Positions 1-64,000 of a DNA stretch of 64,000 nt are shown piece after piece. Position 1 is the first letter of the stretch, and every line of letters starts with the position of its first letter. The notes beneath the pieces are model-generated. The model was not told the origin of the DNA. It saw nothing but the letters and a program-made list of their open reading frames with translations, and searched no databases. The stretch is taken from contig CAIUWA010000015.1 of NCBI GenBank assembly GCA_903902745.1, positions 1 to 64,000 on the forward strand, given 5' to 3'. Made by a program: the position numbers and the translations under genes. Origin of the DNA: an uncultured Opitutia bacterium. GTDB taxonomy: Bacteria > Verrucomicrobiota > Verrucomicrobiia > Opitutales > Opitutaceae.

Positions 1-93
1 GCTCGACCTCAACCTTCCTGCCACGGGCAGAACGCCTCTGCGCTCCATCTACTCACCCCCAACTCCAGCCTCGGTTTAATTCCCTCCTCGAGT

Positions 94-131
94 GTTACCT
101 ATGTCTCCGAACACCGTTACCCTTGTCTCCG
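94..131. repeat. Pair of imperfect 16-bp direct repeats
   Basis: GTTACCTATGTCTCCG (94-109) recurs as GTTACCCTTGTCTCCG (116-131), 22 bp start to start, just downstream of the dapL stop. Similar repeated strings are remembered next to insertion sequences, so this may be the end of a mobile-element remnant. No transposase is visible in the window. Confidence 0.4.
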
Positions 132-163
132 GCCCAAACAGGGGTCAACGCGTTCCACCCCGA

Positions 164-1387
164 TCATTTCAGCGCGGCGGCGATGCGGGCGAGGGCGGTG
201 ACGACGTTCTCGCGGCTGTTGAAGGCGCTGATGCGGACGTGGCCCTCGCCGCACTTGCCGAAGCCGGCGCCGGGCGTGCAGACGACCTGGGCCTTGTTCA
301 GCAACAGGTCGAAGAACTCCCACGAGTCGCGGCCGGTGTTGATCCAGAGGTAGGGAGCGTTGTCGCCGCCGATGCAGGTGAAGCCCCAACTCTTTACGGC
401 GTCGCGGATGAGCTTGGCATTGCCGAGGTAGAAATCGATCAGCGCCTTCGTCTGCTGCTTGCCGGCGTCGGTGTAGATCGCGGCGGCGGCTTTTTGAATT
501 GGGTAGGCGACGCCGTTGAATTTCGTGGAGTGGCGGCGATTCCAGAGGGCGTGGACGGGTTGCGCGTTGCCCGCGGCATCGGAGGCCATGACGGTTTTTG
601 GCACAACGAGGTAAGCGCAACGCGTGCCGGTAAAGCCCGCGGTCTTCGAGAAGCTGCGAAACTCGAGCGCCACGTCGCGCGCGCCTTCGATCTCGTAGAT
701 CGAGTGCGGGATCGCGGGGTCGCGGATGTAGGCCTCGTAGGCGGAGTCAAAAAGGATGATCGCCTTGTTCTTCTTCGCGTAGGCGACCCACTCGGTGAGC
801 TGGGCTTTCGTGGCGACGGCGCCGGTGGGATTGTTCGGGAAGCAGAGATAGATCAGGTCGGTCGCGACGGACGGTAGCGCGGGCACGTAGCCGTTGGCGG
901 GTGTGCTATCGAGGTAGGTGACGCCGCTGTAGCGGCCGTCGATATTCGCGCCGGTGCGGCCGGCCATCACGTTCGTGTCGATGTAGACGGGGTAGACGGG
1001 ATCGGGAATGGCGAGGCGGATGTCGGTGGCGAAGATTTCCTGGATGTTACCGCAGTCGCACTTCGCGCCGTCGGAGATGAAGATCTCGTCGGCCTCGATC
1101 TTGCAGCCGCGGGCGGCGTAGTCGTGCTGGGCGACGGCCTCGCGGAGGAACGCGTAGCCCTGCTCGGGGCCGTAGCCCTTGAAGGTGGCGCGGTGTGCCA
1201 TCTCGTCGGTCGCGGCGTGCAGCGCCTCGATGCACACGGGCGGGAGCGGCTCGGTGACATCGCCGATGCCGAGGCGGATGACCGGCTTCGACGGGTTGGC
1301 CGCGACGTAGGCGTTCACGCGCTTGGCGATGTCGCTGAAGAGGTAGGAAGCCTTGAGCTTCGTGTAGTTTTCGTTGATGCGGATCAT
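164..1387 (-). CDS. dapL: LL-diaminopimelate aminotransferase
   Basis: Class I/II PLP-dependent aminotransferase that makes LL-diaminopimelate directly from tetrahydrodipicolinate, for lysine and peptidoglycan, in the cytosol. The protein is 407 aa, matching the family length of about 410. Family landmarks visible are the N-terminal [11 protein letters not shown], the [12 protein letters not shown] segment, [23 protein letters not shown] and [12 protein letters not shown], with Lys248 as the predicted PLP-binding lysine. The frame is open further upstream, but ATG at 1387 gives the canonical DapL N-terminus; the extra 27 codons look non-coding. Divergent from panC. The DapL route is usual in Verrucomicrobia, Chlamydiae and plants. 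Confidence 0.95.
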
Positions 1388-1399
1388 GGGTGGTAAGAA

Positions 1400-1440
1400 A
1401 TTGAGCGCCCGCCTTCGCCCCGGTGGGCTTCGGCGAGGTT
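1400..1440. repeat. Partial 'CCGCCTTCGCC' repeat arm
   Basis: Sequence in the dapL-panC gap uses the same vocabulary (GCCCGCCTTCGCC, GGCTTCGGCGAGG) as copies near 39.4-39.6 kb and 43.3 kb. It is a short degenerate inverted repeat. Confidence 0.4.
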
Positions 1441-1548
1441 CGTCCTCAGCGAGCTGAGGCGAAGACAATTTACGACGTAAATCTTGAAGTGAGCCGGGGT
1501 GGCTGGCTTAGTTCAAGCCCGACGTTGCCCCGCGCGGCGCTGCACCCC

Positions 1549-2388
1549 ATGCAAAAAATCGCGACTGTTTCCGAGATGCGGCAGGTTTCCCGCGAGCTCC
1601 GCGCGAAGGGCGGGCGCATTGCGCTGGTGCCGACGATGGGGGCGCTGCATGCGGGCCACCGGGCCCTGATCGAGGCGGCGAAAAAATCCGGCGACACGGT
1701 GGTGGTCTCGATTTTTGTCAACGCGCTCCAGCTGCCCAGCGCGGAGGCTGTCGCCTATCCGCGCACGCCCGAGGCCGACCTCGCGCTTTGCACCGAGGCG
1801 AACGCGGACGTGGTCTTCATGCCGGCCGTGGAGGAGATTTATCCCCGCGGCTACTCGACCTACGTGATGGAGGAGGCCTATTCCAAGCCCCTGTGTGGCG
1901 TCTCTCGGCCCACGCAGTTCCGCGGCGTGACGACGATCATCGTGAAACTGATCAACATCGTGAGTCCCGGCCGCCTGTTCATCGGCCAGAAGGATGTGCA
2001 GCAGGCCGCACTGCTCCGGAAGATGATGGCGGACCTGCATCTGGACGTGGCGGTGGACATGGTGCCGACCGCCCGCGAGGCCGACGGGCTCGCATTCGGC
2101 GTGCGCAACCGCGAACTCACCACCAGCCAGCGCACGGAGGCGGTGGTTGTGCAGCAGGCGCTTGCCAAGGCGAAGGAGATGGTGGGATCCGGCGTGCGCA
2201 GCACGGACCGGGTGGTGGCTGAGGTCACGCACATCATCGGCCAGCGCCGCCGGTTGCGCGTGATCTACATTTCCATTGTCGACGGCACGACCATGGAGGC
2301 CGAGCGGGAAATCATCCCTGGCAAAAGCTTGCTCATGATCGCCGTGTGGGTCGACGAAGTGCGGCTGATCGACAACCTGCCGCTATAA
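1549..2388 (+). CDS. panC: Pantothenate synthetase
   Basis: ATP-dependent condensation of pantoate with beta-alanine to pantothenate, in the coenzyme A pathway. The protein is 279 aa, the usual length. The nucleotidylyl-transferase motif MGALHAGH (residues 30-37), SIFVN, the FRGVTTIIVKL segment and GQKDVQQ match PanC. ATG 1549 is chosen because MQKIATVSEMR is the normal start; the frame stays open back to 1423 through non-homologous sequence. Oddities: the usual SSRN of the second nucleotide-binding motif reads GVRN (184-187), and the usual VNPxQF reads VNALQL, so activity may be altered. It stands alone, without panB or panD in the window. Confidence 0.88.
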   Translation: MQKIATVSEMRQVSRELRAKGGRIALVPTMGALHAGHRALIEAAKKSGDTVVVSIFVNALQLPSAEAVAYPRTPEADLALCTEANADVVFMPAVEEIYPRGYSTYVMEEAYSKPLCGVSRPTQFRGVTTIIVKLINIVSPGRLFIGQKDVQQAALLRKMMADLHLDVAVDMVPTAREADGLAFGVRNRELTTSQRTEAVVVQQALAKAKEMVGSGVRSTDRVVAEVTHIIGQRRRLRVIYISIVDGTTMEAEREIIPGKSLLMIAVWVDEVRLIDNLPL

Positions 2389-2404
2389 GGCCGTCGGATT
2401 CGGG

Positions 2405-2520
2405 AGGGTGGCCACAATAAGGCACGAAGGGTCCGGGGCTCCTTCTCGACCTGCTTGCGCGCCTATAGGCGCAATGGAGATCCTGCCGTAGCCGCGGACT
2501 CTTCGGGCCTTTTCGCGGCT
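2405..2520. repeat. Degenerate 'GGCACGAAGG' inverted repeat with small palindrome
   Basis: The gap between panC and the convergent deoR-type gene carries GGCACGAAGG on the left and CTTCGGGCCTT on the right, plus the 14-bp perfect palindrome GCGCCTATAGGCGC (2459-2472). It resembles the element at 28361-28436 but is more decayed. It may also act as a bidirectional terminator. Confidence 0.4.
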
Positions 2521-2541
2521 AAAAATCCGAAGTCAGGAAAA

Positions 2542-3309
2542 TCAGGCTGCCGTTGGCGCCACCACCACCTCTAGGCCTTTGGCGCGGAGGGCGGTCACCA
2601 GGGATTCCGGCGCGCGGGCGTCGGTGACGACCACGTCCACCGCTGAAAAATCCGAGAGGAAGAACGTCGAGCGCCGGCCAAACTTCGTGTGGTCGAGGCA
2701 GAAGATCACCTTCGCCGCGCCGGCAATCATCGCGCGCTGGATATCCACGAGCAGGGCGTGGGAGTTGTAGATGCCGTCCTCGGAAATGCCGCTGCCGCTC
2801 AGGATCGCGACGTCGGCGTGCATCCGGGAAAACGTGTCGACCGCGTGCGGCCCGACCAGGACGCCGAGACGCGGATAGATGACGCCGCCGGAGAGGTGCA
2901 CCTCATGGCGGTTGGAGGCGGAGAAGAAATTCGCGACCGGCAGGGAGTTCGTGATGATCTGCGCCACCTTCTCGCCCAGACGCTTCGCGACATGAAAGCA
3001 CGTCGTGCCGCTGTCGATGATCACGTTCTGTCCCGGCTCGATGAGGGCGGCGCACGCCTCGCCGATGGACTCCTTTTCGTGAACCTGGTGGGTGTCGCGG
3101 ACGTTGAAAACGAATTCATCGCTCTTTGGCTGCAGGATGCGGGCGCCGCCATGGGTTCGTCGGATGGCTTTATGGGCCTCCAAGGCCGCGACATCGCGTC
3201 GCACCGTGGACACGGATGCGCCGACATGTTGCGCAAGCTCTTCCAATGAAGCGTATTCAGCCTTTTGGAGGTACTCCTCAATCTTGGTTTTTCGCTCCTC
3301 GGGGTGCAT
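2542..3309 (-). CDS. DeoR-family transcriptional regulator of the microcompartment operon
   Basis: A 255-aa DeoR-type repressor. The N-terminal winged helix-turn-helix (residues 1-57) contains KIEEYLQKAEYASLEELA, SVSTVRRDVAALE and RRTHGGA. A DeoRC sugar-phosphate-sensing domain follows, with the IDSGTTCFHVAKRL and LSGGVIYPRLG segments. ATG 3309 starts the typical MHPEERKTKIEEYL N-terminus; a longer open frame upstream is antisense to pduL and is not used. The gene is divergent from pduL with a 102-bp shared control region. PV-type microcompartment loci commonly carry a DeoR regulator. By family analogy the effector is probably a deoxysugar phosphate, which is inference. Confidence 0.9.
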   Translation of the reverse strand: MHPEERKTKIEEYLQKAEYASLEELAQHVGASVSTVRRDVAALEAHKAIRRTHGGARILQPKSDEFVFNVRDTHQVHEKESIGEACAALIEPGQNVIIDSGTTCFHVAKRLGEKVAQIITNSLPVANFFSASNRHEVHLSGGVIYPRLGVLVGPHAVDTFSRMHADVAILSGSGISEDGIYNSHALLVDIQRAMIAGAAKVIFCLDHTKFGRRSTFFLSDFSAVDVVVTDARAPESLVTALRAKGLEVVVAPTAA

Positions 3310-3411
3310 GTCCTTGGAAGAAGTTGGAAGATTTTGGAAGAAGTTGCAATGAATACTTGACAGTCTGGAAGATTTTTCCGGAAAGTCGGAATAAGTCGCC
3401 CCATTTCTTCC
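3310..3411. promoter_or_regulatory. Divergent control region between deoR-type gene and pduL
   Basis: GGAAG occurs at 3316, 3326 and 3336, exactly 10 bp apart, and again at 3367. The 13-mer TTGGAAGAAGTTG is repeated at 3314-3326 and 3334-3346, and GGAAGATTTT at 3326-3335 and 3367-3376. A perfect TTTCCGGAAA palindrome lies at 3375-3384. TTGACA at 3357-3362 could be a -35 box for the operon, but no good -10 is seen. Helical phasing of direct repeats fits DeoR-family operators. Confidence 0.55.
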
Positions 3412-4089
3412 ATGTCTCTGCCTCCTCCGTTGCCCCATCGTGTCGAGATTGAACATCTCGTACGACGTGCGCTTTACCAGCGCCTCGGCAAAAATCTTCC
3501 GGCCACCGCTCAGGCGCCGAATCCGCTGCTGGTGAACATCAGCGCCCGTCACTGCCACCTCACGCCGCAGGCGGTCGAGGCGCTGTTTGGGAAGGGAGCC
3601 ACTCTCACGCCGATGAAATGGCTCTATCAAAAGGATCAGTTCGCTGCGAAGGAGACCGTTACGCTCATTGGCCCGCGCAGCCGCGTCATTTCCAATCTTC
3701 GAATCCTCGGCCCGTGCCGGGACCTGAACCAGATCGAACTCGCGCTGACCGATTCGATCGCCCTCGGCTTCGACATCCCGATCCGCCAGTCCGGCAACAT
3801 CGCGGGCACGCCAGGATGCATGCTGATGGGTCCGAACGGATTTTTTGAGATGAAGGAGGGCGTCATCCGCGCCGCCCCCCACGTGCACATGCATCCCGAC
3901 GACGCCGCGTTCCAAGGCGTGAAGGCCGGCGACTTCATGCGCCTGCGCATCGGCGGCCCGTGCGCCACGACGTTCGACCGCATGCTGGTGCGCGTCCATC
4001 CCGACTTCAAACTCGAGGTGCACATTGACACCGACGAGGGCAACGCCTGCGCGCTCCAGCCCGACACGCCCGTCGAGCTGCTCAAATAA
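3412..4089 (+). CDS. pduL: PduL-type phosphotransacylase (microcompartment enzyme)
   Basis: Converts acyl-CoA plus phosphate to acyl-phosphate plus CoA, recycling CoA inside the shell. At 225 aa it carries the two PduL beta-barrel domains, with metal-binding His clusters in NISARHCHL, HVHMHPDDAAFQGVKAGD and LEVHIDTDEGNAC. Residues 9-26 (HRVEIEHLVRRALYQRLG) form an amphipathic helix followed by a short linker, the form of an encapsulation peptide. It is the first gene of the operon, 37 bp before the first BMC-H gene. In this pathway the substrate is predicted to be lactoyl-CoA, though propionyl- or acetyl-CoA cannot be excluded. Confidence 0.93.
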   Translation: MSLPPPLPHRVEIEHLVRRALYQRLGKNLPATAQAPNPLLVNISARHCHLTPQAVEALFGKGATLTPMKWLYQKDQFAAKETVTLIGPRSRVISNLRILGPCRDLNQIELALTDSIALGFDIPIRQSGNIAGTPGCMLMGPNGFFEMKEGVIRAAPHVHMHPDDAAFQGVKAGDFMRLRIGGPCATTFDRMLVRVHPDFKLEVHIDTDEGNACALQPDTPVELLK

Positions 4090-4126
4090 TTTTCCTCACC
4101 CTTAACCCGTACCCACCAAAAACAAC

Positions 4127-4396
4127 ATGAGTGATTCCATCGGAATGGTAGAAACCAAAGGCTATGTCGGCAGCGTCGAAGCCAGCGACGCCATGGTCAA
4201 GGCGGCGAACGTCTCCCTCGTTCGCCAGATTCAAATCGGCGGCGGTCTCATCACCGTCGTCGTCAAAGGCGACATCGGCAGCGTCAAGGCGGCCGTTGAG
4301 GCCGGCTCCGAGGCCGCCAAGCGCGTCGGCGAGCTCGTTTGCTCGCACATCATCGCCCGGCCCCACGCCGAGCTGCTCCGCAACGTCGGCCTCTAA
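4127..4396 (+). CDS. BMC-H shell hexamer protein 1
   Basis: An 89-aa single BMC-domain (pfam00936) protein that forms hexameric tiles of the microcompartment facets. It begins IGMVETKGYVGSVEASDAM and continues through VVVKGDIGSVKAAVEAG and HIIARPHAEL, all standard for the fold. The central pore loop reads IGGG (Gly38-Gly40), compared with GSG in PduA. One of three BMC-H genes in the operon; the next starts 23 bp downstream. The minimal length leaves no C-terminal extension. Confidence 0.95.
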   Translation: MSDSIGMVETKGYVGSVEASDAMVKAANVSLVRQIQIGGGLITVVVKGDIGSVKAAVEAGSEAAKRVGELVCSHIIARPHAELLRNVGL

Positions 4397-4419
4397 ACCC
4401 AACTTAACTCTTTTTCTAT

Positions 4420-4713
4420 ATGGCACAGGAAGCAATTGGTCTGATCGAAACAAAGGGCTTGTGCGCCCTCCTCGAAGCCGCTGACGCCGCCCTCAAGGCC
4501 GCCAGCGTCACGATGACGGGCTACGAGGCCGTCGGCAGCGGTTATGTCACCGCGTTTTTCCGGGGCGATGTCGCCGCCGTGAAGGCCGCGATTGACGCCG
4601 GCGCCGAAGCCGCGTCCAAGGTCGGCGAGATCGTCGCCGTCCAGGTCATCCCGCGTCCGCACGAGGATCTCGGCATCCTTGGCAAGTGGGTCAACCAGAC
4701 GACCGCCGCCTGA
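4420..4713 (+). CDS. BMC-H shell hexamer protein 2
   Basis: A 97-aa BMC-domain shell protein. [40 protein letters not shown] and [11 protein letters not shown] match the fold. The pore loop is the canonical VGSG (39-41). A short C-terminal tail ([13 protein letters not shown]) extends beyond the minimal domain. It is separated from the kinase gene by 94 bp, the longest gap in the early operon. Confidence 0.95.
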
Positions 4714-4807
4714 GTGGGTTCTACGCCGTAGCAGCTGACGTAAGAAGGCTGGGCTTGAGGAAACTCATCCCCGGCCTCGTTACCTCGGCCGCTACGCCCC
4801 GCGTTCG

Positions 4808-5995
4808 ATGAACATTCTCGTCGCCAATCTCGGCTCGACCTCGCTCAAGTTCCGCCTGTTCCGTTTCGACGGCGCGGGCGGGGCGGCGTTGCTCGCCAAG
4901 GGTGGCTACGAGCGCGTGACGGACTACGGCAAGGCGATCGACGACTGCCTCGCGGAACTCAAGGCCGCGGGCCACGTGCGTTCGCCGGCCGACCTTCACG
5001 GCGTGGGCTTCAAGACCGTGCTCGGCAAGAATCTCACCGGCTGCGTGCCGGCCGACGAGAAGACGATTGCCGCGCTCGACGGGTTCAAGGAAATCGCCCC
5101 CGCCCACAATCCGCCGTACGCGACCGGCATCCAGCGTTTCCGCGAGAAGCTGCCGGGCGTGCCGCTGGTCGCGCTGTTTGAGACGGCCTTTTACCAATGG
5201 GTGCCCGAGGCGGCCGCACGCTACGCGGTGCCGGAAGCCTGGCACCAGGCCGGCGTGCGCCGCTACGGTTTCCATGGCGCCAGCCACAAGTTTGTCGCGG
5301 AACGCTCCGCCGAGCTGCTCGGACGCAAGGACATCGCGGACCGGGTCCGCCAGCTTTACCAGGCCGGCCCCACGCCGGTGTCGGGTCGCGCCCTGCGCGT
5401 GATCTCCTGCCATCTCGGCGGCAGCAGCTCGGTCACCGGCATCCGCGACGGCGTCGCGATCGGCACGAGCATGGGCCTCAGCCCGCAGTCCGGCCTGCCG
5501 CAGAACAACCGCGTGGGCGACCTCGATTCCGCCGCAGTGCCGTTCGTGATGAAGACGCTCGGCCTGTCCATCGCCGAGGTGGAGCGCCAGATGACGAAGG
5601 AGGGCGGCCTGCTCGGCCTCTCCGGCGTCAGCAACGACCTGCGCGACATCCGCGCCGCCGCCACCGCCGGCAACGCCCGCGCGCAGCTCGCGCTCGATGT
5701 GTTTGTCCACTCCGCCCGCCACTGGATCGGGGCGTTTCTCCTCGAGCTCGGCGGCTGTGACGCCCTCGTGTTCACCGCCGGTATCGGCGAGAACAATCCG
5801 GACCTGCGCGCCGCCTTCTGTGCCCAGCTCGAACAGCTCGGGATTGTGATCGATCCCGTGAAGAACGACGCCCTGCGCGGGGCCGAGGGCGAGATTTCCG
5901 CCGCCGGCTCGCGCGTGAAGGTTTTTGTCATCCCGGCGAACGAGGAACTCGTCGTCGCCCGCGAGACGCTCCGCTGCATCGCGGCGCACAACTGA
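4808..5995 (+). CDS. ackA: Acetate/propionate kinase family enzyme (probable acyl kinase of the microcompartment pathway)
   Basis: A 395-aa ASKHA kinase that makes ATP and a carboxylate from acyl-phosphate, the last step after PduL. It has [27 protein letters not shown] and FTAGIGENN. Several AckA active-site features differ: the usual HRVVHGG reads FKTVLGK (68-74, so the substrate Arg becomes Lys69), DTAFH reads ETAFY (125-129), and the PLEGLMMGTR loop reads [10 protein letters not shown] with the Arg kept (Arg235). This suggests a changed acyl substrate, perhaps lactoyl-phosphate. No encapsulation peptide is seen, so it may act outside the shell. Confidence 0.88.
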
Positions 5996-6024
5996 TTTTT
6001 CCCACCACAAACTCCCTAATAATT

Positions 6025-6321
6025 ATGTCCTCCAAAGCCATCGGCCTCCTCGAAACCCGCGGTCTGACCGCGCTCGTCACTGGCGTCGACGCCATGCTGA
6101 AGTCAGCCAACGTCACCCTCGCCGGTCCCATGAAACAAGTCGGCAACGCGCTCGTCACCGCCGTGGTGATCGGTGATGTCGCCGCTGTCAAAGCCGCCAC
6201 CGACGCCGGTGCGCAGGCCGCCCGCACCGTCGGCGAAGTGGTCAGCGTGCAGGTCATCCCGCGCCCGCATGACGACGTCGCCATCGTGCTGCCCAAGGCC
6301 GCGGTCGCCGCGAAGAAATAA
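6025..6321 (+). CDS. BMC-H shell hexamer protein 3 with non-canonical pore
   Basis: A 98-aa BMC-domain protein. [39 protein letters not shown] and [11 protein letters not shown] fit the fold. The pore loop reads VGNA (Gly40-Asn41-Ala42) instead of GSG or GGG, so the pore lining would differ from the two other hexamers. It has a short Lys/Ala-rich tail. It begins 29 bp after the kinase gene. Confidence 0.95.
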
Positions 6322-6360
6322 CCCGCGGGATCTTGGGATTCCCGGTGCGCACCCTGCGCG

Positions 6361-6410
6361 CTGGGCCTGTCTCCGGTCTCCCGTCCCCTGTCTCCCGACT
6401 TCCCTCTCCC
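6361..6410. repeat. Single arm of 'CTGTCTCC/CCGTCCCC' word repeat
   Basis: Pyrimidine-rich words CTGTCTCC, GTCTCCCGTCCCC and TGTCTCCC in the gap before the first BMC-P gene are the complement of the GACAGG/GACGGG vocabulary at 16096-16141 and 61806-61867. Only one arm is present. It is one of the few repeat traces inside the microcompartment operon. Confidence 0.4.
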
Positions 6411-6722
6411 ATGTTTATTGCACGCGTCATCGGCTCGGTGGTCTCGACCAAAAAGGACGAGGCCATGAAGGGCCGCAAACTGCTGCTCCTCCGTCCGCTC
6501 CTCGTGGACGAGGCGAATCCCACGCAGTTCCGCCCGGGTGCGAACACCATCGTGGCTGTCGATACGCTGGGGGCCGGGCTCGATGAGATGGTCCTGTTCT
6601 GCCAGGGCAGTTCCGCGCGGCAGGCGACCGGCATGAAAGCCCTGCCGGTCGACGCCGTCATCGTGGGCATCGTCGATACCGTCGATGTCCTGAACAAAAA
6701 AATCTATCCCGCCAAGAAATGA
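6411..6722 (+). CDS. BMC-P (EutN/CcmL-type) shell pentamer protein 1
   Basis: A 103-aa pentameric vertex protein (pfam03319). It starts MFIARVIGSVVSTKKDEAM, with GRKLLLLRPL, the conserved VDTLGAGLDEMVLFCQGSSAR core and a VDAVIVGIVDTVDV C-terminal strand. ATG 6411 gives the normal N-terminus; the open frame upstream is repeat sequence. One of three BMC-P genes, as is typical for PV-type loci. Confidence 0.94.
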   Translation: MFIARVIGSVVSTKKDEAMKGRKLLLLRPLLVDEANPTQFRPGANTIVAVDTLGAGLDEMVLFCQGSSARQATGMKALPVDAVIVGIVDTVDVLNKKIYPAKK

Positions 6723-6808
6723 CGCTGATTGATGGAGCCACGACACCCCCGTCGCGGTTCTGACGCGCCGGGAACGTCGCGACGCAGCTCGATTCGAAAC
6801 TCACCCAC

Positions 6809-8305
6809 ATGAGCAACTCCCTTCAACTCGACGAAGCTGCCCTGCGCTCGGTCGTCGAAGAGGTCATGCGCGGCCTCGGCGGCCGCGTGCCGTCCGCCCC
6901 CTCCGCGCCGGCCCCGGCGCCCCGTCCTGCTTCGTCGCCGGCGCCCAGTGCCCCGCGCTCGTCATCGAATGGCCCGCGTTTCGGCGTGTTCGAGGACGTG
7001 AAGGACGCCTGCGCCGCCGCCCACGACGCCTTTGACCAGCTGAAGGAAAAGGGCATGGCGGGCCGCGCCAAGGTCATCGAGATCGTCAAGGAGATGGTCA
7101 CGGCCAAGGCGGTGGAGTGGGGGAAGTTCGAGTTTGAGGAGACCAAGATCGGCCGCCTCGAGCACAAGGTCGAAAAGCTCCAGATCGTGAAGCTCGTCCC
7201 CGGTGTCGAGTGGATCAAGCCCTATGGCCTCAGCGGCGACCACGGCATCACGATGGAGGAGCACACACCCTTCGGCGTCGTCGGTGCCATCCTGCCGGTC
7301 ACGCATTCCGTGCCGACGCTCAGCGGCAACATCGTCAACATCGTGGCCGCGGGCAACTCGGTGGTGTTCAACCCGCACCCCGGCGGCGCCCGCTCGGCCG
7401 CGCTCGCGGTCCGCGCCTATAACGAAGCGATCTTTGCCGCGCTCGGCATCGAGAACCTCGTTTGCACCGTTGAGAAGCCGACCCTCGAGTCGTTCGACGC
7501 GCTGACGAAGAATGAATTTGTCCGCCTGCTCTGCGTCACCGGCGGCCCGGCCGTCGTCAATGCGGCCATGAAATCCGGCAAGCGCGCGATCTGCGCCGGC
7601 CCGGGCAATCCGCCCGTGCTCGTCGACGGCACCGGCGACCTGAAGAAGGCCGCGCGCGACATCCTCCAGGGCGGCGGCTACGACAACAATCTCCTCTGCA
7701 TCGGTGAAAAGCAGGTCTTCGTGCTCGAGCAGTACGCCGACAAGCTCATCGAGGGCCTCAAGCTCGCCGGCGGCGTGCAGCTCAATGCCGCCCAGCTCGC
7801 GAAGCTCACCGCCGCGGCGTTCACGACCTCCAAGGACGCCGGCGGCTGCTCGCACGCCGTGCTCAATCGCAAGCTCGTCGGCGCCGACGCCTCCGTCCTC
7901 GCGACGATTGCCGGCACCAGCGCGCCGGCCGCCACGCCGATGCTGTTCGCCGAGACCGATGTCGACCACGAGTTCGTGATGGAGGAGCAGATGATGCCGA
8001 TGCTCCCCGTCGTCCGCGTGAAGAGCATCGAGCAGGCCATCGAGTTCGCGAAGAAATCGGAGCACGGTTACAAGCACTCCGCGATCATCCACTCGCTGAA
8101 CGTCGACCACATGACAATCATGGCGCGCGCGCTCGACACCACGCTCTTCGTCAAGAACGGCCCGTCGGTCGCCGGCCTCGGCCTCGGGGGCGAGGGCTAC
8201 CTCAGCTACTCGATCGCCACCACGACCGGCGAGGGCATCACGAACCCCGGCACCTTCACCCGCACGCGCCGCTGCGTGATGGTGGACAACCTCCGCATCT
8301 ACTGA
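6809..8305 (+). CDS. CoA-acylating aldehyde dehydrogenase (PduP/EutE-like), encapsulated
   Basis: Oxidises the aldolase product L-lactaldehyde (or another short aldehyde) to the acyl-CoA with NAD+, the signature enzyme of aldehyde microcompartments. It is 498 aa. Residues 8-24 (DEAALRSVVEEVMRGLG) form an amphipathic encapsulation peptide, followed by a Pro/Ala/Ser linker to about residue 53. The dehydrogenase domain has CAGPGNPPV and the catalytic Cys297 in NNLLCIGEK. The substrate is inferred from the neighbouring aldolase and rhamnose genes. Stop and the next start are 3 bp apart. Confidence 0.93.
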   Translation: MSNSLQLDEAALRSVVEEVMRGLGGRVPSAPSAPAPAPRPASSPAPSAPRSSSNGPRFGVFEDVKDACAAAHDAFDQLKEKGMAGRAKVIEIVKEMVTAKAVEWGKFEFEETKIGRLEHKVEKLQIVKLVPGVEWIKPYGLSGDHGITMEEHTPFGVVGAILPVTHSVPTLSGNIVNIVAAGNSVVFNPHPGGARSAALAVRAYNEAIFAALGIENLVCTVEKPTLESFDALTKNEFVRLLCVTGGPAVVNAAMKSGKRAICAGPGNPPVLVDGTGDLKKAARDILQGGGYDNNLLCIGEKQVFVLEQYADKLIEGLKLAGGVQLNAAQLAKLTAAAFTTSKDAGGCSHAVLNRKLVGADASVLATIAGTSAPAATPMLFAETDVDHEFVMEEQMMPMLPVVRVKSIEQAIEFAKKSEHGYKHSAIIHSLNVDHMTIMARALDTTLFVKNGPSVAGLGLGGEGYLSYSIATTTGEGITNPGTFTRTRRCVMVDNLRIY

Positions 8306-8308
8306 GCC

Positions 8309-8578
8309 ATGATCCTCGCGCGTGTTGACGGCGTCATCGTTTCCTCGGTCTGCCATCCCAGCCTGCATGGCAACCGCTCGGTGATCTGCCAGCCGCTCGA
8401 CGACCAGGGGCGCGAGGAGGGCGGCCCCATCCTCGCCATCGACCCGCTCAGCGCCGGCCAGCACCAGCGCGTGCTGATCTCGACCGACGGCTCGCACACG
8501 CGGAATTTCGTGAAGGACCAGAAATCCCCGCTCCGCAACATGATCATGGCGATCGTGGACGAGAAGGAGACCCGCTGA
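8309..8578 (+). CDS. BMC-P shell pentamer protein 2
   Basis: An 89-aa EutN/CcmL-family vertex protein: MILARVDGVIVSSVCHPSL, RSVICQPLDD, a central VLISTDGSHTRNFV and MAIVDEKE at the C-terminus. It starts 3 bp after the dehydrogenase stop and is followed 2 bp later by the third BMC-P gene, so translation is probably coupled. Confidence 0.93.
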   Translation: MILARVDGVIVSSVCHPSLHGNRSVICQPLDDQGREEGGPILAIDPLSAGQHQRVLISTDGSHTRNFVKDQKSPLRNMIMAIVDEKETR

Positions 8579-8580
8579 CC

Positions 8581-8877
8581 ATGCGCCTCGGCCACGTCAT
8601 CGGCAAAGTCACCCTGTCCGTCCAGGACCCGGCCTACAAGGGCGGGCGTTTCCTGCTGGTGCAGCCGTTCGCGCGCGAACAATTCGCCGGCGCGCCGATG
8701 ACGCCGTTGGCGAAGGGTCTCAGCCTCGTGGTTTACGACAATCTCGGCGCCGACCTCGGCCACGCCATCGGTTTCACCGAGGGCGCCGAGGCCACCGCGC
8801 CGTTCGAGAACCCGACCCCGGTGGATGCGTTCAACGCCGCCATCATCGAGGAAATTTTCTACAAGCCGCCCGCCTAG
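8581..8877 (+). CDS. BMC-P shell pentamer protein 3
   Basis: A 98-aa EutN/CcmL-family vertex protein, MRLGHVIGKVTLSVQDPAYKG, with GRFLLVQPF and a central LVVYDNLGADLGHAIGFTEG. The tail contains AAIIEEIFYKPPA. Together with the other two BMC-P proteins it supplies pentamers for the shell vertices; three divergent copies suggest different vertex or cargo contacts. Confidence 0.93.
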   Translation: MRLGHVIGKVTLSVQDPAYKGGRFLLVQPFAREQFAGAPMTPLAKGLSLVVYDNLGADLGHAIGFTEGAEATAPFENPTPVDAFNAAIIEEIFYKPPA

Positions 8878-8933
8878 TCTGGTCGCTCCCACTTTCATTT
8901 CACCCTCACTCTCACCGTCACTTTCCCTCCACC

Positions 8934-9998
8934 ATGTCGAACGTCATCACCGCCCGCGAAGCCGAGGAACTCTTCCGCAAGGGTGAACAGCCGCCCGCCG
9001 GCGCCATCCTCACGCCATCCGCCCGCGATGTCTTCAGCGGCAAGCTGAAGCCCTCGTTCAAGGCCGGCGCCGCCCCTGCGGGGAAGAAGGCCGCGCCCAG
9101 CATCCCCGACTATGAGTTCAAGTGGAAGGCCGGCACCGATGCCAAGACGCCCGCCGAGATCGAGAAATTCTTCAATTCTCCCGCCCTCCAGGTCCTCAAG
9201 GAGCGCATCTGCGACATGGGCCGCCGCCTCTGGCAGCGCGACTACACCGACGGCAATGGCGGCAACATCACCATCCGCGTCGGCGACAACCTCGCGCTCT
9301 GCACGCCCACGCTCATCTGCAAGGGCTTCATGAAGCCCGAGGACATGTGCCTCGTCGACCTCGACGGCAACCAGCTCGCCGGCACGCGCGTGCGCACGAG
9401 CGAGGCCAAGACGCACTTCGGCATCATGAAGCGCCAGCCCAACGCGAAGTCCTGCGTGCACGCGCATCCGCCGCATGCGACCGCGTTCGCCATCGCCAAT
9501 GTCGACATTCCGTCCTGCCTCATTCCCGAGGCCGAGGTGTTCCTCGGCAAGATCGGCGTCGCGAAATACCAGACGCCCGGCACGCCCGCCAACGCCGACG
9601 AGGTCGGCGAAGTGGGCAAGACTCACCAGGCGGTGCTCATGCAGAACCACGGCGTCATCTGCTGGGGCAAGGACGTCGAGGACGCCTACTGGAAGATGGA
9701 GAACATCGATTCCTACTGTCGCACGGTCTGGATCGCCGCCGGCCTCGGCGGCGGGTTGCACCGCTTCACCGGCGGCCAGGCGAAGGAGCTCATCGACCTG
9801 CGCCAGAAGCTCGGCATGCCCGACCCGCGTTCCGGCCTGAAGGAGTGCGAGCTGTGCGACACGAATGATTTCCGCCCGCGCGGCGTCACCCAGCCCGCCC
9901 CCACCGGCGGTTCCTCCGCCCCGTCGGCCGACCCGCAGGTTGAAGCCGTCGTCCAGCAGATTGCCGGACAAATCCTGAAACAACTCGGCGGCAAGTGA
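8934..9998 (+). CDS. Class II aldolase (fuculose/rhamnulose-1-phosphate type), encapsulated
   Basis: Splits fuculose-1-phosphate or rhamnulose-1-phosphate to DHAP and L-lactaldehyde inside the shell. It is 354 aa, longer than simple class II aldolases (about 215). The central aldolase domain has GNGGNITIRVG, CTPTLICKGF, the metal-binding VHAHPPHA and QNHGVICWG. The N-terminal extension of about 60 residues is unassigned. The C-terminus, after a Pro/Ser/Gly linker, ends in an amphipathic helix (VEAVVQQIAGQILKQLGG, about 336-353) typical of a C-terminal encapsulation peptide. Which sugar phosphate is preferred cannot be told from sequence. Confidence 0.92.
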   Translation: MSNVITAREAEELFRKGEQPPAGAILTPSARDVFSGKLKPSFKAGAAPAGKKAAPSIPDYEFKWKAGTDAKTPAEIEKFFNSPALQVLKERICDMGRRLWQRDYTDGNGGNITIRVGDNLALCTPTLICKGFMKPEDMCLVDLDGNQLAGTRVRTSEAKTHFGIMKRQPNAKSCVHAHPPHATAFAIANVDIPSCLIPEAEVFLGKIGVAKYQTPGTPANADEVGEVGKTHQAVLMQNHGVICWGKDVEDAYWKMENIDSYCRTVWIAAGLGGGLHRFTGGQAKELIDLRQKLGMPDPRSGLKECELCDTNDFRPRGVTQPAPTGGSSAPSADPQVEAVVQQIAGQILKQLGGK

Positions 9999-10021
9999 GC
10001 GGCCCAGGGCCGCTGCCACCT

Positions 10022-10052
10022 ATTCCCAATTACCAACTCCCAATTCCTCCCC
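10022..10052. repeat. Single arm of 'CCCAATTCC' word repeat
   Basis: ATTCCCAATTACCAACTCCC directly precedes the LDH/MDH gene. It is the same vocabulary as the two-armed elements at 12140-12219, 59981-60069 and 61131-61240 and as the two segments inside gcvP. No opposite arm is seen here. Confidence 0.55.
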
Positions 10053-10053
10053 C

Positions 10054-10986
10054 ATGAAAGTCTCCATCATCGGCGGCGGTGGCCGCGTCGGTTCCAACGC
10101 CGCCTTCGCCCTCCAGTGCGCGGGCCTCGTCGCGGAAATCCAGATCCTTGATGCCAACGCCGACCTCGCCGAGGGCGAGGCGCTCGACCTGATGCACGGC
10201 AGCTCCGCCGTCGGCGGGGCGCGTATCTACGCCGGCGACTACGCCCGCGCGAAGGACAGCGACATCTTCGTCATCACCGCCGGCCTGCGCCGCAAGCCCG
10301 ACGAGTCCCGCCTCGACCTGATCAACCGCAACGTCTCCCTCTTCGCGGGAATTCTCGACAGCATCAAGGCCGCCGGCCTGAAGAAGGACGCACTCGTCTT
10401 CGTGGTGTCGAACCCGGTGGACATCCTCACGCAGCTTGCCGCCGCGAAGCTCAACCTCCCGTGGCAGCAGGTGCTCGGCCTCGGCACGATGCTCGACACC
10501 GCGCGCTTCCGCTCCCTGATCGCGCAGGACCTCAAGCTCGCCCCCACGCAGGTGACGGCGCTCATCCTCGGCGAACATGGTGACACGATGTTCCCCGTGT
10601 GGTCGTCGGCCGCCTACGCCGGCCTGCCGCTGGTCAAGGTTGCCGGCTGCACGCCGACATTCCAGTCCCAGATTTTCGAACGCACCAAGGGCAGCGGCGC
10701 CGAAGTCATCCGCCGCAAGGGCGGCGCGGGCTGGGCCGTCGGCCTGACCATCGCCGAGGTCGTCCACGCCATCGTGCTCGACAAGAAAGTCGTGCTCCCC
10801 GTTTCGACCGTGCAGCAAGGCGCCTACGGCCTGAAGAACGTCGCGATCAGCGTCCCGACGATCGTCGGCCGCTCCGGCGCGATTGCGCATGTCGAAGTCG
10901 AACTCTGGCCGAAGGAAGCCCAGGCGCTGCAGACCTCCGCCCGAGCGCTCCAGGAAACCTACGCCAAGGTGATCAAGGCCGGGTAA
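10054..10986 (+). CDS. Lactate/malate dehydrogenase family protein
   Basis: A 310-aa NAD-dependent 2-hydroxyacid dehydrogenase. Rossmann motif GGGGRVGSNAAF, catalytic Asp148/Arg151 in MLDTARF and His175 in GEHGDTMF are intact. The loop that decides substrate reads AGLRRKPDESR; the position that is Gln in lactate and Arg in malate dehydrogenases is Arg80, which favours an oxaloacetate/malate-like substrate. In PV-type microcompartment loci this gene is usually annotated lactate/malate dehydrogenase and is thought to re-oxidise NADH. No encapsulation peptide is visible. It is the last gene of the operon, before a strong hairpin. Confidence 0.88.
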   Translation: MKVSIIGGGGRVGSNAAFALQCAGLVAEIQILDANADLAEGEALDLMHGSSAVGGARIYAGDYARAKDSDIFVITAGLRRKPDESRLDLINRNVSLFAGILDSIKAAGLKKDALVFVVSNPVDILTQLAAAKLNLPWQQVLGLGTMLDTARFRSLIAQDLKLAPTQVTALILGEHGDTMFPVWSSAAYAGLPLVKVAGCTPTFQSQIFERTKGSGAEVIRRKGGAGWAVGLTIAEVVHAIVLDKKVVLPVSTVQQGAYGLKNVAISVPTIVGRSGAIAHVEVELWPKEAQALQTSARALQETYAKVIKAG

Positions 10987-10992
10987 CGGAGA

Positions 10993-11083
10993 GGTTTCAC
11001 GCGAAGCCGCGAAGTTCGCGAAGATATTGGAGATCGATCTCCAAACTTTCATCCTTCGCGAACTTCGCGGCTTCGCGTGAAAC
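10993..11083. repeat. Hairpin element with 30-bp perfect arms ('GCGAAG' vocabulary)
   Basis: The arm at 10994-11023, beginning GTTTCACGCGAAGCCGCG, is perfectly complementary to 11054-11083. Each arm is a tandem of GCGAAG-type words. The 30-bp loop holds an 18-bp perfect palindrome centred on GATCGATC (11027-11044). It closes the microcompartment operon and could act as a transcription end or RNA stabiliser, but no T-run follows. Confidence 0.9.
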
Positions 11084-11127
11084 TTCCGGTCATTGACCTC
11101 GGCCGACACCTGGCTACCCGTTGAACC

Positions 11128-12096
11128 ATGCAGGCGATTCGCATCCATGAGACGGGTGGGCCGGAAAAACTTCGCGTGGACGACGTGCCGCTGCCGGCAC
11201 CCGGCCCGGGGGAAGTTCGGATTCGCGTCGAGGCGGCGGGGGTCAACTTCATCGATACCTACCAGCGCAGCGGGCTTTACCCGGTGGCGCTGCCGTATAC
11301 CCTGGGGTCGGAAGCCGCGGGAATGGTCACGGCGGTCGGCCCGGGCGTGACGGAATTTCGCGCGGGCGACCGCGTGGGCTCAGCCAAGGTGGCGGGGGCG
11401 TATGCGGCGGAAGCGCTGGCGCCGGTTGCTCAACTCGTGCGCGTGCCGCCTGGGGTGGACAGCCGGACTGCCGCCGCCGTGCTGCTGCAGGGCATGACCG
11501 CCCATTATCTTGCGTGTGACACTTTTCCGCTGAAGACCGGTGACACGGCGCTGGTCCACGCCGCCGCTGGCGGAGTCGGCCTGTTGCTGGTGCAGATTGC
11601 GAAGCGGCGCGGCGCGCGGGTGCTGGCAACCGTGGGCACGGACGAAAAGGCCCGGCTCGCTCGCGAGGCGGGCGCGGACGAAGTCTGCATTTATACGCGG
11701 GACAATTTCAGCGCCGCCGCGCGGCAATTCACCGGCGGGCGGGGCGTGGACGTGGTCTACGACGCGGTGGGCAAGGATACCTTCACGGGCAGCCTGGACA
11801 GCCTTCGCCCGCGCGGGATGCTGGTTTCCTATGGCAACTCGAGCGGACCGGTGCCGCCATTCGCCCCGCTGCTCCTGATGCAGAAGGGTTCGCTCTTTTT
11901 CACGCGACCCACGCTGAACCATTATACAGGAACCACGGTGGAGTTGCAGGCCCGTGCCGGAGAACTCTTCCGCTGGATTGGCGCGGGCGAGCTGAACGTG
12001 CGCATCGGAGCCACCTTTCCGCTGACCGCCGCGGCCGAGGCGCACCGCGCGCTTGAGGGCCGCGCGACAACCGGCAAGGTGCTGCTGCTGCCGTAG
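11128..12096 (+). CDS. Zinc-independent quinone oxidoreductase (MDR superfamily)
   Basis: A 322-aa NADPH:quinone reductase (QOR, zeta-crystallin type) family protein. The N-terminal GroES-like fold has GVNFIDTYQRSGLYP and GSEAAGMV. The cofactor domain contains HAAAGGVGLLLVQIAKRRGARV. No structural or catalytic zinc cysteines are seen. It lies between the microcompartment operon and the rhamnulose aldolase fusion, so it might act on aldehydes or enones from that pathway, but nothing in the sequence proves this. Confidence 0.88.
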   Translation: MQAIRIHETGGPEKLRVDDVPLPAPGPGEVRIRVEAAGVNFIDTYQRSGLYPVALPYTLGSEAAGMVTAVGPGVTEFRAGDRVGSAKVAGAYAAEALAPVAQLVRVPPGVDSRTAAAVLLQGMTAHYLACDTFPLKTGDTALVHAAAGGVGLLLVQIAKRRGARVLATVGTDEKARLAREAGADEVCIYTRDNFSAAARQFTGGRGVDVVYDAVGKDTFTGSLDSLRPRGMLVSYGNSSGPVPPFAPLLLMQKGSLFFTRPTLNHYTGTTVELQARAGELFRWIGAGELNVRIGATFPLTAAAEAHRALEGRATTGKVLLLP

Positions 12097-12139
12097 AGCC
12101 GACGCAGGATTTCAATCGCTGGACAGAGGCGGCGGCCGA

Positions 12140-12219
12140 GAATTTGGAATTCGGAATTAGGAATTGGGGAAAGCCCTCAGAAAGTTTGGACCAATTCCCA
12201 ATTCCAAATTCCCAATTCC
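12140..12219. repeat. Hairpin element, 'GGAATTGGG' vocabulary
   Basis: Left arm 12140-12169 (GAATTTGGAATTCGGAATTA and following words) and right arm 12191-12219 (CCAATTCCCAATTCCAAATT and following words) are imperfect complements made of 8-10-bp words. The loop is about 21 bp. Confidence 0.85.
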
Positions 12220-12258
12220 TTCTGCTCCCGACCGTGTCCGCGGCGTAATATGAGGTTG

Positions 12259-12320
12259 GATTTGCGGCCTGACCACGATGTCATTACCTCTGTGCTGATT
12301 TGCGGAATCCGCGGGCAAAT
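12259..12320. promoter_or_regulatory. Leader with repeated GATTTGCGG and an inverted repeat upstream of the aldolase-SDR gene
   Basis: GATTTGCGG occurs at 12259-12267 and 12297-12305. ATTTGC (12298-12303) and GCAAAT (12315-12320) form an inverted repeat spaced by 11 bp, ending 8 bp before the ATG. This may be an operator for a sugar regulator; the binding protein is unknown. Confidence 0.4.
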
Positions 12321-12328
12321 TTTTTTTC

Positions 12329-14521
<2,193 letters not shown>

Positions 14522-14541
14522 GTGTCATCTGATCAAGGCAT

Positions 14542-14650
14542 GGTTTCGCGCAGAGGCGCAAAGACGCAGGGGAACGGCGAGCAGTGCCCCGGGCGCTGAA
14601 GTTTGCTTTGCAGGCTCCCGCTTCGCGCCACTGCGGCTCTGCGCGAAACT
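14542..14650. repeat. Hairpin element, 'CGCAGAGGCG' vocabulary
   Basis: The left arm starts GGTTTCGCGCAGAGGCGCAA and the right arm ends CTCTGCGCGAAACT. It sits between the convergent aldolase-SDR and rhaB genes. The inner words have diverged, so the stem is perfect only at the outer end. Confidence 0.8.
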
Positions 14651-14661
14651 GGCTTGGGTCT

Positions 14662-16095
14662 CTAGGACCGCGGCGTGTAGGTTTTCTGCTGCAGCGTGGC
14701 GCCGAGGTGGGTGCGGAAGGTGGCGAGGTCCTTCACCGCACCGAGGGCGATGAGCTGGCGAGCGAGGTTGCCGACGGCGGTGCCCTCGAGCTTGAATGAC
14801 ACCACGGGAATGCCGGCGGCGTCCGCGGTGGCTTGGCAGAGCAGGCGGTTCTTCGACCCGCCGCCGACCATGAGGATCCGCTGGAACTTCCGGCCGGCCA
14901 TGCGCTCGAACGCGCGCATCGCGCCGGCGTGACCCTGACCGAGCGATTCGCAGATCAGACGGGTGTAGGCCGCGAGATTTTTCGGGGCCGGCGACTTCGC
15001 TTTCTTCAGCTGGGCGTCGATCGCGGCCTTCATCGAGGGCGGATTGGCAAAGGCCGGATCGGTCATATCGAGGAGCTTGGCGGGTGCCGAAAGCTTCTCA
15101 GCGGCGGCGATGAGCGCGGCCCAGGCGCGGTCGCCCTCGGGGCGCGTGCTGAAATCCTTCATGATGCCCTCGAGCATCCAGAGGCCGATGACATTGGTCA
15201 GGGGCCGGTAGCGTCCGTCGCCGATGCGTTCGTTGGCGATGCGCGCCGCCAGCGCCTCGGCGCCCAGCAGCGGCGTGTCGCTCTCAAAGCCGACCAGCGA
15301 CCAGGTACCTGAGCTGAGGAAAAGATCCGTGCCGTCCGGCGACGCCGGCATCGCGTCATAGGCGCACGCGGTGTCGTGGCCGGGCACCGCGATCACCTGG
15401 GTGCCGGCGAGTTCCGGCAGGTCCCGCACGCGGCCGAGCTTGGTGCCGGCGAGGATCGGCGGGCTGAACCACTGCGGCGGCAGGTGGAAATGGTCGAGGG
15501 TGAGCCGCGACCAGTCGGTCGAATGCACGTCGAGGAGTTGCGACGTGCTGGCGACAGTCAGCTCGTTCTCCATCCGGCCCGAGAGCAGGTAATTGAAGTA
15601 GTCGGGCAGGAAGAGGCAGCGCGTGGCGAGATCGGCGACGGCGGGGCAGTTCGCGATGACTTCCTCGAGCTGGAGGCTGGAATTGTAGAAAACATTCGGG
15701 ATGCCCGTGGCGGCGTAGATGCGCTCAAGCGCGGCGCGCGTGTGGGCGAGATGCCTCAGGCCGGGCTGCGTGCGGGCGTCACGATAGGCGTGCACGGGAA
15801 ATACGAGCCGGCCCGCGTCGTTGACCAGCACGTAGTCCACGCCCCAGGTGTCGACGCCGACCGAGGCGAGCTTCGCGCCGCGGGGGAGGGCGACCGCGGC
15901 CTTGCGCAATCCCGTCTGCACCTCGTGCCAGAGCGTGCCGATCTCCCAGTAGTCGTGCGCGCCCAGCGAGCGGAAGACGTTCGGGAAGCGGTGCACCTCG
16001 GTAAGCGTGAGGCGGTTTTTCGCCCAGGCGCCGAGGATCACGCGACCGCTGGTGGCGCCGAGGTCGATGGCGGCGGAGTAGAGGGTGGAGGGCAT
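14662..16095 (-). CDS. rhaB: Rhamnulokinase
   Basis: FGGY-family kinase, 477 aa, that phosphorylates L-rhamnulose to rhamnulose-1-phosphate. Motifs seen are AIDLGATSGRVILG (N-terminal ATPase), GVDTWGVDYVL, the VPGHDTACAYDAMPA segment and FLSSGTWSLVGFE, all typical of RhaB. It supplies the substrate of both aldolases in this window. No rhamnose isomerase or mutarotase gene is adjacent. It could accept fuculose, but the overall motif set is rhamnulokinase-like. Confidence 0.93.
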   Translation of the reverse strand: MPSTLYSAAIDLGATSGRVILGAWAKNRLTLTEVHRFPNVFRSLGAHDYWEIGTLWHEVQTGLRKAAVALPRGAKLASVGVDTWGVDYVLVNDAGRLVFPVHAYRDARTQPGLRHLAHTRAALERIYAATGIPNVFYNSSLQLEEVIANCPAVADLATRCLFLPDYFNYLLSGRMENELTVASTSQLLDVHSTDWSRLTLDHFHLPPQWFSPPILAGTKLGRVRDLPELAGTQVIAVPGHDTACAYDAMPASPDGTDLFLSSGTWSLVGFESDTPLLGAEALAARIANERIGDGRYRPLTNVIGLWMLEGIMKDFSTRPEGDRAWAALIAAAEKLSAPAKLLDMTDPAFANPPSMKAAIDAQLKKAKSPAPKNLAAYTRLICESLGQGHAGAMRAFERMAGRKFQRILMVGGGSKNRLLCQATADAAGIPVVSFKLEGTAVGNLARQLIALGAVKDLATFRTHLGATLQQKTYTPRS

Positions 16096-16256
16096 GGCGG
16101 GGGACGGGATGACAGGATGACGGGAGACAGGGGACGGAGGCAGACTTGTAGGGGCGTTGCTTGCCCATTCGACTAGCTCAGGGTCCCGAGCCTGTCGAGG
16201 GAACGACGCCCTCCGGAGGCGGGCAAGCCCGGGCGCACGCGAGGTGCGACCCTACA
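16096..16256. repeat. 'GACAGG/GACGGG' word arm plus 'GTAGGG' hairpin
   Basis: Between mqo and rhaB, 16096-16141 is a run of GACGGGATGACAGGATGACG-like words. 16150-16256 is a separate stem with GTAGGGGCG and GCTTGCCC on the left and GGGCAAGC and CCCTAC on the right. Confidence 0.6.
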
Positions 16257-17756
16257 TTAGACGAGTTGCAGGGTTTGGTTGGCCTTGTGGTGGACTTCCT
16301 CGAAGTAAGCGGCGTTTTGCGGGAGTTTGATGTCCACGTCGTAGGTCGGGATCATCGCCTTCATGCGGGCCTTGCCCTCGGGGCTTTGCAGCAATTGGGG
16401 GAAGCACATTTTGATTACTTCGAGCACGATATTCACCGAGACCGAGGCGCCGGGCGAGGCGCCGAGCAGGGCGGAGATCGTGCGCTCGGGGTTGGTGATG
16501 ACTTCCGTGCCGTAGTGGACGATGCCCGCCTCGCCGTCCGTCTTCTTGATCGCCTGCACGCGGATGCCGGCGTCGATCAGCTTCCAGTCCTCCGCCTTCG
16601 CGTTGGGATAGAAAATGTGCAGCACCTCCATGCGGTTGGCCATGCTTTGCGTGCCCTGCTGGATGAGATAGCGGACCAGCGGGATGTTGTGGATGCCGAT
16701 CTTGATGAGCGTGGCAAAGTTGTCGGGCTTGATCGAGAACGGCAGGTCGGTCCAGCTGCCCTTCCGGTGGAGAAACTTCGTGGTCCACGCGGCGAAGGGG
16801 CCGAAGAGGAGGGTCTTCTTGCCGTCGAGCACGCGGGTGTCGAGGTGCGGCACCGCCATGGTCGGCGCGGCGTCGAGGGCCTGGCCGTACACCTTGGCGC
16901 GGTGCCTTTGGACGAGCTCGGGCTTGTCGCAGACCAGCCACTGGCCGCCGATGGGGAAACCGCCGAGGCCCTTGCTCTCCGCGATGCCGGATTTCTGGAG
17001 CAGGTGGAGGCTGCCGCCGCCCGCGCCCACGAAGACGAACTTGGCCTTGTTGTGGCGGATTTCGTTCGTCGCGAGATCCTTGATGCTGACGTCCCAGCCC
17101 GCGCCCGCCTTTTTGAGGTCGACCACGCGGTGGTTGCTGGCGATGCCGCAGCCCTCCTGGCGGGCGAGCCAGGCGAACAGTTTGGCGGAGATGTTGCCGA
17201 AATTGACGTCGGTCCCCGCGTCCATCTTGGTCGCGGCGATCGGCATCTCGGCGCGGCCCTCGACCAGCAGGGGGGCCCAGCGGCCGATCGTCGCGCGGTC
17301 GGTGGAGTATTCCATCGACCGGAAGAAATGGTGCGCGGCCATGCCCGTGTAACGCGCCTTGAGGAAATCCACCTGCTCGCTGCCGTGCACGAAGCTCAGG
17401 TGAGGGACGGGATTGATGAACTCGCGCGGATTCTCCGCCATGCCCGAGGCCACGGCGTAGCTCCAGAACTGCTTGGACTGCTCGAACTGCTCGAAGATCT
17501 CGATCACCTTGCGGACATTGACGGTGCCGTCCGCCTCGCGCTTCGGGGTGTAGCTCAGCTCACAGATGCCGGCGTGGCCGGTGCCGGCGTTGTTCCAGCC
17601 GTTGGAGCTTTCCTGCGCGAGGTCCTCGGTGACCTCGTAAACCTGGAGGGAGAGGCGCGGCTCCAGGCGTTTGAGCAGGGCGCCGAGATTGGCCGACATG
17701 ACGCCGCTGCCGATCAGGATGACATCCGGGTTCGCGATATGCGTGGAGTACTTCAT
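16257..17756 (-). CDS. mqo: Malate:quinone oxidoreductase
   Basis: A 499-aa FAD-dependent peripheral membrane enzyme that oxidises malate to oxaloacetate and passes electrons to quinone. The N-terminal FAD motif is LIGSGVMSANLGALL; NGWNNAGTGHAG, PVPHLSFVHG and GASPGASVSVN are characteristic of Mqo. ATG 17756 gives the expected MKYSTHIANPDVILIGSG start. Its position beside the rhamnose/microcompartment genes suggests it may take electrons that the Arg80-type dehydrogenase puts on oxaloacetate; this is inference. Confidence 0.94.
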   Translation of the reverse strand: MKYSTHIANPDVILIGSGVMSANLGALLKRLEPRLSLQVYEVTEDLAQESSNGWNNAGTGHAGICELSYTPKREADGTVNVRKVIEIFEQFEQSKQFWSYAVASGMAENPREFINPVPHLSFVHGSEQVDFLKARYTGMAAHHFFRSMEYSTDRATIGRWAPLLVEGRAEMPIAATKMDAGTDVNFGNISAKLFAWLARQEGCGIASNHRVVDLKKAGAGWDVSIKDLATNEIRHNKAKFVFVGAGGGSLHLLQKSGIAESKGLGGFPIGGQWLVCDKPELVQRHRAKVYGQALDAAPTMAVPHLDTRVLDGKKTLLFGPFAAWTTKFLHRKGSWTDLPFSIKPDNFATLIKIGIHNIPLVRYLIQQGTQSMANRMEVLHIFYPNAKAEDWKLIDAGIRVQAIKKTDGEAGIVHYGTEVITNPERTISALLGASPGASVSVNIVLEVIKMCFPQLLQSPEGKARMKAMIPTYDVDIKLPQNAAYFEEVHHKANQTLQLV

Positions 17757-18177
17757 GAAAAGGAAACCGATAAAAAACAGCCAACAAAGCCGCCAAGCAA
17801 GCGCTAGTTGATTGAACCCTTTTTGCCGTGTTCCAGTGACATGCTCTGCGCCCAAAAAATCACCATTGGGAAACACGACTGTCGCCCTCAGCCCGGGCCA
17901 AAGACACGGGGATTTCGCTTGTCCCCTGGCCGTCCCCGATCCGGCTTTATTCACGATGAGGCGTAGGCCCCAAGGCCGGTGCGATGAGGGAGCCCGGGGA
18001 GGATGATCGAATTTCCGGTCCCGGTCCCGTCGGGAAATATCCGATTCCGAATTGCCCGGCTCTTGGCTCCCCGCAGAGCGCGGAGGTAGGTCATCACCCC
18101 ATTCCCAGTCGGTGGCCCAAGTTCCTATACTCAGAAAATGGCTGCGCGCGGCCTCACAGGTTCATCCCGGCCAATCC
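17757..18177. other. Intergenic gap, 421 bp
   Basis: Divergent gap between mqo and the receiver-domain gene. No coding frame with recognisable similarity, no strong hairpin and no clear repeat was seen. It presumably holds the promoters of both genes. Confidence 0.5.
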
Positions 18178-18702
18178 ATGCATTTCTCATCCAGCACCAA
18201 TTCGCATCCGACGGCAGGAGATCTCGTGGCAGCGCTGCCGCCTAGCGCCTCCGTGGCGAAGGCCGGGGCCGCGTGGTGGGGCTATCAACAGCCGGCACCG
18301 GCGCGAATCCTGATCGTCGACGACGATGAAACCGTGCGCAAGGTCAGCGCGATCGTGATGGCGCAATGGGGGTTTGACGTGGACACCGCGGATGACGGCG
18401 AGACCGGCTGGAAGGCACTGTGCGGCTCCAACTATGATCTCGTGATCACGGATAACGATATGCCGCGGCTGACCGGTCTGGAACTCATCAAGCGCATGCG
18501 TGCGGTCTCGTCCAACCTGCCTTGCATCCTGGTTTCCGGGCGGCCGCCCGAGCCGGAAAAAATTCTGGCCGAGATCATCCAGCCCGGCGCGTTCCTCCCC
18601 AAGCCATTCCAACCCGCCGAACTGATGGCGAAGGCGGAGCGGCTGTTGCTGGCCAAAATGGAGAGCATGTTGAACGAGATCCGGCCCTCCGCTCCGGTTT
18701 GA
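18178..18702 (+). CDS. Stand-alone response regulator receiver protein
   Basis: A 174-aa protein whose only domain is a CheY-like receiver from about residue 41. The acidic pocket is IVDDDE, the phospho-acceptor lies in LVITDNDMP, and the conserved Lys is in FLPKPFQP. No output domain or adjacent histidine kinase is present. ATG 18178 (MHFSSSTNSHP) is the most likely start; a longer frame exists from 18052. The N-terminal 40 residues are low-complexity and unassigned. It may be a phosphorelay intermediate or act by protein contact. Confidence 0.85.
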   Translation: MHFSSSTNSHPTAGDLVAALPPSASVAKAGAAWWGYQQPAPARILIVDDDETVRKVSAIVMAQWGFDVDTADDGETGWKALCGSNYDLVITDNDMPRLTGLELIKRMRAVSSNLPCILVSGRPPEPEKILAEIIQPGAFLPKPFQPAELMAKAERLLLAKMESMLNEIRPSAPV

Positions 18703-19086
18703 ACCGCGCGCACCCGAAGAGGCGGACCCTCGGCGCCCTGCACTCCTCTTCGCCGAAATAATCAACGTCCGTGATCCGGAAGACTTTTCGCTGAGGTTTC
18801 ATCATTCATTTTTCGAATCCGGGTACCACGTGGTGTTGGCGGGCTGGTTGTCGGCGATGACGTAAAGCTGAAATCCTCCCTCCCTGTTATTGCACCGCGG
18901 GGTTTGAACACGGAGGGACGAAGCCACGAAGAAAGCTCCGGAGGATCGGCCTTCGCGCCTCCGTGTCTTCGTGGCAACTATCCAGCTTCCGGCATCCGCC
19001 AGCACGTCCCGTCCTTCACGGGCGAAAACCCTTGAACCGTTCCGCTCAAAATCCAGTGTCGCCTCCGGCTCTACCCCCTACGTGCC
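18703..19086. other. Intergenic gap, 384 bp, with one hairpin element
   Basis: The gap holds the repeat at 18902-18976. No convincing coding frame was seen in the rest. Confidence 0.5.
18902..18976. repeat. Hairpin element, 'ACACGGAGG/CCACGAAG' vocabulary
   Basis: The left part carries ACACGGAGGGACGAAGCCAC and the right part CGCCTCCGTGTCTTCGTGGC. Words pair, but in a shuffled order, so the stem is interrupted. Related to the element at 28361-28436. Confidence 0.7.
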
Positions 19087-19710
19087 ATGAAAAAGCTTAT
19101 CTTGGTTTATCTCGCGGTCGTTGGCTGCGCCCTGGCGGCGACCCGCACGGAAAAGGTCCGCAACGACCGAGTCATCGCCTACGAGGAGACCCTCGCACCG
19201 GCGGAAACCGAATCCTCGACGGAAGGCCTGCCGAACGTGACGGTGTTTCTTACCGGCGGCACGGTGACAGGCATCGCCGATGATGGCAGAACCACCACGA
19301 CGGTGGTGAAACGTGGAGATGTAATCTTCCGCGGGGCCAAGGCGGGCCCGCTCCGCGACACCGGAACGGCCGAAATGCGTTTTGTCCGGGTCGAGTTTCG
19401 TGGCAAGGCCTCGACCGAGACCTGGGGGACCGCCGGGTTCGCCCCGGATTACCGGATGCTGGTCGAGAACGGCTATGTCCGCACCTACAACATCCAGATT
19501 GCCGCGGGTCACAGCGAGCCGCAGCACACGCACCACGAACGCGTGGTGGTTGCCCTGTCGGGAGCGGATTTGCGCCACGTGCTGCCCGACGGGCACCAGG
19601 AGGATTCCAGCCTCAAGACCGGCGAGGTCCTCTGGCGGCTGGGGCAGACCCATGTCGGGAAAAACATCGGCCAGACCGATCTCTGGGTGATCGCCATCGA
19701 ACCGAAGTGA
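19087..19710 (+). CDS. Secreted cupin-domain protein
   Basis: A 207-aa protein with a Sec signal peptide (MKKLILVYLAVVGCALA, cleavage near residue 17). Two beta-rich cupin-like halves are visible. The second contains HSEPQHTHHERVVVALSG, a His cluster that could bind metal, followed by LPDGHQEDSSLKTGEVLW, which fits the second cupin motif. The function is unknown. It ends 16 bp before the lactate permease gene and is probably cotranscribed with it. Confidence 0.7.
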   Translation: MKKLILVYLAVVGCALAATRTEKVRNDRVIAYEETLAPAETESSTEGLPNVTVFLTGGTVTGIADDGRTTTTVVKRGDVIFRGAKAGPLRDTGTAEMRFVRVEFRGKASTETWGTAGFAPDYRMLVENGYVRTYNIQIAAGHSEPQHTHHERVVVALSGADLRHVLPDGHQEDSSLKTGEVLWRLGQTHVGKNIGQTDLWVIAIEPK

Positions 19711-19726
19711 GGGTGGGGGATACCTG

Positions 19727-21343
19727 ATGTGGCAGCATAATTACGCGCCGGTGGCCCAGAGCATTGGCTGGTCGGCCCTGTGTGCGGCGGTGCCGATGTT
19801 CGTGCTCCTGTATCTGCTGGCGATCCGGCGCAAGCCGGCCTGGTTCGCGGCCCTCGTGAGCCTGGGGGTGGCGCTCTTGCTCGCAGGGCTGGTTTATCAC
19901 ATGCCGCCCGCCCTGATTTTTTCATCCGTGCTCTACGGCATGGCGTTCGGCCTCCTCCCCATCGGTTGGATCACGTTCAACGCGATCCTGCTCTACCGGC
20001 TGACCCTCGAGACCGGCCAGTTCGAGGTGATCAAGGATTCCGTGGCCCGGCTGACCGGCGACTGCCGGCTGCAGGCCCTGCTGATTGCCTTCGCGTTCGG
20101 CGCCTTCATCGAGGGCGCCGCCGGGTCGGGCGTGCCCGTGGCGGTCTGCGCGGCGATGCTCACGGGCATGGGCTTCAACCGGCTGAAGGCCGCCGGAATC
20201 TGCCTCTTGGCGAACACCTCGCCGGTGGCGTTTGGCGGGATCGGCCTGCCGATCATCACCCTCGCTAAAACCACGGACCTTCCGCTGTTGAGCCTCAGTG
20301 CAACCGCGGGGCGCATCTGCGCACCGCTCTCGGTCTGCGTCCCCGCCTACATGGTGGTGCTGATTTCCGGCTGGAAAGGATTGCGCGGCGTGCTGCCCGC
20401 CGTGCTGGTCTGTGGACTGACCTTCGCGACGGTGCAGGTGACGGTGTCCAATCTCATTGGGCCGGAGCTGACCGACATTCTCTCGGCGATTGCGACGCTC
20501 CTCGCCCTGGTCCTGTTCATCCGCATCTGGCAGCCGAAGGACGGACTGGGCGCTCATGAAGGGGCTGCCGCCCCCTTGGTTTCGGCCGGCCCGGGCTTGC
20601 CCGCGGTGGCCCGCGCGTGGCTGCCCTATGTGTTGCTGGCCGGCTGCGTCCTGTGCTGGGGCATGCCGGCTGTGAAGACGCAATTGCTGCGGTCCAGCAT
20701 CATTTTCCCCTGGCCGGCCCTTCACGGCCTGATCATGCGTCTGCCGCCGGCGGTGCCTGTGGCCGCCACTTACGATGCGAAGTACAGCCTCGACTGGCTC
20801 GCCAGCCCGGGGACGGCCTGCCTCATCGCCAGTGTGCTGGCCGCGGCCTTCGCCGGGCTTTCGCCCCGCCGGTTCATCGCGGTGTTTTTCGGCACGCTCC
20901 GCCAGATGGCCCTGCCGCTGGTGGCCATCGCCTCGGTCCTTGGTCTGGCGTTCCTCATGAATTATTGCGGCGCGACCTCCACGCTGGGGCTGGCCTTCGC
21001 GGCCACGGGTGTCTTCTACCCGTTCTTCAGTGCCGTGCTCGGCTGGGTGGGCGTGTTCCTGACCGGCTCGGATGCCTCGAGCAACGCCCTGTTCGGCAAC
21101 ATGCAGGCGACGGCCGCCCGCTCCCTCGGGCTGAATCCGGTGCTCACCGCCGCGGCCAATTCCACGGGTGGCGTGATGGGCAAGATGATCAGTGTCCAGA
21201 GCCTCGCCGTCGCGGCCGCCGCGACCGGGGCGCAGGAGGCCCAGCTGTTCCGATTCACCTTCTGGCACAGCGTCCTGCTCGTCAGCCTGATCGGCGGCGT
21301 GGTCACGCTCTATGCTTACGTGATTCCGTGGATGGTCGCCTGA
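19727..21343 (+). CDS. L-lactate permease family transporter
   Basis: A 538-aa multi-spanning inner-membrane protein of the LctP/LldP family, transporting lactate (and glycolate in some members) with protons. Family motifs include AFAFGAFIEGAAGSGVPVA, ANTSPVAFGGIG, LTGSDASSNALFG and NSTGGVMGKMIS. About 13 hydrophobic segments are visible. A lactate transporter fits the lactate-type end product predicted for the rhamnose/microcompartment genes and the glycolate/lactate oxidase genes at 56-60 kb. It follows the cupin gene closely. Confidence 0.93.
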   Translation: MWQHNYAPVAQSIGWSALCAAVPMFVLLYLLAIRRKPAWFAALVSLGVALLLAGLVYHMPPALIFSSVLYGMAFGLLPIGWITFNAILLYRLTLETGQFEVIKDSVARLTGDCRLQALLIAFAFGAFIEGAAGSGVPVAVCAAMLTGMGFNRLKAAGICLLANTSPVAFGGIGLPIITLAKTTDLPLLSLSATAGRICAPLSVCVPAYMVVLISGWKGLRGVLPAVLVCGLTFATVQVTVSNLIGPELTDILSAIATLLALVLFIRIWQPKDGLGAHEGAAAPLVSAGPGLPAVARAWLPYVLLAGCVLCWGMPAVKTQLLRSSIIFPWPALHGLIMRLPPAVPVAATYDAKYSLDWLASPGTACLIASVLAAAFAGLSPRRFIAVFFGTLRQMALPLVAIASVLGLAFLMNYCGATSTLGLAFAATGVFYPFFSAVLGWVGVFLTGSDASSNALFGNMQATAARSLGLNPVLTAAANSTGGVMGKMISVQSLAVAAAATGAQEAQLFRFTFWHSVLLVSLIGGVVTLYAYVIPWMVA

Positions 21344-21348
21344 GAAAA

Positions 21349-21466
21349 GGCGGAAGGAAGAAGGCAGAATTAAAAAGGTCAGGCCTCGGGGCCATTCGCG
21401 CCAAGGCGCAGGGGTGAATCGCAGGTTCCTGATTCTTACTTCTTAATTCATCCTTCCTTGTCCGCC
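21349..21466. repeat. Hairpin element, 'GGAAGAAGG' vocabulary
   Basis: The left arm begins GGCGGAAGGAAGAAGGCAGA (21349-21383). The right arm (21428-21466) ends TCATCCTTCCTTGTCCGCC. A short GGCCTCGGGGCC stem lies inside, so two hairpins are nested. Confidence 0.75.
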
Positions 21467-21543
21467 ATAGCTCGCAGAGCGACGGCGGATTGCTTCCCAA
21501 GGCGGGAACCGCGCGACGGTTCATCGGTCGGCGGGGTGGGCTG

Positions 21544-21672
21544 ATGAAAACGAAAATCACGCTTATCGCCGTGCTGACCGCCTTCATGCCTGGATCCCTC
21601 CTTGCGGGGTGCGGCGTTCTGCCGGCGCCGCCCACTCCTCCCGGATGGCCGGCACTCCCCGCGCCACTGTAA
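21544..21672 (+). CDS. Small putative lipoprotein
   Basis: A 42-aa frame, MKTKITLIAVLTAFMPGSLL followed by AGC, resembling a lipobox, then a Pro-rich tail (VLPAPPTPPGWPALPAPL). The hydrophobic N-terminus and the cysteine after LLAG suggest lipidation. There is no homologue I recognise. It lies between two repeat elements and has a purine-rich GGGGTGGG 5' of the ATG. It could be a chance frame. Confidence 0.45.
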   Translation: MKTKITLIAVLTAFMPGSLLAGCGVLPAPPTPPGWPALPAPL

Positions 21673-21680
21673 CTTTGCAT

Positions 21681-21776
21681 AAGAAGGCAGCAGGATGAAG
21701 TAGGAGGGAAGCAGCCAGGGGCCGCGAACCTGCCGGACTTCCTTGTTCTTCCTTCTTACTTCATCCTTCTTTCTTC
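21681..21776. repeat. Hairpin element, 'GAAGAAGGATGAAG' vocabulary
   Basis: The left arm is AAGAAGGCAGCAGGATGAAG and following words; the right arm contains CTTCTTACTTCATCCTTC. It ends 2 bp before the start codon of the next gene, so the RNA hairpin could touch that ribosome-binding site. Confidence 0.75.
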
Positions 21777-21778
21777 CG

Positions 21779-22366
21779 ATGATCTATCTCGGGGTGTTTC
21801 TGGCCTCACTGGGGATCGACCTTATCCCGATCTTCAGTCCGCCCGTCTGGACGATGATGGTCTTCATGCTGGTGAAATTCGATTTGAATCCCTGGCTGGT
21901 CCTCGCCGTCGGCGTGCCCGGCTCGGTGCTGGGACGTTATGGGCTCAGCCTCTACAGCCGCAAATTTTTCAGCAAGGTCCTCAAGCCGGAAAAGAGCGAA
22001 GAGATGGAATTTGTGGGGAAAAAACTGAATGGCAGCCTCTGGCGGGCGTGGCCCTTTGTCCTCTTGTATTCCCTGCTTCCCCTCTCGACCACGGCGCTCT
22101 TCTCCGCGGCCGGCGTTGCCCGGATCAAGCCCTTCCAGATCCTGCCGCCTTTCTTTGTCGGCAAGTTCATCAGCGACGCGGCCATGCTCTTCACCGGCCA
22201 GATGGCCATCCGCAATTCCGCTGATTTCGTGACCGGCGTTTTCTCCTGGAAGGGCATTGCCACCGCCGGAGTCGGGCTGGTTCTCCTGGCCGCCTTCCTC
22301 TTTCTCGACTGGCGGACGCTCCTGATGAAAAAGAAATTCCGCCTGAACTTTCGTATTTGGAAGTGA
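21779..22366 (+). CDS. Integral membrane protein (VTT/DedA-like)
   Basis: A 195-aa inner-membrane protein with about five hydrophobic segments. The arrangement is reminiscent of VTT/SNARE-associated (DedA) proteins, including the [19 protein letters not shown] loop and a [17 protein letters not shown] segment. The assignment is tentative. ATG 21779 is chosen because the upstream codons are repeat DNA. No specific partner is evident. Confidence 0.65.
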
Positions 22367-22442
22367 GCTCCGGGGCGTATTGCCCTTCCTCCCGTTTCAC
22401 GCTGGGAACTGTCTCAGGGAATGCGAGTCAGCGGCTTTTCTA

Positions 22443-23768
22443 ATGATAAACGACGCCCTTGGGTTCACCCGGTTCAGTGCGGTGTGTCTGCTGCTGGTAT
22501 TGACCGCCCGGGGAGGCGCCGGGCAGCCGTCACCCATGGCGGGCTATGGTCCTGACCCGGTCTTGCCGGCGCCGCATCACGGGCTCCTGCCCACCGTCAA
22601 GATTGCGCCGGCGGTCGGGTGGAAAAACGGCGCCCTGCCGTCCCCGGCGGTGGGCCTGAAGGTGAGCGCATTCGCCACCGGCCTCGACCACCCGCGGTGG
22701 CTGTACGTGCTGCCGAATGGCGATGTGCTGGTCGCCGAGACCAACGCGCCGCCCAAACCGGAGGATGGCAAGGGCCTCAAGGGCTGGATCATGAAAAAAG
22801 AAATGACGCGCGCGGGCGCGGCCGCACCCACGGCGAACCGGATTACCTTGCTGCGCGACGCGGATGGCGACGGCGTAGCGGAAGTCCACACGGTCCTGCT
22901 GCAGGGATTGAACTCCCCCTTCGGCATGGCGCTGGTCGGCCACGATCTTTATGTGGCAAATTCCGATGCCATCCTGCGGTTTCCCTACGCCGGTGGCGAA
23001 ACCCGGATCACGCAGCCGGGCGTCAAGGTCATCGACCTCCCGGCCGGGCCGATCAATCACCATTGGACCAAGAACATCATCGCGAGTCCCGATGGCGCGC
23101 GGCTTTACGCCACCGTGGGTTCGAACAGCAACGTGGGCGAAAACGGGCTGAACCAGGAGACGGAACGCGCCCTGATCCTGGAGATCGACCGGACCACGGG
23201 GAATTCACGCGTCTTCGCGTTCGGCCTGCGCAATCCGGTCGGTCTGGCCTGGCAGCCGCAGAGCAAGGCCCTGTGGGTGGTGGTCAACGAGCGCGACGAA
23301 CTGGGCAACGACCTCGTTCCGGATTACCTGACCGCGGTGCAGGACGGCGCCTTTTATGGATGGCCCTTCAGTTATTTCTGCCAGCACGTCGACACTCGCG
23401 TGAAGGAGCCGCATCCCGAGCTGGTGGCACGGGCCATCGCACCGGATTACGCGCTGGGCGGACACACCGCTTCGCTCGGCTTGGTTTTTTACGAGGGGAA
23501 TCTCCTTCCTCCGCATTACGCGGGCGGCGCCTTTGTCGGCCAGCATGGCTCCTGGAATCGGAACCCGCCGAGTGGCTACAAGGTGGTCTTCGTCCCCTTT
23601 GCCGCCGGCCGGCCGGCTGGCCTGCCGGAGGATGTGCTCACGGGCTTCCTTGATGCCAAGGGCAACGCACAGGGCCGGCCGGTCGGCGTGGCGGTTGACC
23701 GCGCGGGAGCCCTGCTGGTCGCGGACGATGTAGGCAATGTCATCTGGCGGGTGACGCCCGCGCCCTAA
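22443..23768 (+). CDS. Secreted sorbosone/glucose dehydrogenase-type beta-propeller protein
   Basis: A 441-aa protein with an N-terminal signal sequence (hydrophobic stretch [17 protein letters not shown]). The beta-propeller matches the L-sorbosone/soluble aldose dehydrogenase family, usually PQQ-dependent. Visible landmarks are [57 protein letters not shown] and [17 protein letters not shown]. It would oxidise a sugar in the periplasm. It lies just upstream of an FMN_bind and an RnfD/NqrB-like gene that could receive the electrons. ATG 22443 is preferred over an upstream in-frame codon. Confidence 0.85.
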
Positions 23769-23871
23769 ACCGCGGGCCCCCGGAGGAAAATCTGACGGAA
23801 GGTCCGGAACCGGCTGCAACTACCGGCCGGTTGCTCCGTCATTATCCTCAGGCGGGCAGGTCAATTGGCTT

Positions 23872-24699
23872 GTGCCGCGGCTCGCTCCCGACAACGGCTT
23901 TTCTCCTGCCCCTCACGTGAACCCCCACGCCCACCCCGACAATTCCCCTGGTGCCGCCCAATCCGCGAAACCTCCCGGCCTGGGAGGTTCGCGCACATGG
24001 CTGGTGATCGGTTCGGTTGCCGTGATCGCTTTTTATACCGCGGGATTTCTGCGCACTGCCTCCGCCGCCCACCGGCTCACGGCGGATGAGCGCCACCGGC
24101 CTGCGGTCTCGGCGAGCCCGACTACCCGGTCGGCGGAGGTTGCCCCCTCGGTGTCGCCCTCGGCTCCGCCGGCATCGGCGGCGACCGGATCCGCTCAACC
24201 TGCCAAGGTGGTCCCGACAGTTCCACCCGTCGCCGTGGCGCCGGCGGTTGTGACCGCCCTGCCGGTTGCGCCCGTTCCCGTGGCCGCCGCCGTTTCCCTG
24301 CCGGCTCCGGTTGTTTCCGCCCCGGCGGCTGCGCTGCCCGCCCCGGTCGAGACGCCGGCTACGCCGCCCGCTCCCGCAGCTCCCGTGCCGGTCGCCGACG
24401 TAATGAAGGCCGTAGTGGCCTCGGTCGCCGAGAAGCCCAAGTACAAGGACGGAATCTTCTACGGCTGGGGCTCATGCCGCCATGGCGACCTGCAGGCGTC
24501 CATCGCGATCAAGGACGGCCGGATCATCGCCGCCGCGATTTCCGAATGCCACACCCGCTACTCGCAAAATGTGATCGCCATGCTCCCCGCCCAGGTGGTG
24601 GCGCGCCAGAGTGCCGATGTCGATTCGGTCGCGGGTGCGACGCAGAGTGCGGACGCATTTTATTATGCGGTGAGCGAAGCCTTGAAAGAGGCCAAGTGA
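23872..24699 (+). CDS. Membrane-anchored FMN-binding domain protein
   Basis: A 275-aa protein. One transmembrane segment (WLVIGSVAVIAFYTAGFL, about 43-60) is followed by a long Pro/Ala/Val-rich linker (about 80-175) and a C-terminal FMN_bind domain (about 185-275). That domain has KDGRIIAAAISEC and VDSVAGATQSADAFYYAV, where the S/G-A-T motif is the likely site of covalent flavin attachment by ApbE. The domain should face the periplasm. The next gene is an RnfD/NqrB-like protein 27 bp downstream. The start is uncertain; a GTG near 23918 is possible. Confidence 0.8.
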   Translation: MPRLAPDNGFSPAPHVNPHAHPDNSPGAAQSAKPPGLGGSRTWLVIGSVAVIAFYTAGFLRTASAAHRLTADERHRPAVSASPTTRSAEVAPSVSPSAPPASAATGSAQPAKVVPTVPPVAVAPAVVTALPVAPVPVAAAVSLPAPVVSAPAAALPAPVETPATPPAPAAPVPVADVMKAVVASVAEKPKYKDGIFYGWGSCRHGDLQASIAIKDGRIIAAAISECHTRYSQNVIAMLPAQVVARQSADVDSVAGATQSADAFYYAVSEALKEAK

Positions 24700-24726
24700 G
24701 CAATCCTGCGATGCCCGGAATGCGCC

Positions 24727-25584
24727 ATGGGTGACGCCGCCACGATGACAATGCCGGCGTCCCGCAGCGGGCTCGGACGCTTTTTTCGGAAGCCGAAGGG
24801 ACTGCTCATCCTCGTGCTCGCGCTTTTGGTGCTGATCGCAGCGCTCGGCAGCGGCCTGAGGCTCGTGCTGCCGGACCTGGCCGCCGCCATGATCGCGGCG
24901 GCGGTGGTCGACGGGTTGCTGATGCGCTACATGGACGGCCACTGGAGTTTCCCCAGTGGCGGCCTGCTCACCGGGATGATCGTGGCGATGATCCTGAGCC
25001 CGCTGGAACCGTGGCACGTGCCCGCGGTGACCGCCGTGGTCGGGGTGGTGAGCAAGCATGTCTTCCGGACGCACACGGCGAACATCTTCAACCCCGCGGC
25101 GATGGCGCTCGTCGCCACCTTCCCGGTGTTCGGGCCGGCGCAGGACTGGTGGGGCGCGCTGCCGGAGATCACGCCCTGGGCGCTCGTGGTGCTGGGCGGG
25201 ACCGGCGTGTTCATCACCAACCGGGTGCACAAGCTGCCGGCACTGCTCGCGTTTCTCGGCGGTTATTACCTGCTGTTCACCGCCACCGCCTTCCTCGGGG
25301 ATCCCGCGCGGGTCGCCGAGATTTACCGGGCGCCCGACCTGCATGCGGCGCTGTTCTTCGGCTTCTTCATGGTGACGGATCCCCCGACCGCGCCGCCGCG
25401 CGCGCGCGACCAGGTGGTGTTCGGCCTGATCACCGCGGTGGCGGGCTACGCGGTCTTCGAACTCGTCGGGGCCGCCTACTTCCTGCTCGCGGGCCTGCTG
25501 GTGGCGAATGTCTGGGAGGCCGTGCGCCGCGTGCGGGTCCGCGCTCGTCGCGAAAAAGGGGGCCGGATCCTCGATCCGGTTTGA
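24727..25584 (+). CDS. NqrB/RnfD/RnfE-family membrane protein
   Basis: A 285-aa multi-spanning protein with about seven hydrophobic segments. SFPSGGLLTGMIVAMIL, HTANIFNPAAMALV and FFMVTDPPTAPP match the NQR2_RnfD_RnfE family, where such proteins carry flavin and move electrons across the membrane. With the preceding FMN_bind gene it forms a compact two-gene redox unit without the rest of an Rnf or Nqr operon. Electron donors may be quinol or the adjacent sugar dehydrogenase. Confidence 0.82.
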   Translation: MGDAATMTMPASRSGLGRFFRKPKGLLILVLALLVLIAALGSGLRLVLPDLAAAMIAAAVVDGLLMRYMDGHWSFPSGGLLTGMIVAMILSPLEPWHVPAVTAVVGVVSKHVFRTHTANIFNPAAMALVATFPVFGPAQDWWGALPEITPWALVVLGGTGVFITNRVHKLPALLAFLGGYYLLFTATAFLGDPARVAEIYRAPDLHAALFFGFFMVTDPPTAPPRARDQVVFGLITAVAGYAVFELVGAAYFLLAGLLVANVWEAVRRVRVRARREKGGRILDPV

Positions 25585-25733
25585 GTCTCAAAGGAACGAA
25601 GACCCGAAGTTCGTTCCTCCGGGAGGGCGTGAGTCATTCCTCACGGAACCGAGGGCGGTGGGCTCGGTCGGTTCCATCGGGCGGTGCGGGAAATTTTTCT
25701 TCATCCCCATCAACCGCCTCGCCGATTCCTCAT

Positions 25734-26141
25734 ATGAAAACGAATTTACCCACGCATGAAGCCTTGTCCCAGCGCGCCAGGGAACTCTGGCAGGCCCGGG
25801 GCCGACCGGTCGGGTGCGACAAAGAGATCTGGCTCGAAGCCGAGCAGCAAATGCTCACGGCCACGGTCCCCACTCAGAATGCGCCCTCGGCCACGCACGG
25901 CCGGGGCAACGGCAACTCGCAAAGCAGCGCGACGGCCGCCGATCCCAAGGCCGCCGACCTGGCGCCGGGGCATTCGTCCGTCCAGGCCGCGCCCGGGCCC
26001 AGCCCCGACGACGCCTCCGCGAGGGCACTCCAGCAGAAAAATGCAGCCCGCGCCCCGCAGTTGCCAGACGCAAGGTCCGCCCATCCGCCGACACCGCCGC
26101 AGTCGGGCAAGCCGATTTGGGACAAGCCCCATTCCAAGTAG
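25734..26141 (+). CDS. DUF2934-domain protein 1
   Basis: A 135-aa protein whose N-terminus (THEALSQRARELWQARGRP, then CDKEIWLEAEQQML, residues 7-40) is a DUF2934 domain, a short helical motif of unknown function. The rest is Ala/Pro/Ser-rich and probably disordered, ending in PIWDKPHSK. It begins with MKTNLPTHE, like the next gene (MKTARPTHD), indicating a tandem duplication. Confidence 0.75.
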   Translation: MKTNLPTHEALSQRARELWQARGRPVGCDKEIWLEAEQQMLTATVPTQNAPSATHGRGNGNSQSSATAADPKAADLAPGHSSVQAAPGPSPDDASARALQQKNAARAPQLPDARSAHPPTPPQSGKPIWDKPHSK

Positions 26142-26208
26142 CAGGAAAAACCAGGTGAGGACGCCCGGGGCTAGGCCTTCGATCAGCGATCCTCCAACTC
26201 CATCCCTC

Positions 26209-26514
26209 ATGAAAACCGCTCGGCCGACTCACGACCAAATCGCACAACGTGCCCATTCTATCTGGCGGGACTGGAATTGTCCGCCGGGGCGTGATGAGGA
26301 AATCTGGCTCGCCGCCGAACGACAGCTTTCCCTCGGCAAATCCGGAGCGACCTCCGATCCGGCGCCTCGCAGCCCGAATGGGCCGGTCACGCAGGCAGAT
26401 CGCATCCAGGCGGAGACCGCCGCCGAGAGCGCGGTCGAGTATCTCATTTCCCCGGCCGTCTCCGAGGCGGAGGCCGTGAAGGCCGCGCTGCAAAACAAGC
26501 CGCCCGGCGGCTGA
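26209..26514 (+). CDS. DUF2934-domain protein 2
   Basis: A 101-aa protein. A DUF2934 motif (THDQIAQRAHSIWRDWNCP, then RDEEIWLAAERQL) is at residues 7-40, followed by a variable polar tail with an Ala-rich helix near the C-terminus. It lies 67 bp after the first DUF2934 gene and is similar at its N-terminus, while the tails differ. Confidence 0.75.
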   Translation: MKTARPTHDQIAQRAHSIWRDWNCPPGRDEEIWLAAERQLSLGKSGATSDPAPRSPNGPVTQADRIQAETAAESAVEYLISPAVSEAEAVKAALQNKPPGG

Positions 26515-26705
26515 ATTTAAAAATCGGGTGGTCCGGGATCAACGATGCAGCCGGATCCGGGTGCGATGCCGGTTGACGTTGGCGCGAATCGCGCAGCAAG
26601 TGTTCCTCCGGGGATTCCAAAACCAATCAAAGCGGCAGGATGAAAACGTCCTGACCGGAGTTTTCCCGGCGGTCTCACGACTGACAACCCAGAGAAACAT
26701 TACAC

Positions 26706-26807
26706 ATGGCTAAATCACAAAATTCCAAGAAGCAGACCAAGAAACTGGCGAAGAAATCCCCGGCGCAGAAGCGCCTCGCGAAGCGCGCCAAGAAAAGCGG
26801 GAAGTAA
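26706..26807 (+). CDS. 33-aa Lys/Arg-rich peptide
   Basis: The frame opens MAKSQNSKKQTKKLAKK and ends RAKKSGK. It contains 12 Lys and 2 Arg in 33 residues and no acidic residue. Codon use is clean and a rho-independent terminator follows 40 bp downstream, which supports a real gene. Such peptides could bind nucleic acid or the ribosome. It lies among small stress-type genes and resembles no characterised protein that I recognise. Confidence 0.6.
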   Translation: MAKSQNSKKQTKKLAKKSPAQKRLAKRAKKSGK

Positions 26808-26821
26808 TTTCCCGCCAGACC

Positions 26822-26875
26822 GGCCGGAACTTCCGGCCCTTCATTTCAGCACAGCCTCACTCGCTGTGCTTTTTT
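26822..26875 (+). terminator. Rho-independent terminator after the Lys-rich peptide gene
   Basis: Stem AGCACAG/CTGTGCT (26848-26854 and 26864-26870) is followed directly by TTTTT, a classical terminator. A second stem, GGCCGGAA/TTCCGGCC (26822-26838), lies just upstream. Confidence 0.8.
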
Positions 26876-27057
26876 GTCGGTGCAAATGGCGGAACGGTTG
26901 CCGGGATCGCCGGTGGGAGCGGTTTTACGCCGCGACGCTGGAGCCTCTTGGTCTGAACCATGACGGCATAAAGCCGCCCCTACAGGTCAAGCTGAAGGTG
27001 AGCGGCGTTGCGCCGAAGACGGGCCTGCCATGCCGAAGCCCGCAGGGCGAAGGCAGG

Positions 27058-27213
27058 TCAGCTCTTCGTGCGCCAGCCACCCATCAGGAAAATGATGAGA
27101 CAGACCAGCAAAACCAAGCCGAGGCCGCCGCCACCATAAGCCGGGCCACCGAGATAAAAGCCGCCGCCGCCGAACAGGAGAATCAAGACAATGATGAGGA
27201 TGAGTGGGTTCAT
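27058..27213 (-). CDS. DUF3309-like small membrane protein 1
   Basis: A 51-aa protein with two hydrophobic segments, NPLILIIVLILLF and LGLVLLVCLIIFLMGG, separated by a Gly-rich turn (GGGGFYLGGPAYGGGG). It resembles DUF3309 proteins. It is closely similar along its length to the protein at 31094-31252. ATG 27213 gives MNPLILIIV; a longer frame upstream is less likely. Confidence 0.75.
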   Translation of the reverse strand: MNPLILIIVLILLFGGGGFYLGGPAYGGGGLGLVLLVCLIIFLMGGWRTKS

Positions 27214-27271
27214 GGCTGCAGGATAGCAGACTGCCTTCATCGCTCCTATGGGGCGTTCACCTTCCGGGGGA

Positions 27272-27304
27272 AGTAAGAAGGAAGAAAGATGAAGAAAGCA
27301 AAGT
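27272..27304. repeat. Single arm of 'GAAGTAAGAAGGAAG' word repeat
   Basis: GGAAGTAAGAAGGAAGAAAG and following words are purine-rich copies of the vocabulary at 21681-21776 and 38190-38386. No opposite arm is evident. Confidence 0.5.
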
Positions 27305-27373
27305 CCCTGACTCTCGCTTGCGGCCTCGGCTGTCTACCTCTTGCCGGCCTTGAGCTTTGGCGCAGGAGGGCGG

Positions 27374-28285
27374 CTACGGGTTAAAGTATTCCTCCGGCTT
27401 TGCTTCCGCGCGCCGCTGATAACGGTGCCAGACGAAGGGTGCCCGGAGCTGGCCGGCAAAGGTGGCGGGCATGGCTTCCGCGATGCCGATGCGCACCGGC
27501 GGACGCCGGGCTTCGTCAAAAAATGTCCCGTACAGCAGGTCGAACACCATGAGGTTTTCGCCATAGTTGCTGTTGCCCTCGCGCAGGTCGGTGGAGTGGT
27601 GCCAGCGATGCAGGCCGGGCGTGTTGAAGACATAGTTCAACAGGCCGAAGCGCATCTCCACGTTGCAGTGGGTCAGCATGCCGATGTAGGCGGTGATGCC
27701 GCTGATCCAGACGAAGACGGCGCCGGGCGCGCCGGCGGCGAACACCAGGGGCAGGCCGAGGACGATGCTCTTGAAGGTGTCGACAAAGTGGAACCGCCCG
27801 GTGTTGAAAAACCACAGCCGCGTGGAGCTGTGGTGCACCGCATGGAACCGCCAGAGCCACGGCCATTCGTGTCCGAGCCGGTGCGCCCAGTACAATCCGA
27901 ACTCGGCGATCAGGAGTCCCAGCGCGACCTGCGCAGCCATGGGCCAGTGCCCCGGCCAGAAACCGCCCGCAGCGCGCTCGCCGATCGCGAGGTGGATGCC
28001 GAAGGTGGCGCCGCCGACCACCGCCAGCTGCACGAGGCCTTTGGTCAGCACGGTGTGCAGGAGGTCGGGCCAGAATTGGCCATCACTCTCCAGCCACTGC
28101 GGCTCGTGCGGGAAGCGGCGTTCAAGCACGAAGAGGGTCACCGCCAAAGCCGCATAGCCCAGATTGAAAAAGAGCGGGCCGTGGCCTCGCGCCATGCCCA
28201 CCGCCTGGCACGAGACGCACAGCACCAGCAACAACGGCCACCAGATGCAGGGCAGGATTTTTCCGAGAGTGGGGGACGAACTCAT
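27374..28285 (-). CDS. Sterol desaturase / fatty acid hydroxylase superfamily protein
   Basis: A 303-aa integral membrane di-iron oxygenase. Four or more hydrophobic segments frame the His-rich motifs HRLGHE, FHAVHHSS and HRWHHS; the spacing is that of the FA_hydroxylase family. A further His lies near ITAYIGMLTHCN. The substrate is unknown; it might be a hopanoid, carotenoid or fatty acid. ATG 28285 gives MSSSPTLGKILP before the first hydrophobic segment; a longer open frame runs into a repeat. Confidence 0.88.
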   Translation of the reverse strand: MSSSPTLGKILPCIWWPLLLVLCVSCQAVGMARGHGPLFFNLGYAALAVTLFVLERRFPHEPQWLESDGQFWPDLLHTVLTKGLVQLAVVGGATFGIHLAIGERAAGGFWPGHWPMAAQVALGLLIAEFGLYWAHRLGHEWPWLWRFHAVHHSSTRLWFFNTGRFHFVDTFKSIVLGLPLVFAAGAPGAVFVWISGITAYIGMLTHCNVEMRFGLLNYVFNTPGLHRWHHSTDLREGNSNYGENLMVFDLLYGTFFDEARRPPVRIGIAEAMPATFAGQLRAPFVWHRYQRRAEAKPEEYFNP

Positions 28286-28360
28286 CGTAGCGGGAAGGGG
28301 CGGAGGGAGGAATGTATTGGTGGCGATCAGACTGCATTCTCGCTCTCGGGCATCCGGTTT

Positions 28361-28436
28361 GAAACACGAAGGCACGAAGGAACGAAGCAAAATATCGTCC
28401 GCCGGATCTTCGTGCCTTTATGCCTTCGTGGCCAAA
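28361..28436. repeat. Hairpin element, 'CACGAAGG' vocabulary
   Basis: Left words GAAACACGAAGGCACGAAGG face right words CTTCGTGCCTTTATGCCTTC. It lies between the divergent desaturase and GH28 genes. Confidence 0.75.
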
Positions 28437-28539
28437 AAATCCTGTTCTTTTCCGCGGCGGTGCGGAAGATGACTGCTCCCCCAGTCAGTCCTTCGTCCCC
28501 TCAACCCCTCGCCGTGGTCCTGCACCCGGCATCATCGCC

Positions 28540-30297
28540 ATGAGATCATCTCCCCTGTCCCGCATTTGGTGCATCCTTGTGCTTGCCCTGTCCACCGCCG
28601 GTCTCGGCCGTGCCGCCGATCTGGTGCCGGCTGTCTATGATGTCCGCGCCTATGGCGCGACCGGTGACGGCAAGACCCTCGACACGGATGCCGTCAACAA
28701 GGCCATCGACGCCGCGGCCGCCGCGGGCGGCGGCACGGTGCTTTTTCCGACCGGCACGTACCTCTGCTATTCCATCCGGCTGAAGAGCAACATCGAGCTG
28801 AACCTCGCGCGTGGCGCGACGATCCTCGCCGCCGACCAGCCGGCGGCCGGGCAGCCCGGCTACGATCCGTCCGAGCCCAATCGCTGGGGCGACCTCGCCT
28901 ACCAGGACTACGGCCACAGCCACTGGCACAACAGCCTCATCTGGGGCGAGAACCTCGAGAATATTTCCATCACCGGCCTCGGCCGCATCTGGGGCCGCGG
29001 CCTCCTGCGCGCCGGCGGCGAGCGTTCCGGCCAGGGCAACAAGTCCATTTCCCTCAAGCTCTGCCGGAATGTCACCCTGAAGGACTTCACCATCCAGCAG
29101 GGCGGTTGGTTCGCCGTGCTCGTCACCGGCGTCGACAACATGACCATCACCAACCTCAAGGTGGACACCAACCGCGACGGCTTCGACATCGACTGCTGCC
29201 AGAATGTCCGCATCACCGACTGCTCCATCAACTCGCCGCAGGATGACGCCATCGTCCTGAAGAGCTCTTACGGCCTCGGCGTCGCCCGCTCCTGCGACAA
29301 CATCACGATCACGGGTTGCCAGGTCAGCGGCTACCTGATGGGCACCGTCCTCGACGGCACCTACCAGGTCCCGCCCAGCGGCGGCGGCACCGGGCGCATC
29401 AAGTTCGGCACCGAGTCCAACGGCGGCTTCCGCAACATCGCGATTTCCAACTGCGTGTTTGTCCACTGCAACGGCCTCGCCCTCGAAAGCGTCGACGGCG
29501 CGATCATCGAGGACGTGGCCATCAGCAACATCACGATGCAGTACATCTCCAACCCGCCGATCTTCATCCGCCTCGGCGCGCGCATGCGCGGCCCGGAGGG
29601 CGTCGCCATCGGCGCGGTCCGCCGCATCAACATCAGCAACGTCGTCGTGGCCTACGCCTCCTCGCGCGCGGCCTCGCTCATCAGCGGCATCCCCGGCCAC
29701 CCGGTGGAGGACGTCAACCTCAGCAACATCCGCATCCTCTACAAAGGCGGCGACGGCCCGGTCCCGAACGCGGAGCAGAAGGCCGGCCGCGGTGGCAACC
29801 GCCGCGCGGACGGCCGCGGCACGGGCCTGCCGCCGGCGCCGCCGGACCCCTTTGGCGTCACGGAGAACGAGGACGGCTACCCCGAGCCGACGATGTTCGG
29901 CAATCTTCCCGCCTACGGCCTGTACGTCCGCCACGCGCGCCGCGTGACGGTGGACCACGTGGACCTGAGCACCATGGCCAGCGACCCCCGCCCGCCGATC
30001 CTGCTGTTCGACGTCGCCGGCATCGCCTTCGAGCACACCCGCGTGCAGGCCGCGGCGGGCGTGGCGGTCTTCAAGCTCAACCAGGTGACGGATTTCTCGA
30101 CCGAGCGGTTCGCCGGCGTGGCCGACCAGCAGCGCGAGCGGGCGGACGACGAGTCCATCGCTGGCAAAGGACTCCCGCTGCCGGGCTCGACCTACATCCC
30201 CGCCGCGCCCGCGGCCAACCTCCCCGACAGCGCGAATTCGCCGATCCCGCGGGGAGCACCGGCCGCCGCTATTCCGCCAGCGGCACCCAAGCTCTAA
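28540..30297 (+). CDS. Secreted GH28-family glycosidase (polygalacturonase/rhamnogalacturonan type) 1
   Basis: A 585-aa right-handed beta-helix enzyme with a signal peptide (hydrophobic IWCILVLALSTAGLG, cleavage after GRAA). YDVRAYGATGDGKTLDTDAV is the usual GH28 start. DTNRDGFDIDCC, SPQDDAIVLKS and IKFGTESNGGFRNI carry the catalytic Asp and substrate residues. GH28 enzymes cut polygalacturonan or rhamnogalacturonan and could release rhamnose-bearing oligomers feeding the rhamnose genes upstream. A Gly/Arg-rich insert lies around residues 408-430. ATG 28540 is preferred by the signal peptide. Confidence 0.88.
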   Translation: MRSSPLSRIWCILVLALSTAGLGRAADLVPAVYDVRAYGATGDGKTLDTDAVNKAIDAAAAAGGGTVLFPTGTYLCYSIRLKSNIELNLARGATILAADQPAAGQPGYDPSEPNRWGDLAYQDYGHSHWHNSLIWGENLENISITGLGRIWGRGLLRAGGERSGQGNKSISLKLCRNVTLKDFTIQQGGWFAVLVTGVDNMTITNLKVDTNRDGFDIDCCQNVRITDCSINSPQDDAIVLKSSYGLGVARSCDNITITGCQVSGYLMGTVLDGTYQVPPSGGGTGRIKFGTESNGGFRNIAISNCVFVHCNGLALESVDGAIIEDVAISNITMQYISNPPIFIRLGARMRGPEGVAIGAVRRINISNVVVAYASSRAASLISGIPGHPVEDVNLSNIRILYKGGDGPVPNAEQKAGRGGNRRADGRGTGLPPAPPDPFGVTENEDGYPEPTMFGNLPAYGLYVRHARRVTVDHVDLSTMASDPRPPILLFDVAGIAFEHTRVQAAAGVAVFKLNQVTDFSTERFAGVADQQRERADDESIAGKGLPLPGSTYIPAAPAANLPDSANSPIPRGAPAAAIPPAAPKL

Positions 30298-30316
30298 GAT
30301 CCAAGACTCGGAGGCA

Positions 30317-30403
30317 GTTCGCGCAGAGGCGCAGAGCCGCGAAGGATGATCAATGGTCCCGATCAAGCTCGCTTGCTCTGCGCTCCAGCGCCTCTGCGCG
30401 AAC
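30317..30403. repeat. Hairpin element, 'CGCAGAGGCG' vocabulary
   Basis: GTTCGCGCAGAGGCGC (30317-30332) pairs perfectly with 30388-30403; the inner words are degenerate. It sits between the GH28 and CsbD-like genes. Confidence 0.85.
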
Positions 30404-30441
30404 CATTCCGAAAGACTCCGGATTAAACCAACCGGCCCGGC

Positions 30442-30621
30442 TCAACCGCCGTCGGCCTTCTGGCGTTTGCCGACGCTCCGCTGGATCTTGCCGACGAGCT
30501 TCTGGGCGCGGCCCTTGGCCTCAAGCAGGCGGTTGCGCGTGATCTTGCCAGCGGCGACCTTGGTGTCGCCCTTGATAATGTTGGCAGTGCCGGCGGCTTT
30601 GTTACGGGTGCTTACTTTCAT
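30442..30621 (-). CDS. CsbD-like stress protein
   Basis: A 59-aa, very basic, helix-forming protein: NKAAGTANIIKGDTKVAAGK and EAKGRAQKLVGKIQRSVGK match the repeated G-x-x-x-x-x-G-K pattern of the CsbD family of general-stress proteins. ATG 30621 (MKVSTRNKAAG) is chosen; the longer frame is unlikely. The molecular function is not known for the family. Confidence 0.75.
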   Translation of the reverse strand: MKVSTRNKAAGTANIIKGDTKVAAGKITRNRLLEAKGRAQKLVGKIQRSVGKRQKADGG

Positions 30622-30721
30622 GGGATGATTTGGGTTTTGGATGATGAATGGATGCTGATGCGTCCGGGACTGACCGAGCCTCTCCCCGGCGGTTCCTTCG
30701 ACCATTCGGCGTATCGGAGAT

Positions 30722-30814
30722 GGTTCACGCGAAGCCGCGAAGAGCGCGAAGGATGCGGATTGGGGTTCGATCCCCCAAAAAAACTTCGCGAGCTTCGCGG
30801 CTTCGCGTGAAACC
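30722..30814. repeat. Hairpin element, 'GCGAAG' vocabulary
   Basis: The left arm starts GGTTCACGCGAAGCCGCGAA and the right arm ends CGGCTTCGCGTGAAACC. The loop again carries a small palindrome around GGGGTTCGATCCCC, as in the copy at 10993-11083. Confidence 0.9.
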
Positions 30815-30880
30815 TCCGATGCCTTGTTTTGGAGACGGAACGGCTCGCGAGCTTCTCCGGCAAACTGCCGCGAGATTCAG

Positions 30881-31063
30881 TCAGGATTCCTGCCGCTCCG
30901 TCACCAGCTGATGCTCGGCTTCAATCCAAAGGGCTTCGGCCTGGCTTTCGGGCTTTCCCCTTTTCTCCCACAGTAGGTAGGCCCGCTGGGCGATGGCCTC
31001 GTGGATCGCGGTGGTCGAGTTATCCCCCTCGGGATGGGTGTGAGTGTGATGATGGTTTTTCAT
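30881..31063 (-). CDS. DUF2934-domain protein 3
   Basis: A 60-aa protein that is almost only a DUF2934 motif (AIHEAIAQRAYLLWEKRG, then AEALWIEAEHQLV) after a His-rich head (MKNHHHTHTHPEGDN). It is a third copy of the domain in 5 kb, on the opposite strand to the first two and without their long tails. Confidence 0.75.
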   Translation of the reverse strand: MKNHHHTHTHPEGDNSTTAIHEAIAQRAYLLWEKRGKPESQAEALWIEAEHQLVTERQES

Positions 31064-31093
31064 AGCCGGAAAGAATCTCCGCGATCAACCGGG

Positions 31094-31252
31094 TCAGGAC
31101 TTTCCACCGCGCAGGCCGCCCATCAGGAAGATAATCAGGCAGACCAGCAGGATCAGCCCCAAGGCGCTGCCACCGAAGACCGGGCCGCCGAGATAAAAGC
31201 CGCCGCCGCCGAACAGGACCAGGAGGATGACGATGATAAGGAGAGTATTCAT
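31094..31252 (-). CDS. DUF3309-like small membrane protein 2
   Basis: A 52-aa protein with MNTLLIIVILLVLF, GGGGFYLGGPVFGG and LGLILLVCLIIFLMGG, a close paralogue of the product at 27058-27213. Two membrane segments and a Gly hinge. A slightly longer start (MADMNTLL, from 31261) is possible. It is immediately upstream of, and probably cotranscribed with, the third DUF2934 gene. Confidence 0.75.
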   Translation of the reverse strand: MNTLLIIVILLVLFGGGGFYLGGPVFGGSALGLILLVCLIIFLMGGLRGGKS

Positions 31253-31403
31253 ATCTGCCATGGTCACGCGCGGTCGCCGCTGGTTCCACGTTGGTCGACA
31301 AGTGGGATGGGGTGAAATCAGTAAAGCTGCGTTAGCCCACTTCGCCTTTTCACACTCGCGGGATTGCAGCCGGCTCTGATCACGCCATGAATGGGAACGA
31401 CCC

Positions 31404-32219
31404 GTGAAACCCACAATTTTCCAGACCATCCTTTGCGCAGTACGCTTCGTCCTGCTCGGGCTCGGCGGTTTTGGCGGCGTGTGCGCCGCGCTCGCGGAGA
31501 ACCCGGTCCAAGAGGGAAAGCCATTCACCCTGACGGCTCTGGGTCTCACACTGGTGCCGATCCCGGCGGGCTCCTTCACCATGGGCAGCCCGGTCTCGGA
31601 AATTGGCCATCGGCCGGATGAGGCTGCCCATGGTGTGACGTTGACCAAATCCTTCTGGCTGGGAAAGACGCCGGTGACGCAGGCGCAATATGAGTCCGTG
31701 ATGGGTCGCAATCCCGCGCGCTTCAAAGGCGCCGACTTTCCGGTCGAGTCCATTTCCTGGGAGGAGGCGATGACCTTCTGCCGCAAATTGACCGAACGGG
31801 AACGCGCGGCGGGCCGGCTGCCGGCGGGCTTGGTCTACACGCTGCCGACGGAAGCCCAGCGCGAGTACGCCTGCCGGGCGGACACCGGCGGCCGCTACGC
31901 CGGCGAACTCGACGCGATCGCCTGGTATTCCGGGAACAGCGACGAGCAGGCGCATGCCGTCGCTCAGAAGCAGCCGAACGCCTGGGGCCTCTATGATATG
32001 CAGGGCAACATCTGGGAATGGTGCCTCGACTGGTACGGCAACTATCCCGCCGGTCCTGTGACCGACCCGACCGGCCCGGCCCAGGGCGACAGCCGCGTCT
32101 ACCGCGGCGGCGCCTGGTTTCACTCGGCGGATCTCTGCCGCTCCGCTTACCGCTACAAACTCGCGCCCGACGGCACCGGCAGCCTCCTCGGCTTCCGCAT
32201 TGCGCTCAGTCGGGGTTGA
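31404..32219 (+). CDS. Secreted SUMF1/FGE-sulfatase domain protein without the catalytic cysteine pair
   Basis: A 271-aa protein with a signal or anchor segment (VRFVLLGLGGFGGVCAALA). The SUMF1 fold is clear: FTMGSP, VTLTKSFWLGKTPVTQAQY, LPTEAQREYACR, QGNIWEWCLDWYG, RVYRGGAWFHSADLCRSAYRYK and GFRIAL. True formylglycine-generating enzymes have two cysteines in a GGSxxC(x4)C segment; here the first is His and only the second Cys remains. It is therefore more likely a non-FGE member than the activator of the sulfatase at 47.6 kb. Confidence 0.85.
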   Translation: MKPTIFQTILCAVRFVLLGLGGFGGVCAALAENPVQEGKPFTLTALGLTLVPIPAGSFTMGSPVSEIGHRPDEAAHGVTLTKSFWLGKTPVTQAQYESVMGRNPARFKGADFPVESISWEEAMTFCRKLTERERAAGRLPAGLVYTLPTEAQREYACRADTGGRYAGELDAIAWYSGNSDEQAHAVAQKQPNAWGLYDMQGNIWEWCLDWYGNYPAGPVTDPTGPAQGDSRVYRGGAWFHSADLCRSAYRYKLAPDGTGSLLGFRIALSRG

Positions 32220-32411
32220 ACGACGAAGGCACGAAGGGCCGGAATAACCGCCGGGAAGTCATTTGCTGAAAGAATCGGATGGGTGCGGACGTTCCAAGTA
32301 GGCGTGAGACCATCCGTCCATTCCTGTCCTCTGTCTTCCATCTGCCTCGCCGTCCCTGGCTCGGGGCCGGCTGCTTGCCAGCCCACCGGGGTGGCGTTGC
32401 ATACCGTGATC

Positions 32412-32609
32412 GTGAGCACTGAAACGGAGATCCTCGCTGCCGTGGACGCCATGCCAGCCCGCCGCAAGGCGCGGCTGATGCCTGAGCTGCGTCGCCGGTT
32501 GGAGGATTATTACGATCTTCAGGCCGTGAAGCGGGCGCAGGCGAAGGAGGTCTACCATGCCTATCCGGGTGTGAAGACCAAACCTTCCGCCCGCCGTGCT
32601 GCGCATTGA
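32412..32609 (+). CDS. Putative antitoxin of a type II toxin-antitoxin pair
   Basis: A 65-aa basic/helical protein: TETEILAAVDAMPARRKARL, then a second helical part and a basic tail (VKTKPSARRAAH). It overlaps the toxin gene by 14 bp, the usual order antitoxin then toxin. The start is uncertain: GTG 32412 is used here; GTG 32406 or 32391 are alternatives. I do not recognise the DNA-binding family. Confidence 0.55.
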   Translation: MSTETEILAAVDAMPARRKARLMPELRRRLEDYYDLQAVKRAQAKEVYHAYPGVKTKPSARRAAH

Positions 32610-32850
32610 GATTTCAGACGAGGCCGCGCGTTTTCTCCAAGGCCTGTCCGCCAAATCCGCGCGACAAGTTGATGGACGCATTCGCCGGCCGGCGGCCGAG
32701 CCTTTTCCAGCCTTTTGTCAAAAGCTTCATGGCACATCGGATGTTTACCGGGTTCGCCAAGGGCCTTATCGAATTCTTTATCGGGTGATGCGGCCGGCCG
32801 GAGTTCTCGCCATCGAAGCCCTCGGCGACCGGAAGGATATTTATCGTTAA
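32596..32850 (+). CDS. RelE/ParE-family toxin
   Basis: An 84-aa protein with GTG start. The RelE/ParE pattern is visible: IEISDEAARFLQGLSAK, FCQKLHGTSDVYRVRQGPYRILYRV and a C-terminal ALGDRKDIYR. These proteins either cleave ribosome-bound mRNA or poison gyrase. Overlap with the upstream small gene supports a coupled TA operon. Confidence 0.75.
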   Translation: MLRIEISDEAARFLQGLSAKSARQVDGRIRRPAAEPFPAFCQKLHGTSDVYRVRQGPYRILYRVMRPAGVLAIEALGDRKDIYR

Positions 32851-32898
32851 ATCCAAGTCTTCCGTGATCCGCTTTGAACCAGGATTCGTTGGATGGAG

Positions 32899-32924
32899 GT
32901 AGGAGCCTGCTTGCAGGCTCCTAC
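32899..32924. repeat. Perfect 12-bp-stem hairpin ('GTAGGAGCCTGC')
   Basis: GTAGGAGCCTGC (32899-32910) and its exact complement (32913-32924) are separated by TT. It lies between the convergent toxin and FAH-family genes. It may be a small mobile palindrome; no T-run follows. Confidence 0.85.
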
Positions 32925-32941
32925 AACCGAATCATCCCGGC

Positions 32942-33745
32942 TCAGAGCTTTTCGTTCACCACTGGATTTGTAAGGGTGCCGATTTTTTCGATCTCGATCG
33001 AGACGCTGTCTCCGACCTTCAGGAAAACGGGGGGCTTGCGGGCGAAGCCGACGCCGTGCGGCGTGCCGGTCAGGATCAGCGTGCCGGGGACCAGCGTTTT
33101 GCTGCTGCTCAGGAATTCGATCAGCGTGCGGACATCGAAGATCATGTCGTCCGTGTTCCAGTCCTGCATCGTCGCGCCGTTCAGGATCGTGCGGATGCGG
33201 AGCTTGTTGGGGTTCGGGATCTCGTCCCGCGTCACCAGCACCGGCCCGAGCGGGCAGAAGGTGTCGAAGCCCTTGCCCTGGCACCACTGGCCGCCGCCGC
33301 CATCCCGCTGCCAGTCGCGCGCGGAGACGTCGTTGCCGCAGGTGTAACCGAGGACGTAGTCGAGCGCATTGGCCTTGGTTGCATTCTTGCAGGCCTTGCC
33401 GATGACGACGCCGAGCTCGCACTCGTAGTCCACGCTGTTGCTGGGCAGTTTCACGGGCAGCTCGATGGGGTCGCCGGGATTCTGGACGCTCGCGGTGTTC
33501 TTGATGAACAGCACGGGGTGGGGCGGGGGCGGCAGGTTGCTCTCGGCGGCGTGCTTCTTGTAGTTCAGGCCGATGCACATGATGTTCGTCGGCAGGAACG
33601 GGGCGAGCAGCTTGCCGGGCTTGACCGAACGCTGGGTCACTTGGAAGGCACCGAAGATGTCCCCGGAGATTTCGAGCGCGGAGCCGTCAGGCTGCAGCGC
33701 GGCATATGCGGGGCCGCTGGGGGAGAGATGGCGGATGAGTTTCAT
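32942..33745 (-). CDS. Fumarylacetoacetate hydrolase family protein
   Basis: A 267-aa FAH-superfamily enzyme. The catalytic domain begins around residue 75. MCIGLNYKKHAAE, VDYECELGVVIGK (with the metal-binding Glu residues), YTCGNDVSARDWQ and LTGTPHGVGFAR are typical of 2-keto-3-deoxy acid or fumarylpyruvate-type hydrolases. The substrate may be a 2-keto-3-deoxy sugar acid, for example a dehydrated rhamnonate or fuconate, but this is inference. ATG 33745 gives MKLIRHLSPSG. Confidence 0.88.
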   Translation of the reverse strand: MKLIRHLSPSGPAYAALQPDGSALEISGDIFGAFQVTQRSVKPGKLLAPFLPTNIMCIGLNYKKHAAESNLPPPPHPVLFIKNTASVQNPGDPIELPVKLPSNSVDYECELGVVIGKACKNATKANALDYVLGYTCGNDVSARDWQRDGGGGQWCQGKGFDTFCPLGPVLVTRDEIPNPNKLRIRTILNGATMQDWNTDDMIFDVRTLIEFLSSSKTLVPGTLILTGTPHGVGFARKPPVFLKVGDSVSIEIEKIGTLTNPVVNEKL

Positions 33746-33749
33746 GGAA

Positions 33750-33795
33750 AGGGGGAAGTTGAAAGTTGAAGGCGGAAAGTTGAAAGCGGAAAAAC
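33750..33795. repeat. 'GAAAGTTGAAAG' word array
   Basis: GAAGTTGAAAGTTGAAGGCG and GAAAGTTGAAAGCGG form a tandem of 8-10-bp words just upstream of the FAH gene. Only one arm is visible. Confidence 0.55.
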
Positions 33796-33803
33796 TACGG
33801 ATT

Positions 33804-33900
33804 ATTTCGCGCAGAGGCGCAATGGCGCGAAGCGAACTGATTTGGAGGCCGGACAAAAATCCCGGATCGACCTTTGCGACCCTGTGCCTCTGCGCGAAAT
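33804..33900. repeat. Hairpin element, 'CGCAGAGGCG' vocabulary
   Basis: ATTTCGCGCAGAGGC at 33804-33818 pairs perfectly with GCCTCTGCGCGAAAT at the right end (33886-33900); the inner words pair imperfectly. It lies between the divergent FAH and BNR-repeat genes. Confidence 0.85.
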
Positions 33901-33962
33901 GCTTCTGTGGGCTTGGACAAATCCGGCTCGACGGGGAAATCGGCTTCGCCATAACCCAAACC

Positions 33963-35069
33963 ATGCCGGCCAAAAAGAAAGCCCCCGCGCGGAAGCGGAA
34001 GCTCGTGCTGCTGATCGGCACGGTGAAGGGCGTGTTTCTTTATCACACCGACGAGAAACGCGCGGCGTGGAAGCTCACCGGGCCACATCTCAGCGGCTGG
34101 GAGGTCTTCAGCCTGTGCGGCGACAGCCGGAACGGGCGCATCCTCGCCGGTGCGGAGCATTTCATGACCGGCCCGACCATCCGTACCTCCGGGGATTTCG
34201 GCGCGACCTGGGAGCCAGTGAAGCGCGACCCGAAGTTTGCCAAGGGCACAAAGGCCGAGCTCAAGCACATCTGGCAGATCGTGCCGGGGCACCCGTCGCA
34301 GCCCGGGACCTGGTATGCCGGCGTGGACGACGCGGCGCTGTTTGTGAGCCGCGACGACGGCAAGACGTGGGATGAGCTCACCGGCCTGACGAAGCACCCG
34401 ACACGGCCGCGCTGGGTGCCGGGCTTCGGCGGGCTCTGCCTCCACTCGATCGTGGTTGATCCGGCGAATTCGCAACGACTCTGGGTGGGCATCTCGGCGG
34501 TCGGAGTGTTCCGCAGCGACGACGCGGGGAAGACCTGGAAGCTCTGCAACGCCGGCCTGCCCAACGTCGCGCCCGAGTTCATCAAGGATCCCGACATGGG
34601 CCGCTGCGTGCACAAGCTGGGGCTCGATCCGGCGCGGCCCGGCCGGCTGGCGATGCAGTTCCACGGCGGCGTGTTCATTTCGGAGAACGCGGGCGATTCA
34701 TGGAAACGCATCTCGGCGGGACTGCCGCATGACTTCGGCTTCCCGCTGGCGGCGACAGTGGGCGGCGGCCTGTTCGTGGTGCCTCTGATCGGGGGCGACA
34801 ACCGCGTGGTGCCCGGCGGCGCGTTGAAAGTGTGGCGCTCGCGCGACCTCGGCCGTACGTGGCGCGCGCTGACCAAGGGCCTGCCGCAGAAGGATCATTT
34901 TGTCGGTGTGCTGCGCGACGCGATGACCTCGGACCCGCTGACGCCGGCCGGCGTTTATCTCGGCACGACCGGCGGGGAGATCTTTTACTCGAAGGACGAC
35001 GGCGCGAGCTGGGATAAACTCCCGGCCTCCTTCCCGCGGATCACCACGCTGAAGACGTGGCTGGTATGA
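33963..35069 (+). CDS. BNR/Asp-box repeat beta-propeller protein (sialidase-like)
   Basis: A 368-aa protein with several Asp-box motifs (SGDFGATWEPV, SRDDGKTWDEL, SDDAGKTWKLC, SENAGDSWKRI, SRDLGRTWRAL, SKDDGASWDKL), which form the turns of a propeller. A Lys/Arg-rich N-terminus (MPAKKKAPARKRK) replaces any signal peptide, so it is probably cytosolic. Such proteins are often annotated exo-alpha-sialidase or photosystem-assembly-like; no catalytic residues are evident, so the function is unknown. Confidence 0.8.
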   Translation: MPAKKKAPARKRKLVLLIGTVKGVFLYHTDEKRAAWKLTGPHLSGWEVFSLCGDSRNGRILAGAEHFMTGPTIRTSGDFGATWEPVKRDPKFAKGTKAELKHIWQIVPGHPSQPGTWYAGVDDAALFVSRDDGKTWDELTGLTKHPTRPRWVPGFGGLCLHSIVVDPANSQRLWVGISAVGVFRSDDAGKTWKLCNAGLPNVAPEFIKDPDMGRCVHKLGLDPARPGRLAMQFHGGVFISENAGDSWKRISAGLPHDFGFPLAATVGGGLFVVPLIGGDNRVVPGGALKVWRSRDLGRTWRALTKGLPQKDHFVGVLRDAMTSDPLTPAGVYLGTTGGEIFYSKDDGASWDKLPASFPRITTLKTWLV

Positions 35070-35079
35070 GGCCCGGAAG

Positions 35080-35277
35080 TGTTTCGCGCAGAGGCGCAGT
35101 GACGCCGAGCGGGAACAACTGGTTTTTCACCCGGAGGCACGGGGGAAAGCGAATTTCGGTTTCGGAAACCAGCGATCCTACTCCGTGCCCTTTGGGTCTC
35201 GGTGTGAAATTACTTCCGGAAGGATTTTCGGAGACCGATGCTTCAGCTTTGCGCCTCGGCGCCTCCGCGCGAAATAA
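35080..35277. repeat. Two nested hairpin elements of different vocabulary
   Basis: The outer arms are GTTTCGCGCAGAGGCGCAGT (from 35080) and GCGCCTCCGCGCGAAATAA (to 35277). Inside, TTTTCACCCGGAGGCACGGG (from about 35124) pairs with CCGTGCCCTTTGGGTCTCGG and GTGTGAAA (to about 35211). One element appears to have inserted in the loop of the other. Confidence 0.7.
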
Positions 35278-35280
35278 TTC

Positions 35281-38187
<2,907 letters not shown>

Positions 38188-38189
38188 GT

Positions 38190-38386
38190 GTTAGGAAAGG
38201 AAGAAGTAAGAAGGATGAATTCAGAAGTAAAGGCATCGGAAGGTTTCACGCAGAGGCGCAGAGAGCGCAGAGGATCGAACCCCAAGGGGATTGTGATCGA
38301 TCTCCGCGGCCTCTGCGCCTCTGCGTGAAACATCATGGCCTGAATTTCCCGCTTCATAATTCTTCCTTCTTACTTCCTCCTCTCCC
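38190..38386. repeat. Nested double hairpin between gcvP and nth
   Basis: The outer arms use the GGAAGAAGTAAGAAGGATGA vocabulary (about 38198-38222) and its complement (about 38356-38378). The inner element, 38243-38331, has 21-bp perfect arms of the CGCAGAGGCG vocabulary (38243-38263 and 38311-38331) and a loop with GATCGAACCCC and GATCGATC. Confidence 0.85.
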
Positions 38387-38391
38387 AATCC

Positions 38392-39030
38392 ATGACCAAG
38401 ACCGAACGCGCCGCGTACGTTGATCGGCGGCTGGCCGAGCTCTATCCGGCGACGCCGGTGCCGCTGGACCACAAGGATCCCTACACGCTGCTGGTCGCGG
38501 TGCTGTTGTCGGCGCAGTGCACGGACAAGCGGGTGAACCTCGTGACCCCGGAGCTATTCGCCCTCGCGGACACGCCGGAAAAAATGACGGGCGTGCCGGT
38601 GGCGGAGATCCAGCGCATCATCCGCCCGTGCGGGCTGTCGCCGCAGAAGGCGAAGGCGATCGCCGGGCTCTCCCACCTCCTGGTCGAGCAGCACGGTGGC
38701 TTGGTGCCGCAAACGTTCGGGGAGTTGGAGGCGCTGCCCGGCGTGGGGCACAAGACGGCGAGCGTGGTGATGGCGCAGGCATTTGGCGTGCCGGCGTTCC
38801 CGGTGGACACGCACATCCACCGCCTGGCGCAGCGCTGGAAGCTTTCGAGTGGCCGCAACGTCGTCGAAACCGAGCGCGACCTAAAAAAACTCTTTCCCGA
38901 GGCGCACTGGAACCAGCTGCACCTGCGGATCATCTTTTACGGCCGCGAGCACTGCACGGCGCGCGGCTGCGACGGCGCGACCTGCGAGATCTGCCGGACA
39001 CTGTCGCCGAAACGGAATAAGGCATCCTGA
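38392..39030 (+). CDS. nth: Endonuclease III
   Basis: A 212-aa HhH-GPD DNA glycosylase/AP lyase that removes oxidised pyrimidines. LLSAQCTDKRVN, the hairpin-helix-hairpin LPGVGHKTASVV with catalytic Lys, and VDTHIHRLAQRW with catalytic Asp are present. The C-terminal iron-sulfur region has four Cys, spaced C-x4-C-x4-C-x2-C (HCTARGCDGATCEIC), rather than the C-x6-C-x2-C-x5-C of E. coli Nth, so the cluster loop is unusual. Transcribed away from gcvP. Confidence 0.93.
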   Translation: MTKTERAAYVDRRLAELYPATPVPLDHKDPYTLLVAVLLSAQCTDKRVNLVTPELFALADTPEKMTGVPVAEIQRIIRPCGLSPQKAKAIAGLSHLLVEQHGGLVPQTFGELEALPGVGHKTASVVMAQAFGVPAFPVDTHIHRLAQRWKLSSGRNVVETERDLKKLFPEAHWNQLHLRIIFYGREHCTARGCDGATCEICRTLSPKRNKAS

Positions 39031-39032
39031 CT

Positions 39033-39130
39033 GGTTTCGCGCAGAGGCGCAGGGACGCAGTGCAAGACAGTTGTGGGGTTATAGGAAAAACGCTCGATCA
39101 TCCTTCGCGTCCCCGCGCCTCTGCGCGAAA
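39033..39130. repeat. Hairpin element, 'CGCAGAGGCG' vocabulary
   Basis: The left arm starts GGTTTCGCGCAGAGGCGCAG; the right arm is CGCGTCCCCGCGCCTCTGCG followed by CGAAA. The stem is about 23 bp with one bulge. It lies between nth and tRNA-Val. Confidence 0.85.
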
Positions 39131-39198
39131 TAAAATCCGAGGCCTGAAAACAGGATTGATTCGGTTTCAGCCGCGCTTCACGTTCCCGCCTCTGTTTT

Positions 39199-39275
39199 GG
39201 ACGCTTAGCTCAGTTGGTTAGAGCACGTGCTTCACACGCACGGGGTCACAGGTTCGAGTCCTGTAGCGTCCACCA
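39199..39275 (+). tRNA. tRNA-Val (anticodon CAC)
   Basis: A 77-nt cloverleaf: acceptor GGACGCT/AGCGTCC, D-arm GCTCAGTTGGTTAGAGC, anticodon stem CGTGC/GCACG with loop TTCACAC (anticodon CAC, reading GUG), and T-arm CAGGTTCGAGTCCTG. The 3' CCA is encoded. Confidence 0.96.
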
Positions 39276-39307
39276 GCCTTCGCCCGTCGCGTAGCGACCA
39301 GAAGGCT
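39275..39307 (+). repeat. Hairpin directly after tRNA-Val
   Basis: AGCCTTC/GAAGGCT (39275-39281, 39301-39307) encloses GTCGC/GCGAC (39286-39290, 39294-39298). It may be part of the CCGCCTTCGCC repeat family or a processing/termination hairpin; no T-run follows. Confidence 0.5.
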
Positions 39308-39611
39308 GCCACGCCGAAACTCGCGTTCAGCGAGTGAAGGCGGGCTTTAGCGCAGAGAACGGGCTACGGCTTGGCTAGCCAGTCTTCGCGCTCGCGACAG
39401 CGACGTGAAAACTGCCTCGCCGTTGCCTCGGCGAAGGCGGGCATTACCCTCCAGCCCGAAGTAGACCCTGTCCCGATCAAGAACCCTTGTTCACAGCGGG
39501 CGCGGACCGAAATCAGCCGCGATTCAAGGTTTGTGCGCCCCCAACGAATCGCACCATCCTTTCCCGCCCCCTTGTCACGCCGAAGCCTCGGCGAAGGCGG
39601 ATCCCCCCCCC
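39308..39611. other. Intergenic stretch with partial 'GGCGAAGGCGGG' repeats
   Basis: About 300 bp without a gene. It holds an ACTCGC/GCGAGT stem near 39319-39335, GCCTCGGCGAAGGCGGGCAT near 39425 and ACGCCGAAGCCTCGGCGAAG near 39578, all of one vocabulary. Confidence 0.5.
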
Positions 39612-40961
39612 ATGAAAAACTCCCCCTCACTTCCTCTCGCGATGCTTTCCGCATTGCTGTGCATCAACTCCACCCACGGTCAGGTCGCGGATGTGCCGAA
39701 CGCCAAGCCCGTCGCCGGGATTCCCGTCAACAACGTGGAGGCCAATGTGGGCTCCTACACCTTGCCCGAGCTCCTGAAGCTGGCCAACGGTCAGCCGGTC
39801 AAGGACGCCGCCACGTGGATCAATCAGCGCCGCCCGGAGATCCTCAAATTTTATGAGACGCAGGTCTATGGCCGGATTCCCGCCACCGCGCCCAAGGTGA
39901 CTTGGACCGTCGCCAGCGTTGACCGGGCCGCCCTGGGTGGCACCGCTATTTTGAAACTGCTGGTCGGCCACATGGGCGGCCCGGATGGGCCGGCGATCAA
40001 CGTGACGCTCTATACACCCGCCCATGCGACCAAGCCTGTGCCCGTGTTGGTAGGCATCCAGTTTGGCGCACGTCCGGCAGCTCCCGCTGCTGGTCCAAGT
40101 ACGGCCGCCAACGCGGCACCCGCCGCAGCGACTCCCGCGGCGACGTCCGTCAAGGTCGCCCCCGGCGCGCGCGGAGCTGGTGGTGGTCCCGTTGGTCCGC
40201 CCATCGCGCGGTTGATCGAGGCCGGATTTGGCTATGCCTCGCTTTCGAAGGGTGACATCGAGACCGACATCGAGGGCCCCACGCTGAATCCCAACATCAA
40301 CATTGCCCGCAAGCTTGGGCTCGCGCCCGGCCAGACCGCCCCGGCGGCGGACGAGTGGGGTGCCATCGCCGCCTGGGCCTGGGGCCTCAGCCGGCTCGAG
40401 GACTACTTTGAAACCGACCACGACGTGGACGCCAAGCGCGTGGCCATCACGGGCGGCTCCCGCCTGGGCAAAACCGTCTTGTGGGCGGGCGTGAACGATC
40501 CGCGCATCGCGCTGGTCATCGCCTGCAGCAGTGGCGAAGGCGGCGCGGCACTGGCCCGGCGCAACTACGGCGAGACCATTGCGCACCTCGTCGCGCCGAC
40601 GCGCTATCCGTATCAGTTTGCCGCCAACTATCAGAAATACGCCGCGCATCCGGAGGAAATGCCGATGGACACGCACCTGCTCGTCGCGGCCATGGCCCCG
40701 CGCCCGCTGCTGCTCCACGCCGCGGCCAACGGCGACAACTGGTCCGACCCGAAGGGCGAGTACCTCGCCGCCATCGCCGCGACCCCCGCCTATAAGTTGT
40801 TGGGCAAACAAGGCGTGGAGCGCACCGCGCAGCAGGAGCCGGTCACGTCCGAATTCGTGGGGGACGACCTCGCCTTCTACCTGAATAACGGCGGCCACGC
40901 CGCCCTGAACTGGGATATCGCCCTGCAATACCTGACCAAGCATCTCCAGCCCGGGAAGTAG
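39612..40961 (+). CDS. Secreted alpha/beta hydrolase, CE15 glucuronoyl esterase-like
   Basis: A 449-aa protein with a signal peptide (MKNSPSLPLAMLSALLCINS, cleavage near HGQ). The serine nucleophile motif is ITGGSRLGKTVLWAG, followed by CSSGEGGAALARRNYGE, as in CE15 enzymes, and a C-terminal GGHAALN His. An Ala/Pro-rich insert lies around residues 154-195. CE15 esterases cut ester links between glucuronate and other polymers; other substrates are possible. Confidence 0.8.
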   Translation: MKNSPSLPLAMLSALLCINSTHGQVADVPNAKPVAGIPVNNVEANVGSYTLPELLKLANGQPVKDAATWINQRRPEILKFYETQVYGRIPATAPKVTWTVASVDRAALGGTAILKLLVGHMGGPDGPAINVTLYTPAHATKPVPVLVGIQFGARPAAPAAGPSTAANAAPAAATPAATSVKVAPGARGAGGGPVGPPIARLIEAGFGYASLSKGDIETDIEGPTLNPNINIARKLGLAPGQTAPAADEWGAIAAWAWGLSRLEDYFETDHDVDAKRVAITGGSRLGKTVLWAGVNDPRIALVIACSSGEGGAALARRNYGETIAHLVAPTRYPYQFAANYQKYAAHPEEMPMDTHLLVAAMAPRPLLLHAAANGDNWSDPKGEYLAAIAATPAYKLLGKQGVERTAQQEPVTSEFVGDDLAFYLNNGGHAALNWDIALQYLTKHLQPGK

Positions 40962-41055
40962 GCGGGATGGCGGAGGAGGACGGATGCCTGAGGCCGGATG
41001 ACTGGAGAGGTTTGAGCGCACCGGGCCATTCAGGGCCCATTTAAAATTCCTTCGG

Positions 41056-41139
41056 AAGGTCTCACGCGAAGGCGCGAAGAGCGCGAAGTTTTGATTTTTT
41101 TGATCGAACCCAATCCCTGATCGACTTCGCGTGCAACCT
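41056..41139. repeat. Truncated hairpin element, 'GCGAAG' vocabulary
   Basis: The left arm has the full set of words (CTCACGCGAAGGCGCGAAGA and more), but the right arm keeps only CTTCGCGTGCAACCTT. It appears to have lost inner words from one arm. Confidence 0.7.
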
Positions 41140-41197
41140 TCGGGATGTCGGTTTCCACATTGAACGTTTTCCGGTCCATCCCCACCTAAGTTCCCCG

Positions 41198-42085
41198 ATG
41201 TCTTCCACCGACGACACGCTGCAGCACGTCTCTGACACCGCTCTCTGGGTGGCTTATTATCGCGCCGAGGAATCCGATCGGCCCGACGCGCTCTTTCGCG
41301 ATCCTTACGCGAAGCTCCTCGCCGGCGAGCGCGGCCGCCGGATTGCCGGCGGCATGGGCCCGACCTCGCGGTACACCCGCTGGACCCTCGCGATCCGCAC
41401 GGTGATCATCGACCGGTTCATCGACGCCGCGATCCGCGACGCCGGCGTGGACACGGTGCTCAACCTTGGCGCCGGCCTGGACTCACGGCCTTATCGCATG
41501 ACGACGCTCCCCGGGTCGCTGCGCTGGATCGAGGTGGATCACGTCCAGATCATTGACCACAAGGCATCCCTTCTCGCTTCGGAGAAGCCCCGCTGCCAGC
41601 TCGAGCGGATCAGCCTCGACCTGGCGGACCGGGCTGCCCGCCGGCAACTGTTCGCCGACATCAGCCGCCGTGCTGGCAAGGTGCTCGTTTTGACGGAAGG
41701 CGTCCTGCCTTACCTTACGCCCGAAGCCGTCTCCGACCTTGCCGCGGACCTTCACGCCTGTCCCAACTTCGATTTCTGGATTGCCGAATATTTTTCCCCG
41801 GAGTCCTACCGCTACATCAATCATCCCCACCACCGGAAAAAGATGAGGAACGCCCCGTTCCGCTTCTTCCCCGACGATTGGTTCGGCTTCTTCCAATCCC
41901 GCGGCTGGCTCCCCGAGGAAACCCGCTACATCGGCGAGGAAACGATCAAACTCGGTCGCAAGCCCCCCATGCCCTGGTACGGCTTCCTCTTCCGCCTGTT
42001 CGTCCCACGCGCCCAATGGCAGCGCTTCCGCCGCATGACCGGCTACACCCTCTTCGTCCGCAACGCGGGCAATCCGGCAAACTAG
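41198..42085 (+). CDS. Class I SAM-dependent methyltransferase (leucine carboxyl methyltransferase / PPM1-like family)
   Basis: A 295-aa enzyme. The N-terminal TALWVAYYRAEESDRPDALFRDPYA is the family hallmark. SAM-binding motif VLNLGAGLDSRPYR, the acidic IEVDHVQII, and LVLTEGVLPYLT follow. Related genes often methylate polyketides or small acids; no substrate can be deduced here, and no biosynthetic cluster surrounds it. Confidence 0.85.
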   Translation: MSSTDDTLQHVSDTALWVAYYRAEESDRPDALFRDPYAKLLAGERGRRIAGGMGPTSRYTRWTLAIRTVIIDRFIDAAIRDAGVDTVLNLGAGLDSRPYRMTTLPGSLRWIEVDHVQIIDHKASLLASEKPRCQLERISLDLADRAARRQLFADISRRAGKVLVLTEGVLPYLTPEAVSDLAADLHACPNFDFWIAEYFSPESYRYINHPHHRKKMRNAPFRFFPDDWFGFFQSRGWLPEETRYIGEETIKLGRKPPMPWYGFLFRLFVPRAQWQRFRRMTGYTLFVRNAGNPAN

Positions 42086-42177
42086 CCGCCGGTCCCCAAC
42101 CTCTGGTTACTGGCGAAGGCGGGCGTTTCTCCTCTGGTCACGATAGGTATGACCCCGTGGTCGTCGTCTCATCCGGC

Positions 42178-42198
42178 TTTTCACGTAATACGTGAAAA
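42178..42198. promoter_or_regulatory. 21-bp near-perfect palindrome
   Basis: TTTTCACGTA (42178-42187) and TACGTGAAAA (42189-42198) flank a single A. It is 60 bp upstream of the proposed start of the next gene, and looks like a dimeric repressor operator. Confidence 0.5.
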
Positions 42199-42258
42199 TG
42201 CGGTTTGGACTGGGGGATGACGGAGGTGGGGCGAAAGCGGGGGACAGGAGGATCTGGA

Positions 42259-43248
42259 ATGGGGGATGTGAGTTGCGGTGGGTTGCCGAATACTGCAATT
42301 CCTTGCGGAATTAAATGCCGGAGTCCCGTCGAGCTTTTGCTCACGAAAACCAAACCGTCTTCCAGTAGTCTGGCCGGTCTTGCGCTGATCGTCCTGGCGA
42401 TCGGCTTTGCGATCTATGAATTCACCGCGGCCCGCCAGGCGGAGGCATCGCTCGCCACGGCCAATCACGAACATCAGGTCGACCAGGCGCGGCTGCAGGA
42501 GCTGGCCAATGACGCCCGGGTGGCGGCGCAGAAGCAGGCAGATTTGCAGAAGCTGGTGGACGAACACCAGCGGGTCGCCGCCGTCGCCGCACCGGCGCCC
42601 GTGAGTGATGAAGCCTCCCAGGCGGACAAGGCGGCCAAGGCCGCGGCCGCCGCGCGGATGGCCAAGGCCACCGGGTTGGCGGACGGGCAGGCTTTTTTGT
42701 CCTCCTTTGGTCAGTCACGCGAGATGCTGGTTGAAATCGGCAAGGCCCAGATCGGACGGAATTACGCCCAGTTTTTCCGCTTGGCCGGGCTCAGCCCGGC
42801 CCAGATCGATGACCTGGAGAACCAGACCGCCGCCCATTGGCTCGACACGATCACCGTGGCGCCCAACAGCATTCATCCCGGCGACCCCGAGCTGCCGGAC
42901 GACAAGCTCAAGACGATCCTGGGCGACCAGGGCTTTCAACAGCTCCAGGATTACCGGCGCATCCAGCCGCTGCAGGGAATGGTGAGCGACATTTCCAGTC
43001 TCGCCACGTCCGCCCCGCTTACGCCCGAACAGGCCACCCAGCTCTTGGGCATTCTGGGCAATGCCAGCGACAGCTATCGCGGCGGCGGGAAAGCCAATCC
43101 CCAGCTCATCGATTGGAGTCAGGTGCTGGTCCAGGCGCAGGGCGTGTTGTCCGAAGCCCAGCTCACCGCCTTGAAAGCCGAGGCGCAACTGCCGCAGGTC
43201 ATGTCGTTGGTGAAGCAGTTTTATCAGAATCAGCCGACGGGGAAGTAG
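42259..43248 (+). CDS. Membrane-anchored coiled-coil protein of unknown function
   Basis: A 329-aa protein. One transmembrane segment (LAGLALIVLAIGFAIYEF, about 39-56) is followed by an Ala/Glu/Gln-rich coiled coil (about 58-140) and a helical C-terminal domain. ATG 42259 has AGGAGG 7 bp upstream; a longer frame from a TTG at 42205 exists. No family is recognised. The C-terminal part, with QNYx and repeated LSxAQ motifs, might bind a partner on the periplasmic side. Confidence 0.65.
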   Translation: MGDVSCGGLPNTAIPCGIKCRSPVELLLTKTKPSSSSLAGLALIVLAIGFAIYEFTAARQAEASLATANHEHQVDQARLQELANDARVAAQKQADLQKLVDEHQRVAAVAAPAPVSDEASQADKAAKAAAAARMAKATGLADGQAFLSSFGQSREMLVEIGKAQIGRNYAQFFRLAGLSPAQIDDLENQTAAHWLDTITVAPNSIHPGDPELPDDKLKTILGDQGFQQLQDYRRIQPLQGMVSDISSLATSAPLTPEQATQLLGILGNASDSYRGGGKANPQLIDWSQVLVQAQGVLSEAQLTALKAEAQLPQVMSLVKQFYQNQPTGK

Positions 43249-43255
43249 GGTCGGT

Positions 43256-43317
43256 CCGCCTTCGCTAAAGCTCCGGCGAGACAAGCCCGCCTTCGCCGAG
43301 GCTTCGTCGAGACAGGG
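43256..43317. repeat. Inverted 'CCGCCTTCGCC' repeat
   Basis: GTCCGCCTTCGCTAAAGCTC and CCCGCCTTCGCCGAGGCTTC are two copies of the vocabulary also seen at 1.4 and 39.4-39.6 kb, followed by a GACAGGGGACCGGGTGACAG word run. Confidence 0.5.
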
Positions 43318-43346
43318 GACCGGGTGACAGAGGACGGAGGACGGAA

Positions 43347-43440
43347 TTTTTCACGCGAAGCCGTGAAGTTCGCGAAGCCGGATTGGGTTTGGGTTCGATC
43401 CTAAATAATCTCCGCGACTTTCGCGTCTTCGCGTGAGACC
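43347..43440. repeat. Hairpin element, 'GCGAAG' vocabulary
   Basis: The left arm includes TTTCACGCGAAGCCGTGAAG and the right arm ends CGCGTCTTCGCGTGAGACC. The loop contains GGTTCGATCC. It lies between the convergent coiled-coil and TPR genes. Confidence 0.85.
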
Positions 43441-43450
43441 GGCCGGCAGC

Positions 43451-45610
43451 CTACGGTTTGGCGGGGCCCGACTGCTGGAGCAGCTGTTGCGCGTTGCGCA
43501 GGTTGTTGCGGGCCTGGGTGAAGTTCGGGTCGAGGCGCAGGGCGGTGGCGAAATGGATGGCGGCCTCGGGCAGGCGGCCCGGGGTTTGGGCGAGGGCAAT
43601 GCCGAGGCTGTTCTCGGCGAGGGCGAAATCCGGACGGGCGCGCAGGGCGGCCTCGAAATGGGTGACGGCCTCGGGCAGGCGGCCGGGAATATTCAGCAGG
43701 GCGATGCCAAGGTTGGTGTGAGCCTCCGCAAAGTCGGGACGGAGGCGCAGCGCGATGCCGAAATGATCCAGCGCCTCGGCGGCCCGGCCGGGAACGCGGA
43801 GCAGGATGTTGCCAAGGCTGTAATGGGCATCGGCGGAGCCGGGCTGAAGCCGCAGGGCGGCCTCGTACTCGGCGATGGCTTGGCCGGTGAGTGACGGATC
43901 GCCCGCCAGCAGCCGCCCGAGATGCAGATGGGCCTCGGCGAAGTCGGGCTTGAGGCGGAGCGCGGCCTCGAATTCCGCCCCGGCCTCCGCGAGCCGGCGC
44001 TGATCCTGCATGAGGGCGAGGCCGAGGGCGTCGTGGACGAGTGGGTCCGCGGGATCGACGCGCAGCGAGGCCTGGTATTCCGCAATGGCCTCGGGCAGGC
44101 GGCCGGGCACATCCGACAGGGCCAGCGCGAGCTTGTCGTGGGTCGACTTCCGGTCCGGCCGGAGGCGGCGGGCCTCCTCGAGATGGCCGACGGCCTCGGC
44201 CTGTCGCGCGGGATCGTGCAGCAGGGCGGTGCCGAGATTCTCATGGATCTCGGCGAACCGCGGGCTGATCCGCAGCGCCTTCTCGAATTCGGCAATGGCC
44301 TCGGTCATTTGTCCAGGCACGGCGGCCAGCGCGGCGCCATAGTGGTTGTGCGCGATGGCCGAGGCCGGGCTCAGTTCCGCCGCGGTGCGATAGAAAGTCA
44401 CAGGGTCCCGATACCGGCCGCACTGCTGCCAAGTGAGCGTTCCCAACACGGCGAGAACGAGGCCCGCCGCGGCCGGAGCCAGGCGGCGCACCGCGGGCGG
44501 CAGGACGTCCACGCGCGTCGCGAGCAGCGCGGCCAGCGGAATGATCAGGGCCACGCTGGAGAGATACTGCAGGTGGTCGGCGACGTAGGAGAAGACGAAC
44601 CACTCCACGTTGAAAAACCCGAGGACCGGCGCGAGCGTCCCGGCGAAGCAGAGAAACGCGGCCAGCGGCCCGCGTTGTGAGCGGGCGAGGAAACAGAGTC
44701 CCGCGGCCAGCGCGATCGCGGCCAAGGGAAACAGATACTGCCAGGCGGCGGAGGGATCCACCGACCAGCGCGGATAAAAAAACGTCAGGCCGGCGGGCCA
44801 GGCGAGTTTGCCGCCGTAGAACCAGAGGGCGCGTCCGGCCGTCAGGAGGCGCTGCACCGGTGTCAGCGCGAGATCCGCGGCGATCCCGGCGAGCAGCCGG
44901 TGCTCGACCACGAGCGTGACGGCGCTCATGCCGGCGCAGAGCGCGAACCAAGGCAGCAGCGGCCGGACATCGCGGTGCCAGTCGAGGCGCCCGCGCTGCC
45001 ACCAGGCCACGACCAGCAGCGCGGCGGGGAGCGTCACGACGGCGGTCTTGCTCAGCAGCGCCAGCGCGAACAGTCCAAGCGCGAGCCTGTAAGTCGAAGG
45101 CCGGCGCTGCGATTCGAAGCGCAGGTAGGCGAGGGCGGCGCCGAGGGCGAAGACGGTTGAAAGGGTGTTCTTCTGCTCAGCGATCCACGCGACGGATTCG
45201 ACGCAGACCGGATGGAGCGCGAAAAGGAACGCCCCGAGCCAGGCGCCGGGCAGGCGCAGGGCGCGCATGAGGCCGACGAGGAGGAGGGCGGCGCCCGCGT
45301 GCAGGAGGACATTGACCAGATGGTAGCCGGTCACGGCGTCGCCCCACAGCCGGTACTCGAGCCAGAATGCGGAATGGAGCACCGGATAATACTGCTGGGT
45401 CGCGCCGAGCTCGAACCAGATGCGCGCGAGCCCGCCGGCGGACTGCAGCTCCGGCCGGGTGATGTGGAGATCGTCGTCGATGATCCGCCCGCCGTGCAGC
45501 GCGGGGAAATAGGCGAGCAGGACGGCGCCGAGGAGCAGGGCGGCCAGCAGCCCATCCCGGCGGCGATCCCGCGGGATCGAAGGGTCAGGAGTCCGAAGCA
45601 CAGCCGCCAT
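43451..45610 (-). CDS. TPR-repeat integral membrane glycosyltransferase-like protein (TMTC-like)
   Basis: A 719-aa protein. The N-terminal half (about 20-410) has some ten membrane segments and the GGRIIDDDLHITRP loop, with paired acidic residues as in GT-C type/TMTC proteins. The C-terminal half (about 430-715) is a tetratricopeptide array of eight or so repeats of about 36 residues, such as PGRLPEAVTHFEAALRARPD. In animals TMTC proteins are O-mannosyltransferases; bacterial members are uncharacterised. The near-identical repeats suggest recent expansion. Confidence 0.8.
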   Translation of the reverse strand: MAAVLRTPDPSIPRDRRRDGLLAALLLGAVLLAYFPALHGGRIIDDDLHITRPELQSAGGLARIWFELGATQQYYPVLHSAFWLEYRLWGDAVTGYHLVNVLLHAGAALLLVGLMRALRLPGAWLGAFLFALHPVCVESVAWIAEQKNTLSTVFALGAALAYLRFESQRRPSTYRLALGLFALALLSKTAVVTLPAALLVVAWWQRGRLDWHRDVRPLLPWFALCAGMSAVTLVVEHRLLAGIAADLALTPVQRLLTAGRALWFYGGKLAWPAGLTFFYPRWSVDPSAAWQYLFPLAAIALAAGLCFLARSQRGPLAAFLCFAGTLAPVLGFFNVEWFVFSYVADHLQYLSSVALIIPLAALLATRVDVLPPAVRRLAPAAAGLVLAVLGTLTWQQCGRYRDPVTFYRTAAELSPASAIAHNHYGAALAAVPGQMTEAIAEFEKALRISPRFAEIHENLGTALLHDPARQAEAVGHLEEARRLRPDRKSTHDKLALALSDVPGRLPEAIAEYQASLRVDPADPLVHDALGLALMQDQRRLAEAGAEFEAALRLKPDFAEAHLHLGRLLAGDPSLTGQAIAEYEAALRLQPGSADAHYSLGNILLRVPGRAAEALDHFGIALRLRPDFAEAHTNLGIALLNIPGRLPEAVTHFEAALRARPDFALAENSLGIALAQTPGRLPEAAIHFATALRLDPNFTQARNNLRNAQQLLQQSGPAKP

Positions 45611-45675
45611 GAACCGAAGAGAAATGAAACCGGTCGGTCTGTGCGCAAACCTTTTAAACTGGCAAACCTCCGGAG

Positions 45676-45772
45676 TGGTTCACGCGAAGCCGCGAAGGTC
45701 GCGAAGCCGATCAGGTTTTGGGATCGATCCCTAAAAGCACCCTTCGCGACCTACGCGGCTTCGAGTGACACC
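45676..45772. repeat. Hairpin element, 'GCGAAG' vocabulary
   Basis: The left arm holds CGAAGCCGCGAAGGTCGCGA and pairs with the right-arm words CTTCGCGACCTACGCGGCTT with one mismatch. The loop carries GGGATCGATCCC. Confidence 0.9.
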
Positions 45773-45847
45773 ATGGAACGAGACCAAATTGCCGGTGGCG
45801 CGGGAATTCAAGTTGGACACGGCGGGAAGGAAGCGGAAACTCCCGCC

Positions 45848-47533
45848 ATGGTGAACCCCGACCATGGTTCTGTGTCCGTTGAGAAATGCCGGCGTGGCGC
45901 TCTCGGAATTATTTCACTGCTGGCGTTCATGACCGTGCTGCCAACGGGCAGGCTTTCGGGCGCCGAGGCGGTTTTCAATGTACTGAACTATGGCGCCCGC
46001 CCCGACGGCTCGGCGCCCGTCACGGAGGCCATTCGCTCGGCGATCCAGGCGGCGAAGGCCGCAGGCGGCGGGACCGTGGTGATTCCGGCGGGGAATTACG
46101 TCACCGGCCCCATCGAGCTCGTCAGCAATCTCGTCTTTCGCATCGAAAGCGGCGCGGTGCTGCGTTTCCCGGCCACGCGGCTCCCGTATGCGCCGGGCCG
46201 CGTGCAGGGCATCGAGTGCCTCGCGCCCATTCCGCTGATTGGCGGGACTGGCTTGGAAAACGTCACGCTCACCGGTCGCGGCACGATCACCACCAATAAC
46301 GCGGAATGGGTCGCGCTGATGGGCGCGCCGGAGCCCAAGACCGCGACGAGCGCGGGCTCGGCCTTCGGCCCGGCGTGGAACCGGCTGCTTGGACTCCTGC
46401 AGCAAAAAACGCCGCAGCCGGAAAGCGAATACCTGAAGGCCGCGACCCTGTTGCGGCCCGACTTCATCCGGATGAAGGACTGCAAAAACGTCCTGATCGA
46501 AGGCATCCGCATGGTGGGCTCGTCCTTCTGGTCGGTTCATTTGCTCTACTCTGCCAACGTCGTGGTGTCGGGCGTTTCCCTGGAAACCTTTCCCGGGATC
46601 TTCACCGGCGGCATCTACATCGACTCGAGCCGGGATGTGCGGATCTCCGACTGCCAGTTCGATTGCGGCGACGATTCCATCACGCTGAAGGCCGGGAAGG
46701 ATGCAGACGGCCTGCGGGTGAACCGCCCGACGGAAAATGTTTCGATCACCAACTGCCTCATCCATCGCGGCTCCGGCGGCATCGTCATGGGCAGCGAAAC
46801 TTCCGGTGGTATCCGCAATGTGGTCGTAAGCAACGTGGTCTGCCAGGGCACGGAGGCCGGCATCAATATCAAGAGCGAGCGCGGCCGCGGCGGAAGCGTG
46901 GAGAATGTCCGGATCGACAACGTCATCATGGAGGACGTGGGCCGCGCCATCAGTGTTTCGCAGCATTACACGATGCAGGGCGAGACCCCGCCGCTGCCGG
47001 AACCGGTTTCCGTGCGCACGCCGGTGTTTCGCAACATCTCCATCAGCCGCGTCACCATCACCCGGGCGCGCGGCGGCTTCGACTTCAGCTGGAATCCCGT
47101 CACGGCCGGCACCGAGCCGCCGGAGCCGCCGGTGATGATCGCCATTGCGGGCCTGCCGGAACAGCCGATCGAGAACCTGCGCCTGAGCGATATCATCGCG
47201 TCAGGCCGGGGCGGACTGCGGGCGAGCGACACGGACGGCATGGAAATCAACAACGTCCAGGTCAACCCCGTGGCGCCGAGCCCGGCCTTCCTGATCCGGG
47301 ATGCGCGCGGCCTCCGGCTGGATCACGCCACCAGCCGGACGTTCACGGCCGGCACTCCGCTGATCCGGCTGGACCGGACTCCCGCCGCGAAGGTGGAGGG
47401 CGGAATGGAAGCGGGGGCCTTCCTGTCGACCGGCGCCGGCGAGGCCAAGGGGCTGCGGATCGATCCCGCGCAGATTTCCGCCCAGGAGAAGGCCTTTGAT
47501 TTCTGGGCCGGCATCGCGACGGTCAGCCAATAG
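45848..47533 (+). CDS. Secreted GH28-family glycosidase 2
   Basis: A 561-aa beta-helix enzyme with an N-terminal hydrophobic signal (GIISLLAFMTVL, cleavage near SGAEA). NVLNYGARPDGSAPVTEAIR is the usual start; IDSSRDVRISDCQFDCGDDSITLKAG has the catalytic Asp pair, and HRGSGGIVMGSETSGGIRNV follows. It differs enough from the protein at 28.5 kb to have another substrate. It is 51 bp upstream of a sulfatase, so sulfated pectin- or ulvan-like polymers are possible. The start could also be 45773. Confidence 0.87.
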   Translation: MVNPDHGSVSVEKCRRGALGIISLLAFMTVLPTGRLSGAEAVFNVLNYGARPDGSAPVTEAIRSAIQAAKAAGGGTVVIPAGNYVTGPIELVSNLVFRIESGAVLRFPATRLPYAPGRVQGIECLAPIPLIGGTGLENVTLTGRGTITTNNAEWVALMGAPEPKTATSAGSAFGPAWNRLLGLLQQKTPQPESEYLKAATLLRPDFIRMKDCKNVLIEGIRMVGSSFWSVHLLYSANVVVSGVSLETFPGIFTGGIYIDSSRDVRISDCQFDCGDDSITLKAGKDADGLRVNRPTENVSITNCLIHRGSGGIVMGSETSGGIRNVVVSNVVCQGTEAGINIKSERGRGGSVENVRIDNVIMEDVGRAISVSQHYTMQGETPPLPEPVSVRTPVFRNISISRVTITRARGGFDFSWNPVTAGTEPPEPPVMIAIAGLPEQPIENLRLSDIIASGRGGLRASDTDGMEINNVQVNPVAPSPAFLIRDARGLRLDHATSRTFTAGTPLIRLDRTPAAKVEGGMEAGAFLSTGAGEAKGLRIDPAQISAQEKAFDFWAGIATVSQ

Positions 47534-47584
47534 CGTTGAGCACTGCCGGCGGTCTTTTCTGCGCCCATTCGTTTCCATCCTCCC

Positions 47585-49186
47585 ATGAAAAACCGCCCGT
47601 CCCTCCGATCACCCGTCACCCGCCGCGGTTTTCTCGGGCGGATTGCCGGGGCCGCCGCCGCGGCCTCGCTACCGCAGATCATCCGCGCGCAGACGGCCCG
47701 GACCGGCCGCAAGCCCAACGTGCTGTTCTTCATGTCCGACGACATGCGCGTCGAGCTTGGTTGCTACCAGAGCATGTTCGGCGCGCAGACGCCGAACCTC
47801 GACGCGCTGGCCCGCGCGGGCGTACGCTTCGACCGGAATTACTGCCAGTATCCCATCTGCAATCCGTCGCGGACCTCGCTGATGACGAACCGGCACCCGA
47901 CGACGACGCGGGTGCTCGGCAACACGAACAATTTCCGGGTGACAAACCCGGACCTCGTAAGCCTGCCGGAACTGTTCAAGGCGAATGGCTACACCACGTT
48001 GCGCACGGGAAAGATTTTCCACGGTGGCTTCGATGACCCCAAGGCCTGGACCAAGGGCCACGACGAGCCCACGGGTCCCGGTGGAGGAGGGGGCAAGCGG
48101 ATGGACGTGCCGCGCCCGCCGTCCGGCCTGCCGCATGCGGTGCCTTCCGACAAACTGCGGATCGTCGACGCCAGCAAGGCGAACGAGCCCGATTATCGCT
48201 CGGCGGACCATGCCACGCAGTATGTGCTGCCCGCCTTGGCCGGCGACGTCAGCCGCGCCGCGGAGTCCGACCAACTCATTGTCCTGGATGGCGACGGCGA
48301 GGGCCATCCGGACTACCAGACGGCGTCGACCGCGATCCAATACCTCCGTGACCACAAGGACGGGCCGTTCTTCCTCGGCTGCGGCTTCGTGAAGCCGCAC
48401 AGCCCGCTGTGCGCGCCGCAGAAATTCCTGGACCTCTATCCGCTGGACCAGATCAAGCTGACGCCGGACTTCGCGCCCTGGCCGACGGTGCCGCCCGGCT
48501 TCCCGAGCGCGGCGATCCGCCGGCACAACGCGGACCTCTTCATCGGCCGCGGGGCGACCGAGGAGGAGGCGAAGCAGACCATCCGCCATTACATCGCGTC
48601 CATCACCTACTGCGACTGGAACCTCGGCCGCGTGGTCGCGGAGCTGGACCGCCTCGGGCTGCGCGACAACACGATCATCGTCTTCATTGTCGATCACGGC
48701 TACCAACTCGGCGAGAAAGGCAAGTGGTCGAAGGCCGGATCGCTGTTCGAGATGGGCTGCCGCGTGCCACTGATGATCGCGGCGCCGGGCATGACCGGCA
48801 ACGGCCGGAGCTGCCACCGGATCGTGCAGTCGATCGACATCTTTGCGACCCTGTGTGAATTGTGCGGCCTGACTCCACCGCCGGGCGGGGAGGGCAGGAC
48901 CCTCACGCCGCTCCTGCGCGATCCGGCGGGCACATGGAACCAGCCCGCCTACAGCGTGTGGAGCGAGGACGGCCAGACGCTGCACGGCGTGGCGGTCCGC
49001 ACCGAGAAATTCCGCTACGCGGAGTACGGCCCGGAAGGCGTGAACGGGGCGATCCTCTTCGATCCGCAGACGGATCCACTGGAGATGAAAAACCTCGCGG
49101 ATGACCCGCGTTATGCCTCGGTGCGCGCGGAGCTGTCGGCGCTGACGAGGAAATACGCCGCCAACCTCGGCCGGTCCCAGGTGTGA
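47585..49186 (+). CDS. Sulfatase (type I, S1 family), Tat-exported
   Basis: A 533-aa enzyme. A twin-arginine signal TRRGFLGRIAGAAAAA is at the N-terminus. The formylglycine signature is CNPSR, with Cys92 to be oxidised, and PNVLFFMSDDMR carries metal-binding Asp pairs. IVFIVDHGYQLGEKGKWSK also supplies metal ligands. The pattern resembles iduronate-2-sulfatase-like members. It needs a formylglycine-generating enzyme, which is not convincingly present in the window. It follows a GH28 gene and is probably cotranscribed with it. Confidence 0.9.
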   Translation: MKNRPSLRSPVTRRGFLGRIAGAAAAASLPQIIRAQTARTGRKPNVLFFMSDDMRVELGCYQSMFGAQTPNLDALARAGVRFDRNYCQYPICNPSRTSLMTNRHPTTTRVLGNTNNFRVTNPDLVSLPELFKANGYTTLRTGKIFHGGFDDPKAWTKGHDEPTGPGGGGGKRMDVPRPPSGLPHAVPSDKLRIVDASKANEPDYRSADHATQYVLPALAGDVSRAAESDQLIVLDGDGEGHPDYQTASTAIQYLRDHKDGPFFLGCGFVKPHSPLCAPQKFLDLYPLDQIKLTPDFAPWPTVPPGFPSAAIRRHNADLFIGRGATEEEAKQTIRHYIASITYCDWNLGRVVAELDRLGLRDNTIIVFIVDHGYQLGEKGKWSKAGSLFEMGCRVPLMIAAPGMTGNGRSCHRIVQSIDIFATLCELCGLTPPPGGEGRTLTPLLRDPAGTWNQPAYSVWSEDGQTLHGVAVRTEKFRYAEYGPEGVNGAILFDPQTDPLEMKNLADDPRYASVRAELSALTRKYAANLGRSQV

Positions 49187-49368
49187 GCGGCTTTAGTGGT
49201 GGAGCGCGTTGTCCCCAACACGCTGAGAAACTTTGTCGGCGCTTGATTCACCATTCCGGGCTTAAACGGAGTCATACCCGGACGAATTGACGAAAATATA
49301 ACCTCCTGCCGGAGGAATTTTACTGGAACAGGGGACCGCGGACTCCAGTCTCATTTTTGCAGTCCCCT

Positions 49369-51858
49369 ATGCCCGATCCCACCCGCCGTCCCCTGTTTCG
49401 CTGGCTGGCTCTGACCCTGCTCGCACTGGCCGGATTGACCATGTCGCTGCGGCATCACGCGGTGGTTCCAGTCGCGACGACGACGACGGCCCGTGAAATT
49501 CGGCGCGACGACTTGGACGCCAAGACGGTCCCGGTGAACGTGGCGCCCGCGCTGGACTCAGTGGCACTGCCGGCGACAATGGCGGCGGGATTTCGCCCGC
49601 CGCTCTTTGCCTATGTGCAGCCGGCGAACGCCGCCGAGCTCGATGCCGCCGACCGGGTGCCGACCCACAAGATCTTCTATGTGAAACTGGATGAGGATCT
49701 CATCGCCGGGAAGCAGTCGCCCTTCTGGCAGAAAATGGACGAGGGCCGCCTCTCGCTCCCCCTGCCGGACGGCGGGGCGCTGACGGTGTTGATTCATAAC
49801 AGCGAAATGCTCGGGCCACACCGCTTTACGAGCACCGGCTCGATTGATGGCCGGCCCGGGAGCCGGGCGATCTTCGCCTTCAACGAGGGCTTTCTCCGGG
49901 CCACGGTCGAGGACGTCGGGCTCGGCAGCTTTGAGTTGCGGGCGGCGACGAGCGAGCTGGAGCAATTTTACCAGGTGGACCCGGCCCTCGTGCCGCCGTG
50001 CGGGGGCGAGGTGCACCCGGTGAAGGACAGCGATGCCTTCGCCGAGCTGGCGAAACGGGCGATCCGCACCGGGGCGCCGCCCGCGGCCCTGGATGCCGCC
50101 GGCCCGCTGGAGGAACCCACCCCGCCCATGGCGGCGGCTGCGGCGGGCTCGAACGTGGTGGTGCATGTCATGATGCTCTACACGCAGGGCGTGCGGGCCA
50201 CCATGGCGGAGCCCGCGCGCACGGCGGCGATCCAGAGCGACATGGACGGAGCGATCACGCAGGTGAACGACGATTTTGTGCGCAGCCTGATTTCGGCGCG
50301 CGTGAAGCTCGTCAAGATTTCCCAGGTGACCTACACCGGCGACGACTTGGATCCGGATCTCCCGAACGGCACGGTCAATTGGCAGAGCAACATGCTGGAC
50401 GCGGAGCGCAAGACCACCGACGGCATCATGGACGAGATCCATGCGCTGCGCACTCAGGTGGGGGCCGACCTGGTCTGCCTGATCCAGCACCGCACCGATA
50501 GCTCAAGCGCCGGGATCGGCTACATCATGGACACGCCGGGCGACAACTTCAACCCGCTCTTCGGCTTCTCGGTCGTCAAGGACAGCTACATCACCCAGCA
50601 CGTGGTGGCGCACGAGCTCGGCCACAATTTCGGCTGCAACCACAACCGGGAGGATGCGACCGGCCTGGGCGCCTATTCCTACAGCTACGGCTACCGTTTT
50701 ACCGGGGCCAACGGGGTGCGCTACCGCGACATCATGTCCTATGACGTGTCCAATCCCACGCCGTCGACCACCTATATCCGGCTGCCTTATTTCTCCAATC
50801 CCGACGTTGTGCCGCTGAATTCCTTCGGGACGAGCGTGGGTGCGCCGATTGGCATCGCGCCGGGCAAGACCGGCGAGGCGGACAATGCGCTGACGATCGA
50901 CGAAGGCGCTTTCGAGGCCGCGAATTTCCGCCTCCAGACCCAGTCCGTCGCCAATAACGGCACGCTCGTCAATGTCGCCACGCGGGCCTTCGCCGGCACC
51001 GGCGAGCAGCAGCTCATCGCCGGATTCATCATCACGGGGACCCAGCCGAAAAAAATGCTGATCCGCGTGGCGGGGCCGGCGCTGGCGCCCTTGGGCGTGG
51101 CCGGCGTCCTGCCCGACCCGAAGGTCACGCTGATCCGCACGGACACCGTGCCCTTCACCACGGTCGCCGTGAATGCCAAGGGTTGGGAAACACAGACGAA
51201 CCTCGACGGGTCGAGCAGCAATGTCACAGGCAGCGATATCACCAATGCGGTGTCCGGTGCGTTTGCTTTTGCGAAGGGCAGCAAGGATGCGGCGCTGCTG
51301 GTCACCCTGGCTCCCGGCAACTACACGGCGAATGTCGAGAGTGTCAGCGGCACGACCGGGGCGGCCCTGGTCGAGGTCTACGAGGTCGACCGCAACGGCA
51401 ACAAGATCGTCAACCTCTCCACCCGTGCGTACGCGGCCAAGGGCAACGAAATCTTCGGCGGCTTCGTCGTGCAGGGCGATCCGGGCACGACCAAGCGCAT
51501 CCTCATCCGGGCGCGGGGCCCGTCCCTCGCGCAGTTCGGCCTCTCCAATCCGCTGAACGATCCCTACATGGAGCTGTATAATGCGAGCAGCACGCTGATC
51601 ATGATCAACGATGATTGGACCACGAGCGTCGGTTCGACGGGCGGCCTGAGCGACGACACAAAGCCGCTGGCCAGCGCTTACAACGAACTGCAGATTGCCG
51701 CCACCGGCCTGGCCCCGGGCAACCGGCGCGAACCCTGCATCCTGGTCGACCTGGCCCCGGGCTTGTACTCGGCGATCATCAAGCCGTTTGAGTTGCTGCC
51801 CTCCCAGCCCGCCCAGCCGGGCGTGGCGATCATCGAGGTCTACGAGATCAACCAGTGA
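49369..51858 (+). CDS. Secreted metzincin-type metalloprotease with C-terminal repeats
   Basis: An 829-aa protein with a signal peptide (LFRWLALTLLALAGLTM). The protease core has HELGHNFGCNH (His415 on) and the Met-turn DIMSYD, as in reprolysin-like metzincins. Before it lies a propeptide-like region of about 260 residues. After residue 530 come two beta-rich repeats sharing NVATRAFAGTGEQQLIAGFI/NLSTRAYAAKGNEIFGGFV and RILIRARGPSLA, common in Opitutaceae secreted proteins. ATG 49369 is preferred. Confidence 0.85.
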   Translation: MPDPTRRPLFRWLALTLLALAGLTMSLRHHAVVPVATTTTAREIRRDDLDAKTVPVNVAPALDSVALPATMAAGFRPPLFAYVQPANAAELDAADRVPTHKIFYVKLDEDLIAGKQSPFWQKMDEGRLSLPLPDGGALTVLIHNSEMLGPHRFTSTGSIDGRPGSRAIFAFNEGFLRATVEDVGLGSFELRAATSELEQFYQVDPALVPPCGGEVHPVKDSDAFAELAKRAIRTGAPPAALDAAGPLEEPTPPMAAAAAGSNVVVHVMMLYTQGVRATMAEPARTAAIQSDMDGAITQVNDDFVRSLISARVKLVKISQVTYTGDDLDPDLPNGTVNWQSNMLDAERKTTDGIMDEIHALRTQVGADLVCLIQHRTDSSSAGIGYIMDTPGDNFNPLFGFSVVKDSYITQHVVAHELGHNFGCNHNREDATGLGAYSYSYGYRFTGANGVRYRDIMSYDVSNPTPSTTYIRLPYFSNPDVVPLNSFGTSVGAPIGIAPGKTGEADNALTIDEGAFEAANFRLQTQSVANNGTLVNVATRAFAGTGEQQLIAGFIITGTQPKKMLIRVAGPALAPLGVAGVLPDPKVTLIRTDTVPFTTVAVNAKGWETQTNLDGSSSNVTGSDITNAVSGAFAFAKGSKDAALLVTLAPGNYTANVESVSGTTGAALVEVYEVDRNGNKIVNLSTRAYAAKGNEIFGGFVVQGDPGTTKRILIRARGPSLAQFGLSNPLNDPYMELYNASSTLIMINDDWTTSVGSTGGLSDDTKPLASAYNELQIAATGLAPGNRREPCILVDLAPGLYSAIIKPFELLPSQPAQPGVAIIEVYEINQ

Positions 51859-51881
51859 GGTTCCGAAAAACTACTCGAGCC

Positions 51882-51953
51882 TTCCCGCGGATCACGCGGA
51901 TGGAGTCGGATGGAAACCGTCAGCATCCGCGCCCATCCGTGTAATCCGCGGGA
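51882..51953. repeat. Hairpin element, 'CCGCGGATTACACGGAT' vocabulary
   Basis: TTCCCGCGGATCACGCGGAT (left) and ATCCGTGTAATCCGCGGGAA (right) form the outer stem, with GGATGG/CCATCC words inside. It lies between the convergent protease and WecG/TagA genes. Confidence 0.9.
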
Positions 51954-51975
51954 AAAAATCCGGGTCGGTCCGGCT

Positions 51976-52740
51976 TCAATCCAGCGGGTATTTTTTCAGG
52001 CCGCTGCGCTGGGCGAGGACGCGCAGGACAAAGAGCGGGTTGGTTGCCAGGTAGCGCGGGCCGAGCCGGCGCGGTTCGGTGCCGAGGCGGAACAGCCACT
52101 CGAAGCCGCTGCGCTGGATCCAGCGCGGCGCCTGCCGCACGCGCCCCGAATGAAAATCGAACGCCGCGCCGACGCCGATGAGCAGGCCGGCGTCGAGCGT
52201 CGGCGCATACTCCGCCATGAAGCGCTCCTGCTTTGGCGAGCCCAGGCCGACCCAGATGATGTCGGGCCGGAAGCGGGCGACCTCGGTCCGCAGCGCGGCG
52301 GACTCGTCCGGGTTCAGCGGCCGAAACGGCGGGGTGAACGTCCCCACCACCTTCAGCCCGGAAAAGCGTGCACAGAGTTTTTCGCGCAAGGTTTCCGCCA
52401 CGCCGGGGACACCGCCGTAGAAATAATGCGTCAGGCCGGTGGCGCGACCAGCGTCGCAGACGGCGAGCATGAGGTCCGGGCCATAGACCCGCTCGACGCC
52501 CGGCGGTCCGAGCCAGACGAGCGGCATGCCGTCGGGCGTGGTGAGCCAGGACGCGTTGTAGATTTTTCGCAGCGCAGGATCCGCGCGCGCCTCGGTCAGA
52601 CCGTGCGCGGTGACGAGGCACACATAACCCATCCGACTGGCCCCGCGCGCACCGAGCACGAGATCGCGTGCCTGGTTGAAGGTGAGCGCCGACACGCCGA
52701 CCCCGAGGACGTTGTAGCGAGGGGGCAGGGAGGGCGGCAT
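51976..52740 (-). CDS. WecG/TagA/CpsF-family glycosyltransferase
   Basis: A 254-aa GT26 enzyme. NVLGVGVSALTFNQA, TPDGMPLVWLG, RVYGPDLM, LTHYFYGG and IIWVGLGSPKQERFMAEYAP are family motifs; it transfers an N-acetyl-hexosamine (or related) residue to a lipid-linked glycan on the inner membrane face. There is no neighbouring polysaccharide cluster in the window, so it may be an orphan. Confidence 0.88.
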   Translation of the reverse strand: MPPSLPPRYNVLGVGVSALTFNQARDLVLGARGASRMGYVCLVTAHGLTEARADPALRKIYNASWLTTPDGMPLVWLGPPGVERVYGPDLMLAVCDAGRATGLTHYFYGGVPGVAETLREKLCARFSGLKVVGTFTPPFRPLNPDESAALRTEVARFRPDIIWVGLGSPKQERFMAEYAPTLDAGLLIGVGAAFDFHSGRVRQAPRWIQRSGFEWLFRLGTEPRRLGPRYLATNPLFVLRVLAQRSGLKKYPLD

Positions 52741-52748
52741 GGGGAGGC

Positions 52749-52885
52749 GGTTATGCGTTATCGGTTATTGGTTGGAGAATGAAGCCCGGGGTCAATGGCT
52801 GGATGTGGATGGCAGGGGACTGGGGATGGATGACGGAGGACCGAGCACAGACGAAGGATAACCGATAACGGATCACCAATAGCCA
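52749..52885. repeat. Hairpin element, 'GTTATCGGTTATTGG' vocabulary
   Basis: The left arm, GGTTATGCGTTATCGGTTAT, and the right arm, ATAACCGATAACGGATCACC, flank a loop containing GGATGGCAGGGGACTGGGGA words. It sits between two divergent genes. Confidence 0.75.
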
Positions 52886-52933
52886 ACCCGCCATGGCGGG
52901 TTTTGGCTTTCACCGGATGCGCTGAAACGATAA

Positions 52934-54505
52934 ATGCCTACGGGCATGAGCCCAAAATTCCCCCGGCTGGGAGTCGCAATCGTGATGCTGACACTCGCCG
53001 GGTGCCAGAAGAAGGTGGAGGCGCCGGTCGTGCAGGCGCCCGAGCCGCCCAAGCCACAGGCCATCGAGGTCGTAAAGACGAACGAGCGCAGCCGTCATTT
53101 CCTCGCCGTGAGCCGCCAGCTGGAACTGGGCGGCACCATGTACGGCTACATCGATGTGGATGGCGATGTGCTGAAGCTGGCGGACGGGCTGCGCAATGGC
53201 CTCGGGCAGATGGCGGCCTCGCAGCCGGCCATGGCGCCCTATGTGAACCAGGATTATGCGGCCATCTTCACGGCCTTGGGCCTGGCGGATATCAAGGCGG
53301 CGGGATTCAGCTCGGTACCGGATGGCACCGGCTTTTTCCGCAACCGGGTCTTTCTCTACACGCCGGAAAAGCGGCAGGGGCTGCTGGCCGGGTTCGGCGG
53401 AAAATCCGGGCCGTTCGCCTACGTTTACCTGGCGCCGGCCGACACCGACATCTACTGCGAGTCGGAGATCGATGTGCCGGTGGTTTACCAGACCATCCGG
53501 GACGTTGTGGGCCGGGTGGGCGGAGAGACCTCGAAGAACCTGGTCGAGGACGGTCTGAAAAAAGCGGGAGAGTCGTTGGCGCTGTCAGTCCTGGACCTGA
53601 TCAACGGTCTGAAGGGCCGGGCCGTGCTGGTCATGCGCTTCGACAACGACAAGACCCTTCGGCTGCCTGGCATTGCCCTGCCGGCCTTCTCCCTGATGAT
53701 TCGGATTGATGGAGTCGGCCCGACCGTCGAGGCGGCGCTGGCGACGCAGATGAAGAACCTCGTCCGGATGCAACGGTCGGACAACGTGCGGATGTACTTT
53801 TCGAGCAAGCCCTCGCCGCTGGATGGAATCAACCCGGTGTTTGCGATCGATGGGAGCACGCTGTACTTGGCAACGACGAGGGAATTCCTCGACGAATGCC
53901 GGACCTCGAAGGCCGGGCTCGCGAAGAATCCCGCCTTCCAGCAGTCGCTGGCGCAGGTCGGCAGCGAGGGCAATGGCCTGACCTACCTGAGCCCGCGTCT
54001 CTTTCAGCGCCTCCGTGAATTCGAGAAACTCAATCCAGACCTGCCGCCGCAGGTGCAGTCGAGCGTGCACTGGGTGATGGCGAGCCTGCCGAAGCCGGAC
54101 CGGCCCCTGATCACTGTCCGGACCAACCTGCCTGACGGCATCCTGATCCGCTCATATTGGGACCGCTCGCTCAAGCAGGATGTCGCGATGACGGCCGTCT
54201 ATAACCCCATCACGATCGGGGTGCTCGCGGCGATGGCGATCCCGGCCTTCCAGAAAGTACAGACGTCCTCGCAGGAAAAGGCCGTGATGAACAACCTGCG
54301 GATGCTCGGAGCGGCGGCTGACCAGTATTATCTTGAGACGGGCAAGACTTCCGCCCTGTACAGCGACCTGGTGGGCCCGACCAGGTACGTCAAAGTCGTC
54401 ACGCCCGTGGCGGGGGAAAATTACCGCTTGGTGCGCTTCCAGCAAGGCCGGCCGCTGCAAGTGCGCCTGCCGACGAACGGCCAGCTGATCGAGTACAAGC
54501 CGTGA
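52934..54505 (+). CDS. Lipoprotein with a pilin-like C-terminal segment
   Basis: A 523-aa protein. The lipobox LTLAGC is near residue 23 (starting at the first ATG; ATG 52946 is an alternative). The central 370 residues have no family that I recognise. Near residues 424-450, PITIGVLAAMAIPAFQKVQ and then MNNLRMLGAAADQYYLETGK closely resemble the N-terminal helix and following part of type IV pilin-like/type II secretion pseudopilins, here internal and without a prepilin-peptidase site. This may be a domain fusion that anchors the protein twice. Confidence 0.65.
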   Translation: MPTGMSPKFPRLGVAIVMLTLAGCQKKVEAPVVQAPEPPKPQAIEVVKTNERSRHFLAVSRQLELGGTMYGYIDVDGDVLKLADGLRNGLGQMAASQPAMAPYVNQDYAAIFTALGLADIKAAGFSSVPDGTGFFRNRVFLYTPEKRQGLLAGFGGKSGPFAYVYLAPADTDIYCESEIDVPVVYQTIRDVVGRVGGETSKNLVEDGLKKAGESLALSVLDLINGLKGRAVLVMRFDNDKTLRLPGIALPAFSLMIRIDGVGPTVEAALATQMKNLVRMQRSDNVRMYFSSKPSPLDGINPVFAIDGSTLYLATTREFLDECRTSKAGLAKNPAFQQSLAQVGSEGNGLTYLSPRLFQRLREFEKLNPDLPPQVQSSVHWVMASLPKPDRPLITVRTNLPDGILIRSYWDRSLKQDVAMTAVYNPITIGVLAAMAIPAFQKVQTSSQEKAVMNNLRMLGAAADQYYLETGKTSALYSDLVGPTRYVKVVTPVAGENYRLVRFQQGRPLQVRLPTNGQLIEYKP

Positions 54506-54588
54506 GAGTCCAAGGCGTCCAGCTGCGGCACCTTGGCGGGGTGAACCGCCCGGTGAGCCGCGGTCTGGATCGTGAGTCTGTCGAACGG

Positions 54589-55236
54589 TCAACCGCCGAA
54601 GCGGGCGGTCAATTCGGCCAGGTTGCCCGCGGCGAGTGAAGGCAGCTGCAGGTCGACCGGCGTGAAGTCGTGGTGCGCCGTGGAGGGATTGGGCACGGCG
54701 ACACACCAGAGCCCGGCGCGTTTCGCGGCGAGCGCGCCGGTGCGGGAATCCTCGAAGGCGATCGCCTCGAGGCCGCGCAGGCCGAACTGGTTCAACACGA
54801 GCTTGTAGAGATCGGGCTCGGGCTTGGGCGAGGCGACATCCTCGCGGCAGGCAAAAAACTCGAAATAGTCGTGCAATCCCAGCCGGCGCAGGTGCCCCTC
54901 GACGTGGGGGTGGCCGGAATTGGAAGCGACACCGAGGCGCAGCTTGGCGCTGCGGGCGGCTTCGAGCAGGGCCGTGACCCCGGGGAGGACCGGCAGGAGT
55001 TGGTCGATCTCGCGATTGCGGCCGCGGCGCTCCGTCTCGAGGGCCACGCGGTCGGCGCGCTTTTCGAAGCCGTGCCACGGGTCAAAGGCATAGTCGGCAT
55101 GGCCCACCGAGCGGAGAAAGTCCGCCTTGTCAAAGGCCACGCCGTGCTTCCGGTGCACATCGCCATAGGCGGCGATCAGCGCCGACTCGGTGTCGAGGAT
55201 GAGGCCGTCGAAATCAAAAATCAGGGCGCGGATCAT
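54589..55236 (-). CDS. HAD-superfamily phosphatase/phosphomutase (beta-PGM-like)
   Basis: A 215-aa HAD subfamily IA protein. Motif I FDFDGLILDTE carries the nucleophile Asp, LGVASNSG is motif II, KPEPDLYKLVL motif III, and FEDSRTG motif IV. The cap is the helical type of beta-phosphoglucomutase/GS1-like phosphatases. Its ATG overlaps the stop of the upstream PNPOx gene (ATGA), so the two are translationally coupled. The substrate is unknown. Confidence 0.88.
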   Translation of the reverse strand: MIRALIFDFDGLILDTESALIAAYGDVHRKHGVAFDKADFLRSVGHADYAFDPWHGFEKRADRVALETERRGRNREIDQLLPVLPGVTALLEAARSAKLRLGVASNSGHPHVEGHLRRLGLHDYFEFFACREDVASPKPEPDLYKLVLNQFGLRGLEAIAFEDSRTGALAAKRAGLWCVAVPNPSTAHHDFTPVDLQLPSLAAGNLAELTARFGG

Positions 55237-55781
55237 GGGTCGAGGAGGCCGGTGGGGAGGCCGTCAATGCTGCGCGTATTCTTGTCGACCCAGTAGGCTG
55301 CGACGCCGTCGGCGCCCTTTTTCTCCGCCCACTGGACCAGCTGGTCGCGCTCGGCCCGGTAGTCGAGAAAGGGGACGGCGAAACCGCAGGAGGTCTGCAC
55401 GCTTTCGATCTCCGTCACGATCAGCTGGCGCTCGCCCGGCAGGAAGGGCCCGAACAACGGGCGCAGCCCAGCCCACTCGGCATCGCGCGGGTGCACGGCC
55501 CGACCCCGGCCGTAGAGGCGGAGAATCAGCGGCGCATCCTCAAAGGCGCAGAACATGACGGTCATCCGCTCGTTTTCGGCGAGGTGGGCGGCGGTCTCGT
55601 TCCCGCTGCCGGTGGCATCGAGGTAGGCGACGCGGCGCGGATCCAGGACGCGGAAGGTTTTCATGCCCTTGGGCGAAAGGTTCACCCGGCCCGCCCGGGG
55701 CGCGGACGCCACGAAGAAAACCTTTTGCCGCGCGATGAAGTCGGACTGGGGGCCGGTCAGCTCGGGAAAGAATTTGGCCAT
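55233..55781 (-). CDS. Pyridoxamine 5'-phosphate oxidase family protein
   Basis: A 182-aa FMN-binding split-barrel protein. [49 protein letters not shown] and [10 protein letters not shown] match the PNPOx-like family rather than PdxH itself. ATG 55781 gives the typical start. It overlaps the HAD gene by 4 bp. A role in flavin or heme chemistry is possible. Confidence 0.85.
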
Positions 55782-55921
55782 GGCAGCGACAGGGTGGCGG
55801 ACGGGCCCCGTCCTTGGAAAACAAATTCCGGCCGGGGCCACGGCACACCAGGCCCGAAAAATCCCAACCACAACTCCGCGCTCGTCATGGGGATTCCGGC
55901 CTGCATTCAATGGGGCAGCTC

Positions 55922-57382
55922 ATGAAGAACCCCTCCGAGTCATCCGCCGTCATCGCCCGGCTCGCCGCGCTGCTGCCGGCCGGGCGGCTGCTGGTGGAGC
56001 CGGTGCAGTTGGCGGCCTACGAGAGCGACGGGCTCACGGCATTCCACGCGCGCCCGCTGGCGGTCGCGGTGCCGGAGACGGGGGAGGAAGTCATTGCCTT
56101 GGTGCGCTTCTGCCACGCGGAGAAGCTGCCCTTCGTCGCGCGCGGCAGCGGCACGAGCCTTTCCGGCGGGTCGCTGCCGATCAAAGAGGGTATCGTTATC
56201 ACCTTGAACCGGCTAAACCGGATCCTGCGGCTCGACCCGGTGCAGCGTTTTGCCGTGGTCGAGCCCGGCGTGATCAACGCGCTGGTCTCGGTCGCCGCGG
56301 CGCCGCACGGGCTGCATTACGCGCCCGACCCGTCAAGCCAGTCGATCTGCACCATCGGCGGCAACGTCGCCTTCAATTCCGGCGGCGCGCACTGCCTGAA
56401 GCACGGCATGACCTCGAACCACGTGCTCGGGATCAAGGCCGTGCTCGCCACGGGCGAGGTGGTCGAGTGGGGCGGCGCGAGCCGCGAGCAGGTGGGCCCG
56501 GATTGGTGCGGACTGTTTGTCGGCAACGAGGGGCTGTTCGGCATCGCGATCGAGGTCACGCTCCAGCTCCTGCCGAAGTCGGAATGCTTTCACACCGTGC
56601 TGGCGGGCTATCGTACGCTGGAGCAGGCGGGCGACGCCGTCTCCGCCATTGTCGCGAGCGGCCTGCTGCCCGGGGCGATCGAGATCATGGACGCGCTGGC
56701 GCTCGAGGCCGCGGTGGCGGCGGTGCACGCGGAATATCCGCCGGGCTGCGAGGCCGTGCTGATCGTCGAGCTCGAGGGCCCGCGCGAAACGGTGGCCATC
56801 GAGCGCGTGCGCCTGGACGAGATCATCGCGGCCAGCCGGCCGGTCGAGGCCCGTCCGGCGCGCGATGCGGCCGAACGCATGGCGATCTGGAAGGGTCGCA
56901 AGAGCGCGTTCAGCGCGGTGGGCCGGCTCTCGCCGGATTTCATCGTGCAGGACGGCGTCGTCCCGCGCCGGCGCCTGGGCGAGGCGCTCCGCCGCATCGA
57001 CGAATGGTCGCGCGAGGCGGGGTTGCGGTGCGCGAATGTCTTTCACGCGGGCGACGGCAACCTGCACCCGCTGATCCTGTATGACGGGCGTGCGCCGGAC
57101 GGACTGGCGCGGGCGGAGGCGCTCGCGGGCCGGATCCTCAAGATGTGCGTCGAGATGGGCGGCTCAATCACGGGCGAGCACGGCGTGGGCGTAGAGAAGC
57201 GCGATTACCTGCCGGACATGTTTTCCGCCGATGAAATCGACTGCATGAAGCGGCTGGCGGCGGCGTTTGACCCGGCGGGCATCGCGAACCCGGGCAAGAT
57301 GTTCCCCGTCGCCGGCGCGCCGGCGCTCGTGCAGCACGGACTGCACCCGCTGGAAAAGGCCGGCGTCATCTCCCGCGAATGA
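55922..57382 (+). CDS. glcD: Glycolate oxidase subunit GlcD (FAD-linked oxidase)
   Basis: A 486-aa flavoprotein of the VAO/GlcD family. The FAD-binding N-terminal half has [17 protein letters not shown] and [17 protein letters not shown]; the C-terminal oxidase half has [14 protein letters not shown] and [10 protein letters not shown]. It oxidises glycolate or D-lactate and works with GlcE and GlcF at the membrane. ATG 55922 (MKNPSESS) is preferred, though 55910 is possible. The order glcD-E-F here is classical, with repeat elements between the genes. Confidence 0.92.
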
Positions 57383-57392
57383 AACCGGATTT

Positions 57393-57492
57393 TTTACCGC
57401 GGATTACACGGATAGGCGCAGATATGGGAAAGACATCCGATGCCTGGGCTCATTTCATTCCATCCGCGCCCATCCGTTTAATCCGCGGTAAA
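57393..57492. repeat. Hairpin element, 'CCGCGGATTACACGGAT' vocabulary
   Basis: TTTACCGCGGATTACACGGA (left) and CATCCGTTTAATCCGCGG (right) plus words GGCGCAGAT/CATCCGCGCC. It separates glcD from glcE within an operon, so it must be transcribed. Confidence 0.9.
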
Positions 57493-57509
57493 TGTATGCT
57501 GCCTTTTAA

Positions 57510-58601
57510 ATGAGCTCTCTGCTGTCCCCAACCTCGATGGCAGAACTGGTCGACGCCGTGCGCTCGACGCCGCGGCTGATTGCGGTGGGCGCGGGGACGA
57601 AGCCGCGGCTCTCGGCAGTTCCGGGGGTGATGCGGCTTTCGACGGCGGGGCTGCGCGGCATCATCGAATACGAGCCGGATGAGTTCACCTTCACGGCGCT
57701 GGCCGGTACGCCGGTGCGTGACATCGCCGCGGCGCTGGCGGCGCAGGGACAGTACCTGCCGTTTGATCCGGTGCTGGCCGGGGCGGGCGCGACCCTGGGC
57801 GGGACGGTGGCGGCGGGCCTGAACGGGCCGGGCCGGTTCCGCTTTGGCGGCCTGCGGGATTTCATCCTCGGGGTCCGCTTCGTCGACGGCACGGGGCGGC
57901 TGCTGCGGATGGGCGGCAAAGTGGTGAAGAACGCGGCGGGATTCGACCTGCCGAAATTTTTCGTGGGCAGCCTCGGGCGCTTTGGCGTGATGGCGGAGGT
58001 GACCTTCAAGGTGTTTCCCCGGCGCGCCGCCGCCCTCACGCTTCGCCTGCCGGCCGGGGATGCGGCGGGCCTGGCCACGATCCTGACCGGGGCCGCCGGC
58101 ACGCGCTGGGAACTTGATGCCCTGGATGCATCGCTCGACGAAGGCGCCGTGTTCGCGCGCCTCGCCGGCCCGGCGCCGGCGATCGAGACGCTGGCGGGGG
58201 AAATCCTCGCGCGCTGGCCCGGAGAAAAACTGTCCGCGGCCGCGGCGGAGAAGTGGTGGACCGACGCGACGGAATTTGGCTGGGCGCATCCCGACGGTGC
58301 GCTGGTGAAGGTCGTGCTCACGCCCGCGCGGGTGCCGGACCTGGCGGCGCTGGTGCGGCCGCTGCCGGGGGCCCGCGTGTGGATCGGCAATGGCGGCAAT
58401 GTGGCCTATGTCTCGCTGGCCTCGGCCGCGGAGGTTCCCGGGCTCGGCGAGCACGTGCGCCAGGCCGGACTGGCCGCACTCACGCTGCGCGGAGTGGCGG
58501 CACCGCTCTGGCCGGCCGGAAGGGCCCGGCCCGCGATTGCCCCGGCGGTGAAGGCCGCGCTCGACCCGCAAAATCGTTTTCCGTCCCTCGATGAATCATG
58601 A
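57510..58601 (+). CDS. glcE: Glycolate oxidase subunit GlcE
   Basis: A 363-aa FAD-binding protein. VGAGTKPRLS, LAGAGATLGGTVAAGLNGPG and GGKVVKNAAGFDLPKFFVGSLG match GlcE, which pairs with GlcD. The C-terminal part is shorter and less conserved, as is usual for GlcE. It lies between glcD and glcF on the same strand. Confidence 0.9.
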   Translation: MSSLLSPTSMAELVDAVRSTPRLIAVGAGTKPRLSAVPGVMRLSTAGLRGIIEYEPDEFTFTALAGTPVRDIAAALAAQGQYLPFDPVLAGAGATLGGTVAAGLNGPGRFRFGGLRDFILGVRFVDGTGRLLRMGGKVVKNAAGFDLPKFFVGSLGRFGVMAEVTFKVFPRRAAALTLRLPAGDAAGLATILTGAAGTRWELDALDASLDEGAVFARLAGPAPAIETLAGEILARWPGEKLSAAAAEKWWTDATEFGWAHPDGALVKVVLTPARVPDLAALVRPLPGARVWIGNGGNVAYVSLASAAEVPGLGEHVRQAGLAALTLRGVAAPLWPAGRARPAIAPAVKAALDPQNRFPSLDES

Positions 58602-58619
58602 ATAAAATTTCCAGTTCCG

Positions 58620-58705
58620 GCCTTAAAGTAGGGCGGGTCTTCGACCCGCCTTTGGCATGTCCAAGGTTAATCGAAGGCGGGTCAGAGACCCGCCCTACCT
58701 CCTGA
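58620..58705. repeat. 'GTAGGGCGGGTC' inverted repeat between glcE and glcF
   Basis: GTAGGGCGGGTCTTCGACCC on the left and GGCGGGTCAGAGACCCGCCC plus TAC on the right form a long stem. A similar element lies at 62913-62992. It is inside an operon, so not a full terminator. Confidence 0.85.
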
Positions 58706-58706
58706 T

Positions 58707-59978
58707 ATGCTCCACAAGATCAAAACCGAGGAACACGGCCCGCTGGGCGAACCGATGGCGCACGCAGTGCAAGCGTGCGTCCACTGCGGGTTCTGCCTCG
58801 CCGCGTGCCCGACCTACCAGGAGCTCGGGCAGGAGATGGACACGCCGCGCGGGCGCATCGTGCTGATGAAGCAGGTGCTGGAGGGTGACCTGCCCTGGGC
58901 GGCGGCGCAACCGCACGTCGACCGCTGCCTCGGCTGTCTCGCGTGCGAGCCGGCGTGCCCGAGCGGCGTGCCGTACCGGGACCTGATCAGCCCGTTCCGC
59001 GCGCTGGCCCAGCCGCATTTCCGGCGCACGCCGGGCGAGCGGCTGCGGCGCTGGCTGGCGGGACAGACGATTCCCTATCCCTCACGTTTCCGCCTGGCGC
59101 TCCTCGGGGCCCGGGTGGGCCGGTGGCTGGGCCCGCTGGTGCCGCGCGTCCTCCGGCCGATGCTCGACCTGGCGCCCGCGACGGTGCCGCCCGCCCAGGC
59201 CTGGGCGCCGATCACGCCCGCGCAGGGTCAGCGTCGCGCGCGGGTGGCGCTGCTGGCCGGCTGCGCGCAGCAGGTGCTGGACCCGGACATCAACACGGCG
59301 ACGATCGACGTGCTCACGCGCAACGGCGTGGAGGTCGTGCTGCCGCTGGCACAGGGCTGCTGCGGCGGCCTGGCGTGGCACACGGGCGACCTGGAGGCAG
59401 CGCGCGCCATGGCGCGACGGAACCTCGACGCGTTCCCGGCCGACTTCGATGCGATCGTGACCAACGCAGCCGGCTGCGGCTCGGCGATGCACGAGTATCA
59501 TCTTATCCTGCGCGGCACACCCGACGAGGCGCGCGCGGACGCGTTTCGGAAGAAGGTGGTGGATGTCAGCGTTTTCCTCATCCGCCTCGGCCTGCGCGAA
59601 CCGATCCATGATTCCGGCCGGCCGCGGCGCATCGCGTACCACGACGCCTGCCATCTCGCCAACGCGCAGAACGTCCGCCGCGAGCCGCGCGAGCTATTGA
59701 AGGCGATCCCGGGCGTGCAGCTGTGCGAGATCGCCGACGCGCACCTGTGCTGCGGCAGTGCGGGCACCTACAATCTCGACCAGCCCGCGATCGCCTCATC
59801 GCTGGGCGCGCAAAAGGCCCAATCCGTGCTGAAGACGAATGCGGAGGTGGTGGCATCCGGCAACATCGGCTGCCTCACGCAACTGCGGGTTCATCTCGAG
59901 AAACTCGGTTCGCCGCTGCGCGTGCGGCACACCATGCAGGTGCTGCGGGATGCTTACGCCGCGGGGCGCGGCGAGTAA
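58707..59978 (+). CDS. glcF: Glycolate oxidase iron-sulfur subunit GlcF
   Basis: A 423-aa protein. Two 4Fe-4S motifs, CVHCGFCLAACPTY and CLGCLACEPACPSGVPY, are in the first 90 residues. Two cysteine-rich CCG domains follow (LAQGCCGGLAWH and HLCCGSAGTYN). It passes electrons from GlcDE to the quinone pool. Together with the permease at 19.7 kb it could handle glycolate or D-lactate. Confidence 0.93.
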   Translation: MLHKIKTEEHGPLGEPMAHAVQACVHCGFCLAACPTYQELGQEMDTPRGRIVLMKQVLEGDLPWAAAQPHVDRCLGCLACEPACPSGVPYRDLISPFRALAQPHFRRTPGERLRRWLAGQTIPYPSRFRLALLGARVGRWLGPLVPRVLRPMLDLAPATVPPAQAWAPITPAQGQRRARVALLAGCAQQVLDPDINTATIDVLTRNGVEVVLPLAQGCCGGLAWHTGDLEAARAMARRNLDAFPADFDAIVTNAAGCGSAMHEYHLILRGTPDEARADAFRKKVVDVSVFLIRLGLREPIHDSGRPRRIAYHDACHLANAQNVRREPRELLKAIPGVQLCEIADAHLCCGSAGTYNLDQPAIASSLGAQKAQSVLKTNAEVVASGNIGCLTQLRVHLEKLGSPLRVRHTMQVLRDAYAAGRGE

Positions 59979-59980
59979 TT

Positions 59981-60069
59981 GGTAGTTGGGAATTTGGATT
60001 TGGTCGCAGGCGGCTGAATGGGGCGGTTCTTTTCCGCCCCGATTCCCAATTACAAATTCCCAACTACCC
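59981..60069. repeat. Hairpin element, 'GGAATTGGG' vocabulary, with inner stem
   Basis: The left arm is GGTAGTTGGGAATTTGGATT and the right arm CAATTACAAATTCCCAACTA plus CC. An inner stem, GGGGCGG/CCGCCCC (60020-60026, 60034-60040), with a T-rich loop, is nested between them. Confidence 0.9.
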
Positions 60070-60085
60070 GCCTCCGCAGGAGGCG

Positions 60086-61057
60086 CTAGAACCACTTTTT
60101 CCGCTTTATATAGATCGTCATCAGCAGCGTGCTCCCGAGCATGAGGCCCCAGGCGAAGAGGTAGCCGTGGGACCACTTGAGCTCGGGCATGTGCTCGAAA
60201 TTCATGCCATACCAGCCGCCGATCAGCACGGCGGGCAGAGTGACGGCGGTGACGGCGGTGAGGAACTTGATGCCCTCGTTGGCCTCGAACGCCGCCTTGT
60301 TGAGATAGATGTCGAACGCCATCATCAGACGCTCGTGGTAATTACTCGCGGACTCTTCGAGCCGGGCGAGATTATCGCGCAGGTTGCGGAAGTAGGGCAG
60401 CATCACCGGGCGGATCATCTTGCTCTCGCCCCGGGCAAGACGGTCGATGACGTCGCGCTGCGGGCGCACGATCTGGCGCAGCCGGGAGAAATCCGTGCGG
60501 ACCTTGAGGATCTCGCTGATGAACTCCTTGGAGGAGTCCTTCGCGAGCACGACCTCCTCGATTTCCTCGAGTTCGCTGCGCAGCTCGTCCATCGCGGGCT
60601 GGTAGTTGTCCACGATCAGGTCGAGCACGGTGTGCGCCAGCCGGTCGGGACCGCGGGCGATGACGCCCGTGCTCTTGCCCACGCGGTCGAGGGTGGTCTG
60701 CACGGACTTGAGGGGCGTGCGGTGGAAGGTGACAAGGTAGTCCTTGCCGAGGAAGAGATCCAACTCGGTGGTGTTGAACTTGTCCTTCCGGGTGAAGTCC
60801 ACACCGTGCACGACCATGAAGAGATAGTCGTCGTAGTCCTCGATCTTCGGTAGTGAGCTGGGGGTGAGGCAGTCCTCGATCGCGACGGGGTGAAACTGGA
60901 ACACCCCCTCGAGAATGGCCTTGGCCTCCTCGTCCGTGGGGTTGTCGAGATCGATCCAGAGCACGAGGCCCTTGTCGGCGCGCACGAGGCGGAGCGCCTC
61001 CAGCTCCAGGTCGCGGCCGACGAGTTTGCCTTCGCTGAGGACGAACGAATGGATCAT
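60086..61057 (-). CDS. corA: CorA-family magnesium/cobalt transporter
   Basis: A 323-aa protein. A cytoplasmic N-terminal domain with LVLWIDLDNPTDEE is followed by a long helix and two C-terminal membrane segments; the signature YGMNFEHMPE sits between them, and the C-terminus ends IYIKRKKWF. It forms pentameric Mg2+ channels. Convergent with glcF. Confidence 0.93.
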   Translation of the reverse strand: MIHSFVLSEGKLVGRDLELEALRLVRADKGLVLWIDLDNPTDEEAKAILEGVFQFHPVAIEDCLTPSSLPKIEDYDDYLFMVVHGVDFTRKDKFNTTELDLFLGKDYLVTFHRTPLKSVQTTLDRVGKSTGVIARGPDRLAHTVLDLIVDNYQPAMDELRSELEEIEEVVLAKDSSKEFISEILKVRTDFSRLRQIVRPQRDVIDRLARGESKMIRPVMLPYFRNLRDNLARLEESASNYHERLMMAFDIYLNKAAFEANEGIKFLTAVTAVTLPAVLIGGWYGMNFEHMPELKWSHGYLFAWGLMLGSTLLMTIYIKRKKWF

Positions 61058-61130
61058 GTAGGGGAACTTAGCGGGCGGCGGGCAGTTGCCAAGGCTGGGG
61101 TCGGCGAGAGGAAGGGCCCATGCGGCGGTT

Positions 61131-61240
61131 GGAAATTGGTAGTTGGGAATTAGGAATTGGTGGAAACCTGGGCGAGTGCGTGAACCTTCCCGCCCACCTC
61201 CAATGAAACACCAATTCCCAATGGCGAATTCCCAATTACC
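61131..61240. repeat. Hairpin element, 'GGAATTGGG' vocabulary
   Basis: The left arm contains GGAAATTGGTAGTTGGGAAT and the right arm CACCAATTCCCAATGGCGAA plus TTCCCAATTACC. It lies between corA and the PTS IIA gene. Confidence 0.85.
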
Positions 61241-61251
61241 CCCCCCGGCCG

Positions 61252-61728
61252 TCAGGCCGGGGCGAGCAACTTTTCCTCGGCGGTGACGACCGCCTTGATG
61301 AAATCCTCGGGGGTGGCGGCGGTGAGGAAGGCCTCGCGGTTGGCGGGGTCCTTGAGGAGCTTGCAGAGCGTGCTGACGACGAGGAGGTAGTCGCCGGGCT
61401 TCGTCTTCGGGGTGCCGAGCATGAACATCAGGTGCACGTTTTCGTTGCTGTGCTCGAAGTGGATCCCGGTGTCGCTGCGCCCGACGGCGAGCACGATGGC
61501 CTTCACGTACTCGGTCCGCGCGTGCGGCAGGGCGATTTCATTGCCGAGGCAGGTGGTGTCGAGGCGGTCGCGGGCGAGCAGCTCGGCATAGAAGCTGTCG
61601 AAGTTCAGCACGTCGGGATGGCCGGCGAGCAACAGGGCGACCTCGTGGAGTGCGGCGGTGCGCTTGCCGCCCTGGATATGCAGGGCGATGCGGGAAGTGT
61701 CGAGGAGCGAGGAAATTTTGCCGGCCAT
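61252..61728 (-). CDS. PTS EIIA-family protein (fructose/nitrogen type)
   Basis: A 158-aa EIIA (PtsN/FruA) domain. GNEIALPHARTEYVK carries the phospho-accepting His, and MFMLGTPKTKPGDYL follows. It probably regulates, rather than transports, because no EIIB/C genes are near. ATG 61728 gives MAGKISSLLDTSRI; the longer frame is repeat-derived. Confidence 0.88.
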   Translation of the reverse strand: MAGKISSLLDTSRIALHIQGGKRTAALHEVALLLAGHPDVLNFDSFYAELLARDRLDTTCLGNEIALPHARTEYVKAIVLAVGRSDTGIHFEHSNENVHLMFMLGTPKTKPGDYLLVVSTLCKLLKDPANREAFLTAATPEDFIKAVVTAEEKLLAPA

Positions 61729-61805
61729 GCGATCCGAGGTTAAGCGGAGAAGTCCCAGCAAGTGAGCCCCGGTCAAAAACGTTGGCAAGGGCGAAAGGCG
61801 CAGGA

Positions 61806-61867
61806 CGGAGGACAGGAGGACAGGAGACAGGAGGACGGGATGACAGGAGACGGAAGACAGGGGCGTC
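61806..61867. repeat. 'GACAGGAGGACAGG' word array
   Basis: GGAGGACAGGAGGACAGGAG and following words upstream of the PTS gene repeat the vocabulary seen at 6361-6410, 16096-16141 and about 43311. A single arm. Confidence 0.65.
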
Positions 61868-61944
61868 ACTGATACTGGCTGTTCTGTCCGGTAGGTTCGG
61901 ATTTACATGCTTGCGGTGGGGCGGGGCCGGACTTTTTTGAAGGC

Positions 61945-62904
61945 ATGGCTTCGCCTGATTACTCGAACACGGTGGCGTTGAAGGAGCAGTTCAAGCGCGA
62001 CGGCTACCTGGCGTTGACGGGATATTTTTCCGCCGAGCGCATCGACGGGATCCTGGCCGCGATCGCCCGCCTGATTGAGCAGCGCCCGCGCGAGGTCGTG
62101 GTGGACAGCCTGGCCACGGGCCAGCGGACGTTTTGGTCGGAGGCGGACGGGCGCGAGACGCGGCGGTTCAAGTTCAACGATATCTACCTGCTGAGCGACG
62201 AGGTGCGCGAACTCGCGCTGGGCCGCGAGCTTTCGGAGCTGCTGGCCGCGCTGCTGGGCGAGCCGGCGGTGCTGTGCAACAGCCTGAATTTCCAGAAGGG
62301 CAGCAACCAGCCCAAGCACATCGACTCGCTCTACATGACGCCGCAGACCGCGCAGGCGCTGATCGCGACGTGGACGGCGTTCGAGGATGCGCATCCCGAC
62401 TCGGGGCCGCTGGTCTATTATCCCGGCAGCCACCTGATCCCGCTCTACCGCTTCAAGGACGGCACGCACCACGCTAGTCCGGACGAGATGCCGGCGTGGA
62501 ACGCCTACATCGAGGAGCAGTTGCGCGAGCGGAACATCCCGGAGAAGGTTTTCCTGGCGAAGAAAGGTGACCTGTTCATCTGGCATTCCGACCTGCTGCA
62601 TGGCGGCGGGAAAATCAACGACCAGAACCGCACGCGGAATTCACTGGTCTGCCATTACTATGGCGAGGCGGACTGCCGGAAGTTGAAGTGCGACCTGGCG
62701 CCCCAGCACCGCGGCTACTGGATGCGCCGGCTGCGGCAGCCGGTGACGGTGCCGCCCGAGGCCTTTGGCGCCGGCCGGCCTTTTCCGGAGAAGGAATATC
62801 TCGAGCGTTACCCGGATGTGAAGGCCGCGGTGCTGGCGGGAACGTGTCCGTCGGGTTGGGTGCATTATCAGGCCGCGGGGTTTAAAGAGGGTCGCGGGAT
62901 TTGA
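61945..62904 (+). CDS. Phytanoyl-CoA dioxygenase (PhyH) family protein
   Basis: A 319-aa Fe(II)/2-oxoglutarate oxygenase. KHIDSLYM supplies the first His/Asp of the facial triad, and WHSDLLHGGG the distal His, with YPGSHLIPLY nearby. The C-terminal 35 residues, EYLERYPDVKAAVLAG and SGWVHYQAAGFKEGR, form a separate motif seen in secreted or surface proteins. The substrate is unknown. Confidence 0.85.
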   Translation: MASPDYSNTVALKEQFKRDGYLALTGYFSAERIDGILAAIARLIEQRPREVVVDSLATGQRTFWSEADGRETRRFKFNDIYLLSDEVRELALGRELSELLAALLGEPAVLCNSLNFQKGSNQPKHIDSLYMTPQTAQALIATWTAFEDAHPDSGPLVYYPGSHLIPLYRFKDGTHHASPDEMPAWNAYIEEQLRERNIPEKVFLAKKGDLFIWHSDLLHGGGKINDQNRTRNSLVCHYYGEADCRKLKCDLAPQHRGYWMRRLRQPVTVPPEAFGAGRPFPEKEYLERYPDVKAAVLAGTCPSGWVHYQAAGFKEGRGI

Positions 62905-62912
62905 GGTCTGTG

Positions 62913-62992
62913 GGTAGGGCGCATTATCCTTAATGCGCCGGTTGGACGTGGTCGGAGCCAAACGCGGCGGGTTAGGGATAACCCGCCCTACC
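62913..62992. repeat. 'GTAGGGCGC' and 'GCGGGTTAGGG' inverted repeats
   Basis: GTAGGGCGCATTATCCTTAA and GCGGGTTAGGGATAACCCGC plus CCTACC form two adjacent palindromic parts in the gap after the PhyH gene. The same vocabulary is seen at 58620. Confidence 0.75.
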
Positions 62993-63024
62993 AAAGAAAA
63001 AGGCGCCGGCTGGTGGCCGGCGCC
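62993..63024 (-). terminator. Rho-independent terminator of gyrA
   Basis: On the minus strand a stem of GGCGCCGGC/GCCGGCGCC (63016-63024 and 63002-63010) is followed by TTTTTCTTT (63001-62993). It is 48 bp beyond the gyrA stop. Confidence 0.85.
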
Positions 63025-63039
63025 TTGGGGAAATGCAAC

Positions 63040-63060
63040 GGACGGCCCGGCGGGCCGTCC
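63040..63060. repeat. GGACGGCCC hairpin
   Basis: GGACGGCCC (63040-63048), loop GGC, and GGGCCGTCC (63052-63060). It lies between the gyrA stop and its terminator and may add to termination. Confidence 0.8.
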
Positions 63061-63072
63061 CTACCTTAAACC

Positions 63073-64000
63073 TCAGGTCGCCGGAGGTGCGGCGGGCGGA
63101 GTCGGAAACGGCGCGTCGCTGCCGCCTTCCTCCTCCGTCTCCACGATGCGGGCGATGCCGAGGAGCTTGTCGCCCTCGGCGAGGGTCACGAGCTTCACGC
63201 CCTTCGCGCCGCGACCGGTTTCGCGGATTTCCGCGACGCGGGTGCGGATGCTCTGGCCCTTCGCGGTGAGCAGCATGACCTCGTCGGTGTCGTGGACGCT
63301 GAGCGCTCCGGCGACATTGACGGAGCCGTCCTCGGGCAGGTCGATGGCGATGACGCCGGAGCCACCGCGGCTGGTGAGGCGGTAGTCCTCGAAGGGCGTG
63401 CGCTTGCCGATGCCGTCCTCGCGGGCGACGAGCAGGCGGGCGGCGGGATCGCAGACCTCGATGGCCTTCACGTAGTCACCGTCGTACTTGAAGCGCATGC
63501 CGGTGACCCCGACGGTGGCGCGGCCCTGGTCGCGGAGGTCTTCCTCGTTGAACCGCACGGCCTGGCCCTTGTGGCTGATGAGGACGATTTCATTAACGCC
63601 GTTGGTCAGCACGCAGCCGACCAGCGCGTCGCCGGCCTCGAGGTTGATGCCGATGAGGCCGCCATCGCGGGTGGTGTTGGCGTAGTCGGTGAGGCTGGTC
63701 TTCTTCGTGATGCCCCCGCGGGTGACCATCACGAGGAACTTGCCCGGCTCGAAGTCCTTCACGCACAGCATCGCGGCGATCTTCTCGGCCTCGTCGAGGC
63801 GGAGGAACGACGAGACGGACTTCCCCTTCGAGGTGCGGGTGCCCTCAGGGACGTCGTAGACCTTCTTCGCATGGCACTGGCCGGTGCTGGTGAGGAAGAG
63901 GATGTAGTCGTGGGTCGAGGCGGTGAAGAGGTTCTCCACGAAATCCTCCTCGTAGGTTTCGGCGCCGATGACGCCCTTGCCGCCGCGCTTCTGCGAGCGG
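63073..64000 (-). CDS. gyrA: DNA gyrase subunit A, C-terminal part (runs off window)
   Basis: Only the last 308 or so codons are in the window; the gene continues past 64000. RSQKRGGKGV near the right edge matches the GyrA-box (consensus QRRGGKG), which marks gyrase A rather than ParC. Blades of the C-terminal beta-pinwheel follow, including SLTDYANTTRDGGLIGINL, GMRFKYDGDYV and IRTRVAEIRETGRGAKGV. The tail is acidic, then Pro/Ala-rich. It ends just before a strong terminator. Confidence 0.93.
   Translation of the reverse strand, partial: RSQKRGGKGVIGAETYEEDFVENLFTASTHDYILFLTSTGQCHAKKVYDVPEGTRTSKGKSVSSFLRLDEAEKIAAMLCVKDFEPGKFLVMVTRGGITKKTSLTDYANTTRDGGLIGINLEAGDALVGCVLTNGVNEIVLISHKGQAVRFNEEDLRDQGRATVGVTGMRFKYDGDYVKAIEVCDPAARLLVAREDGIGKRTPFEDYRLTSRGGSGVIAIDLPEDGSVNVAGALSVHDTDEVMLLTAKGQSIRTRVAEIRETGRGAKGVKLVTLAEGDKLLGIARIVETEEEGGSDAPFPTPPAAPPAT

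Follow-up and report, generated by a model that had tools for sequence, protein, structure and literature searches.

Palindromic repeats that lie inside other palindromes, or that serve as landing sites for other elements, have been described in bacteria. REP dimers are found inside longer palindromes in A. variabilis (GTAG-15), T. roseum (GTAG-23) and H. neapolitanus (CGTC-1), REPs being defined in the same paper by a GTAG or CGTC tag, and O. terrae, a member of the Verrucomicrobia, is reported there to be highly enriched in GTAG repeats (PMC3733652). The insertion sequences ISRm22, ISPpu9, IS1397 and IS621 target REP palindromes, and the insertion point of ISRm22 is the axis of the palindrome (PMC1525189). 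REPINs, which consist of two inverted short repeats and a spacer, form hairpins and are believed to be mobilised as single units (PMC3116915), and the MITEs of bacteria include NEMIS, ERIC and Nezha (PMC3733652).

Here we describe a stack of two hairpins in the 204-nt gap between the divergent genes gcvP and nth of an uncultured Opitutaceae bacterium. The window, by which we mean the whole stretch of 64,000 nucleotides that was analysed, belongs to a genome of 3.29 Mb in 52 contigs (hereafter G000). Our preferred reading, to which we give a probability of roughly 0.6, is that the locus holds small non-autonomous hairpin repeats stacked in two layers, where a repeat of one family (A) came first and a repeat of another (B) later entered its loop. 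Since palindromes within palindromes and the insertion of IS elements into REPs have already been reported, the finding varies a known theme. It shares with the REP-in-palindrome cases the presence of a palindromic repeat inside another palindrome; however, in those cases each surrounding consensus palindrome is combined with one REP family, whereas here many unrelated families combine and the inner hairpin varies between sister species at a shared outer one (PMC3733652). With the REP-targeting insertion sequences it shares a palindromic repeat as landing site, but the item inserted here is a short hairpin without genes (PMC1525189). Like REPINs (PMC3116915), A and B are inverted repeats with a spacer that form a hairpin; they differ in that their arms, 21-30 nt of imperfect 7- to 8-mers, have no GTAG or CGTC tag on a short stem, and the Y1_Tnp searches of G000 and of the related genome G002 found no cognate RAYT beside A or B or flanked by such repeats. 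The nearest likeness to bacterial MITEs is that the elements are short, intergenic inverted repeats, too small to hold a gene and present in several copies; no target duplication was seen at the sites inspected, where element borders are not base-exact, and no parent element was found in the 38% of the genome examined. The literature searched did not contain the A or B word families, or different inner hairpins at a shared outer one, and a search by the sequence words of six families returned only unrelated papers.

Two hairpins and their families

The flanking genes, gcvP (glycine dehydrogenase, 35281..38187 on the minus strand) and nth (endonuclease III, 38392..39030 on the plus strand), are open reading frames whose NCBIfam scores (TIGR00461, 1463.5 bits, and TIGR01083, 218.2 bits, respectively) exceed the cut-offs. 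Between them an inverted-repeat scan and a shuffle test place the outer, family-A arms at 38194..38221 (plus strand, GGAAAGGAAGAAGTAAGAAGGATGAATT) and 38358..38385 (minus strand), with 136 nt between the arms, 6 nt from arm to gene on either side, and a looser pairing (80%) that extends over 38182-38227 and 38352-38397. The inner, family-B arms lie at 38243..38263 (plus) and 38311..38331 (minus) according to the same scan and are complementary at 21/21 positions, falling to 90% when extended to 30 nt. They enclose a 47-nt loop, 38264..38310, in which fold and scan indicate further weaker pairing at the base. What remains of the outer loop, read directly from the sequence, is 38222..38242 (CAGAAGTAAAGGCATCGGAAG) on the left and 38332..38357 on the right. 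With the inner element removed, the outer flanks give a local pairing score of 24, compared with a mean of 10.5 and a maximum of 21 in 5000 dinucleotide shuffles and a maximum of 22 from 5000 random window positions. Folded as single-stranded DNA, 38190-38386 reaches -60.3 kcal/mol, against -25.7 +/- 3.3 for shuffles (0/200 as good; z = -10.45), and forms one long hairpin in which the outer stem pairs nearly to the foot of the inner, so that at this site a palindrome lies between the paired arms of an unrelated palindrome. A search of Rfam found no match at the site, the sole match in the window being a tRNA at 39199-39272. The preliminary description, which had reported 21-bp perfect inner arms enclosed by outer arms, is thus confirmed for both layers by scan, fold and shuffles, and the outer pairing, which it had proposed to weigh against shuffled controls, beats 5000/5000 of them; its statement that one repeat sits exactly within the other holds for position but not for the outer arms, which are imperfect.

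The two families are each found elsewhere in G000 without the other. The arms of B are arrays of an imperfect octamer with the consensus TTTCGCGCAGAGGCGCAGAGGCGCAGAG, starting with TTTCRCGCAGAGG, and the core CGCAGAGGCGCAGAG occurs, with at most one mismatch, at 127 sites in G000, while its reversal is matched at only 1. The 1.26 Mb of G000 examined contain 62 B hairpins with 28-nt arms and a median of 38 nt between them. Their arm pairs differ at a mean of 4.76/28 positions, compared with 7.59 when arms are dealt among elements, the lowest of 2000 deals being 6.47, and departures of the left arm from the consensus are matched in the right arm in 169/338 cases (71.6 expected) in G000 and 65/117 (33.7 expected) among the 17 B hairpins of G002. 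This shows that the two arms of a B hairpin belong together, with subfamilies contributing to the match.

Family A is less distinctive in its wording. Its arms are arrays of imperfect AAGTAAG-like heptamers, and the pattern, with at most one mismatch, has 20 sites in G000 against 13 for its reverse; being of low complexity and rich in purines, the pattern identifies the family poorly by itself, and the family rests on its paired copies and on matching arms in sister species. Read by eye, A hairpins with no inner element stand at C14:94682, C14:95566 and window 21692-21767, with loops of 36 to about 80 nt, and among the 20 listed A sites there is one further nest, on C14 at about 85 kb. Arms of A were also often seen by eye at or within about 15 bases of start codons (L061, L063, L066, L069 and L076), where they give the coding strand a pyrimidine-rich leader.

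The outer arms might then be no element at all, being instead the pyrimidine-rich leaders of the two genes, which would pair only through divergence. The frequent position of A sequence near start codons and the existence of unpaired A stretches (by eye) are what this would predict, and of 19 A arms in 1.26 Mb of G000, 11 have no pairing partner within 320 nt; A arms nevertheless pair, again by eye, between convergent genes (L071) and between the stop and start of co-directional genes (L076), and we regard the explanation as improbable. The window as a whole has 18 called hairpins, against 0, 0, 0, 0 and 1 in five shuffles, and contains at least five further hairpin vocabularies.

The gcvP-nth gap in relatives

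We examined 50 loci, namely those of 29 relatives and 21 Opitutales or Verrucomicrobiota loci, of which 35 are distinct gcvP-nth gaps, the remainder being duplicates or having no gcvP or no adjacent nth. No hairpin was called in 28/35, and 22 of these 28 are 105-176 nt long; the other seven contain hairpins of at least five vocabularies. As most gaps are without one, the hairpins at gcvP-nth are lineage-specific additions. In the 35 relatives' gaps no type-A hairpin was called, no intact empty A hairpin was found and a nest is present in one, that of G002.

A leader motif, GCGCAACCGCGATTT (at most two edits), is present in 22/35 gaps. Upstream of gcvP many Opitutaceae have a conserved stretch of the form GCGCAACCGCGATTT...AATTAAGGATTTGTTTCC (for example relatives L033, L035, L039 and L042), and a search of Rfam with five relatives' loci that hold all or part of the conserved leader returned three tRNAs and nothing else. 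The leader is missing in G000 (by eye; window 38187-38391) and in a further relative, G001 (by eye), and is retained in shortened form in G002. Judged from this comparison, the G000 stack stands where older DNA is gone, and this loss counts against a simple insertion of A and then B, which does not explain it.

In G002 the gap is occupied by a B hairpin that has a hairpin of a third family, AAAAGGCACAAGATGACACGA, in its loop, and a free-standing relative of this third-family hairpin, similar in its loop, lies nearby; the gcvP-nth gap of KR3_bin-0468 contig CAIKHO010000009.1 is the same as that of G002 contig C9. In G001 gcvP is accompanied by a matching A left arm, GGAAGAAGTAAGAAGGAAGCATTAGGAAGTAAAGGC, followed by a different hairpin, GGAACTCAGGAA, and GAAGTAAAGGC, part of the left remainder of the outer loop in G000, is present at the matching place; in this genome (72% complete) no nth was found at E up to 1e-30. 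With G060 and G017 taken as outgroup, the gcvP tree groups G000 with G002 (support 1.000) and places G001 outside. Family A is thus in G000 and G001 and absent in G002, despite G002 being the sister of G000, a distribution which needs loss by recombination in G002, or two acquisitions. The identity profile of gcvP does not clearly point to recombination at its 5' end, the first 300 columns being 0.83 identical between G000 and G002 and 0.80 between G000 and G001. The B copies of G000 and G002 have similar left flanks (TCGGAAGG and TCGGAAAGG), and their vertical identity was considered and rejected, as the subtypes differ.

These data also bear on the reverse order, in which A sequence would have been laid on both sides of an existing B hairpin by outward growth. 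B-type hairpins at gcvP-nth in both G000 and G002, the latter without A, could suggest this. However, the two B copies are of different subtypes, the first 30 nt of the left arm in G000 recur identically at L081, elsewhere in its own genome (minus strand from 938, by eye), and at both A loci the A sequence is common between species while the inner hairpins differ; we accordingly give this order little credence. At gcvP-nth itself the order of events is one that we infer.

Shared outers, empty sites and the frequency of nesting

The clearest sign that an inner layer would be the later one comes from the second A locus, on C14 at about 85 kb (L115 4957-5210), where in G000 A arms surround a CGCGAAGCC hairpin. 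At this locus G002 has kept the left A arm, with the same end AATTAAGAAGCCGG, beside an imperfect hairpin ATTTACCCCGGACGGATGCGTGC... (by eye, uncalled), and in G001 a called CGCAGAG-type hairpin is flanked by A-like arms, read by eye, that have clearly diverged. An A-like outer thus appears to be common to three species, with inners that are all different.

Comparison of gaps shows, at another place in the genus, an insert within the loop of a hairpin together with its empty counterpart. At L119 4800-4963 a short REP-like hairpin, GGGCGGATTA / TAGTCCGCCC, was recognised by eye in G000, its length being below what the scan can call. In the G002 counterpart a TTGAGG...CCTCAA composite of about 137 bp lies inside the loop of the REP-like hairpin; left of the insert the two species match closely, and right of it the gap of G002 differs in length a second time. 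The TTGAGG element of G002 is itself empty at L274:3289 and filled by a REP-like hairpin at L270:6288. Set side by side, L270:6288-6422 in G002 and L119:4800-4963 in G000 are a three-layer stack and the empty site in its sister, and with the two states of the TTGAGG element in G002 both steps are seen filled and empty.

The window contains a second nest at the downstream end of gcvP (35075..35281), where B-type arms found by the scan surround a CACGGAGG-type hairpin read by eye (about 35125-35209); the matching gap in G002 has a different, CCACGGAT-type sequence. A GGCCACGAAAAGGCACGA-type hairpin lies at the same place in G000 (L118:6473-6691) and G002 (L269), so some hairpins are vertically inherited. 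Certain combinations also recur in these genomes as composites, with AGCCGGAACGATGC around GTAGCAGCC and TAGCAGCC around GTTGTAGCGG, and the gcvP-nth nest might similarly have arrived ready-made as a single composite element. Since B inside A was seen only at gcvP-nth among the stretches inspected at the 20 listed A sites, and the other A nest has a different inner, we consider this very improbable indeed.

To set nesting against chance, hairpins were called in 2.45 Mb from four genomes (G000, 1.26 Mb; G002, 0.89; G060, 0.14; G017, 0.16), with gene borders taken from a purpose-written codon-usage finder rather than a curated caller. Among the 391 intergenic hairpins, 25 regions hold at least two, and 19 of these are nested, where 8.9 would be expected from uniform insertion outside arms. 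Counting two recurrent composites once each gives 17/23 (8.4 expected, simulated P 2e-5) and counting by pairs 19/31 (9.6 expected); taken singly, the genomes show a modest excess (simulated P 0.017, 0.021, 0.09 and 0.09). L089 and L301 were dropped as repeats of counted composites, L275 and L277, which have AGCCGG in common, were both retained, and the L115 nest (outer score 13) and the 35-kb nest of the window (inner below threshold) fall outside the 19. The nest at L092 (outer CCGCGCCGCGGGCC, loop 401) is probably due to chance and was left out of the pairs. A second batch, 800 kb of G000 and G002, had 99 hairpins and no co-resident pairs, and the excess therefore comes from the first 1.65 Mb, which was not a random choice, comprising the window, the gcvP-nth contigs of G060 and G017 and G002 contigs named by earlier searches.

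Crowding could produce nests without any preference for loops: if insertion occurs anywhere and A spans the gap, the survivors land inside. Single hairpins occupy a median of 48% of their own gap (281 gaps), and because the outer hairpin nearly fills the gap, nesting at gcvP-nth was likely anyway (prior probability p = 0.80), as it was at L094 (0.98) and L284 9512 (0.91). Regions with a low prior of 0.08-0.24 (L270, L286, L089, L301, L275, L290 and L282) are nested too, however, and total nesting exceeds expectation, which makes crowding by itself a rather unlikely account. That loops are preferred as insertion targets is likely, not proved.

The preliminary description had left the origin of the nest between insertion into a hairpin loop and growth from one, and had suggested looking in sister species for the same gap with the outer or the inner element by itself. 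At gcvP-nth no relative showed the outer element by itself, or a plain inner element by itself; the comparison of sisters at other loci and the excess of nesting favour insertion, and growth is unsupported because the words of the two layers are unrelated and inner families also occur free elsewhere.

Whether the same places are used repeatedly can be viewed in 86 orthologous G000/G002 gaps, where a hairpin is present in both species in 16, in G000 only in 9, in G002 only in 14 and in neither in 47 (Fisher P 4.6e-4, with gap length uncontrolled). In five or six of the 16 the family is the same and in the rest it is different, reading the arms by eye. Several one-sided gaps look like replacement or a degenerate hairpin rather than clean insertion or gain, and some are misses of the scan, as with the L118 6473 hairpin, which alignment places in both species. 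It is possible, and we propose it tentatively, that loops in Opitutaceae are general landing sites for many unrelated small hairpins, such that layered stacks would record the order of insertion and addresses would persist while families are exchanged. As a common target motif, GGCATCGG, which adjoins the inner element and lies near several other hairpins, was tried and rejected: in the loops and flanks of 122 G000 hairpins its enrichment is weak (7 occurrences where 2.06 are expected; P 0.005 before correction, for a single 8-mer out of many), and the enriched list for 51 G002 hairpins does not include it.

A possible route into loops and its meaning

Under the preferred reading, of A first and B later, a family-A hairpin would have come to fill nearly the whole gcvP-nth gap and a family-B hairpin, common in G000, would later have inserted into its loop, leaving outer arms that are still able to pair. 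Loops may be favoured because extruded hairpins, or hairpins on the lagging strand, would expose single-stranded DNA to the transposing machinery. Y1 (HUH) transposases generally act via single strands, and for that reason such an enzyme would fit insertion into loops. IS608 and ISDra2 are examples that work in this way (PMC6006769). G000 has one Y1_Tnp match, and no hairpin was called in the 3.2-kb locus L281 around it; G002 (97% complete) has no Y1_Tnp match at E up to 0.001, though its sampled stretches have REP-like hairpins and nests. An enzyme other than Y1, or one since lost, must therefore be allowed as a possibility. Neither 38243/38331 nor the L119 empty site shows a visible target-site duplication, element borders at both being less than base-exact. 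Among B-like arms that are otherwise unpaired, one long-range inverted pair within 4 kb was found in the 38% of the genome examined (window 41059/43422), and its second arm sits in a CGCGAAGCC hairpin, 43351-43436.

The few related species compared here suggest that an older hairpin can receive a newer one in its loop, and that layers accumulate in this way. The loss of the conserved stretch upstream of gcvP would be a naturally occurring example of repeats overwriting a promoter region. If loops are favoured, families that lack any other clock could be dated relative to one another by their nests, which would also indicate a transposition route guided by DNA structure, as a cruciform or a lagging-strand hairpin. 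If loops prove to be general landing sites for unrelated families, a common machinery would be implied, with extruded or single-stranded loops rather than a sequence as its target.
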